A stretch of 34,550 nucleotides of DNA from Armatimonadota bacterium (GTDB taxonomy: Bacteria; Armatimonadota; Fimbriimonadia; Fimbriimonadales; Fimbriimonadaceae). The notes under the pieces were generated by a model. That model ran no database searches. It was not told the origin of the DNA and saw only the letters and a program-made list of their open reading frames with translations. The stretch's first letter is position 1; each line of letters begins with the position of its first letter. Below are positions 1-34,550 of this stretch, piece by piece. The stretch spans positions 1 through 34,550 of the forward strand of contig WGMG01000003.1 in the NCBI GenBank assembly GCA_016125185.1, written 5' to 3'. The translations under genes were made by a program, and so were the position numbers.

Positions 1-97
1 GAAACGGTGGGGAGGAAGACTAGCCGAAAGCCTTTCGTAAAACGAGGCTATCCTTTGGCGAAGGGAAATGGAGCGTGGTGACATCGGGAGGTGGGGA
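1..97. repeat. Terminal direct repeat (left copy)
   Basis: These 97 bases are identical, base for base, to 34454-34550 at the other end of the window. Positions 1-16 are the right tip of the inverted-repeat element (GGTGGGGAGGA end). The rest also occurs in diverged form at about 24455-24545. The identity of the two ends is either assembly overlap at a repeat or true circular closure. Confidence 0.9.
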
Positions 98-302
98 GGA
101 TTCATTGACGAATGATCCACACTCTGAATCAAGTACCCCTTTCCAGACGGGAACGACCTCGGAGAGGTCGCAGACGTTAGCCCGGGGTGCTTGCACCCCG
201 GGAATTGTCCGCACACGCAAGAAGTCCAAGGAGTCCCGAGCATCGTCCTCGACCCTCGGACTTCGGCGGACAAGCAGACGTCTTCACCAGCGCCCCCAAA
301 CG
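1..302. repeat. Intergenic repeat block 1
   Basis: No gene is visible before the aldo/keto reductase stop at 303. The block holds the right tip of the inverted-repeat element (1-16), a second GGTGGGGAGGA match near 92-102, hairpin M1 (155-169, GACCTC-GGA-GAGGTC) and hairpin M2 (181-202, 10-bp stem CCCGGGGTGC with a TT loop). A degraded remainder of the cassette follows (about 231-290). The short open frames across it read through hairpins and are not genes. Confidence 0.75.
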
Positions 303-1235
303 CTAATTCCCCGAAACCGAATCCACTCGCCCAAACAACCGCCGCAACCTCTCCACCACCTCATTCGGCAACGGCGGCAGCGACAGCGACCGAACATTCG
401 CCCGCAAATGCTCGATATTCCCCGTGCCCGACAAAATCACATCCAACCCCGGCTCGTGCAAACAGAACCGATACGCCGCTTCCAGCAGGCTCGACGCCAC
501 CCCGTCTGCCACCAGGAATCCTAACGAATCATCGACACCCAAATCGACCTGCCCCGACTCGACCAACCCTGCCATCAGCTCACGCAAAGCCGACGCATTG
601 CTCAGCGCCCGCCGAACCGCAAACATGCACAGCGTCCCGATCCCCTTCGCCATCGTGTGCGGCAACACCGTCCGCGCTGCCGACTGGTTCAACAGGCTAA
701 ACCCGACCATCACCACGTCCCAGCAGTCGTCCTTCGCCACCGCCGGAGCCAGCATCGCATGGCTCGGCTCGGGAATAAACGCCTCCGTAATTCCGATCGC
801 CCGAATCTTGCCCGCCTGCTTCAAATCCAGGAGCGTCGGTACCAAGGTCAGCGCGTGGGCGTACTCCTCCACCCGAACCCCGTGCAGATGAAACACGTCC
901 ACGTACTCCGTCCCCAGCCGCCGCAAGCATCCATCCAACCGCTCCCGAAGCTCGCTCGGCGTCACCTCGTGGTCGTCCCAAGCCGCCCCAACCTTGGTCG
1001 ATAAAATGACCTGGTCGCGAGGCACCCCGGCAATCGCTCGACCCACCACTTCTTCCGTTCCATACGCCTCCGCCGTGTCGATGAAGTTGACGCCGAGGTC
1101 CAACGCCTCCCGCACGATCCGAACCGCGTTCTCCTCGTTGTCCGGCGTCCGAGTCCCGAGGCGGCTATGTCCGCCGCACCCCAGCCCCATACGCGAAACG
1201 CGAAATCCCGTCCGGCCAAGCGTCGTCATCTCCAT
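303..1235 (-). CDS. Aldo/keto reductase family oxidoreductase
   Basis: A cytosolic NAD(P)H-dependent reductase of the aldo/keto reductase TIM-barrel family, probably acting on aldehydes or ketones; the substrate cannot be told. At 310 aa it has the usual length. The catalytic tetrad is visible: D53 and Y58 in FIDTAEAYG, K81 in LSTKVG, and H118 in VFHLHG. The N-terminal LGRTGFRVSRMGLG strand is typical. The start at 1235 has GGAGGAAGC just upstream and an AATAAT box at 1245-1250. It is divergent from the membrane protein at 1302 with only 66 bp between them, so the two promoters sit back to back. It ends at repeat block 1. Confidence 0.93.
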   Translation of the reverse strand: MEMTTLGRTGFRVSRMGLGCGGHSRLGTRTPDNEENAVRIVREALDLGVNFIDTAEAYGTEEVVGRAIAGVPRDQVILSTKVGAAWDDHEVTPSELRERLDGCLRRLGTEYVDVFHLHGVRVEEYAHALTLVPTLLDLKQAGKIRAIGITEAFIPEPSHAMLAPAVAKDDCWDVVMVGFSLLNQSAARTVLPHTMAKGIGTLCMFAVRRALSNASALRELMAGLVESGQVDLGVDDSLGFLVADGVASSLLEAAYRFCLHEPGLDVILSGTGNIEHLRANVRSLSLPPLPNEVVERLRRLFGRVDSVSGN

Positions 1236-1287
1236 GCTTCCTCCATTATTCCCCCAACCCGCCGCATCCTCGATGACCCATAAATCG

Positions 1288-1293
1288 TACTTT
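1288..1293 (+). promoter_or_regulatory. -10-like box TACTTT, 8 nt before start 1302
   Basis: The hexamer fits TANNNT and is followed by 8 nt and then the GTG start, which would give a leaderless or nearly leaderless mRNA. No Shine-Dalgarno sequence lies in the gap. Confidence 0.4.
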
Positions 1294-1301
1294 AGTCATC
1301 A

Positions 1302-2174
1302 GTGAAAGACTTCAAGGCCGTTTGGGGGCGTCGCCTCGATGAGATCGTGCTCTCGCTCCTCTTCACGTCGCTCCTCGTCGGCACCCTCTACGAGGCCATC
1401 ACCGGCGGTTCCGTCATCTTCTGGTGGCTGAGCATCCTCTGGCTGGTGATGTCATGCGGCGCCCTCGGCTTCCTCTTCTTCTCGATTTGCGAGATCCGAC
1501 TTGACGGCGACCAAATCGTCCTCCGTTCCCTCGTCCGAACCAAGTCCCTGAACCAAAACCAGATCGCAAGCATCGACCTCACCGTGGCGGGAAAATCCAG
1601 CACGATCGCTATCAAGGACACGAATCGAAAGGGCTATACCGTCCTCCTCAAATCCTTTCCCGAGCCGTCGGTCGTCACCTCCGAGGTGCAGATTTGGTGG
1701 AGCCTCCACCACCACGACGACAAAACGCTCCGCCCCGGCCAGGTCCTCCGCTTTCGCATGACCGGCCTCTCGCTCATGCTCCTGGCCCTGACCACCTTCA
1801 TGGCCATTCCCCTTTGGGTTCTCCCACTCACGTCCCGGCCGGACATGCTCCCGAGTCTCTGGATTTCCGTACCGTTCATCATCGGGCTCTTCGCCCTCGG
1901 AATCACCTCCCTGATGTCGTACGTGGCCATCTCCGACGAAGGCATTTTGATCAAGCGACTCGGCGCCCCCAGGCGAGTTCCGTGGGAATCCATTCAGTCA
2001 GTCAAACTCGCTACCGCCACCCAACGAGGCTCCACCAACGAGCGAGTCATCGTGCAAGCCGACGGAAAGCCCATCTGGATCAACGAGGCGTTCGACCATC
2101 TGCCCCAAATCCGAGACCTCATCCTCGCCCACGTCCCGCCAAACATCGTCATCGACGACCGATGGCGAATCTAG
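1302..2174 (+). CDS. Membrane protein with two PH-like cytoplasmic regions
   Basis: A 290-aa integral membrane protein that I do not recognise by name. It looks like an internal duplication: two hydrophobic helices (about residues 15-65), a soluble beta-rich stretch (about 66-125), two more helices (about 150-210), then a second soluble stretch (about 211-290). The soluble parts (EIRLDGDQIVLRSL and AISDEGILIKRLGAPRRVPWESIQSV) resemble bacterial PH-like domains, where a 'pW..I..v' turn is common. The start is GTG at 1302, with TACTTT 8 nt upstream. The next gene begins 18 nt after its stop. Function is unknown; membrane stress or sensing is only a guess. Confidence 0.8.
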   Translation: MKDFKAVWGRRLDEIVLSLLFTSLLVGTLYEAITGGSVIFWWLSILWLVMSCGALGFLFFSICEIRLDGDQIVLRSLVRTKSLNQNQIASIDLTVAGKSSTIAIKDTNRKGYTVLLKSFPEPSVVTSEVQIWWSLHHHDDKTLRPGQVLRFRMTGLSLMLLALTTFMAIPLWVLPLTSRPDMLPSLWISVPFIIGLFALGITSLMSYVAISDEGILIKRLGAPRRVPWESIQSVKLATATQRGSTNERVIVQADGKPIWINEAFDHLPQIRDLILAHVPPNIVIDDRWRI

Positions 2175-2178
2175 GCAA

Positions 2179-2184
2179 TAATAT
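2179..2184 (+). promoter_or_regulatory. -10-like box TAATAT, 8 nt before start 2193
   Basis: It lies in the 18-nt gap between two co-directional genes and is followed by 8 nt and ATG. No Shine-Dalgarno sequence is visible. The spacing fits a leaderless transcript. Confidence 0.45.
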
Positions 2185-2192
2185 CTCCTACT

Positions 2193-2615
2193 ATGGTCCT
2201 CATCGCGTCGATTCTTTTCGCAACCCAACCCCACGCCAACGTGAAAAAGGAGATCGAGAAGATGTACAAGAAGTGGGATACCGCCATCGTCAAGCAGGAT
2301 CAAAAGGCGATGAGCGACGTCCTCGCCGACTCCTTCAAGGCCATTCGCAAAGGCGACAAAAAGCCGCTCACCAAGAAGGAATTCATCGACGGAATCGCCG
2401 AGCGCTGGACCTCGGGCAAGCCGAAGGAAATCTCCTTCAAAACCAAGATCAAGAAGCTCGACCACAAGGAAGACACCTACTTCGCCACCGTCGATGAGAC
2501 CATCGTTTTTGCCCCCGTCAACGGCAAAAGCGCCAAGGTCGAATTCACGTCGATCGACACGTGGCAGATCTACGGCAACGGCTGGAAGATCACCCAAACG
2601 GAGCCGGGTGAGTAG
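2193..2615 (+). CDS. Secreted NTF2-like (DUF4440/SnoaL-type) protein
   Basis: A small protein of 140 aa with a short N-terminal signal-like segment (MVLIASILFATQPHA, residues 1-15). An NTF2-like cone fold is suggested by the helix VKKEIEKMYKKWDTAIVKQDQKAMSDVLADSF, then a lysine-rich middle and a C-terminal beta pattern ending in DTWQIYGNGWKITQTEP. That ending is typical of DUF4440 proteins ('w.rv.ggWki...'). No catalytic residues are evident, so it could be a ligand-binding protein or an enzyme. The next gene starts 4 nt after its stop, implying co-transcription. Confidence 0.7.
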   Translation: MVLIASILFATQPHANVKKEIEKMYKKWDTAIVKQDQKAMSDVLADSFKAIRKGDKKPLTKKEFIDGIAERWTSGKPKEISFKTKIKKLDHKEDTYFATVDETIVFAPVNGKSAKVEFTSIDTWQIYGNGWKITQTEPGE

Positions 2616-2618
2616 GCG

Positions 2619-3200
2619 ATGATCGGCAGCGATCCGTGGCTTCCGCCGCTGTCTTGGACCGGCGGCGGAATGACGATCCGAATCTATTCGCCCAACGACG
2701 CCAAAGCCCTCCAACAAGCGACCGTCGAGTCCTACGAGCACCTTCGCCCGTGGATGCCGTGGGCCAAGCAGGAGCAGTCCGTGGCCGAGACGGAGGCCAT
2801 CTGTCGCCGCCTCGCCAGCGAATTTCTCGCAAACCGAGACTTCACGCTCGGCGTTTGGGAAGGCGATACGCTCGTCGGCGGCACCGGATTTCATCTCCGC
2901 GTTGGCCCGATCGAATGGCGATGCGGCGAGATTGGAATGTGGGTCCGTCAAAGCCACGCGGGTCAGGGCTGGGGCACCCGAATTCTGGAGCAGATGCTGG
3001 CCTGGGGCTTCACCGAATGGGGATGGCAACGCCTGATCTGGAAGTGCGACACCCGCAACGTCGGCAGCTACCGCGTGGCCGAAAAATGCGGCATGACAAA
3101 GGAGGCCACCTTCGTCTCCAGCTCGGTCGACGTCGACGGTTTTCGGCAAGACATGTACCTCTATGCGATCCTCCGCGAGCAGTGGACGAACCGTAGCTGA
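2619..3200 (+). CDS. GNAT family N-acetyltransferase (RimJ/RimL-like)
   Basis: A cytosolic acetyl-CoA-dependent acetyltransferase of 193 aa. TIRIYSPNDAKALQQATVESYEHLRPWMPW near the start, GEIGMWVRQSHAGQGWGTRILEQML (the acetyl-CoA-binding Q-x-x-G-x-G/A region, about residues 105-130) and the C-terminal NVGSYRVAEKCGM pattern are typical of the RimJ/RimL group, which acetylates protein N-termini or small amines. Two starts are possible: ATG 2619, four bases after the preceding stop and thus coupled, or ATG 2670, where the conserved fold begins. I keep 2619, but the first 17 residues are not needed for the fold. Confidence 0.88.
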   Translation: MIGSDPWLPPLSWTGGGMTIRIYSPNDAKALQQATVESYEHLRPWMPWAKQEQSVAETEAICRRLASEFLANRDFTLGVWEGDTLVGGTGFHLRVGPIEWRCGEIGMWVRQSHAGQGWGTRILEQMLAWGFTEWGWQRLIWKCDTRNVGSYRVAEKCGMTKEATFVSSSVDVDGFRQDMYLYAILREQWTNRS

Positions 3201-3205
3201 CCCGC

Positions 3206-3211
3206 TATACT
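3206..3211 (+). promoter_or_regulatory. -10-like box TATACT, 7 nt before start 3219
   Basis: A near-consensus -10 hexamer is followed by 7 nt and the ATG, with no Shine-Dalgarno sequence. This is among the clearest leaderless-type arrangements in the window. Confidence 0.55.
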
Positions 3212-3218
3212 GCCGGTA

Positions 3219-4322
3219 ATGCTATCGCTTGCACCGCTCGTCTTCGCATCGTCGCTGGGGCTGTTTGCACAAGGCAAGCCCACAATCTCGCCCGAAGTTC
3301 ACCCCGACCACACCGTCACCTTCCGGATCAAAGCGCCGAACGCCAAGAAGGTGTCGGTCAACATCGAGGGCAAAGGCGACGTCGATCTCGCCATTCGCGA
3401 CGATGGCGTGTGGGAAGGGACCTCCAATGCGCTCCCGCCCGACATCTACGGCTACACCATCAATGTCGACGGCACCGCCATGTTCGACCCGATGAACCCC
3501 GAGATCAAGGTCAATCTGATCTATGTTTCCAACATGGTCACCGTGCCCGGCGATCCGCCCGAGCCGTGGGAGATTCAGGACGTGCCGCACGGCGAGGTCC
3601 ATCACCACTTCTACAAGTCCGGCATCATCGGCGACCAGCGCGATTTCCTCGTCTACACCCCGCCCGGCTACGCGGGTAGTCGCGCCAAACTGCCCGTCCT
3701 CTACCTCCTGCACGGTTTTTCGGACAATGCCGAAGGCTGGACTGTCGTCGGCAAAGCCAACTTCATTCTCGACAACCTGATCGCGGAAAAGAAGGTCAAA
3801 CCGATGATCGTGGTCATGCCGCTCGGCTATGGTGTGCCCGGCTTTGCCAGCCACTCTGGCCGCAATTTTGGCGACCGAAGCCTGACCACCAGGAACTTCA
3901 CCAACTTCCGAAGCGCCCTCCTCACCGAGGTCCTGCCGATGGTCGAAAAGCAGTATCGGGTCTCTGCCCGGCGCGAGGACCGCGCCATCGCCGGACTCTC
4001 GATGGGTGGCGCGGAAACGCTCTTCACCGGCCTCGAAAACGTCGATAAGTTCGCGTACATCGGGGCGTTTAGCTCCGGCGGCTTGCCCGCCAACAAGCCC
4101 GACGACGTGTTCGGCGACGTCACCGCCGAATCGACCAAGAAGCTGAAGGTCTTTTGGATGTCGTGCGGCACCGCCGACGGCCTGATCGGCTTCCAGCGCG
4201 GCTTTGCCGACTGGTGTACCCAGCGCGGGATCAAGGTGACCACGAACGAATCCGGCGGGGGCCACGAGTGGCCAAACTGGCGGCGCTACCTCGTGCAGTT
4301 CACCCAAATGATCTTCAAGTAA
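3219..4322 (+). CDS. Secreted esterase (PF00756-type) with N-terminal Ig-like domain
   Basis: A 367-aa alpha/beta hydrolase with a signal peptide (about 1-18, cut near FAQG). Residues about 22-105 form an E-set/CBM48-like domain (VTFRIKAPNAKKVSVN, DDGVWEGT, YGYTINVDG), as in the feruloyl/acetyl-xylan esterases of carbohydrate-degrading bacteria. The esterase domain covers about 125-367: oxyanion region LYLLHGFSDN (161-170), nucleophile S261 in GLSMGG, D320 in CGTADG and H349 in GGGHEW complete a triad. It probably removes acyl groups from plant polysaccharides outside the cytoplasm; the exact ester is unknown. Its last 8 bases overlap the convergent kinase gene. Confidence 0.88.
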   Translation: MLSLAPLVFASSLGLFAQGKPTISPEVHPDHTVTFRIKAPNAKKVSVNIEGKGDVDLAIRDDGVWEGTSNALPPDIYGYTINVDGTAMFDPMNPEIKVNLIYVSNMVTVPGDPPEPWEIQDVPHGEVHHHFYKSGIIGDQRDFLVYTPPGYAGSRAKLPVLYLLHGFSDNAEGWTVVGKANFILDNLIAEKKVKPMIVVMPLGYGVPGFASHSGRNFGDRSLTTRNFTNFRSALLTEVLPMVEKQYRVSARREDRAIAGLSMGGAETLFTGLENVDKFAYIGAFSSGGLPANKPDDVFGDVTAESTKKLKVFWMSCGTADGLIGFQRGFADWCTQRGIKVTTNESGGGHEWPNWRRYLVQFTQMIFK

Positions 4323-5259
4323 GGTCGCGAATCGTCGTTTCCAAGAGGTCGGTGATCTGCAGAATCTGCTGGTCGCCGATCTTGGGTCGGCAGAGAAAAT
4401 CGACCAGGTTCATGAGGTCGACAATCCTTGCCATCTCCTGCCATCGGTCGGGCAGTTTCATCCCGCCCTCGATCATGCCCGCAGCGAATCGCTCGGCGAA
4501 ATCCTCGCGACGGTCGCCGAGGTAGCGGAGCACCTGACCAGCGTCCAAAAGCCACGTACCCGCGTGGACGAAGTCCCAGTCCAGCACGCCGGACAGCCGC
4601 CCATTCTCGATCAACAGGTTCGATGCCTTAAAGTCTCCGTGCGAGAGGCACGCTTGGTCCATCACGCTGGTCAGCGGGTCCTTCCATTTCTGCCAAAGCG
4701 CCTCGGTGGCCATCAGGTTTTCGAAGCTCATCCGGCCCTTCAGGTAGGCGTACCTGGCGTGGTCCGAACGATGCCGGTTGAACGCCTCGTACAGGTTTCC
4801 CCACGGCTCCACAACCGTCAGCCGGGGATTCAGGAACCCGCAGGTTCCCATGCGGTGACTCGCGATCTTGGCCAGCGCAAGCCCGATCGAGTGGGCCGCT
4901 TCAAGCACCTGTTCCTGCTCTCCATCCGCCCACCGCGCCTGCATCGTCCGGCCCGACAGCCACTCCATCAGCAGGTACGGGCTCTCCGGCAGTTCCTCGA
5001 CCACGCTCGGCATGGGAATCGCTCGCCCTAGGCGACGCGCCACTGCGATCTGAAGCGGTTTGGAATCCGGCTCGGACTGGCAGACCCGAAAAACCAGCCG
5101 CCTCCCCTCATCGGTTTCCACAAAGTAGTTGGAATTCGCCAACCCCTCCTGAATCGGTATTGCCGACGCCACCGCGATTCCCGACGGAACCAGTACTTCC
5201 TGAATCTCGGCCAGGCTTAGGTCGTAAAAGGGCTTTTGTCGTTGCCAATCGAATTCCAT
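4315..5259 (-). CDS. Phosphotransferase family protein (APH/choline kinase fold)
   Basis: A 314-aa cytosolic kinase of the aminoglycoside phosphotransferase/choline kinase fold. Visible parts are the nucleotide-loop region EGLANSNYFVETDEGRRLVFRV (38-59), the hinge SPYLLMEWLSGRT (93-105), the catalytic loop HGDFKASN (207-214, with D209 and N214) and the metal motif DWD (227-229). The substrate cannot be read; homoserine, choline/ethanolamine or sugar kinases are as likely as an antibiotic-modifying enzyme, and nothing nearby suggests resistance. A TATGGT box lies 19 nt upstream. It converges on the esterase with an 8-bp overlap of the two 3' ends. Confidence 0.85.
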   Translation of the reverse strand: MEFDWQRQKPFYDLSLAEIQEVLVPSGIAVASAIPIQEGLANSNYFVETDEGRRLVFRVCQSEPDSKPLQIAVARRLGRAIPMPSVVEELPESPYLLMEWLSGRTMQARWADGEQEQVLEAAHSIGLALAKIASHRMGTCGFLNPRLTVVEPWGNLYEAFNRHRSDHARYAYLKGRMSFENLMATEALWQKWKDPLTSVMDQACLSHGDFKASNLLIENGRLSGVLDWDFVHAGTWLLDAGQVLRYLGDRREDFAERFAAGMIEGGMKLPDRWQEMARIVDLMNLVDFLCRPKIGDQQILQITDLLETTIRDLT

Positions 5260-5304
5260 GGCGCAGGACCTCGCCTAACCATACCAAATTCGGTCACTGT
5301 CTCA

Positions 5305-5360
5305 GTCTTCTGCTTTCTGCTTTCTGCTTTCTGCTCTCTGTGCCCTGCACTCAGTGCCCT
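5305..5360. repeat. Period-7 tandem tract (8 units)
   Basis: Eight heptamers in unbroken phase, each beginning G[C/T]: GTCTTCT, then GCTTTCT three times, GCTCTCT, GTGCCCT, GCACTCA, GTGCCCT. It lies between divergent genes (APH-type kinase and GNAT), 27 nt before the GNAT -10 box. The consensus is the same as in eight other tracts in the window. Confidence 0.85.
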
Positions 5361-5386
5361 CGCAATCCCAAAACGCGCCCCCGCTG

Positions 5387-5392
5387 TAGAAT
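5387..5392 (+). promoter_or_regulatory. -10-like box TAGAAT, 7 nt before start 5400
   Basis: TAGAAT is followed by AAAAAAG and ATG. It supports the start at 5400 over longer upstream readings, which would run through the heptamer tract. Confidence 0.5.
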
Positions 5393-5399
5393 AAAAAAG

Positions 5400-6119
5400 A
5401 TGCTATCCATCCCCGAGGCGATTGAGGTCTTCGTTCACGCCTTCTGCGAAGCGAAGAGCCGGACGTACCCCTACGCGCCGACTTTGGTCGATGGCCTCTG
5501 GATCATGCGCGACACGCCCGACCGAAAAAACGCCCGCAAGATCGAGATCGTCACCCACGGAATCGAACCCGCCAAGGCCGCCAAAACCATCCAGGACAAC
5601 GGCATCGGATGGCACTTCCTCAGCGAAATCCACCCCGTCGACGCCGACTTTGACGCCATCCGTGCCGAATACAAATCGCTCGGCTACAAGGCCGTCTCGA
5701 CCGAATGGCTCTTCGTCCACGAACTCAACGACATCCCGATCCACGAGTCTGAACCGCCCGTTCGCCCCGTCACCAGCCAAGCCATGCTCGACGCCATCCC
5801 TCAGCGCGGCAAGCACAAGCACGTCCTCCGCCCAAATATCCGAAAATTCTCCATCTGGGACGACGAAACCGAGTACGGCTGGGTGAACAGCATCCCCTTC
5901 AAAAACGCCGCCTGGGTCGGCGGTCTCTTCGTCCATGAGTCCGATCGCGGACGCGGATACGGGCGCGCCCTCATGAGCGCTCTGCTCCAATCCGACCGCG
6001 ACCACGGCGTCCAGACCAGCGTCCTCCTCGCCAGCAGCGACGGCGCGCGCCTGTACCCCCACCTCGGCTACCAAAAGATCGGCGTCCTCCAGATGTTCTG
6101 CCCCAAAAACCGCTCGTAG
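5400..6119 (+). CDS. GNAT family N-acetyltransferase
   Basis: A 239-aa acetyltransferase. The C-terminal half is the GNAT core: AAWVGGLFVHESDRGRGYGRALMSALL (about 168-195) holds the R-x-x-G-x-G acetyl-CoA loop, followed by TSVLLASSDGARLYPHLGYQKIGVLQMF. The N-terminal half (about 1-150) may be a degenerate second GNAT lobe and includes AEYKSLGYKAVSTEWLFVH. The substrate is unknown. An in-frame extension to 5160 exists, but it would translate the tandem tract and part of the divergent promoter region, so ATG 5400 is preferred. The hydrolase gene follows after 29 bp. Confidence 0.85.
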   Translation: MLSIPEAIEVFVHAFCEAKSRTYPYAPTLVDGLWIMRDTPDRKNARKIEIVTHGIEPAKAAKTIQDNGIGWHFLSEIHPVDADFDAIRAEYKSLGYKAVSTEWLFVHELNDIPIHESEPPVRPVTSQAMLDAIPQRGKHKHVLRPNIRKFSIWDDETEYGWVNSIPFKNAAWVGGLFVHESDRGRGYGRALMSALLQSDRDHGVQTSVLLASSDGARLYPHLGYQKIGVLQMFCPKNRS

Positions 6120-6122
6120 GGT

Positions 6123-6128
6123 TAGAAT
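6123..6128 (+). promoter_or_regulatory. -10-like box TAGAAT upstream of 6149
   Basis: The box is 20 nt before ATG 6149, leaving room for a short leader carrying GGAGAG (6136-6141), a Shine-Dalgarno sequence 7 nt from the ATG. This gene therefore looks leadered, unlike several others here. An alternative TTG at 6134 lies between the box and the ATG. Confidence 0.4.
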
Positions 6129-6148
6129 AGGGCTTGGAGAGTTCGACG

Positions 6149-6985
6149 ATGTTCCTCACGACCCTGATTGCCGCCGCAACGATGCAAAGCCAACCGATCC
6201 GCATTCCCCTTTGGGCCAACGGCGCCCCCGGCTCCGAAGCCCACCGAGGCGAGAAGGAGGAAGCCAAGGACTGGTGGGTGAAGAACATTCACGATCCGTC
6301 GATCAACGTCTTTTTCCCGCCCAAGGACAAGGCTACCGGCGCGGCCATCGTCATCTTTCCCGGCGGCGGCCATAGCCAACTCGTCTACCCGCCCGAGGGG
6401 GTCGAACCGGCCCAATATCTCGCCGCCCAAGGCATCGTCGCCATCGCCGTCAAGTACCGCCTCTTCCGCGAGCCGGGCTCGACCTACACCTTCGAGAACG
6501 CCACCATTCCCGACTCGTATCGGGCCATGCGCCAGGTTCGCGCTCACGCCAAGGAGTGGAACATCGACCCCAGTCGCATCGGCGCGATGGGCTTTTCCGC
6601 CGGGGGCGAAAACGTCTCCGGAATCGCGTTCGGCTCCGGCAAAGGCGACCCCAACGCCCCCGATCCCATCGACCGCGAAGATGGCAAACCCAGCTTCATC
6701 GTCGAAATCTATCCTGGCCCGCTCGGCATTCCCGAATCCGTCGGCAGCGACGCCCCGCCCGCCTTCTTCCTCATCGCCAACGACGACACCGGCCACATGG
6801 GCGCCGTTCTCGACCTCGTGAACAAGTACCACAAGGCCAAGGCTTCGATGGAGATCCACGTGCTTGCCCAGGGCGGACACGGGTTCAACATGGGCAACCG
6901 GTCCAAGCTCGAATCGGTCAAAACCTGGCCGCAGCGCCTCACCGATTGGCTCGCCGACAACGGCTGGTCCAAGCCCAAAACCTAG
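6149..6985 (+). CDS. Secreted alpha/beta hydrolase (BD-FAE/xylan-esterase-like)
   Basis: A 278-aa serine hydrolase with a short signal-like start (MFLTTLIAAATMQSQ). IPLWANGAPGSEA is the usual opening of acetyl-xylan esterase-like 'esterase/lipase' proteins. PGGGH (71-75) is the oxyanion loop, S150 in GFSAGG the nucleophile, the acid is near ANDDTG (D212 or D213), and H244 in GGHGF the base. It probably deacylates carbohydrates in the periplasm, a role parallel to the esterase at 3219. I choose ATG 6149 because GGAGAG lies 7 nt upstream and the signal peptide begins there; TTG 6134 would add MESST. Confidence 0.87.
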   Translation: MFLTTLIAAATMQSQPIRIPLWANGAPGSEAHRGEKEEAKDWWVKNIHDPSINVFFPPKDKATGAAIVIFPGGGHSQLVYPPEGVEPAQYLAAQGIVAIAVKYRLFREPGSTYTFENATIPDSYRAMRQVRAHAKEWNIDPSRIGAMGFSAGGENVSGIAFGSGKGDPNAPDPIDREDGKPSFIVEIYPGPLGIPESVGSDAPPAFFLIANDDTGHMGAVLDLVNKYHKAKASMEIHVLAQGGHGFNMGNRSKLESVKTWPQRLTDWLADNGWSKPKT

Positions 6986-6986
6986 G

Positions 6987-8792
6987 CTACTTCAGCGCTT
7001 CGAGTTCTTCGACCGCCCACCGGCTGAGCGCCACCAGGCTCATCGGCTGCATCTTGGGCACGGAAATTTTGCCCGCCGGCTCAAAGCTGGCCTTGATGAA
7101 GCCCATCTCGGCTGGTCCGCGCGGATACCCGGATGCCTCGCGAATCAACCGGTTCAGGTACGCGATCTGCGCCGCCGGTTCGAACGCTTTCTGGTCGGCC
7201 AGGGCCGCCACGCCGAAGTCCACCGAGATCATGTTGAACCGCCGCATCCGCTCCCGCGTCGTCTGCACGATGCCATCGATGATGAAGTCGATCCCTCTCC
7301 GGTCGCCTGTCTTCAGCAGGGCCAGCCCGTACCCGGCCGACACGTAAATCTGATACACCTTCGCGCTGTGCTCGGCGTACCGAAAAGCCAGTTCGCCGTG
7401 ATGCCGCGCACTCTCCCATCGGCACCGCAAAACTTCCATGGTACACAGGTTCCCGTGGAAGCTGGCTAACCGCGAGTCCCGGTTTGGCTCATTGTTCTTC
7501 GTTTCCAGGTCGATCGCCTCCAGAAACATCGCGTGCGCCACCTCGAAGTTCCCCAGATGATAGTCCAGCACCGCCAGCCGGTTCAAAACCCGAGGCAGTT
7601 CGGCATCGACTTTGTACTTTCGGCAGAGGTCCACCGCCTCGTTCAACAGCCGCCGCGCTTCGTCGTAGTTCTTGGTCTCGAAGTGCAGAAAGCCGAGCAC
7701 GCTCAGCACCCGAATGTACCGCTCGTCCGACTCCGGTAGGACGTCCAAAACTCGCTTTGCCGCCCACTGCCCAACGTGGAAATCCGACGCGTACGTCGCC
7801 AAGAAGCAAGCGTTCGTGGCGATCAAAATCTCGTCGTCCGACTTCACTTCCGAGTGCTCCAGCGCGACCGTCAGGATCGAGAGCAGAGTCTTGGCGTGGG
7901 CCCAGTTGTCGATGTTGCTCGACTCCTTCGCCAGCAAGGCCATCGCCTCTGGGCTGTTCGAACGGATGTTCGACTCCACCATCCGCGCCAGCAACGCCAA
8001 TTCGTTTTTCGTCTCAAAAAGCTCCGGCGCGGGCACCTGCTCGATCTGCCCTTGCTGCACCCGCTGGATCAGGCGACGAACCGGTTTGGGAATCTCCGTT
8101 TGCGGCGGCAGGTCGGAAAGAAGCTGTTCCACCAGCTTGCTGGCGTTGTAGCCGCTCCCCGTCCGCGACTGCAATCGAATCGTCTTCTGAAGCAGCTCGT
8201 AGTCGAGCGGCGACCGCACGATCAGCGTGTTCAGTACGCCTAGGCACTCCTCGATCTTCCCGACCGACTCCAGCGCATCCGCCAGCCGAAGCCCCAACTC
8301 GTGCGACCGAATCGCGAAGTTCTTGCGCTCCTCCACCACCCAGTCGTTGTCCCACCCGTCCAATAGCGTATGGTCGAGGATCTGCCACTCCGCCCATAAC
8401 TTTTCGACGGACTCGGTGAGGTGCGGAGCGAAGGCGTACTGCCGGTGCAGCGCCTCGGCTCGGTCCAGGTCACTCTCCACCAGTTGGCGGTTGATGGCCA
8501 GATTTTCCGAGTACTTCAGCAAAACGTCGTGCGGACTCAGGGACTCTCGCACCCGTTGGGTCGCCTTGCGCAGGTTCGTCCGCGCCACCTTCTGGTCGGT
8601 ACCGGGCCAAATCGTCTCCGCTAGCTCCTCGCGCGGCACCCACCGATTGCGATGGATCGCCAGATACGCCACCACTTCCGCCGCCGAACGCGCGGCGAAA
8701 GAAACAGGGCTCTCGGATGCGCACGAAAACTCACCCATCAATTGAAGATGGATTCGCGCGTCTTGAACCCCTTGGAGAGAGAGCGGTACCAC
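6987..8792 (-). CDS. Transcriptional regulator: winged helix + BTAD + TPR
   Basis: A 601-aa cytosolic regulator. Residues about 12-90 form an OmpR-type winged helix (IHLQLMGEF..., VPREELAETIWPGTDQKVARTNLRKATQRVRESL). Residues about 100-250 match a bacterial transcriptional activator domain (ESDLDRAEALHRQ, DGWDNDWVVEERKNF, RSPLDYELL), as in SARP regulators. The remainder is TPR-like helical repeats (for example GFLHFETKNYDEARRLLNEAVDL and AVLDYHLGNFEVAHAMFLEAIDL). No receiver or NTPase domain is seen, so the signal probably binds the TPR part. It starts with GTG 8792. Its stop lies 1 nt after the convergent hydrolase stop. The target genes are unknown. Confidence 0.85.
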   Translation of the reverse strand: MVPLSLQGVQDARIHLQLMGEFSCASESPVSFAARSAAEVVAYLAIHRNRWVPREELAETIWPGTDQKVARTNLRKATQRVRESLSPHDVLLKYSENLAINRQLVESDLDRAEALHRQYAFAPHLTESVEKLWAEWQILDHTLLDGWDNDWVVEERKNFAIRSHELGLRLADALESVGKIEECLGVLNTLIVRSPLDYELLQKTIRLQSRTGSGYNASKLVEQLLSDLPPQTEIPKPVRRLIQRVQQGQIEQVPAPELFETKNELALLARMVESNIRSNSPEAMALLAKESSNIDNWAHAKTLLSILTVALEHSEVKSDDEILIATNACFLATYASDFHVGQWAAKRVLDVLPESDERYIRVLSVLGFLHFETKNYDEARRLLNEAVDLCRKYKVDAELPRVLNRLAVLDYHLGNFEVAHAMFLEAIDLETKNNEPNRDSRLASFHGNLCTMEVLRCRWESARHHGELAFRYAEHSAKVYQIYVSAGYGLALLKTGDRRGIDFIIDGIVQTTRERMRRFNMISVDFGVAALADQKAFEPAAQIAYLNRLIREASGYPRGPAEMGFIKASFEPAGKISVPKMQPMSLVALSRWAVEELEALK

Positions 8793-8916
8793 TGGCAGTC
8801 AGTCCGTTTATGGCACAAAGCGGTCCAATTAGGCCCGCAAAACGAAGATCGTTAACCTCATTCTTACCCCATTCTATGGTTGCTCACCCCGATTTAGGGA
8901 TAATGGGACTCAGGAT

Positions 8917-9495
8917 ATGACGACGACGCGACTAGAGGCGTTTACCGATGCGGTCATCGCGATCATTCTCACCATCATGGTGCTCGAAATCCACGCGCCC
9001 CACACCGCCGACCTCAGGGCCCTCTGTGAGCAGTATCCGACCTTCCTCAGCTACATCCTCAGCTTCATTTTCCTCGGCATCTATTGGAACAACCACCACC
9101 ACATGCTGCACAGCGTCAAGCACGTCTCCGGCGCGGTGCTGTGGGCCAACCTGCACCTGCTGTTTTGGCTGTCGCTGGTGCCGTTCGTCACGTCGTGGAT
9201 GGGCGAAACCCACTTCTCCAACGCCGCCGTATTCGCCTACGGCGTCATCCTGCTCTGCTCGGCTATCGCCTACTTCATCCTCACGCTATGCCTGATCAAG
9301 GCCAACGGCAAAGACTCCGCCGTCGCCGCCGCCCTCGGGAGCGATTTCAAAGGCAAAGTCTCCATTGTCATCTACTCGGTTGGACTCGCCGCCGCGTTCT
9401 GGCAACCGCTGGTCTCGGGTCTGGCTTACGTTTCGGTGGCCCTGATTTGGCTGATACCCGATCGGCGATTCGAGCATCACCACGTTCAAAAGTAG
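8917..9495 (+). CDS. TMEM175/DUF1211-family membrane protein (putative K+ channel)
   Basis: A 192-aa protein with about six hydrophobic helices. The first helix carries RLEAFTDAVIAIILTIMVLEI, the R-x-x-x-F-[ST]-D motif that lines the pore of bacterial TMEM175 potassium channels. NNHHHMLH and the later LFWLSLVPFVTSWMGE also fit the family. It acts in the inner membrane, presumably passing K+. The ATG at 8917 has AGGA 2 nt upstream and a GATAAT box at 8899-8904. Its stop codon abuts the stop of the convergent pnuC gene. Confidence 0.85.
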   Translation: MTTTRLEAFTDAVIAIILTIMVLEIHAPHTADLRALCEQYPTFLSYILSFIFLGIYWNNHHHMLHSVKHVSGAVLWANLHLLFWLSLVPFVTSWMGETHFSNAAVFAYGVILLCSAIAYFILTLCLIKANGKDSAVAAALGSDFKGKVSIVIYSVGLAAAFWQPLVSGLAYVSVALIWLIPDRRFEHHHVQK

Positions 9496-10158
9496 CTACG
9501 CCGCCTGAAGCTGTTCGCGCAGGCTACGGTGCCAGGCCACCCAACCCCAAATCGCCAAAAGGAAGAAGACAAAGTACAAAATCGCCGTGGCGTGTAGACC
9601 GCGCCAGATGTACAGCGGAACGTAGATGCCGTCGATCAGCACCCACAACGCCCAGTTTTCGTAGACTTTGCGGTTCAGCAGAACCTGGGTCACCACCGAG
9701 CCCGACGTCAGCAGGCCGTCCCAGAACGGGGCCGCGTCTTTCGCGCTCACGAGGTACGGGTAGTACGCCGCCGTCCCCAGCCCGATGGCCGCCAGGACCG
9801 GAATCCAGTAGACCGGCTTCAGGCGGTTGACCTTCAGCTTCTCCTCGCGGCCCTTGCCCTTCTGCCAAGACATCCAGCCGTGAATCGATAGCACGAAGTA
9901 CAGAACCTGCAGGTCCCGGTCGGCGAAGAAGCTCGCCTGATGAAAAACGTAGGCGTAGATCGCCACGCACAGCATCCACGTGGGCCACGAAAGAATGTGC
10001 TCGATCGTTTGCAGATAGACCGCCACCGCGCCGATGACGAACGCCCAAACCTCGGGCCACCCCGAGCTATCTGGCCAATGGAGCTTGCAGAACACGCCGA
10101 CGGCCGTACTCACCACGAGCACGAGCGCGAGTTCGACAAACTTGATCGGCCTCTGCAT
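9496..10158 (-). CDS. pnuC: PnuC-family vitamin-precursor transporter
   Basis: A 220-aa inner-membrane protein with about seven hydrophobic segments. The C-terminal ENWALWVLIDGIYVPLYIWRGLHATAILYFVFFLLAIWGW is the PnuC signature, and WPTWMLCVAIYAYVFHQ and YFVLSIHGWMSWQKG match the other conserved tryptophan-rich helices. PnuC proteins move nicotinamide riboside by facilitated diffusion, with relatives carrying thiamine or riboflavin; which applies here cannot be told, and no riboswitch is recognisable in the 150 nt upstream. Its stop (CTA on the + strand) abuts the TAG of the TMEM175 gene, making TAGCTA. Confidence 0.88.
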   Translation of the reverse strand: MQRPIKFVELALVLVVSTAVGVFCKLHWPDSSGWPEVWAFVIGAVAVYLQTIEHILSWPTWMLCVAIYAYVFHQASFFADRDLQVLYFVLSIHGWMSWQKGKGREEKLKVNRLKPVYWIPVLAAIGLGTAAYYPYLVSAKDAAPFWDGLLTSGSVVTQVLLNRKVYENWALWVLIDGIYVPLYIWRGLHATAILYFVFFLLAIWGWVAWHRSLREQLQAA

Positions 10159-10299
10159 TTTCGATTGGGAGAGTACCTAGAAGAGCCTGCCGCACGGCAA
10201 TTGTAAATTTGAAGAGGGAGGTCGGACGATTTGGAGATCCTATAGTTTCACGTCAAGAGGGGCAAACAATGTTCGGAAAAGCTACCGAGTCGCAGGCAC

Positions 10300-10305
10300 T
10301 ATAAT
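10300..10305 (+). promoter_or_regulatory. Consensus -10 box TATAAT, 8 nt before start 10314
   Basis: A perfect TATAAT is followed by GGGAGGAA and the ATG. If transcription starts about 7 nt after the box, the mRNA would begin at or beside the ATG and the purine run would not be transcribed. No TTGACA-like -35 is seen at the usual distance. Confidence 0.55.
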
Positions 10306-10313
10306 GGGAGGAA

Positions 10314-10538
10314 ATGAACCGCCGCACTATCTGCTGGATTCTCTACATCGGGGGCTGTGCCATCGTGTTCGGTTCATACATTCGGGTCGTGTCGGCCGGA
10401 GTGGGTTGGATCGGATGGGTTGTCGGTATGATCGGATGGGCCCTGTGGCCACGAGCACCCAAGGCCCCTCCTCAGCAAGCGCCGCCCGCGAATTTCGACT
10501 ACTCAAAACCGCCCCCTTCCAGCGATGACCAACCTTGA
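10314..10538 (+). CDS. Small membrane protein, unknown
   Basis: A 74-aa protein with two hydrophobic helices (about 6-25 and 29-46) joined by a short turn, then a proline-rich, polar tail (PKAPPQQAPPANFDYSKPPPSSDD). I do not recognise the family. The ATG follows GGGAGGAA and a perfect TATAAT. Its last 14 bases overlap the start of the next gene in another frame, so the two are probably translationally coupled. An overlapping frame from 10304 would need to ignore this start and is less likely. Confidence 0.65.
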   Translation: MNRRTICWILYIGGCAIVFGSYIRVVSAGVGWIGWVVGMIGWALWPRAPKAPPQQAPPANFDYSKPPPSSDDQP

Positions 10539-10926
10539 CCGTTTCCGCCCCTGGTTTTGGGCCGCCACCGCCTACAACGCGGTTTGGGGTGCCATCGCGG
10601 GCTTCTTTCCCAACGCCATATTCGCCTGGCTCGGCCTGCCGCCGCCTCACGAGCCGTGGCTCTTCCAGTGCATTGGCATGATCGTCGGCGTCTACGCCCT
10701 CGGCTACGCGCTCGTCGCCCTCGATCCGGTTCGGTACGGCGTGTTTGCTTGGCTCGGCATCATCGGCAAAGTGCTTGGCCCCATAGGCTTTCTGCTGGGG
10801 GCGCTCCAAGGCCAGATTCCGTGGCGATTCGGCTGGATCAACGTCACCAACGACCTCATCTGGCTCCCGGCGTTCTGCCTCTTCGCCTACCGGCATTATA
10901 AGGCGGGATATTTGTTGAAGGTGTAG
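10525..10926 (+). CDS. Four-helix conserved membrane protein, unknown function
   Basis: A 133-aa inner-membrane protein with about four hydrophobic helices. The pattern AATAYNAVWGAIAGFFPNAIFAWLGLPPP...WLFQCIGMIVGVYALGYALVALDPVRYGVFAWLGIIGKVLGPIGF belongs to a widespread family, to my knowledge uncharacterised, that is sometimes mislabelled 'alkyl hydroperoxide reductase'. No redox cysteines of that enzyme are present. It overlaps the preceding small membrane protein gene by 14 bases and probably shares its promoter. A heptamer tract begins 20 nt after its stop. Confidence 0.75.
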   Translation: MTNLDRFRPWFWAATAYNAVWGAIAGFFPNAIFAWLGLPPPHEPWLFQCIGMIVGVYALGYALVALDPVRYGVFAWLGIIGKVLGPIGFLLGALQGQIPWRFGWINVTNDLIWLPAFCLFAYRHYKAGYLLKV

Positions 10927-10946
10927 TGCCGAGTGCTTGGTACGTG

Positions 10947-11030
10947 GTGCACTGTGCTCTGTGCTCTGTGCTCTGTGCTCTGTGCTCTGTGCTCTCCGCA
11001 CTTAGCACTTAGCACTTAGCACTTAGCACT
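10947..11030. repeat. Period-7 tandem tract (12 units)
   Basis: The longest heptamer tract: GTGCACT, then GTGCTCT six times, a 2-nt slip, GCACTTA four times and GCACTAG. It begins 20 nt after the stop of the + gene and runs into AGCGAAGCGAGCCCT, the 15-mer that ends most tracts. Confidence 0.92.
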
Positions 11031-11082
11031 AGCGAAGCGAGCCCTGTTATCGGCTCTCTACCTTATGGCTTTCGGTTAGTCT

Positions 11083-11306
11083 TCCTCCCCACCGCTTCGC
11101 CATGTCTTGGCTCAGCGACTCCCCCCGGGGAGTAGCGTGGCTAGTAGGCTCGACAGGAGTCGATGCCAAATCGCATTTTTATTGTTAATGCCTGAGTTTT
11201 GGAAGGCTGAATGGTGTCGTGACTCGACCTCGATTTCTGAATAACTACGCTACTCCCTGGGGGGAGTCGTTGAGAGGCACGAAGTGTCTCGAAACGGTGA
11301 GGAGGA
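11083..11306. repeat. Inverted-repeat element, copy 1 (224 bp)
   Basis: Bounded by TCCTCCCCACCG and CGGTGAGGAGGA (one mismatch from a perfect inverted pair). Each arm of about 70 bp pairs imperfectly with the other: CGACTCCCCCCGGGGAGTAG on the left, CTACTCCCTGGGGGGAGTCG on the right. The AT-richer centre has no long open frame and no transposase. The element lacks the 41-nt hairpin insertion seen in some right-arm copies. Confidence 0.85.
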
Positions 11307-11373
11307 TTGATAGATGAGTAATCCTGCTCCAGACTCTGCCATCACGTAGTGTATCCGGCAACACCCACCGTCC

Positions 11374-11720
11374 AGGAACGACCTCGGAGAGGTCGCAGAC
11401 CTTAGCCCGGGGTGCTTGCACCCCGGGATTTATCCGAAAACAGTCAAAGTCCAAGGAGTCCCGAGAATCGGGACGACCCGGGCGAAGCCCTTCTTGGCGG
11501 GCGATCCCGATTCCGCTTTGCTCCATTTCCCTCTCTTCGCTCGGCGGGAACTTCGTGACGCCCACCCTCCAACGAGGCGAGACAAGTCTCGCTAGTGAAA
11601 GCGCGGACAAGTCCGCGCACTCCAAATCGGCCGACCTCCCTCGCCCTAGCGACGGCGAGCCCTGCTCTCTGCTTTCTGCCTTCTGCCTTCTGCACTCTGC
11701 ACTAGCGAAGCACGCCCTGA
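11374..11720. repeat. Hairpin cassette, complete copy
   Basis: Ordered modules: M1 GACCTC-GGA-GAGGTC, M2 (10-bp stem, TT loop), M3 GTCCCGA-GAA-TCGGGAC, M4 (degenerate here), M5 GCGAGAC-AA-GTCTCGC, M6 GCGCGGAC-AA-GTCCGCGC, the heptamer tract and a GCGAAGCACGCCCT tail. The same order recurs at 12801, 20563 and 24965. Confidence 0.85.
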
Positions 11721-11726
11721 CCAAAT

Positions 11727-12278
11727 TCACCCCGCCGACTCAAACGCCGTCTTGATCCACCCAAACAACTCGTCGTCGACCTCGCCTGCGTCGGAAACCT
11801 TCACCTTGTACTGGCACATGCCGCCCGCCGGTTGTTCGACCAAACGCTCCGTCCCCGGAACGCCTTTCATGTTCAATCCGACCTCCACTCGCGTATTCGT
11901 CGCCGGACCGATCATCGCAAACTGCTTCTTGCGCCGCAACGCCACGTACCCCTTCTTCGGATGCACCTCGAACTCGCCGAACCCGTCGATCGTCGCCATC
12001 AGCTTCTCGTGGATCGGCCGCAATGCCGCCTTTGCACCCGTGTAGATGTCATCCAAAACGTCCCCCGCCGCCGGAGTCTCGTCCTTCTTCAGGAAATGCA
12101 GAGCCAGCGCATTGGCATCGCCGTGCCCTAACCCAAACTCGGTCTTGGCAAAATCCCGAAGCTGGCCGTGCTTCTCCAAGCCCGTCTTGCTCAGGGCATC
12201 AAAAAGCTCCGCTAAAGACTTTCCCGTCTTTTTTTGAATGTTGTCGAGCTGTTTCTGAATCGCGGCGTTGAGGTCCAT
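11727..12278 (-). CDS. DUF4287/DUF5655 domain protein
   Basis: A 183-aa cytosolic protein. Residues 1-60 (MDLNAAIQKQLDNIQKKTGKSLAELFDAL...LEKHGQLRDFAKTEFGLGHGDANALAL) match the small helical DUF4287. Residues about 75-183 (DIYTGAKAALRPIHEKLMATIDGFGEFEVHPKKGYVALRRKKQFAMIGP...) match DUF5655, which in other proteins folds like a nucleic-acid-associated or YdhG-type module. No function is established and no catalytic residues are evident. The start at 12278 is favoured by TATACT 8 nt upstream. Repeat blocks flank it on both sides. Confidence 0.88.
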   Translation of the reverse strand: MDLNAAIQKQLDNIQKKTGKSLAELFDALSKTGLEKHGQLRDFAKTEFGLGHGDANALALHFLKKDETPAAGDVLDDIYTGAKAALRPIHEKLMATIDGFGEFEVHPKKGYVALRRKKQFAMIGPATNTRVEVGLNMKGVPGTERLVEQPAGGMCQYKVKVSDAGEVDDELFGWIKTAFESAG

Positions 12279-12286
12279 TTCGCACT

Positions 12287-12292
12287 AGTATA
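12287..12292 (-). promoter_or_regulatory. -10-like box TATACT, 8 nt before start 12278
   Basis: Read on the - strand, TATACT is followed by AGTGCGAA and ATG, with no Shine-Dalgarno sequence. This is a leaderless-type arrangement. Confidence 0.52.
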
Positions 12293-12707
12293 GCGGAACC
12301 CCGTCGCCACCGCTATTCAGGCATTTCTCCATCAGAGCTCAGCAGAAAGACGGGTGAAAGGAACGCGCGCCCTGTTTCTGCTCTCTGCTCTCTGCGTTCT
12401 GGCTAAAGGAGTCTGTCGCCAATCCGCCGTTCCCGATGTCGCTTGGCTCCACCAAGTAAAGACGTCTGCTTGCCTGCAGGCCGAGGGACGAGGACGAAGG
12501 AGGGCGAAGCTGGGATTTACCATTGTTGGTAGGTATGCACTCGCCGGCTCCCCGTGGAGCAGCGTGGTTAGTCGGCTCGTCCGAAGCTTTTTCATCTATC
12601 CCCCGGTTCAATCCTCATTCCTCGGATTTCACCGGCCCCTTCCTCAAGGGGCATCTTGGGCAGTTCGCGCGACTTCGAATTGCGAATAACTACGCTTCTT
12701 TCCGGGG

Positions 12708-12748
12708 AGGGTCTGAAATGAATCCTGCCACAAAGGCAGGATTCATGC
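12708..12748. repeat. 41-nt hairpin insertion, copy 1
   Basis: A perfect 12-bp stem (ATGAATCCTGCC at 12718-12729, complement at 12735-12746) with a 5-nt loop ACAAA, located in the right arm of a degraded inverted-repeat element. Copies of the same length occur at 20336-20376 and 24374-24414, while 11083-11306 has the empty site. Confidence 0.75.
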
Positions 12749-12800
12749 GGAAGCTGAGCCCTGGACCTCCGCACGCAGCGACACCTATTCTCCTAGAAAC

Positions 12801-13131
12801 GACCTCGGAGAGGTCGCAGACCTTAGCCGGGCGGTCGGAGCGACCGAAGGAAGCGTAGACCCCCGGAACAGCCAGTTGGCGCCAGAGTCCGAGGAGTCCC
12901 GAGAATCGGGACGACCCGGGCGAAGCCCCTCCTTTGGCTCGCCTGCTTGGCGGGCGAGACGCCCACCCTCCCAACCGCGCGAGACAAGTCTCGCGGACCA
13001 AAGCGCGGACAAGTCTACGCACTCCAAATCGCCTGACCTCCCTTGCCCTAGCGATGCGAGCCCTTGCGAAGCACGCCCTTGCGAAGCACGCCCTCCGCAC
13101 TCTGCACGCAGCACTCAGCACTCCGCACTAG
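12801..13131. repeat. Hairpin cassette with variant M2
   Basis: M1 (12801-12815), then a variant where M2 is replaced by a GGTCGGAGCGACC-centred stretch ending in ACCCCCGG, M3 (12896-12912), M4 GGGCG-AGA-CGCCC (12952-12964), M5 (12979-12994), imperfect M6 (13003-13020), 15-mers and heptamers. The same variant M2 is found after M1 at 25865. Confidence 0.8.
13050..13094. repeat. Three tandem 15-mers
   Basis: AGCGATGCGAGCCCT, TGCGAAGCACGCCCT and again TGCGAAGCACGCCCT in direct succession. Single copies of this 15-mer border heptamer tracts elsewhere (11026, 11704 and 25273, for example), so here the tail of the cassette has been amplified. Confidence 0.85.
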
Positions 13132-13173
13132 CGTCAGCGTGCCCTAGCCGGGCGGTAAACTATCAGCTTCTCA

Positions 13174-14265
13174 ATGCTACGCGCCGGAAATGTAGGTCTG
13201 CCCAACGTCGGAAAATCGACGCTCTTCAACGCCGTTGTGGCAAATGCGCAAGCGCAGGCCGCCAACTTCCCCTTCTGCACCATCGAGCCGAACGTCGGCA
13301 TCGTCAGTGTGCCGGACTCCCGCTTGGAAGTCCTCGCCAAGATCAGCGGTTCGGAAAACATCCTCCCCGCCCGCGTCGAATTCGTCGACATCGCCGGTCT
13401 GGTCAAGGGCGCGAGCAAGGGTGAAGGGCTCGGCAACCAGTTCCTCGCCAATATCCGCGAGGTCGACGCCATCGTCCACGTGGTCCGATGCTTCGAAAAC
13501 GACGACATTATCCACGTCGCCGGTTCCGTCGATCCCCTCCGCGATATCGAAATCATCAACATCGAGCTGACCTTGTCCGACATGGCCCAGGTCGAGCGGC
13601 GCATCGAGCGCGCTCGCAAGGACGCCAAGACCAGCAAGACCGCCGTTCACGAGGTCTCCGCGCTGGAAAAGATTCAGCCCGTCCTCGAAGCTGGCGGCTC
13701 GGCCCGCTCGGTCAAACTCACCGAGGATGAAGCCGCCGCCGTCAAACCGCTCGGACTCCTCACCGGCAAACCGGTCATCTACGCCGCCAACGTCAGCGAA
13801 GCCGACCTCGCCACCGGCAACAAATGGGTTGACCAGATCCGCGAGTTCGCCGCCAAAGAAGGTTCGCAAGTCATCGTCATTTCTGCTCAGGTCGAGTCGG
13901 AACTGGTCGAACTCGACGAAGCCGACCGCGACGAATTCCTCAAGGCGCTTGGAGTCGAAGAAGGCGGCCTGAAGTCGCTCATCCGCGCCACCTACGACCT
14001 CCTTGGCCTGCAAACCTACTTCACCACCGGCCCGAAAGAAACCCGCGCCTGGACCATCACCAAGGGCATGACCGCCCCGCAGGCGGCAGGCGTCATCCAC
14101 ACGGATTTCGAGCGCGGCTTCATCCGCGCCCAAACGGTCGCCTACAAGGACCTCGTCGAGTGTGGCTCGGAAAAGGCCGCCAAAGAAAAGGGACTGGTCC
14201 GAAGCGAGGGTAAGGAGTACGTCGTCCAAGAGGGCGACGTGATGCTGTTCCTCTTTAACGTCTAA
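13174..14265 (+). CDS. ychF: Redox-regulated ATPase/GTPase YchF
   Basis: A universally conserved Obg-family P-loop NTPase, 363 aa (family length). Walker A is GLPNVGKS (8-15) and switch/Walker B is DIAGLV (72-77). The G4 position reads NVSE (206-209) instead of NKxD, the change linked with ATP preference in YchF. A coiled-coil arm lies at about 130-160 and a TGS domain at about 278-363, ending FLFNV. It binds ribosomes and acts in translation and oxidative-stress response. The start directly follows a repeat cassette; TAAACT at 13156-13161 lies 12 nt upstream. Its last 11 bases overlap the convergent carbonic anhydrase gene. Confidence 0.97.
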
Positions 14266-14905
14266 GCGTGCCCGGCTCGAAATCGTAGCGGTAAATCGGC
14301 TCCAGCACGTCCGGCGTCTTGATCGTCACGAGCTCGTCGATAATGCCCGTGCCGAGGTCGTACACCCAGCCGTGCAGGACCGGGAACCCGTTCTCGGCCC
14401 AGCTTTTCTGCACGATGCTCGTCTCCGCCAAATTCGTCACCTGCTCGATCGTGTTCCACTCGACCAGGCGGCGGAACCTCGCCTCTTCGTCCTCGATCGC
14501 GTCGAGTTCGGCCCGGTGGATTCGATACACGTCCTTGATATGCCGGAGCCATTTGTTGATGAGCCCGAGGTTGCGGTTCGTCAGCGCATTCATCACGCCT
14601 CCGCACCCGTAGTGCCCGCACACGATGACGTGTTTCACCTTCAGTACTTCCACCGCGTACTGAAGCACGCTCAGCATGTTGAAGTCGGTATGGATCACTT
14701 GGTTGGCGATATTGCGATGCACGAACAACTCGCCCGGCATCGTGCCGGTGATCTCCTCGGCCGGAACCCGGCTGTCGGCGCACCCGATCCAAAGGTATTC
14801 GGGCTGTTGCCCATCAACGAGTCGCTGGAAGAAATCGGGGTCCGCCCCGAGCTTTTCCGCCACCCACACCTTATTCGCTTCCAAAAGCCTCAAGTGGCTA
14901 TCCAT
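14255..14905 (-). CDS. can: Beta-class carbonic anhydrase
   Basis: A zinc enzyme that interconverts CO2 and bicarbonate in the cytoplasm, 216 aa as in the Can/CynT group. Zinc ligands C42, H98 and C101 are visible in GCADSRVP and HYGCGG, with the catalytic dyad D44-R46 in [44 protein letters not shown] and the C-terminal [11 protein letters not shown] are canonical. Bicarbonate from this enzyme could feed the acetyl-CoA carboxylase implied by accB at 23.3 kb. The ychF and can 3' ends overlap by 11 bp; the pruA start is 71-77 bp away in the divergent direction. Confidence 0.96.
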
Positions 14906-14968
14906 TGGTTCGGGTCACCCTCATCATGTCCACACTTCAGACTACCGTATCCGGGCCACCTCGACCGG

Positions 14969-14974
14969 TAAACT
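14969..14974 (+). promoter_or_regulatory. -10-like box TAAACT, 7 nt before start 14982
   Basis: The 7-nt gap to ATG 14982 matches the spacing of the other boxes, while ATG 14976 is only 1 nt away. The box therefore helps choose 14982 as the start of the P5C dehydrogenase. Confidence 0.5.
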
Positions 14975-14981
14975 GATGGGC

Positions 14982-16616
14982 ATGAACTTTGGGACATTCG
15001 ACTATCGTCTCCCTGTCAACGAACCCGTATTGAGCTACGCCCCCGGCTCCAAGGAAAAGGAAACGCTGAAAGCCGTCCTCGCCGAGCTGAAGGGCCAAAA
15101 GGCCGACGTGCCCATGTACATCGGCGGCGACGAGGTTCGAACCGGGAAATTGGTCGAAATGCACCCGCCCCACGAGACCAGCCACCTGCTCGGCCACTTC
15201 CACGCGGGTGACGGAACCCATGTCCACCAGGCCGTCGAAGCCGCCCTCGCCGCACGCGAAGAGTGGTCGAACACCAGTTGGGAGAACCGCGCCGCCATCT
15301 TCCTGCGCGCCGCCGACCTTATCGCCACCAAGTACCGCCCGTACATGAACGGCACCACGATGCTCGGCCAAAGCAAGAACGCCTACCAAGCCGAGATCGA
15401 TAGCGCCTGCGAAATCATCGACTTCCTGCGGTTCAACGTCCACTACCTCGACCAGATTTACCGTCAGCAGCCGATGAGCGTTTCCGGCCTCCACAACCGC
15501 CTGGAATACCGCCCGCTCGAGGGCTTCGTGCTCGCGGTCACGCCGTTCAACTTCACCGCCATCGGCGGCAACCTGCCGACCGCCCCCGCCATGTGTGGCA
15601 ACGTGGTGGTTTGGAAGCCGGCCAACACGCAGGTCTATTCTGCCCAGATGTTCATGCGCATCCTCAAGGAAGCCGGTCTGCCCGACGGCGTCATCAACCT
15701 CGTGTACGTTGATGGTCCGACCGTCGGCGAGGTTTGCTTCAACCATCGCGACTTCGCCGGGGTCCATTTCACCGGCTCCACCGGCGTCTTCAACCGCATG
15801 TGGCAACAGATCGGCGCGGCGCTCGCCACCAATAAGTACAAGTCGTACCCGCGCATCGTTGGCGAAACCGGCGGCAAGGACTTCGTCATCGCCCACCCCT
15901 CGGCCGATGTCGATGTCGTCGTTACCGCCCTGCTTCGGGGCGCGTTCGAGTTCCAAGGCCAAAAGTGCTCTGCCGCCTCGCGATGCTACATCCCGTCCAA
16001 CATCGCCGACGAGGTCAAATCCAAGCTCGTCGCCGGGGTCCAGTCGTTCAAGATGGGCACCGTCGAGGACTTCACCAACTTCGTCAACGCCGTCATCGAC
16101 GAGAAGAGCTTCGATAGCATCGCCCGCTACATCGACCAGGCTAAGGCCGATGGCCAGAAGATTTTGGTCGGCGGCGGTCACGACAAGTCGAAGGGCTACT
16201 TCATCGAGCCGACCGTCATCGAGACCAGCGACGCCAAGTACACCACCATGTGCGAGGAGATTTTCGGCCCGGTCCTCACGCTCTACGTCTACGACGAATC
16301 GAAGTGGGACGAAACGCTGACGCTGATCGACGAGACCTCGCCCTACGCGCTCACCGGCGCGGTCATCTCCCAAGATCGCTACGCCATCGAGCAGGCCACG
16401 AAGGCCCTGCGCAACTGCGCGGGCAACTTCTACATCAACGATAAGCCGACCGGCGCGGTCGTCGGCCAACAGCCCTTCGGCGGCGCTCGCGCGAGCGGCA
16501 CCAATGATAAGGCAGGCTCGGCCTTGAACCTCTATCGCTGGCTCTCCGCTCGGACGATCAAGGAAACATTCGTCCCGCCGACGGACTACAAGTACCCGTT
16601 CTTGGGCGAAAAGTAG
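14982..16616 (+). CDS. pruA: L-glutamate gamma-semialdehyde (P5C) dehydrogenase
   Basis: An NAD+-dependent aldehyde dehydrogenase of 544 aa that oxidises P5C/glutamate semialdehyde to glutamate, the second step of proline breakdown. It belongs to the long class also found in Deinococcus, Bacteroidetes and mitochondria (ALDH4A1). Motifs are MLGQSKNAYQAEID (127-140), TPFNFTAIGGN (187-197), base E295 in GETGGKD, nucleophile C329 in GQKCSA, and the C-terminal NDKPTGAVVGQQPFGGARASGTNDKAGS. No proline dehydrogenase is nearby. The long frame extends upstream to 14676 across the divergent can gene, but homology starts only near 14982. A decayed copy of its last 22 codons lies just downstream. Confidence 0.96.
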   Translation: MNFGTFDYRLPVNEPVLSYAPGSKEKETLKAVLAELKGQKADVPMYIGGDEVRTGKLVEMHPPHETSHLLGHFHAGDGTHVHQAVEAALAAREEWSNTSWENRAAIFLRAADLIATKYRPYMNGTTMLGQSKNAYQAEIDSACEIIDFLRFNVHYLDQIYRQQPMSVSGLHNRLEYRPLEGFVLAVTPFNFTAIGGNLPTAPAMCGNVVVWKPANTQVYSAQMFMRILKEAGLPDGVINLVYVDGPTVGEVCFNHRDFAGVHFTGSTGVFNRMWQQIGAALATNKYKSYPRIVGETGGKDFVIAHPSADVDVVVTALLRGAFEFQGQKCSAASRCYIPSNIADEVKSKLVAGVQSFKMGTVEDFTNFVNAVIDEKSFDSIARYIDQAKADGQKILVGGGHDKSKGYFIEPTVIETSDAKYTTMCEEIFGPVLTLYVYDESKWDETLTLIDETSPYALTGAVISQDRYAIEQATKALRNCAGNFYINDKPTGAVVGQQPFGGARASGTNDKAGSALNLYRWLSARTIKETFVPPTDYKYPFLGEK

Positions 16617-16651
16617 ACCAAGCCTGTTAGCGGTCCTCGACGAGGGGGCGG

Positions 16652-16717
16652 GCTCGCACCATCAAGGAGATGTTCGACCCGCCAACCGATTACAAGTAAC
16701 CATTCTTTGGTGGAATG
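16652..16717 (+). pseudogene. Decayed duplicate of the pruA 3' end
   Basis: Reads A-R-T-I-K-E-M-F-D-P-P-T-D-Y-K-stop-P-F-F-G-G-M in the frame equivalent to the pruA C-terminus (A-R-T-I-K-E-T-F-V-P-P-T-D-Y-K-Y-P-F-L-G-E-K-stop, codons from 16548). The Tyr codon TAC has become TAA (16697-16699). Similarity continues past the stop: GCCTGTTA at 16622 corresponds to 16743. The fragment is therefore an old tandem duplication of roughly 80-100 bp, not a gene. Confidence 0.8.
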
Positions 16718-16774
16718 TATGCGTGGGCGAAACTCTGCACAGGCCTGTTAACTACGCTCCGCCCCTTGGGAGGT

Positions 16775-16820
16775 GTCGCCCCGATCAATCCATCTCGTTC
16801 CGAAAAATGATCGGGGCGAC
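16775..16820. repeat. Long hairpin, copy 1 (13-bp stem)
   Basis: GTCGCCCCGATCA (16775-16787) pairs perfectly with TGATCGGGGCGAC (16808-16820) across a 20-nt loop. It is flanked by CTCC...GGAGGT on the left and GGAGAGGGG on the right. A diverged copy with different stem sequence but kept pairing lies at 17679-17724. Confidence 0.8.
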
Positions 16821-17028
16821 GGAGAGGGGCCATGGCCAACCAATCCACGGCACCATACAACGCTTCATCGACCATCGCTCAACCTCTGACCAACGCAGGG
16901 CTGAAGGCAGAACCAAGAAAAGTCCGAGGAGTCTCGTGCATCGGGACGACCCCGCCATTATAGTGGTGACAAAAGGTTCAGAGGCTCCCATGGCGAACTA
17001 AGACCGCCTGTCGTTCGTCTGAACCAAT

Positions 17029-17502
17029 ATGGTCCTCGCTAACATTGGCTTGCTCGTGCTCGCGAGCAAGCCGAAGATCGAAACGCTCTTCTTCCTCACC
17101 ACCGATTGCCCGATCTCCCAGCGATACACCCCCGAAATCAAGCGCATCATGAAGGACTACGCCAAGGCGTCCGACTTCAAGCTGGTGTACGAGGACTCCG
17201 GCGTCGAGTTCGATGTCGTGACCAAACATCAAACCGACTACAAAATCCCCGGCACCTTCTCGCTGGACAAGGATCACGATCAGGCCAAGAAGCTGAAGGT
17301 CACCGTTGTGCCCACCGCCGTCGTGGTCGATGACAAAGGAAACGTGCTGTACTTTGGCCGCATCGACGACTCCTACGGTCGCGATTTTCAATGGCATCCA
17401 ACCAAAGAAAGAGACCTTCGCAACGCTCTCCAGGCAATCCAGAAAGGCGAGAAGGTCCCGGTCAATAAGACGAAAGTGATCGGCTGTACGATCAGCTTTT
17501 AG
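17029..17502 (+). CDS. Secreted thioredoxin-fold (redoxin) protein
   Basis: A 157-aa thioredoxin-like protein with a short hydrophobic start (MVLANIGLLVLAS). TLFFLTTDCPISQRYTPEI (19-37) holds the single N-terminal cysteine C27 in T-D-C-P-I, the place of the CxxC motif in thioredoxins. VTVVPTAVVVDDKGNVLYFGRID (91-113) contains the cis-proline. A second cysteine is near the C-terminus (C153 in IGCTISF), as in the redoxin domains of planctomycete and acidobacterial secreted proteins. C27 and C153 may form the redox pair. It begins only 18 bp after a TGGCGAACTAAG stretch of repeat block 4. Confidence 0.8.
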   Translation: MVLANIGLLVLASKPKIETLFFLTTDCPISQRYTPEIKRIMKDYAKASDFKLVYEDSGVEFDVVTKHQTDYKIPGTFSLDKDHDQAKKLKVTVVPTAVVVDDKGNVLYFGRIDDSYGRDFQWHPTKERDLRNALQAIQKGEKVPVNKTKVIGCTISF

Positions 17503-17580
17503 CATGCCGCTTGTGGAGCGAGTGCCAGGAAAACGAGTCTCAGAAAGGGCTTCGCCCTTGCGCAGCACGCCCTTTGCCCC

Positions 17581-17615
17581 GCCTTCTGTGCTCAGTGCAA
17601 AGTGCTCAGTGCCTT
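17581..17615. repeat. Period-7 tandem tract (5 units)
   Basis: GCCTTCT, GTGCTCA, GTGCAAA, GTGCTCA, GTGCCTT in unbroken phase, 79 nt after the redoxin stop. Confidence 0.75.
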
Positions 17616-17678
17616 TCGCTAGTCGCAAAACTCTCGTACTTGCCCAATAGCCACGCTCCTCCACTGAGGGGAGGTGGC

Positions 17679-17724
17679 GTCCCGTCCATTCCCTCAAGGA
17701 TTCTCTTGAACCGATGGACGGGAC
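17679..17724. repeat. Long hairpin, copy 2 (11-bp stem)
   Basis: GTCCCGTCCAT (17679-17689) pairs with ATGGACGGGAC (17714-17724) across a 24-nt loop, within the same GGAGGTG.../...CGACGGAGGGG flanks as copy 1 at 16775. The stem sequence differs from copy 1, yet every pair is complementary. Confidence 0.8.
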
Positions 17725-17851
17725 GACGGAGGGGGGGGAGGCCTGCCTCATTCGTCGAACCTGACCGACAACCGAGATGCCCCTTTGGCGAGAAAGGAAC
17801 AGGGCGACACCGGGACGGGGGATAGACGACACCACCCCGTCGGTAGTACCC

Positions 17852-18370
17852 CTAGTCCGCGACCTGAGTCACGGTTAGCTTATAATCGTAACCAGTCTGG
17901 TTCGACGCTTGCGAAATGCGATCCTGCAGCACTTTCGTCTCGCCAGGCTTGATCCGAATCATCGTATCCAACCGCGGAATCTCGCGATCAGAGTCGTTCA
18001 TCACGTCGGAAACCGAGACATTTAACACGTAGCTTCCATCGCTCTGAATGCCCGAATGGATCGTAAATCGGCGGTACTTGTTCTCGCCCGAGACCGGGTT
18101 CGTCGTCATCATCGTCATCCCGTCGAACCCGGACAGTGTCACCGATTCCAGACTGCTATACGGCGAAGGTTGAGTCGTCTTCGAAATCCCATCCGTGCTC
18201 CAATCAAACCGAAACTTCACTTCCTTCAGGCCCTTGAGGTCTTGGACAAATGCCCCGCCACCCCCGAGCCCACCTGGATTTGCTTGGCCCTGATCTTGCC
18301 CAAGCGCGGGCAGGTGAAGAGCGCCCAAAAGACCAACAAAACCGACGAACGTATAGACCCACGATCTCAT
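17852..18370 (-). CDS. Secreted protein of unknown function
   Basis: A 172-aa protein with a clear signal peptide (MRSWVYTFVGFVGLLGALHLPALGQ, about 1-25) and a glycine-rich linker (NPGGLGGGGA, about 31-40). A predicted beta-rich domain follows, with alternating polar/hydrophobic strands (EVKFRFDWSTDG, YRRFTIHSG, SYVLNVSVSDV, YDYKLTVTQVAD). No cysteines and no motif I recognise. It lies 42 bp upstream of nothing obvious and just behind glpX (18413), whose stop is 42 bp before its start, so it may be read from the glpX transcript. Confidence 0.75.
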   Translation of the reverse strand: MRSWVYTFVGFVGLLGALHLPALGQDQGQANPGGLGGGGAFVQDLKGLKEVKFRFDWSTDGISKTTQPSPYSSLESVTLSGFDGMTMMTTNPVSGENKYRRFTIHSGIQSDGSYVLNVSVSDVMNDSDREIPRLDTMIRIKPGETKVLQDRISQASNQTGYDYKLTVTQVAD

Positions 18371-18412
18371 GCAGTGTTAACGCATAAGCAGGGGCCAGTA
18401 TTTACAAAGTCG

Positions 18413-19432
18413 CTAAAGATCTTCTTCGCGCTTAAAGTTTCGGTGCATGGTCTGAATTCGCCGAATCGTGCCCGTCTTCGAGCGCATCAGAATCGACTCG
18501 GTCAGCGCGTAGTCGCGTCGATATCGCACGCCGCGAAGCATGTCTCCGCCCGTGATGCCCGTCGCGCAGAACTGCACGTGCCCCGACGCCAGGTCCGTGG
18601 TGTGCAAAAGCCGGTCCACGTCACCGCCGAACATCCCTTGCGCCCGTTCCCGCTCGGACTCATTCGACCAAACAAATCTCGCCTGCATCTCGCCGCCGTA
18701 GCACAGCGCCGCCGCCGCCGAAATGACGCCTTCCGGTGCCCCGCCAATGCCCATCAGCGCGTCGACGCCCGAGTCGGGATCAAGCGCAGCCAACGCCACG
18801 CTGAGGTCGCCGTCGGTGATGAGGTGAACCCGCGCGCCGGTGTCGCGAATGTCGCGAATGAGGTCGTGGTGGCGTGGTCGATCAAGAATGCCGATCGTCA
18901 ATTCGTCGATCCGCTTACCCAGGCATTTGCTCATCATCGTGGCATTGACCCGAGGCGGAACCGTGAGGTCGATGGCCCCTTTGCACTCCGGCCCAACCAC
19001 GATTTTGTCCATGTAGCAGTCCGGCGCGTGGAGCAGATGCCCCTCGCCCTTGATGCACCCGGCCAGGACCGCGATAGCGTTCGGCATGCCGTTGGCGCAA
19101 AGGTTCGTTCCCTCTAGCGGGTCCACGGCGATTTCGACCTGCGGCCCCTCGCCAGAGCCCACGCGCTCGCCGATATACAGCATCGGCGCTTCGTCCATTT
19201 CGCCTTCGCCGATGACGATGGTGCCGTCGATGTCGAGTTCATTGAGGGCGCTCCGCATGCCCTTGCAGGCGGCATCGTCGGCTTCTTCTTTGAGGCCTTT
19301 GCCAACCCAGCGAGCGGAGAGGAGAGCGGCGCGTTCGGTCACGCGCAAAAAGTCGAGGTGGGGGCTTTTGTGTTTTACGGTCACGGCTTTGTGATCCTTC
19401 AAATCGATTGCTTCGACGCTGAAGCTGCTCAT
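18413..19432 (-). CDS. glpX: Fructose-1,6-bisphosphatase class II
   Basis: A cytosolic, metal-dependent gluconeogenic phosphatase (fructose 1,6-bisphosphate to fructose 6-phosphate), 339 aa. LRVTERAALLSARWVGKG (29-46), IGEGEMDEAPML (74-85), VDPLEGT (103-109) with the metal-binding D and E, GIGGAPEGVISAAA and the C-terminal GITGGDMLRGVR are diagnostic of GlpX. The first about 25 residues are longer than in many homologues. The start at 19432 is uncertain because a TAAACT box abuts it directly (19433-19438), but no better start is visible before the conserved region. The secreted orphan at 18370 follows 42 bp downstream. Confidence 0.95.
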   Translation of the reverse strand: MSSFSVEAIDLKDHKAVTVKHKSPHLDFLRVTERAALLSARWVGKGLKEEADDAACKGMRSALNELDIDGTIVIGEGEMDEAPMLYIGERVGSGEGPQVEIAVDPLEGTNLCANGMPNAIAVLAGCIKGEGHLLHAPDCYMDKIVVGPECKGAIDLTVPPRVNATMMSKCLGKRIDELTIGILDRPRHHDLIRDIRDTGARVHLITDGDLSVALAALDPDSGVDALMGIGGAPEGVISAAAALCYGGEMQARFVWSNESERERAQGMFGGDVDRLLHTTDLASGHVQFCATGITGGDMLRGVRYRRDYALTESILMRSKTGTIRRIQTMHRNFKREEDL

Positions 19433-19693
19433 AGTTTACTTGTCGGCACAGATTTCGTGCCGACGAGGTCCCGATCCCATTTGTCTCGCCGAAATGCGTC
19501 ACCTAGAGTCGAGGTTTGACGTCCGCGCGTTTGATTCTGCATGAACCAAGGCCCTATTCTGCGACCCACATTGGGGTCGTTTCGATCGGTGATCCCTTCC
19601 CAGACCTTTCTCCCATGGGCACCGATACCTCCCGAAATTCGCACTCTTCGAGCCCCAGGCGCGCTTAGGGATATTCGCCTACTTTGAATTCCT

Positions 19694-19741
19694 GACCGCG
19701 AAGTGGTCACAGAGCTTAGCCCCGGGTGCCTGCACCCGGGG
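19694..19741. repeat. Variant M1-M2 hairpin pair
   Basis: M1 variant GACCGC-GAA-GTGGTC (one G-T pair) and M2 variant CCCCGGGTGC-CT-GCACCCGGGG. Compared with the usual M2 stem CCCGGGGTGC, position 4 has changed G to C and its partner C to G, so pairing is kept. Confidence 0.8.
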
Positions 19742-19896
19742 TGGACAATCATCCAGATTTCGACCCCGAAGCGGGTCGCAGATTCTGAAACTTACCTCTA
19801 AAGTCCGAGGACTGAGCAAACTCCTTAGATCCCGATGGAGCAAAGCGATATCGGGACGGGGGATAGGAAACTAAGATCCGGCGCTCCAGAATCAGT

Positions 19897-19982
19897 GACC
19901 AATGCAGGGCTGAAGGCCCGTTCTAACCTAGCCCAGCCCAACGGGCTGGGTAGAAGATCGAGGCAAGAAAAGTCCGAGGAGT
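19897..19982. repeat. GCAGGGCTGAAGGCCC repeat, copy 1
   Basis: An 86-bp stretch including the hairpin CCAGCCC-AAC-GGGCTGG. It is repeated almost identically at 24598-24682 and, degraded, at about 16886-16935. In all three it is followed by the M3-type GTCCGAGGAGTC region. Confidence 0.8.
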
Positions 19983-20066
19983 CCCGTGTATCGGGACGAC
20001 CCGGGCGAAGCCCTTCTTGGCGGGCGAAGCTGGGATTTACCAGTGATGGTAGGTGAGCATTCAGCC

Positions 20067-20267
20067 TCCTCCCCACCGCTTCACTGCGTTCAGCGACTCC
20101 CCCCGGGGAGTAGCTTGGTTAGTAGGCTCGACAGGAGTCGGTGCCAAATCGCCATTTTGCAATAGTCCGTGTATGGTGATGTACCGACCAGACTTCGAAT
20201 TCCGAATAACTACGCTACTTCCCAGGGGGAGTCGCTGAGCCGACCTTAGGCGGAGCGGTGGGGAGGA
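20067..20267. repeat. Inverted-repeat element, copy 2 (201 bp)
   Basis: Perfect 12-bp terminal inverted repeat TCCTCCCCACCG / CGGTGGGGAGGA. It is near-identical to the reverse complement of copy 3 (28010-28214), including the centre GTGCCAAATCGCCATTTTGC. Immediately abutted by the half element 20268-20420. Confidence 0.88.
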
Positions 20268-20420
20268 GTCATTCGGTAGCCGAACGAAGTATCGACCCGA
20301 CTTCGCTTTCCGAATAGCCACGCTACTTCCTGGGGAGGGTCCACAATGGAGCCTGCCACAAAGGCAGGATTCATGTGGAGTCGTTGAGAGGCACGAAGTG
20401 TCGCGAAACGGTGGGGAGGA
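20268..20420. repeat. Half inverted-repeat element with 41-nt insertion
   Basis: Contains only the right arm, ending in CGGTGGGGAGGA (20409-20420). The arm is split by the 41-nt hairpin (20336-20376; CCTGCC-ACAAA-GGCAGG at its core). Its first 60 bp recur, inverted, at about 34190-34250, beside copy 4. Confidence 0.8.
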
Positions 20421-20562
20421 CTCATTGGCGGGCGTAACGCCCACCCTCCAAATGGCGAGACAAGTCTCGCGTGTAAAAGCGCGGACAAGTCCACGCACTC
20501 CAAATCGCCTGACCTCCCTCGCCCTTGCGCTCGCACTCAGGTCTCCCTACGTGTCCAGGAAC

Positions 20563-20822
20563 GACCTCGGAGAGGTCGCAGACCTATCCCCGGGGTGCTT
20601 GCACCCCGGGGATAGTCCCGTATCAGCAAAAGGTCCGAGGAGTCCCGAGTATCGGGACGACCCGGGCGAAGCCCTCCTTGGCGGGCGAGACGCTCACCCC
20701 CCCAACCTCGCGAGACAAGTCTCGCGGACAAGAGCGCGGACAAGTCCGCGCACTCCACATGGTCCGCCCTCCATTGCCCTGCTTTCTGTGCTCTGTGCTC
20801 TGCGCACTATGCCCTTTGCCCT
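20563..20822. repeat. Hairpin cassette with extended M2, and heptamers
   Basis: M1 (20563-20577); M2 extended to a 15-bp perfect stem beginning CTATCCCC (20584-20615); M3 GTCCCGA-GTA-TCGGGAC (20642-20658); M4 degraded; M5 (20710-20725); M6 (20734-20751); heptamers GCTTTCT, GTGCTCT, GTGCTCT, GCGCACT, ATGCCCT, TTGCCCT (20781-20822). Ends 26 nt before the stop of the - strand isomerase gene. Confidence 0.85.
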
Positions 20823-20847
20823 CCAACCAGCCTTCCGCAACAAACCG

Positions 20848-21717
20848 CTACGCCGACGCCAAAACCGCCGCGCCGGTCACGATGCCCAGCTTCTCGCCTG
20901 CCTCCGAACCATTAAAGTTCTCATCCTCCAACTCGATGCTGACCGCGCCCTGATACCCCGCCTTCTGGAGAATCTCGAACACCGTCACCCAAGGCGTCAC
21001 GCCGTGGCCAGGAATCGTGTACCGCCAAACCGAATTGCCGAAATCGTGCCCCTTGCAGAACGTCGCCGGTTGCTCGGTTCCGTAGTTGTAAAGCGCTTCC
21101 TGGTCCACAAAACAGTCCTTACCGTGGATATGAAACACGCGGTTCGGAAACTCCTTCAGGAACCGAATCGGGTCGACGCCCATGCGAATCAGGTGCGACG
21201 GATCGAAGTTGATTCCGATCGCGTCCGAGGTGTCCTTCAGGCACGCACGATAGCCCTCCGGCGTACAGCAAAGCGCGCCCGGCCCCGGCCATCCCTCGAT
21301 CACCAGCTTGCCCTTGTTCGCCTCCAAAATCTTCGCCAGCTTCTCCAGCGAGTTCATCATGTAGCCGAAGTTCTCGCTCCTCGGCTTCGACGGGTCCTTG
21401 GGCAGCATCACGGCAAAATAGTTCTGCACGCCAAATTCGGCGCACTCCGCGATGAACTTCTCGTTCGCCTCCAGCGAAGCCTTCTGATGCGACGAATCCT
21501 CCGAAATCAGCCCGTGCCAGTCCTGCAGGTCGGCGGTCCCGACGCGGATACCGTTCTCCTTCAGAATCGGAAGGTGCGGCACACACTTGCCGCCCATATC
21601 GATCACGCCGATATTCTGCGACTTGGCCCACGCGACCATACCGTCGATATCCTTGAACCACTCGGTCCAACCTTGCCGAAAACCAATGGGAAATCCGCCC
21701 GCTTTTGTGACTAGCAT
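20848..21717 (-). CDS. Sugar phosphate isomerase/epimerase-like TIM barrel
   Basis: A 289-aa protein of the xylose-isomerase-like TIM-barrel superfamily (AP endonuclease family 2 fold). The expected divalent-metal site is visible: E141 in LVIEGWPG, D172 and H175 in NFDPSHL, H198 in FHIHGKD, and E262/E264 in SIELEDE. ICT-type or inosose-type isomerases and epimerases share this layout, so the sugar substrate is open. A TAAAGT box 7 nt before ATG 21717 suggests its own promoter, 28 bp behind the cyclophilin stop. It is the last gene of the - strand cluster. Confidence 0.85.
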   Translation of the reverse strand: MLVTKAGGFPIGFRQGWTEWFKDIDGMVAWAKSQNIGVIDMGGKCVPHLPILKENGIRVGTADLQDWHGLISEDSSHQKASLEANEKFIAECAEFGVQNYFAVMLPKDPSKPRSENFGYMMNSLEKLAKILEANKGKLVIEGWPGPGALCCTPEGYRACLKDTSDAIGINFDPSHLIRMGVDPIRFLKEFPNRVFHIHGKDCFVDQEALYNYGTEQPATFCKGHDFGNSVWRYTIPGHGVTPWVTVFEILQKAGYQGAVSIELEDENFNGSEAGEKLGIVTGAAVLASA

Positions 21718-21724
21718 CCCGATG

Positions 21725-21730
21725 ACTTTA
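21725..21730 (-). promoter_or_regulatory. -10-like box TAAAGT, 7 nt before start 21717
   Basis: Read on the - strand, TAAAGT is followed by CATCGGG and ATG, with no Shine-Dalgarno sequence. It suggests a leaderless internal promoter in the cluster. Confidence 0.45.
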
Positions 21731-21745
21731 CCGCTCGCAAAGGGT

Positions 21746-22663
21746 CTAGTGGTCTTTCGGATTCACTAATTTTGCACTCTTAATCACCGGCGGCTTGACC
21801 GGACGATCGTCCTTCGGCCCGATCTCCACGCTCGCGATCTTCAGCACCACGTCCTTGCCCCGCACCAACTGCCCGTACGTCACGTATCGGCCGTCCAAAT
21901 GCTGAGTCGCCTCCCGCGAGAGCGCCACGTAGAACTGGCTCCCGTTCGTGTTCGGGTCGGTCGACCGCGCCATCCCCAGCACGCCAAAATCGTGCGGCAA
22001 CGGCGACTTCTCCAGGATGAAGCTGTACCCCGGCGAGCCCGAGCCAGTCCCCGTCGGGTCGCCCGCCTGGATCACAAACATCTTGCCCGTTTTCGGGTGC
22101 TTCTGCACGATGCGATGGAAGATGATGTCGCGATAGAACCCGCCCTGCACCAACTGCAAAAAGTTCCAAACCGTGTTCGGCGCGCAGTCTGGCCGCATCT
22201 TGAATTCGACCTCGCCAAAGTCCGTCACCAAAACTACATTCTGGTCCACCCAACACCGAATTCCCGCGTACGTGTTGTCTTCGTCCGGCGTCCATTTCGG
22301 GTTCTTCGTCTCCGGGTCGAGCGTGCAGACCGGCGGATTCACCATCGGCTGAAGCACCAGCGAAGGCCCCGCCGACTTCCCGTCCGCCTTCAACTGCAGG
22401 TACAAAACCTCGGCCCGCTTGTCCTTCCACAAGGTCGGCAACGCCTTGGCCAAATCGACCTTCCCGCCCTTCACGTCCACTTCCTGGACCGTTTCGTTTT
22501 TCTCCAGTCGATACAACCGAAGCGTCAGCTTCTTCGCGCCCCGAGGACCGGTCAGCGTCACCGGAAACGTGCGCCCAATGCCGTTATAGGTGAATTGCGG
22601 CTGGATGGGAAAGTTCGATGCGGCGGCAAGGGAGAAAAGGACGGCGGAAGCGACCAGACTCAT
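21746..22663 (-). CDS. Secreted cyclophilin-type peptidyl-prolyl isomerase
   Basis: A 305-aa folding catalyst for exported proteins. Signal peptide 1-15 (MSLVASAVLFSLAAA). A beta-rich N-terminal domain of about 120 residues (about 20-135) is not part of the cyclophilin fold and is unfamiliar. The cyclophilin domain at about 140-290 has FHRIV (182-186), the Q-A-G-D-P-T-G-T-G loop (199-207), GMARS (230-234) and NGSQFYVAL (240-248). A conserved tryptophan of eukaryotic cyclophilins is absent, as in many bacterial ones. It starts 9 nt after the stop of the cyanophycinase-like gene. Its first codons share 19 identical bases with the gene at 32140. Confidence 0.9.
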   Translation of the reverse strand: MSLVASAVLFSLAAASNFPIQPQFTYNGIGRTFPVTLTGPRGAKKLTLRLYRLEKNETVQEVDVKGGKVDLAKALPTLWKDKRAEVLYLQLKADGKSAGPSLVLQPMVNPPVCTLDPETKNPKWTPDEDNTYAGIRCWVDQNVVLVTDFGEVEFKMRPDCAPNTVWNFLQLVQGGFYRDIIFHRIVQKHPKTGKMFVIQAGDPTGTGSGSPGYSFILEKSPLPHDFGVLGMARSTDPNTNGSQFYVALSREATQHLDGRYVTYGQLVRGKDVVLKIASVEIGPKDDRPVKPPVIKSAKLVNPKDH

Positions 22664-22669
22664 GCAAGC

Positions 22670-22675
22670 ATTTTA
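22670..22675 (-). promoter_or_regulatory. -10-like box TAAAAT, 6 nt before start 22663
   Basis: The box overlaps the TAA stop of the upstream cyanophycinase-like gene, and the ATG follows 6 nt later. It may be a promoter or a chance match in the stop region. Confidence 0.35.
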
Positions 22676-23311
22676 TCCAGCCTCGCGCAAAAACACCCAC
22701 GGCTGGCCGACTTTCTTCTCGATCACGCTGTCGCGCACCACCACCCATTCGCCCGGGTCGAGCCCGATTCCAAGCTGAACCTTGGTCGTGAAATACGTCT
22801 TGCGGAGCCGAAGCTCGTGGTGGCCGACGAAGTGGTCGTAGTCCACGATTCCATCTAGAACCCCGACCCCATTCTCGCCATCTAACCGAAAATCGCCCGC
22901 CAGCGCCGCGCCCGCCCGCAGTCCGCACCACACGCCTCCCCGCTCGATGAACGCGGGAAAGACACGTCGGCACCACTCGGGTCCCAACCGCTTCAAGAAG
23001 AGATTCGCGTCGCCATCCGGCACCCAAACCCCGCGCGCTTCCGATAGCATCTTGGCCACTTCGGCCCGCCGATCGGAAGAAAACGTTGTGTCCGAGACGA
23101 CCGTCATATGGTCGAATCCCTTGTCCGCCAACTGGCGATCCATCCCGTCCGGCTTTGCCTCCGCCTGCTCAAACACCAGCACTGGAGCATGACGCCCACC
23201 AATCTGTTCGGCAAAGGAGTCGAAAACCGCCGAAGGAGCAATCGCGTCGCCCACCAGGACCGCCGCCCCATGCTTCACAAAAGTCGAAGCAAGCAGCAGA
23301 GAAGCGAGCAC
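22673..23311 (-). CDS. Cyanophycinase-like (peptidase S51 fold) protein, nucleophile missing
   Basis: A 212-aa protein resembling cyanophycinases and other S51/class I glutamine-amidotransferase-fold peptidases: ARGVWVPDGDANLFLKRLG (92-110) matches the 'GGDQ.rL...L' segment, GGVWCGLRAGAALAGD (125-140) the nucleophile elbow, then DGIVDYDHFVGHHELRLRKT and LGIGLDPGEW. The elbow is normally G-T-S-A-G-A; here it is G-L-R-A-G-A, so the catalytic serine is R132. The protein is probably not a peptidase and may bind a ligand or partner. The N-terminus is signal-like. It starts with GTG 23311, 4 nt after the accB stop. Confidence 0.7.
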   Translation of the reverse strand: MLASLLLASTFVKHGAAVLVGDAIAPSAVFDSFAEQIGGRHAPVLVFEQAEAKPDGMDRQLADKGFDHMTVVSDTTFSSDRRAEVAKMLSEARGVWVPDGDANLFLKRLGPEWCRRVFPAFIERGGVWCGLRAGAALAGDFRLDGENGVGVLDGIVDYDHFVGHHELRLRKTYFTTKVQLGIGLDPGEWVVVRDSVIEKKVGQPWVFLREAG

Positions 23312-23315
23312 GGCC

Positions 23316-23774
23316 CTACCCGATGAACATCAGCGGGTCGCCGGGGTTGACGACTTGACCGCTTTCGGCCGTGACCTTGCGAACGATCCCGCTCACGGTC
23401 GAATGAATCTCGTTGAAAACCTTCATCGCCTCGATCAGGCCCACCACCTGACCTGCCGTCACGGTGTCGCCTTCCTTCACATAAGGCGGCGAACTCGGGC
23501 TGGACGAACCGTAGTAAATGCCCGTCATCGGGCTCGAAATCGGGGTTCCGGCTTGGACCGGCACCGGTTCGGCGGCTGGCGCGGCGTCGACCTCGGCATC
23601 CTCAGCCATCGGAGCGGCGGCCACCACGTTCTGGCTCGCCACCGTCACCACCTTCGGCGCCGACTTTCGAAGCGAAATCTTTAACCCTTCGGTCTCAAGG
23701 GTGGCCTCGGTGAGCTTATATTCCGTGATGAGCTTGGCCAGCTCATCCATCTGTTTCTTAACGCGTTCGCTCAA
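23316..23774 (-). CDS. accB: Biotin carboxyl carrier protein of acetyl-CoA carboxylase
   Basis: The 152-aa carrier that holds biotin between carboxylase and carboxyltransferase in the first step of fatty-acid synthesis. The N-terminal helix (VKKQMDELAKLITEYKLTEATLE) is followed by a short LEtegLKISLRKS strand, an Ala/Pro/Val-rich linker (about 41-78) and a biotinyl domain (about 79-152) with P-M-T-G, the E-A-M-K site (115-118, K118) and a thumb region VKEGDTV. The start is TTG 23774, favoured by CATAAT 8 nt upstream; no ATG fits the conserved N-terminus. accC is not in the window. Confidence 0.93.
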   Translation of the reverse strand: MSERVKKQMDELAKLITEYKLTEATLETEGLKISLRKSAPKVVTVASQNVVAAAPMAEDAEVDAAPAAEPVPVQAGTPISSPMTGIYYGSSSPSSPPYVKEGDTVTAGQVVGLIEAMKVFNEIHSTVSGIVRKVTAESGQVVNPGDPLMFIG

Positions 23775-23782
23775 GTCCCTCT

Positions 23783-23788
23783 ATTATG
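23783..23788 (-). promoter_or_regulatory. -10-like box CATAAT, 8 nt before TTG start 23774
   Basis: On the - strand CATAAT is followed by AGAGGGAC and TTG. The GAGGG is too close to act as a normal Shine-Dalgarno sequence, so a leaderless TTG start is possible. It also overlaps the end of the upstream thioesterase gene. Confidence 0.45.
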
Positions 23789-24224
23789 CCTTAAGCGCCA
23801 CATAAGTGCCACGGAAGAGCGCGACCTCTTCCCCTTGGCACAGCACAGAAACCTTCAGTTCGATCCTCGCCGATCCGCGTCGATCGTAAGTCTGCGAGAA
23901 CGCTTTGATCTCCGCTTCGCCAGGGGCGCGAAGCTCCGCCGTAAAGTCGTCCTCGACCGGCGCAAGATACTGCATGTGGCTTTCGCTGATCACCAGCTTG
24001 GGGGTCAGCTTTCGCTCCCGCATGAAAACGTGAATCCAGGTCCAACCCGCCAGCGTCGCCACTGCCGCGATCGACCCGCCAAACGCCGTTCCGTGGTGGT
24101 TGATGTTGGGTTCGAGCGGACATTCGAGCAGCACTCGCTCGGGACTCGCGAACCGAACTCGGAGTCCGAGGGCCTTCGTCAGGGGGATGCTGTCGTGAAG
24201 GTATCGCTCGATTTGGGCTTCCAT
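23784..24224 (-). CDS. YiiD-C/PaaI-type thioesterase-fold protein
   Basis: A hot-dog-fold protein of 146 aa from ATG 24224 (153 aa from GTG 24245). HDSIPLTKALGLRVRFASPERVLLECPLEPNINHHGTAFGGSIAAVATLAGW is the signature of the YiiD C-terminal thioesterase-like family, with N-x-N and H-G-T-A-F-G-G likely forming the CoA-thioester pocket. It may hydrolyse an acyl-CoA; the chain is unknown. It lies 9 nt upstream of accB's TTG and probably shares its transcript, which would link it to fatty-acid metabolism. TATCAT at 24236-24241 is a candidate -10 box. Confidence 0.85.
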   Translation of the reverse strand: MEAQIERYLHDSIPLTKALGLRVRFASPERVLLECPLEPNINHHGTAFGGSIAAVATLAGWTWIHVFMRERKLTPKLVISESHMQYLAPVEDDFTAELRAPGEAEIKAFSQTYDRRGSARIELKVSVLCQGEEVALFRGTYVALKA

Positions 24225-24373
24225 TACGCTAGACGATGATAGCACTTTTGCCCGGCCATCGCCCCTTCGAAATGGAGGTGTTCTTGGGGTGGCAAGCCGC
24301 CGCTCGTCTCATGGAGATAACGCGGCTGTTCTCCCCGATCTTAGATTCTGAATAGCCTCGATGCACCTTGGGG

Positions 24374-24414
24374 AGGGTCCGCAAGGGATCCTGCCACAAA
24401 GGCAGGATTCATGT
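24374..24414. repeat. 41-nt hairpin insertion, copy 3
   Basis: CCTGCC-ACAAA-GGCAGG core at 24390-24406, inserted after GGGG and before GGAGTC, exactly as at 20336-20376 and of the same length. Confidence 0.75.
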
Positions 24415-24725
24415 GGAGTCGCTGAGCCAAGACTTGGCGAAGCAGTGGGGAGGAAGACTAACTGAAAGCCGCAAGCCGCAAGCCTTTCGTAAAACGAGGC
24501 TATCCCTTGGCGAAGGGAAATGGAGCAAAGCGACATCGGGACGGTGGATAGAGGGCCAAGCAAAACTCGGCGCTCCATCCACCAACGCCCAAACTTTGAC
24601 CAATGCAGGGCTGAAGGCCCGTTCTAACCTAGCCCAGCCCAACGGGCTGGGTAGAAGATCGAGGCAAGAAAGTCCGAGGAGTCCCTAGTATCGGGACGAC
24701 CCCGCCATTATGGCGGTCACAAAAG

Positions 24726-24862
24726 GTCATCCACCCCGTCGCTTCGCGCCACCCCTACAAGCTTTGGAGGGGAGATGGTTTTTACGCGAGCAACTCCCTT
24801 TCAACCGTCAGAACCTCTGATTACAGATTCATGCGTTGGCCGTAAGCCTCGGCGCTGAGGTA
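24726..24862. repeat. CCACCCCGTCGC repeat, copy 1
   Basis: Begins TCATCCACCCCGTCGCTTCG and includes a CCCC...GGGG-type stem around AAGCTTTGGAGGGG. Other copies: 28313-28466 (same strand) and 27436-27592 (inverted). This copy lacks about 17 bp (CCTGCTTCGGTGCT region) present at 28370. Confidence 0.8.
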
Positions 24863-24964
24863 GCGGCATGGGGTCGTCCCGATACTCGGGACGGTGGGGA
24901 GGATTCACTGATGGGCTCTCGGTCCTCGACCTCCGCACACGGCGACACCTATTTGTCCAGGAAC

Positions 24965-25258
24965 GACCTCGGAGAGGTCGCAGACCTTAGCCCGGGGTGC
25001 TTGCACCCCGGGAATTGTCCCGTATCAGCAAAAGGTCCGAGGAGTCCCGAGTATCGGGACGACCCGGGCGAAGCCCTTCTTGGCGGGCGTGACGCCCACC
25101 CTCCAATTCCGCGAGACAAGTCTCGCCAACGAAAGCGCGGACAAGTCCATGCACTCCACATCGACCGACCTCCCTTGCCCTGACAATGCGCGCCTGCATT
25201 CTGCTCTCTGCCTTCTGCTTTCTGCGCTCTGTGCTCTATGCACTCCGCACTCCGCACT
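24965..25258. repeat. Hairpin cassette, complete copy, with heptamers
   Basis: M1 (24965-24979), M2 (24991-25012), M3 (25044-25060), M4 GGGCGT-G-ACGCCC (25085-25097), M5 (25111-25126), imperfect M6 (25135-25152), then nine heptamers (25196-25258) and the AGCGAAGCGAGCCCT tail. It ends at the 3' end of the - strand membrane protein gene. Confidence 0.88.
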
Positions 25259-25271
25259 CTATGCCCTTGCC

Positions 25272-25775
25272 CTAGCGAAGCGAGCCCTCGCCGGGCACCA
25301 AACCAGCCATCCGAATCGCCCGACGCTCACTCCATTTCGGCTTGCTCGGAACATCGCCTCGCAACGCTTCCAACGCATCCCGAATCGACAGAACGACGTT
25401 CACCACCTCCCAAAGTCCCAGCAGAATCCACGTCGCCAGCGACTTGACCAACAGCGCCACCCAGTTGATTTTCGAAAGGTCGAATCCGTCCGCCATCGAT
25501 TCGCGAATCGAGTAGACCGAATACGCCAGCGAGGCCACGATCAGCAGGCCGATCACCACCGTCGCCACCACCTGCTCGATCAAGGCCCGAAAAGCGTGAA
25601 ACTTCACATAGGGCGACCTCGCGGCCACCACCAAGCCCACGATCGGACCCATGTAGGGAAAGAAGATCGCCGCCACGTTGACCGCGGCCGCCAGTACCCT
25701 TTCTCGTTGCGGAATCGGTTGCATGTGTGTACGCACAAGATACTCGCATGCCTCGTACGGCGTTGCGAGTCCCAT
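25272..25775 (-). CDS. DUF4870-like small membrane protein
   Basis: A 167-aa membrane protein. RVLAAAVNVAAIFFPYMGPIVGLVVAARSPYVKFHAFRALIEQVVATVVIGLLIVA (about 25-80) matches the DUF4870/TIC-Tic20-like pattern, in which 'PligPli.w..k...s.fv.fHa..A' precedes a second helix. A third helix is at about 112-130. Function is unknown. The start is uncertain: ATG 25775 gives 167 aa, ATG 25724 gives 150 aa and begins just before the conserved part. Its 3' end contains GEGSLR, read from the repeat-tail 15-mer, so the cassette may have extended the coding region. Confidence 0.75.
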   Translation of the reverse strand: MGLATPYEACEYLVRTHMQPIPQRERVLAAAVNVAAIFFPYMGPIVGLVVAARSPYVKFHAFRALIEQVVATVVIGLLIVASLAYSVYSIRESMADGFDLSKINWVALLVKSLATWILLGLWEVVNVVLSIRDALEALRGDVPSKPKWSERRAIRMAGLVPGEGSLR

Positions 25776-26104
25776 TCATCGCCCAATCTCAGCTAGGCTC
25801 GTCCAGCCCATAATCCGAAGGACCAACTCTCGCCACGCCATTCAACTTGACCCACGGACGAATTGACCTCGGAGAGGTCGCAGACCTTAGCCGGGCGGTC
25901 GGAGCGACCAAAGGAAGCGTAGACCCCCGGAACAGCCGGAATCAGTCAAAGTCCAAGGAGTCCTGAGAATCGGGACGACCTGGCGAAGCCTGCCGAAGCG
26001 AGGAACAAGCGAAGGCCGGTCGTTACGACCGCAAAAAAAGTTGTAGGTGAGGGTTAACATCGACAAGAGCAATCCAACCATCAACTCGGGGTAGGATTCA
26101 CCCC
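25776..26104. repeat. Intergenic repeat block 8 (divergent genes)
   Basis: 329 bp. M1 (25865-25879), the variant M2 stretch (GGTCGGAGCGACC) as at 12832, M3 variant (25960-25976), then CGGTCG-TTA-CGACCG (26017-26031) followed by an A-run. The last 50 bp carry the MFS promoter region. No gene seen. Confidence 0.75.
26092..26097 (+). promoter_or_regulatory. -10-like box TAGGAT, 7 nt before codon ATC 26105
   Basis: The 7-nt gap matches the other leaderless-type boxes here and points to codon 26105 as the start of the MFS gene, even though that codon reads ATC. Confidence 0.4.
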
Positions 26105-27328
26105 ATCCGAAGCGCGCTCAAGACCTACCGCCTGAACTCCTTCCTCAACGGACTGCTCTTTTCCGCCGCCTGGACCATCCACACCGTCTTCCACATCAAA
26201 AACATCGGATTCGGCCCGTTCATGGTCGTCTTCATGGGCACTCTCTACGAGCTCTCCATCATGCTCTTCGAGGTCCCCACCGGCATCGTCGCCGACCTCG
26301 TCAGCCGCCGCCTCAGCGTCGCAATCGGATGGTTCATCGTCGGCATCGCGTTCTTCATCCAGGGCGCATTCCCGGTGGTCGGGGTCGTCATCGCGGCCCA
26401 AATCATCCTCGGCATTGGCGACACCTTCACCAGCGGTGCCCACGACGCCTGGGTCGCCGACGAACTCCCTTTCAGCGAACCCAACCTCACCGCCGGACAA
26501 GCCTTCTTCCTCGGCCAGCGCGCCTCGTTTTGGGGTCGCATGGTCGGCCCGCTCCTCGCCCTTGGTCTTTCGCTCTACGGGCTCCCCACCGTCCTCTTGG
26601 TCACCGGCCTCGGCTTCTTCGCCTTTGCCATTGGCGCGCGGTTCTGGATGACCGAGCGCGGGTTTCACCGCTCCGATCAGGAGCGCCATTTCTGGGCCAC
26701 CTTCCGCGAGGGCTGGAGCCTCGTTCGCGTCTCCCGCGCCCTTTTTCTCGTCCTCCTCGTCAGCGTCTTCTACGGCTTCGCGTCCGAGGGTTTTGACCGA
26801 CTTTGGAATAAGATTTTCCTCGAAGCGTTCGCCCTCCCGCACGTCGGGCCGTTCGACGACACCTTCTGGTGGTCGATGCTCGGCATCGTCACCCAACTCG
26901 GCGGCATGGGCCTCAACATCGGCCTCAGCAAGGTCCTCGACACGACCTCCGCTACGTCCATCACCCGGGCTCTGATCGTCCTCACCAGCGTCCTCATCTT
27001 CTCCATCCTCGGCTTCGCGCTCACCACCTCGTTCGTGCTGGCCGTGTGCCTCTATGTCGTCAGCCGGTCTATCCGCCGCATCCTCGACACCCTGCTCACG
27101 ACCTGGACCAACCTTTATGCCCCCGCCCGAACCCGCGCCACCATCCTCTCCTTCTCGTCCCAAGCCCATAGCCTGGGCGAAATCGGCGGCGGCCCCATCA
27201 TGGGCGGCATCGGACAAAAGATATCGACCACGATGGCCGTGGTCACCGCTGGCCTCCTCCTCATCCCCACTTTGCCGGTGCTCTTCACCGCAAAAAAGCA
27301 CAGCATAAGCGACGAGGCCAGTCAGTAA
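26105..27328 (+). CDS. MFS transporter with apparent ATC start
   Basis: An inner-membrane major-facilitator exporter or importer, 407 aa from 26105. Residues 1-40 (xRSALKTYRLNSFLNGLLFSAAWTIHTVFHIKNIGFGPFM) form the first helix, and LYELSIMLFEVPTGIVADLVSRRLSV the family's motif A loop (G-x-x-A-D-x-x-x-R-R), with about 12 helices in all. The first ATG, 26222, would delete helix 1 and start in the middle of helix 2's approach. No ATG, GTG or TTG lies in frame between the upstream stop (26048) and 26222. Codon 26105 (ATC) sits where ATG is expected, 7 nt after a TAGGAT box. The substrate is unknown. Confidence 0.85.
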   Translation: MRSALKTYRLNSFLNGLLFSAAWTIHTVFHIKNIGFGPFMVVFMGTLYELSIMLFEVPTGIVADLVSRRLSVAIGWFIVGIAFFIQGAFPVVGVVIAAQIILGIGDTFTSGAHDAWVADELPFSEPNLTAGQAFFLGQRASFWGRMVGPLLALGLSLYGLPTVLLVTGLGFFAFAIGARFWMTERGFHRSDQERHFWATFREGWSLVRVSRALFLVLLVSVFYGFASEGFDRLWNKIFLEAFALPHVGPFDDTFWWSMLGIVTQLGGMGLNIGLSKVLDTTSATSITRALIVLTSVLIFSILGFALTTSFVLAVCLYVVSRSIRRILDTLLTTWTNLYAPARTRATILSFSSQAHSLGEIGGGPIMGGIGQKISTTMAVVTAGLLLIPTLPVLFTAKKHSISDEASQ

Positions 27329-27629
27329 AGCCCATTGAAGGAGGTCAGGCGATTTGGAGTGCGTGGACTTGTCCGCGCTTTCGGAGGGTGGCCGTCCCGT
27401 GGGCGGTTCGTTGAACGGAAAAGCCCGGAATCACACCCTCAGTGCCGAGGCTTACGGCAAACCCATGAACCTGTAATCAGAGGTTCTGAGGGTTGAAAGG
27501 GAGTTGCTCGCGTAGCATCGAAACGAGGCCAAAACCATCTCCCCTCCAAAGCTTGGAGGGGTGGCGCGAAGCGACGGGGTGGATGAGACGCAATTCGCCG
27601 ACTAACCGACAGAACCCATGCCAGGGTGG

Positions 27630-27673
27630 CACTGGTAACGACCCTGCGACCCTGTCGCTGGGAGTTACCAGTG
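27630..27673. repeat. CACTGGTAAC hairpin
   Basis: CACTGGTAAC (27630-27639) pairs perfectly with GTTACCAGTG (27664-27673). A related CACTGGTAA / TTACCAGTG pair with a different loop lies at 33971-34028, and one arm alone occurs near 20038 and 28236. Confidence 0.75.
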
Positions 27674-28009
27674 ATTGAGAAAGCCTCTGATGACCTCTTG
27701 TCACCGCCATAATGGCAGGGTCGTCCCGATACTCGTGACTCCTCGGACTTTCCGCTGATACGGGACAATTCCCGGGGTGCAAGCACCCCGGGCTAAGGTC
27801 TGCGACCTCTCCGAGGTCGTTCCCGTCTGGTAAGGGGTACTTGAAGCAGAGTGTTGGACATAGAGCAGGGCAAGGGCGTGCTACGCAAGGGCTCGCTTCG
27901 CTAGGGCGAGGGAGGTCGGCCCATTTTGAGTGCGTGGACTTGTCCGCGCTTTATGGGGCGAGACTTGTCTCGCGAGGTTTGGAGAGTGGGCGTCACGCCC
28001 GCCAATGAA

Positions 28010-28214
28010 TCCTCCCCACCGTTTCGCGACACTTCGTGCCTCTCAACGACTCCCCCCGTGGAGTAGCGTGGTTATTCGGAATTCGAAGTCTGGTCGCTAC
28101 ATCACCATACACGGACTATTGCAAAATGGCGATTTGGCACCGACTCCTGTCGAGCCTACTAACCAAGCTACTCCACGGGGGGAGTCGCTGAACGCAGTGA
28201 AGCGGTGGGGAGGA
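28010..28214. repeat. Inverted-repeat element, copy 3 (205 bp)
   Basis: Ends TCCTCCCCACCG and CGGTGGGGAGGA are perfect inverse complements. It is nearly the reverse complement of copy 2 (20067-20267), and the flanking GAGGCTGAATGCTCACC / GGTGAGCATTCAGCC is shared as well. Confidence 0.88.
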
Positions 28215-28558
28215 GGCTGAATGCTCACCTACCATCACTGGTAAATACCAGCTTCGCCCGCGTCGTCCCAATTCTCGGGACGCCCCCGCCATTATGGCAG
28301 TCACAAAAGGTCATCCACCCCGTCGCTTCGCGCCACCCCTACAAGCTTTGGAGGGGAGATGGTTTTGACCCTGCTTCGGTGCTACGCGAGCAGCTCCCTT
28401 TCAACCCTCAAAACCTCTGTTTACAAATTCAACAATATGACCAGAGCCTCGGCACTGGGGTAGCGGAAGCCCTTCTTGGTGGGCGTCACGAAGTTCCCGC
28501 CGAGCAAGGCGAGGGATATGACGCAAAGCGGGTGAGGTCAGTAACAGAAGCGCCACCC

Positions 28559-29620
28559 CTACACCCGCGACAACTGATCCCTCAGCGCCTGAACCGCGAG
28601 CTCAAAATCCCCTTTCCAATCCGTAATCCCGATATTGATATCCCCCGCCTTCTCGATCACCGACCCCGCAAAAATCGCCACTTTCTTGTTCATCGATCGC
28701 GCCAGCGACACCACTCGCCCCGGCGCCTTCCCCATCGACGACTGACGATCAAAACACCCTTCGCCGGTCAAAACCACGTCGGCCCACTGCATCTTCAGTT
28801 CCAAATCGCTCAGGTCCGCGATCAACTCGAAACCCGACCCCGCCGACGCACTGCCCGTCATCGCAAAGCCCGCCGGAATGCCGCCCGCCGCCCCCGCGCC
28901 GGGAAAGTCGATGTTCAGCTTCAGAATCTTATACGCGTGGAGCCACAGGTTCGAGAGCCCTTTTTCCAGCTCCAACGTCTGGTCGGCGGAAGCCCCTTTC
29001 TGCGGAGCAAAAACCGGCGCCGAGCCCAGATCGCCCAGCAGATTGTTGCCCACGTCGGTCATCAAATTGACGTGCGCCGAGAGCGATGGCCCCGGCAGGA
29101 TGCGGTGAATATTGATCAGATTTCCGCCGCCCGGCGCGACCTCCCGATTGTATTGGTCGGGAAACCGCCATCCCAAAGCCTGAAGCGCCCCCACCCCGCC
29201 GTCGGTACAGGCCGTCCCGCCGACACCGACGTAAATGTCCTCCGCCCCCTGGTGCATCGCCGTCAGCACCAACTGGCCCAGCCCAAAGCTCGTCGCCTCC
29301 ATCGGCCGCAGTTGCCCGCCCAACAGCGCCAACCCGCACGCCTGCGCCGCCTCGATGTACGCGATCTTGTTGCTCACATCCCACAGCCACTGCGCCTGAA
29401 CCTTCGAACCAAAGATCGGCCCCGTGACCTCCGACTGCATGAGCTGCAGTTCCTGGATCTGAAAATGGATGCAGTCGATGAACCCATCGCCTCCGTCCGA
29501 AAGCGGCACCGCCTGAATTTCGAAGTTGCCGTACAGCGCCTTCGCCAGGCGCATCGCCACGTCGCGGGCCGTCATCGTGCCCTTGAAGGCGTTGGGTGCG
29601 ATCAGAACTTTTGGCGGCAT
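28559..29620 (-). CDS. Glycerate kinase (GckA/GarK type)
   Basis: A cytosolic ATP-dependent kinase converting D-glycerate to phosphoglycerate, linking glyoxylate or serine breakdown to glycolysis. 353 aa, slightly shorter than the usual about 380. VLIAPNAFKGTMTARDVAMRLAKAL (5-29) is the family opening. PLSDGGDGFIDCI, VGVGGTACTDGGVGALQALGWRF, and the C-terminal VVLTGEGCFDRQSSMGKAPGRV and VAIFAGSV match the PF02595 fold. It could be the 2- or 3-phosphoglycerate-forming type. The start at 29620 has GGGAGGA near and is divergent from fluC with 33 bp between, so both promoters overlap. Confidence 0.92.
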   Translation of the reverse strand: MPPKVLIAPNAFKGTMTARDVAMRLAKALYGNFEIQAVPLSDGGDGFIDCIHFQIQELQLMQSEVTGPIFGSKVQAQWLWDVSNKIAYIEAAQACGLALLGGQLRPMEATSFGLGQLVLTAMHQGAEDIYVGVGGTACTDGGVGALQALGWRFPDQYNREVAPGGGNLINIHRILPGPSLSAHVNLMTDVGNNLLGDLGSAPVFAPQKGASADQTLELEKGLSNLWLHAYKILKLNIDFPGAGAAGGIPAGFAMTGSASAGSGFELIADLSDLELKMQWADVVLTGEGCFDRQSSMGKAPGRVVSLARSMNKKVAIFAGSVIEKAGDINIGITDWKGDFELAVQALRDQLSRV

Positions 29621-29653
29621 CGTCCTCCCAGTTTCCCACGCCGGAGAACGGCT

Positions 29654-30049
29654 ATGATTACTTTAAGGATGAAAAGTATATTGGCGGTTGGCTTCGGCGC
29701 GATGATCGGCGCAATGCTGAGATTCCTGATCCTCGACAACTTCAAGGCCACGGCCCCCTGGACGGTCGCCTTCATCAACATCACCGGCAGTTTCGCCCTC
29801 GGCTTCCTCACCGGATTTCTCACCGGCCGAATCCACCGCGACGACACCTGGCGATTGTTCCTTGGCACCGGCCTAATGGGCGGCTACACAACCTACTCCA
29901 CCTTCTCTATGGACGTCGTACACCAACTTCAAGAGAAGCAAGTCGTGCCGGCCATCGCCAACGTCACCATCCAGACCGTCGGCAGTATCGCCCTTTGTGC
30001 GGTGGGTTTTGTCTTGGGTCGAAAGCTAAATCCTGCACCAGCCTCGTAG
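29654..30049 (+). CDS. crcB: Fluoride channel FluC/CrcB
   Basis: A 131-aa inner-membrane fluoride exporter with four helices. GAMIGAMLRFLILD (13-26), N-I-T-G-S-F-A-L-G-F-L-T-G (about 43-55) and G-L-M-G-G-Y-T-T-Y-S-T-F-S-M-D (about 75-89) are the CrcB signature motifs; these proteins act as dual-topology dimers. The start is ATG 29654 with GGAG 7 nt upstream; a frame running back to 28205 crosses the glycerate kinase gene and repeats and is not real. No fluoride riboswitch can fit the 33-bp divergent gap. gpsA follows after 24 bp. Confidence 0.93.
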   Translation: MITLRMKSILAVGFGAMIGAMLRFLILDNFKATAPWTVAFINITGSFALGFLTGFLTGRIHRDDTWRLFLGTGLMGGYTTYSTFSMDVVHQLQEKQVVPAIANVTIQTVGSIALCAVGFVLGRKLNPAPAS

Positions 30050-30059
30050 ATTTACCGAT

Positions 30060-30065
30060 CATAAT
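30060..30065 (+). promoter_or_regulatory. -10-like box CATAAT, 8 nt before start 30074
   Basis: In the 24-bp gap between crcB and gpsA; followed by TCTTAACG and ATG, with no Shine-Dalgarno sequence. A leaderless internal promoter is likely. Confidence 0.5.
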
Positions 30066-30073
30066 TCTTAACG

Positions 30074-31072
30074 ATGGACGTCGCGGTTCTGGGTGCGGGT
30101 AGTTGGGGCACTTCGCTCGCAATTCTCATGGCGAGAAATGGGTTGGAGGTCACCCTGTTCGGGCGCGACCACGCCGAAATCACCGTCATGCGCCACACGC
30201 ATGAGAACATGAAGTACCTGCCGGGCTTCGCGTTCCCCAAAGAGCTGAAGGTCGACGAATTCAAGAACTATCAGGGCGCACCCGTTGCCTACCTCGCCGT
30301 CCCGAGTAGCGCCGTGCGAGAAGTCCTCGCCGAGCTCCAGGGCGAAACCCCCATCGTCATCGTGGCCACCAAGGGCCTGGAGACCTCGACCGGCATGGTC
30401 GTCACTGCGATCGTCGAACAATGCCTGCCGAACGCCGCCCTCGGCGTCATCAGCGGGCCCAATCTCGCCGTCGAAATCGTCCAGGGCATCCCCACCGCCG
30501 CCATCGCGGCCAGCAAGGACCCCAAAATCGCCGACCGCATCCGCGCTAACCTAATGTGCCCGTCGTTCCGCGTCTACGCCAGCGAAGACGTCGTCGGAGT
30601 CGAGATCGCCGGGGCTCTCAAGAACGTTTTGGCCATTGGCGGCGGAATCTCGGACGGACTCGGCTTTGGTGACAACACCAAGGGCGCTCTGCTCGCACGC
30701 GGCCTCAAGGAAATGATCACCTATGGCATGGCCCACGGCGGCAAGCTCGAAACCTTCCTCGGCATCGCGGGGGTCGGCGACCTCTTCGCCACCGCCGTCT
30801 CCAAGCTCAGTCGCAACTACCGGCTCGGCTACGCCCTCGGCACCGGCCACCATATTTCCGAAGCTCTGCAAACCCTCGGCCAGGTCGCCGAAGGCGTCAA
30901 CACCTCCGAAGCCGTCGCCCATGTGGCTCGGCACGAGGGCATCCAAATCCCCGTCTTCGAAACCATCGACTCCGTCATCCGCGAAAAAATCGCCCCCAAG
31001 GCCGCCGTCGGATTGCTGATGGAGCGCTTCACCCGCGAAGAAGGCTTGGATTTCGGAAGAAGTTCTACGTAG
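30074..31072 (+). CDS. gpsA: Glycerol-3-phosphate dehydrogenase [NAD(P)+]
   Basis: Makes sn-glycerol 3-phosphate from dihydroxyacetone phosphate for phospholipid synthesis; cytosolic, 332 aa. The Rossmann motif GAGSWGTSLA (7-16), the VATKGLE loop (about 97-103), SGPNLA (about 126-131), the catalytic lysine region EIAGALKNVLAIGGGISDGL, and GDNTKGALLARGLKEM are all intact. The start is ATG 30074, 8 nt after CATAAT. It converges on the orphan gene at 31076, with stops 3 bp apart. Confidence 0.97.
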   Translation: MDVAVLGAGSWGTSLAILMARNGLEVTLFGRDHAEITVMRHTHENMKYLPGFAFPKELKVDEFKNYQGAPVAYLAVPSSAVREVLAELQGETPIVIVATKGLETSTGMVVTAIVEQCLPNAALGVISGPNLAVEIVQGIPTAAIAASKDPKIADRIRANLMCPSFRVYASEDVVGVEIAGALKNVLAIGGGISDGLGFGDNTKGALLARGLKEMITYGMAHGGKLETFLGIAGVGDLFATAVSKLSRNYRLGYALGTGHHISEALQTLGQVAEGVNTSEAVAHVARHEGIQIPVFETIDSVIREKIAPKAAVGLLMERFTREEGLDFGRSST

Positions 31073-31075
31073 CCG

Positions 31076-32140
31076 CTAGGTCGTCGGCAATTTTCTGTAG
31101 ACAACTGAAGTCGGCAATTCGAGGACGATGAAGGAATTCTTGGGAGAAATCATCATATTCTTGATGAAGGTGCCATCGTAGTGGCCGATCACTGTCTCGG
31201 CTCCACTCTCCAAACTACGTAGGACGATGTCCGAGGGCTTGGCAGGATTAGCCGAGTTATCCGTTCTCGTAAACGCCATCAGGCGACCATCCAAAGATAT
31301 CGCGCATGGATTTCCCAAATTGAATGCTAGGTCACTAACATCCTCAATGACGACATGGCCGTCGACCAGTCTGCCAAAGCAAATTCCTGTTTTGCTGCTC
31401 GAATTGGTCCAAGAAAAGATGAGCCGCTTATCGAAACAAACCCCAAGCATTGACACTATCCAACGGTAATCTGACAAAGAGTCAACGGGAAGTGTCGTAT
31501 TGTCATCTTGAGAGTCACTTTCCAACACTTCGATCTTGGATCGTGAGCCATCTGATGTGAAGTACGGGTTGATGAATTCGTGGATAGGCTCCCAATAAAG
31601 CCCTTTGTACTGCCAGGGATGGTCCAGCTCGGCAACCTTCAAATTGCCGTCCAAAGACATCTTGAAAGGACCGCAATCGCTGTCAAACAGGTTTGCCAAG
31701 TGACCCGGGATTATGTATCGGCTAGGCAGAAATGGCGAGGCAGGGTAGCTTTCGTCACAATCCCATTTCGACTCTATAGACCCATTCAGATCGACTTTCA
31801 AGAGATTCCTGCCGATACCCTTACACTGACGATCTCCACCCTGACCTCCGTAAAAGGCGGTTATGCCAACGTCATCAATTGGACCAGTAGTCGAAATTCC
31901 AGTCGGACGAACAATCACCGAATTTCGATGTGCCACGAGTTCATGATCCGAAACGAAAGTCACGCTCGCCGCCGTATTCGACAAGGGCGCTAGCGATTGA
32001 AATCCTCTCGGCATCTTGGCTTGTGCCTCGTAGAGACTCAAACTCTCAGACGCATTCGCCTTGGCCGATCCATATTCAACGAGAATCAATATCACAGCGG
32101 AAGCGACCAGACTCAATAAAACCTTTCCGCTTCGTTGCAT
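31076..32140 (-). CDS. Secreted orphan, AT-richer than its neighbours, propeller-like repeats
   Basis: A 354-aa protein with an N-terminal hydrophobic segment (about 7-25, signal or anchor) and no recognised domain. Strand-rich blade-like segments recur (SVTFVSDHELVAHRNSVIV, FKMSLDGNLKVAEL, PCAISLDGRLMAFTRTDNSA, NMMISPKNSFIVLEL), and 'SLDGRLMAFTR' resembles a TolB/WD40-like blade. Eight or so cysteines are unusual for this window. Base composition is clearly more A/T than the flanking genes, and codon use differs, suggesting later acquisition. A TAGAAT box lies 6 nt before ATG 32140. The start region shares 19 bases with the cyclophilin gene start. Confidence 0.72.
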   Translation of the reverse strand: MQRSGKVLLSLVASAVILILVEYGSAKANASESLSLYEAQAKMPRGFQSLAPLSNTAASVTFVSDHELVAHRNSVIVRPTGISTTGPIDDVGITAFYGGQGGDRQCKGIGRNLLKVDLNGSIESKWDCDESYPASPFLPSRYIIPGHLANLFDSDCGPFKMSLDGNLKVAELDHPWQYKGLYWEPIHEFINPYFTSDGSRSKIEVLESDSQDDNTTLPVDSLSDYRWIVSMLGVCFDKRLIFSWTNSSSKTGICFGRLVDGHVVIEDVSDLAFNLGNPCAISLDGRLMAFTRTDNSANPAKPSDIVLRSLESGAETVIGHYDGTFIKNMMISPKNSFIVLELPTSVVYRKLPTT

Positions 32141-32146
32141 CTGAGA

Positions 32147-32152
32147 ATTCTA
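32147..32152 (-). promoter_or_regulatory. -10-like box TAGAAT, 6 nt before start 32140
   Basis: On the - strand TAGAAT is followed by TCTCAG and ATG. This matches the leaderless spacing of the other genes even though the gene's composition is foreign-looking. Confidence 0.45.
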
Positions 32153-32293
32153 ACACGGAATCTGGTGTTCTGGTCAGCTTTATGGTTGAGCCAACAATGA
32201 GAATCTTGCCAATAAAGTACACTTTAAGGACGTAGAAATACGAAAGCGGACGTGTAGCTGGTGCTGCCAGGAGGACGGACGCGGAAGTGCAAT

Positions 32294-33826
32294 ATGTCTG
32301 AAAAGGTTCTCGACGAATCAACCGCTCTGCTTGAGCAATTTGCCAATCGCGACTACGAACACGGCTGGGCCACCGACCTGGAAACCGAGACCATCGAGCC
32401 GGGCCTCAACGAGGACACCGTCCGCCGCATCAGCGCCAAAAAGAACGAGCCCGAATGGCTGCTCGAATGGCGACTGAAGGCCTACAAGCACTTCCTGACC
32501 ATGAAGGCCCCCAAGTGGCCGAACGTCACCTACACCCAGCCCGATCTCCAGGCGATTTCCTACTATTCCGCGCCGAAAAAGAAGCCGGTGCTCAACTCGC
32601 TCGAGGAGGCTGACCCCGAAATCCTGAAGACGTTCGTAAAACTCGGAATCCCGGTCGAGGAGCAGAAGGTCCTCCTCAACGTCAAGGGCGCTTCGGCCTC
32701 TGCCGCCGATGCTCGTCAAACCACCCTGGCCGACCTCGAAGGCAAGGTCGCCGTGGATGCCGTTTTCGACTCCGTTTCCGTCGTCACCACCTTCAAAGAG
32801 AAGCTCGCCGAACTCGGAATCATCTTCAGTTCCATCAGCGAAGCCGTCCACGAGCACCCCGAACTCGTGCAAAAGCACCTCGGCTCGGTCGTGCCGTACA
32901 GCGACAACTACTACGCGACCCTCAACTCAGCTGTCTTCTCCGACGGCTCGTTCGTGTACATCCCCAAGGGCGTTCGCTGTCCGATGGAGCTCTCCACGTA
33001 CTTCCGCATCAACGCCGAAAACACAGGCCAGTTCGAGCGCACGCTGATCATCTGCGAAGAGGGCGGCTACGTCTCCTACCTCGAAGGTTGTACCGCGCCG
33101 ATGCGCGATGAAAACCAGCTTCACGCCGCGGTCGTCGAGCTCGTCGCGAACGGCGACAAGGCCACGATCAAGTACAGCACCGTCCAAAACTGGTATCCCG
33201 GCGACCCCAAAACCGGCGTCGGCGGCATCTACAACTTCGTCACCAAGCGCGGCATCTGCAACGGCGTGGCTAGCAAAATTACCTGGACGCAGGTCGAAAC
33301 CGGCTCGGCGATCACCTGGAAATACCCCAGCGTCATCCTCAAGGGCGACGATTCGATCGGCGAGTTTTACAGCGTGGCCCTCACCGCCGGCAAGCAACAG
33401 GCCGATACCGGCACCAAGATGATCCACATCGGCAAGCGAACCAAGTCGACCATTGTCGCCAAGGGCATCTCGGCCGGTAACGGGCAGAACACGTATCGCG
33501 GATTGGTGAAGATCAACCCCGGCGCGGACCAGGCTCGAAATTACTCGCAGTGCGACTCGATGCTGATGGGCGACCGATGCGGCGCGCACACCTTCCCGTA
33601 TATCGAGGTGAAGAATCCGACCGCGACGGTCGAGCACGAGGCGTCGACCTCCAAGATCGGCGAAGACCAAATCTTCTACTGCAACCAGCGCGGAATCCCG
33701 ACCGAAGACGCCGTAAACATGATCGTCAGCGGGTTCTGCAAAGACGTCTTCCGCGAACTGCCGATGGAATTCGCGGTCGAAGCGCAGAAGCTCTTGGGTG
33801 TGAGCCTCGAAGGCTCCGTCGGCTAG
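32294..33826 (+). CDS. sufB: Fe-S cluster assembly scaffold SufB
   Basis: The scaffold on which SUF builds iron-sulfur clusters, forming SufBC2D in the cytosol. 510 aa from ATG 32294; [25 protein letters not shown] is the usual N-terminus, so a GTG at 32261 is rejected. The C-terminal half ([19 protein letters not shown] onwards) is very conserved, including [20 protein letters not shown] with the cluster cysteine, and the ending [11 protein letters not shown]. Between LGIPVEEQK (118-125) and VAVDAVF (152-158) lies an about 25-residue extra segment. sufC and sufD are not in the window: a repeat block and the window end follow. Confidence 0.96.
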
Positions 33827-33933
33827 CTTTCGCGTTTGTTCTTCTTGGACGAGGAAGGTTTTGGGCGGCCCGTAAAAAGCCCGTTCGCCGTCGTCTGATA
33901 CCCAGCCCTGACGGGCTGGACTAAGGGTAGCTC

Positions 33934-33950
33934 GCTCCTTTGGAGCTTTT
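33934..33950 (+). terminator. Possible rho-independent terminator after sufB
   Basis: GCTCC-TTT-GGAGC followed by TTTT, 108 nt after the sufB stop. The stem is only 5 bp, so the call is weak. Confidence 0.4.
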
Positions 33951-34250
33951 GGTCATGGAGCGCTGAGTGGCACTGGTAAAGACCTCTGCTTGTCTGCCGA
34001 AGGAGGGCGAAGCTGGGACTTACCAGTGTAACCGTCTATTTGAAGTCTGTCGTCTATCTCCCGTCCCGATGTCGCTTTGCTCCACCTCATGCAAACGTGC
34101 CTTTGAGGCACCTTTGCACAAGGGCTCTTCCTTCGGCGGGATCTAAGGAGTTCATTTCATTCACCGACTCCACATGAATCCTGGCCAGGGAGTAGCGTAG
34201 TAAATCGGAATTCTAAGTCGGGTCGATACTTTGTTCGGCTACCGAATGAC

Positions 34251-34469
34251 TCCTCCCCACCGCTTCGCCATGTCTTGGCTCAGCGACTCCCCCTGTGGAG
34301 TAGCGTAGTTACTAGGCTTGAAGTGAGTTCATACCAATTCGCCATTTTGTAAAAGTCCGAATTTGCAGGCTGAAATGTTCACCACCCCACCCCCGATGTC
34401 CGAATAGCCACGCTACTCCACGGGGGGAGTCGTTGAGAGGCACGAAGTGTCTCGAAACGGTGGGGAGGA
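34251..34469. repeat. Inverted-repeat element, copy 4 (219 bp)
   Basis: Ends TCCTCCCCACCG and CGGTGGGGAGGA match perfectly. Left arm CGACTCCCCCTGTGGAGTAG, right arm CTACTCCACGGGGGGAGTCG. Centre diverged from copies 2 and 3 (TCCGAATTTGCAGGCTGAAA). Flanked on the left by the inverted 20268-type half element. Confidence 0.85.
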
Positions 34470-34550
34470 AGACTAGCCGAAAGCCTTTCGTAAAACGAGG
34501 CTATCCTTTGGCGAAGGGAAATGGAGCGTGGTGACATCGGGAGGTGGGGA
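34454..34550. repeat. Terminal direct repeat (right copy)
   Basis: Identical to 1-97. Begins inside the right tip of inverted-repeat element copy 4. Confidence 0.9.

Follow-up and report, generated by a model that had tools for sequence, protein, structure and literature searches.

Why do the two arms of a short hairpin change together? The question is raised by the window, the whole stretch of 34,550 nucleotides analysed here from an Armatimonadota genome, in which hairpins termed M1 and M2 recur with differences that preserve their pairing. The usual M2, CCCGGGGTGC-TT-GCACCCCGGG, could be read directly in five copies. At 19720-19741 its place is taken by CCCCGGGTGC-CT-GCACCCGGGG, in which the fourth pair is C-G instead of G-C; at 20584-20615 the hairpin is CTATCCCCGGGGTGC-TT-GCACCCCGGGGATAG, with 15 perfect pairs; and the M1 at 19693-19709, TGACCGC-GAA-GTGGTCA, keeps seven pairs including one G.T. 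All three cases had been named in the original prediction, and direct reading bears them out. Even the claim that the M2 flanks are otherwise unpaired holds for most copies, because no contiguous pair is added to the stem in 24 of the 26 copies where it is perfect; one copy gains a single pair, and only that at 20584-20615 gains five. The M1 holds a further compensated change, of an outer C-G to T-A, that had escaped listing. The cause offered for these changes, selection or copying by a hairpin-dependent process, needs to be taken apart, and the argument draws on the following features of the window.

181-202, 11406-11427, 20589-20610 and 24991-25012, forward strand, and 27771-27792, reverse strand: copies of the usual M2, by direct reading
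150-212, forward strand: type B M1-nTAG-M2 unit
11375-11437, forward strand: type B M1-nTAG-M2 unit
12796-12876, forward strand: diverged unit, M2 with a long loop
19693-19709, forward strand: M1 of the type A (second-subfamily) unit, seven pairs, one of them G.T
19710-19719, forward strand: linker CAGAGCTTAG, with CAGA (candidate cleavage motif) and TTAG at the foot of M2
19720-19741, forward strand: M2 of the type A unit, with the compensated swap
19761-19782, forward strand: right-end hairpin of the type A unit (M3), CGACCCCGAAGCGGGTCG, with CAGA after it
19906-19950, reverse strand: match to Acido-Lenti-1 (RF01687), 38.0 bits against a threshold of 37; the strand opposite to the match reads as an M1-TAG-M2 unit
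20562-20578, forward strand: CGACCTC-GGA-GAGGTCG, the M1 that accompanies the extended M2
20584-20615, forward strand: M2 extended to 15 bp (CTATC...GATAG); the sole aligned copy without TAG
24607-24651, reverse strand: second RF01687 match, the same kind of unit, 38.0 bits against the gathering threshold of 37
24960-25022, forward strand: type B unit, nearest sister of the copy at 20558
25860-25939, forward strand: diverged unit, M2 with a long loop
27761-27823, reverse strand: type B M1-nTAG-M2 unit
33901-33947, forward strand: weak RF01687 match

Further short repeats, such as AAGTCCGAGGAGTCCCGAGnATCGGGACGACCC, make up a mosaic in the intergenic regions of the window (19968-20027, 20629-20688, 25031-25090 and others) and occur both with and without M1-M2. 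Separately, an identical 97-bp repeat stands at the start and end of the contig (window 1-97 and 34454-34550), for which an assembly overlap, a circular contig or a repeat-bounded contig are the options.

The hairpins are parts of a larger dispersed element. A covariance model built from six window copies was run on the 4.5-Mb genome (96% complete) and found about 60 copies on both strands; several relatives have 2-33 copies each. The unit, about 100 nt long, consists of M1, a tag nTAG and M2, usually with a third hairpin, M3, that begins about 17-29 nt after M2. TAG is retained in 36 of 37 aligned copies, and its preceding base varies, with TTAG, GTAG, ATAG and CTAG all found. Moreover, within a family M1 and M3 are followed by matching bases (0 of 2000 shuffles), the pairs being CAGA/CAGA, CGGA/CGGA, TCAA/TCAA and CACA/CACA. 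M1-nTAG-M2(-M3) is a REP-like unit. The 19720 version represents a second subfamily, type A, which has M3 and CAGA; further members stand at C5:96116, at C5:96654 and next to a Y1 gene at C6:752 kb. Type B comprises the other copies in the window, whose 3' module, AAGTCCGAGGAGTCCCGAGnATCGGGAC, is a different one; no clearly matching transposase for this family was found in the own genome. Hence the swap at 19720 stands as a compensated change, but not as an alteration of the usual M2, since it belongs to the second subfamily. As a separate observation, three different M1-CAGA-nnTTAG sequences near contig ends (L054, L057 and L061; G000:C6:2009681, C11:115-140 and C13:115-140) are all followed by a common sequence, ATGCTGTCTTGTCAAGTGAGCC..., as if a multi-copy element joined exactly after TAG and replaced M2.

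Does the pairing exceed what shared descent would produce? When 37 own-genome copies are aligned with MAFFT, 92.6% of the stem cells are paired, against 80.0% in shuffled alignments, and pairing falls to 46-47% when the partner is slid by one column; both partners differ in 72 cells, where shuffles give 14.4. Such cell counts overcount events, because the C-G version of the flagged M2 pair is common to a clade of copies, as would be expected if a few ancient compensated changes had simply been inherited by many copies. We therefore turn to a self-written test modelled on R-scape (a G-test with APC and a FastTree tree, R-scape itself not being the program), in which null alignments keep the tree: the first null relocates substitutions among columns along the tree, and the second redistributes each column's substitutions over branches. 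Four pairs under the first null and three under the second reach E<0.05, every one of them a stem pair, in alignments that are small and with a FastTree topology that is rough on 50-64 columns; the flagged M2 pair has E 0.015 under one null and 0.07 under the other. Because a structure-aware search favours paired copies, the test was repeated with a sequence-only model on 41 distinct rows, found and aligned by sequence only, though at source loci mostly from the earlier structure-aware searches. There, of all column pairs, significance is reached by two alone (E <= 0.005): the flagged M2 pair and the G.T-bearing pair of M1. The original prediction had hung on whether covariation would rise above the phylogenetic background, and in these R-scape-style tests the stem pairs do so against tree-based nulls. 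Since only stem pairs stay significant under nulls that keep the tree, and since other transposase genes, and another phylum, show this architecture again on stems of unrelated sequence, inheritance of a few old changes is scarcely credible as the full explanation.

The three examples do not, however, have a single cause. The 19720 swap is a subfamily difference common to several copies, and the extension at 20584 is a five-base cluster in one copy. The 124 nt at 20552-20675 are identical to the sister copy at 24960 except for five bases, all of which fall among the ten that flank the M2 stem (p about 1e-6) and which together make five new pairs and destroy TAG. Because the extension abolishes an otherwise kept TAG, selection for the function of the element fails as its explanation, and we reject it for this copy. 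The extension is best read as one clustered template-switch (quasipalindrome) event, and template switching at the hairpin fits better than selection. Template switching is known both to create hairpins and to maintain them (PMC8794818), which raises the possibility that it accounts for the whole pattern: switching between the arms would copy changes from one to the other, and compensated pairs would arise with no selection on the hairpin. The cluster beside the 20584-20615 stem, all of it pairing and with TAG lost, is what such homogenisation predicts, yet CTATC/GATAG can be obtained from neither ancestral arm alone, so that one more step is needed even here. As a general account, homogenisation alone is unlikely; it leaves the invariant unpaired TAG unexplained, as well as the fixed distances from genes, the inverted orientation and the gene-specific versions described next.

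The own genome has seven short Y1 genes of 145-150 aa, one of them broken, and all adjoin M1-nTAG-M2 hairpins. The flanking hairpins of each gene carry their own sequence version and are mostly inverted between the two sides. The products, of about 148 aa, carry DHxH, WQ and Y...Q..HH, and by these motifs show the signature of TnpA_Y1 subclass 1.2; they are diverged (36-54% identical to the query) and of low copy number. The association was quantified with a structural scan for an M1 stem, a gap, TAG and an M2 stem, calibrated on 1.45 Mb of unrelated loci, with glpX loci (mixed phyla, best 57% identity) as background; a tolerant version, calibrated on the same background, recovers mismatch-bearing units (L009, L010) that the strict scan misses. 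The set of 60 subclass-1.2-type genes, drawn from the genus, the family, the phylum and Bacteroidota (one gene from the last), has 56 units around it, against 1.9 expected. A unit lies within 400 nt of 29 of these genes, on both sides at 16, and at the scan threshold used the remaining 31 show none. The units are mostly inverted about the gene: upstream ones point towards it (26 '+' against 7 '-'), downstream ones face the opposite way (20 '-' against 3 '+'), and distances peak at 55-65 nt before the gene start and 41-49 nt after the stop. The gene on a Persicobacter plasmid (Bacteroidota) has the same layout of flanking units. Across the set, unit similarity correlates with protein similarity (Mantel r 0.28, 0 of 5000 permutations). 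Among control genes, no unit was found at six subclass 1.1 IS200 genes or at six class 2 Y1 genes, and class 2 genes were accordingly rejected as partners. Two Bernardetia genes have M1-like hairpins alone, without the M1-TAG-M2 form; not every member of the subclass thus has the double hairpin.

The same anatomy leads to an RNA family. Acido-Lenti-1, described by Weinberg 2010 (PMC2864571), is curated as an sRNA in Rfam (RF01687), and its function was still termed little known in 2026 (PMC13298647). Its consensus, an M2 hairpin, CUA, a spacer and an M1 hairpin, is the reverse complement of M1-TAG-M2. The unit matched at 19906-19950 is close to those flanking the Y1 gene L010, and of 20 loci scanned, eight have units that the model matches, among them L007, Persicobacter and L010, the last on both sides. 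The type A and B units at 19689 and 20558 are not matched even at E 5, architecture alone being in common, and the MPSTY-type units of the finding stay below the threshold. In the phylum, 32 of 151 genomes have RF01687, and none of the 14 control and 26 unrelated genomes does; 23 of the 32 also have a subclass-1.2-like gene, against 10.2 expected (p 1.5e-7). Five genomes have RF01687 matches but no match to PF01797, one of them (G005) with up to 54 matches, many near-identical; the units can thus survive the loss of a resident gene or do without one. Acido-Lenti-1 belongs to the scattered family of paired DNA hairpins that bracket short transposase genes in many bacteria, an arrangement which suggests that the transposase recognises the hairpins.

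That the hairpins act instead as a structured RNA, regulatory or sRNA, as the Rfam entry would have it, draws on the two matches in the window and on covariation of a kind typical of RNA families. Against this stand the inverted bracketing of transposase genes and the dispersal of copies over both strands. Furthermore, there are 12 G.T against 17 A.C mispairs, so that on neither strand is there the G.T excess that would be a sign of selection as RNA, and such selection was rejected on this ground. The original description itself rates Acido-Lenti-1 as only 'probably' RNA and not cis-regulatory (PMC2864571). An RNA is thus a highly unlikely answer. An intrinsic terminator was also discarded, as a T run is absent after M2, judged by eye.

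Taken together, we hold it probable that M1-nTAG-M2(-M3) is a REP-like, non-autonomous unit that subclass 1.2 short Y1 (HUH) transposases would bind, cleave and mobilise. In this proposal, the unit would fold in single-stranded DNA, such as the lagging strand may provide; the transposase would bind the hairpins, recognise the TAG at the foot of M2, cut near the short motif repeated after M1 and M3 (CAGA, CGGA, TCAA or CACA, by family) and then move or copy the unit. Related proteins do bind folded single-stranded hairpins in a strand-specific manner (PMC8266576), and by analogy with IS200/IS605 the motifs after M1 and M3 may be the cleavage motifs and TAG a guide or tag. Covariation would then follow from pairing being kept while the stem sequence drifts, and, with each transposase keeping its own hairpin version, subfamilies such as that of 19720 would come to differ by compensated pairs. 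The cause first offered for the covariation thus survives in part: it fits the paired changes and the association with Y1 (HUH) genes, and we infer hairpin-dependent copying from the anatomy, but no single cause covers the three examples. More broadly, we lean towards the view that the whole of TnpA_Y1 subclass 1.2, to which neither REP nor IS ends have been ascribed until now, works on a distinct triple-hairpin ssDNA unit with family-specific cleavage motifs, and that Acido-Lenti-1 is the same DNA unit in several phyla. If true, a transposase subclass reported without a partner would gain one, together with a testable substrate; the Acido-Lenti-1 sRNA family would become a mobile DNA element; and annotations in which Acido-Lenti-1 regulates the genes next to it would have to be revised. 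Since one copy, at 20584, shows template-switch homogenisation cleanly, the family also offers natural material for separating this process from selection on hairpins.

The closest parallel is with the REPtrons, in which REP/REPIN sequences accompany RAYT (TnpA_REP) genes (Nunvar 2010, PMC2817692; Bertels and Rainey 2011, PMC3116915; Di Nocera 2013, PMC3733652) and for which compensatory changes in REPIN hairpins were noted earlier (PMC3116915). In both systems, hairpins scattered through intergenic regions carry a short unpaired tag at the foot, bracket a Y1 gene and come in gene-specific versions. As in REPtrons, there are many tagged copies scattered over the genome and units flank the gene, here at fixed distances. 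However, the tag is nTAG with a variable first base rather than the canonical GTAG/GTGG tetranucleotide, and we rejected membership in the canonical GTAG REP family for this reason. The REPtron unit is one GTAG palindrome, whereas here there are two or three hairpins and a repeated short motif; likewise, the REPtron transposase is of class 2 (Y..NP) rather than subclass 1.2 (Y...Q..HH), and the proteins associated with our units score far below the cut-off of the NCBIfam RAYT model. TIRYTs (PMC3733652), which have terminal inverted repeats, resemble the present system in that such repeats, some of them double-palindromic, surround Y1 genes, but they belong to class 2, for the most part to subclass 2.1, and feature the motif GGGGWSAS. 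The ends of IS200/IS605 elements (IS608, ISDra2) share with it a Y1 HUH transposase, subterminal hairpins and short motifs that here are perhaps cleavage sites; yet those elements have ends on the same strand and multiple near-identical copies, in contrast to the inverted flanking units and the single-copy, diverged genes of our system. Acido-Lenti-1 is filed as an sRNA of unknown function, whereas here it appears as a DNA element adjoining transposase genes. Finally, the proteins conform to TnpA_Y1 subclass 1.2 (Quentin 2018, PMC6006769) in their DH[IV]H, WQ and YIxNQxEHH motifs, their length of about 148 aa and their few diverged copies per genome; that subclass was published with Cyanobacteria and Bacteroidetes as main hosts and with REP given as 'no', whereas many of the members studied here are accompanied by REP-like units.
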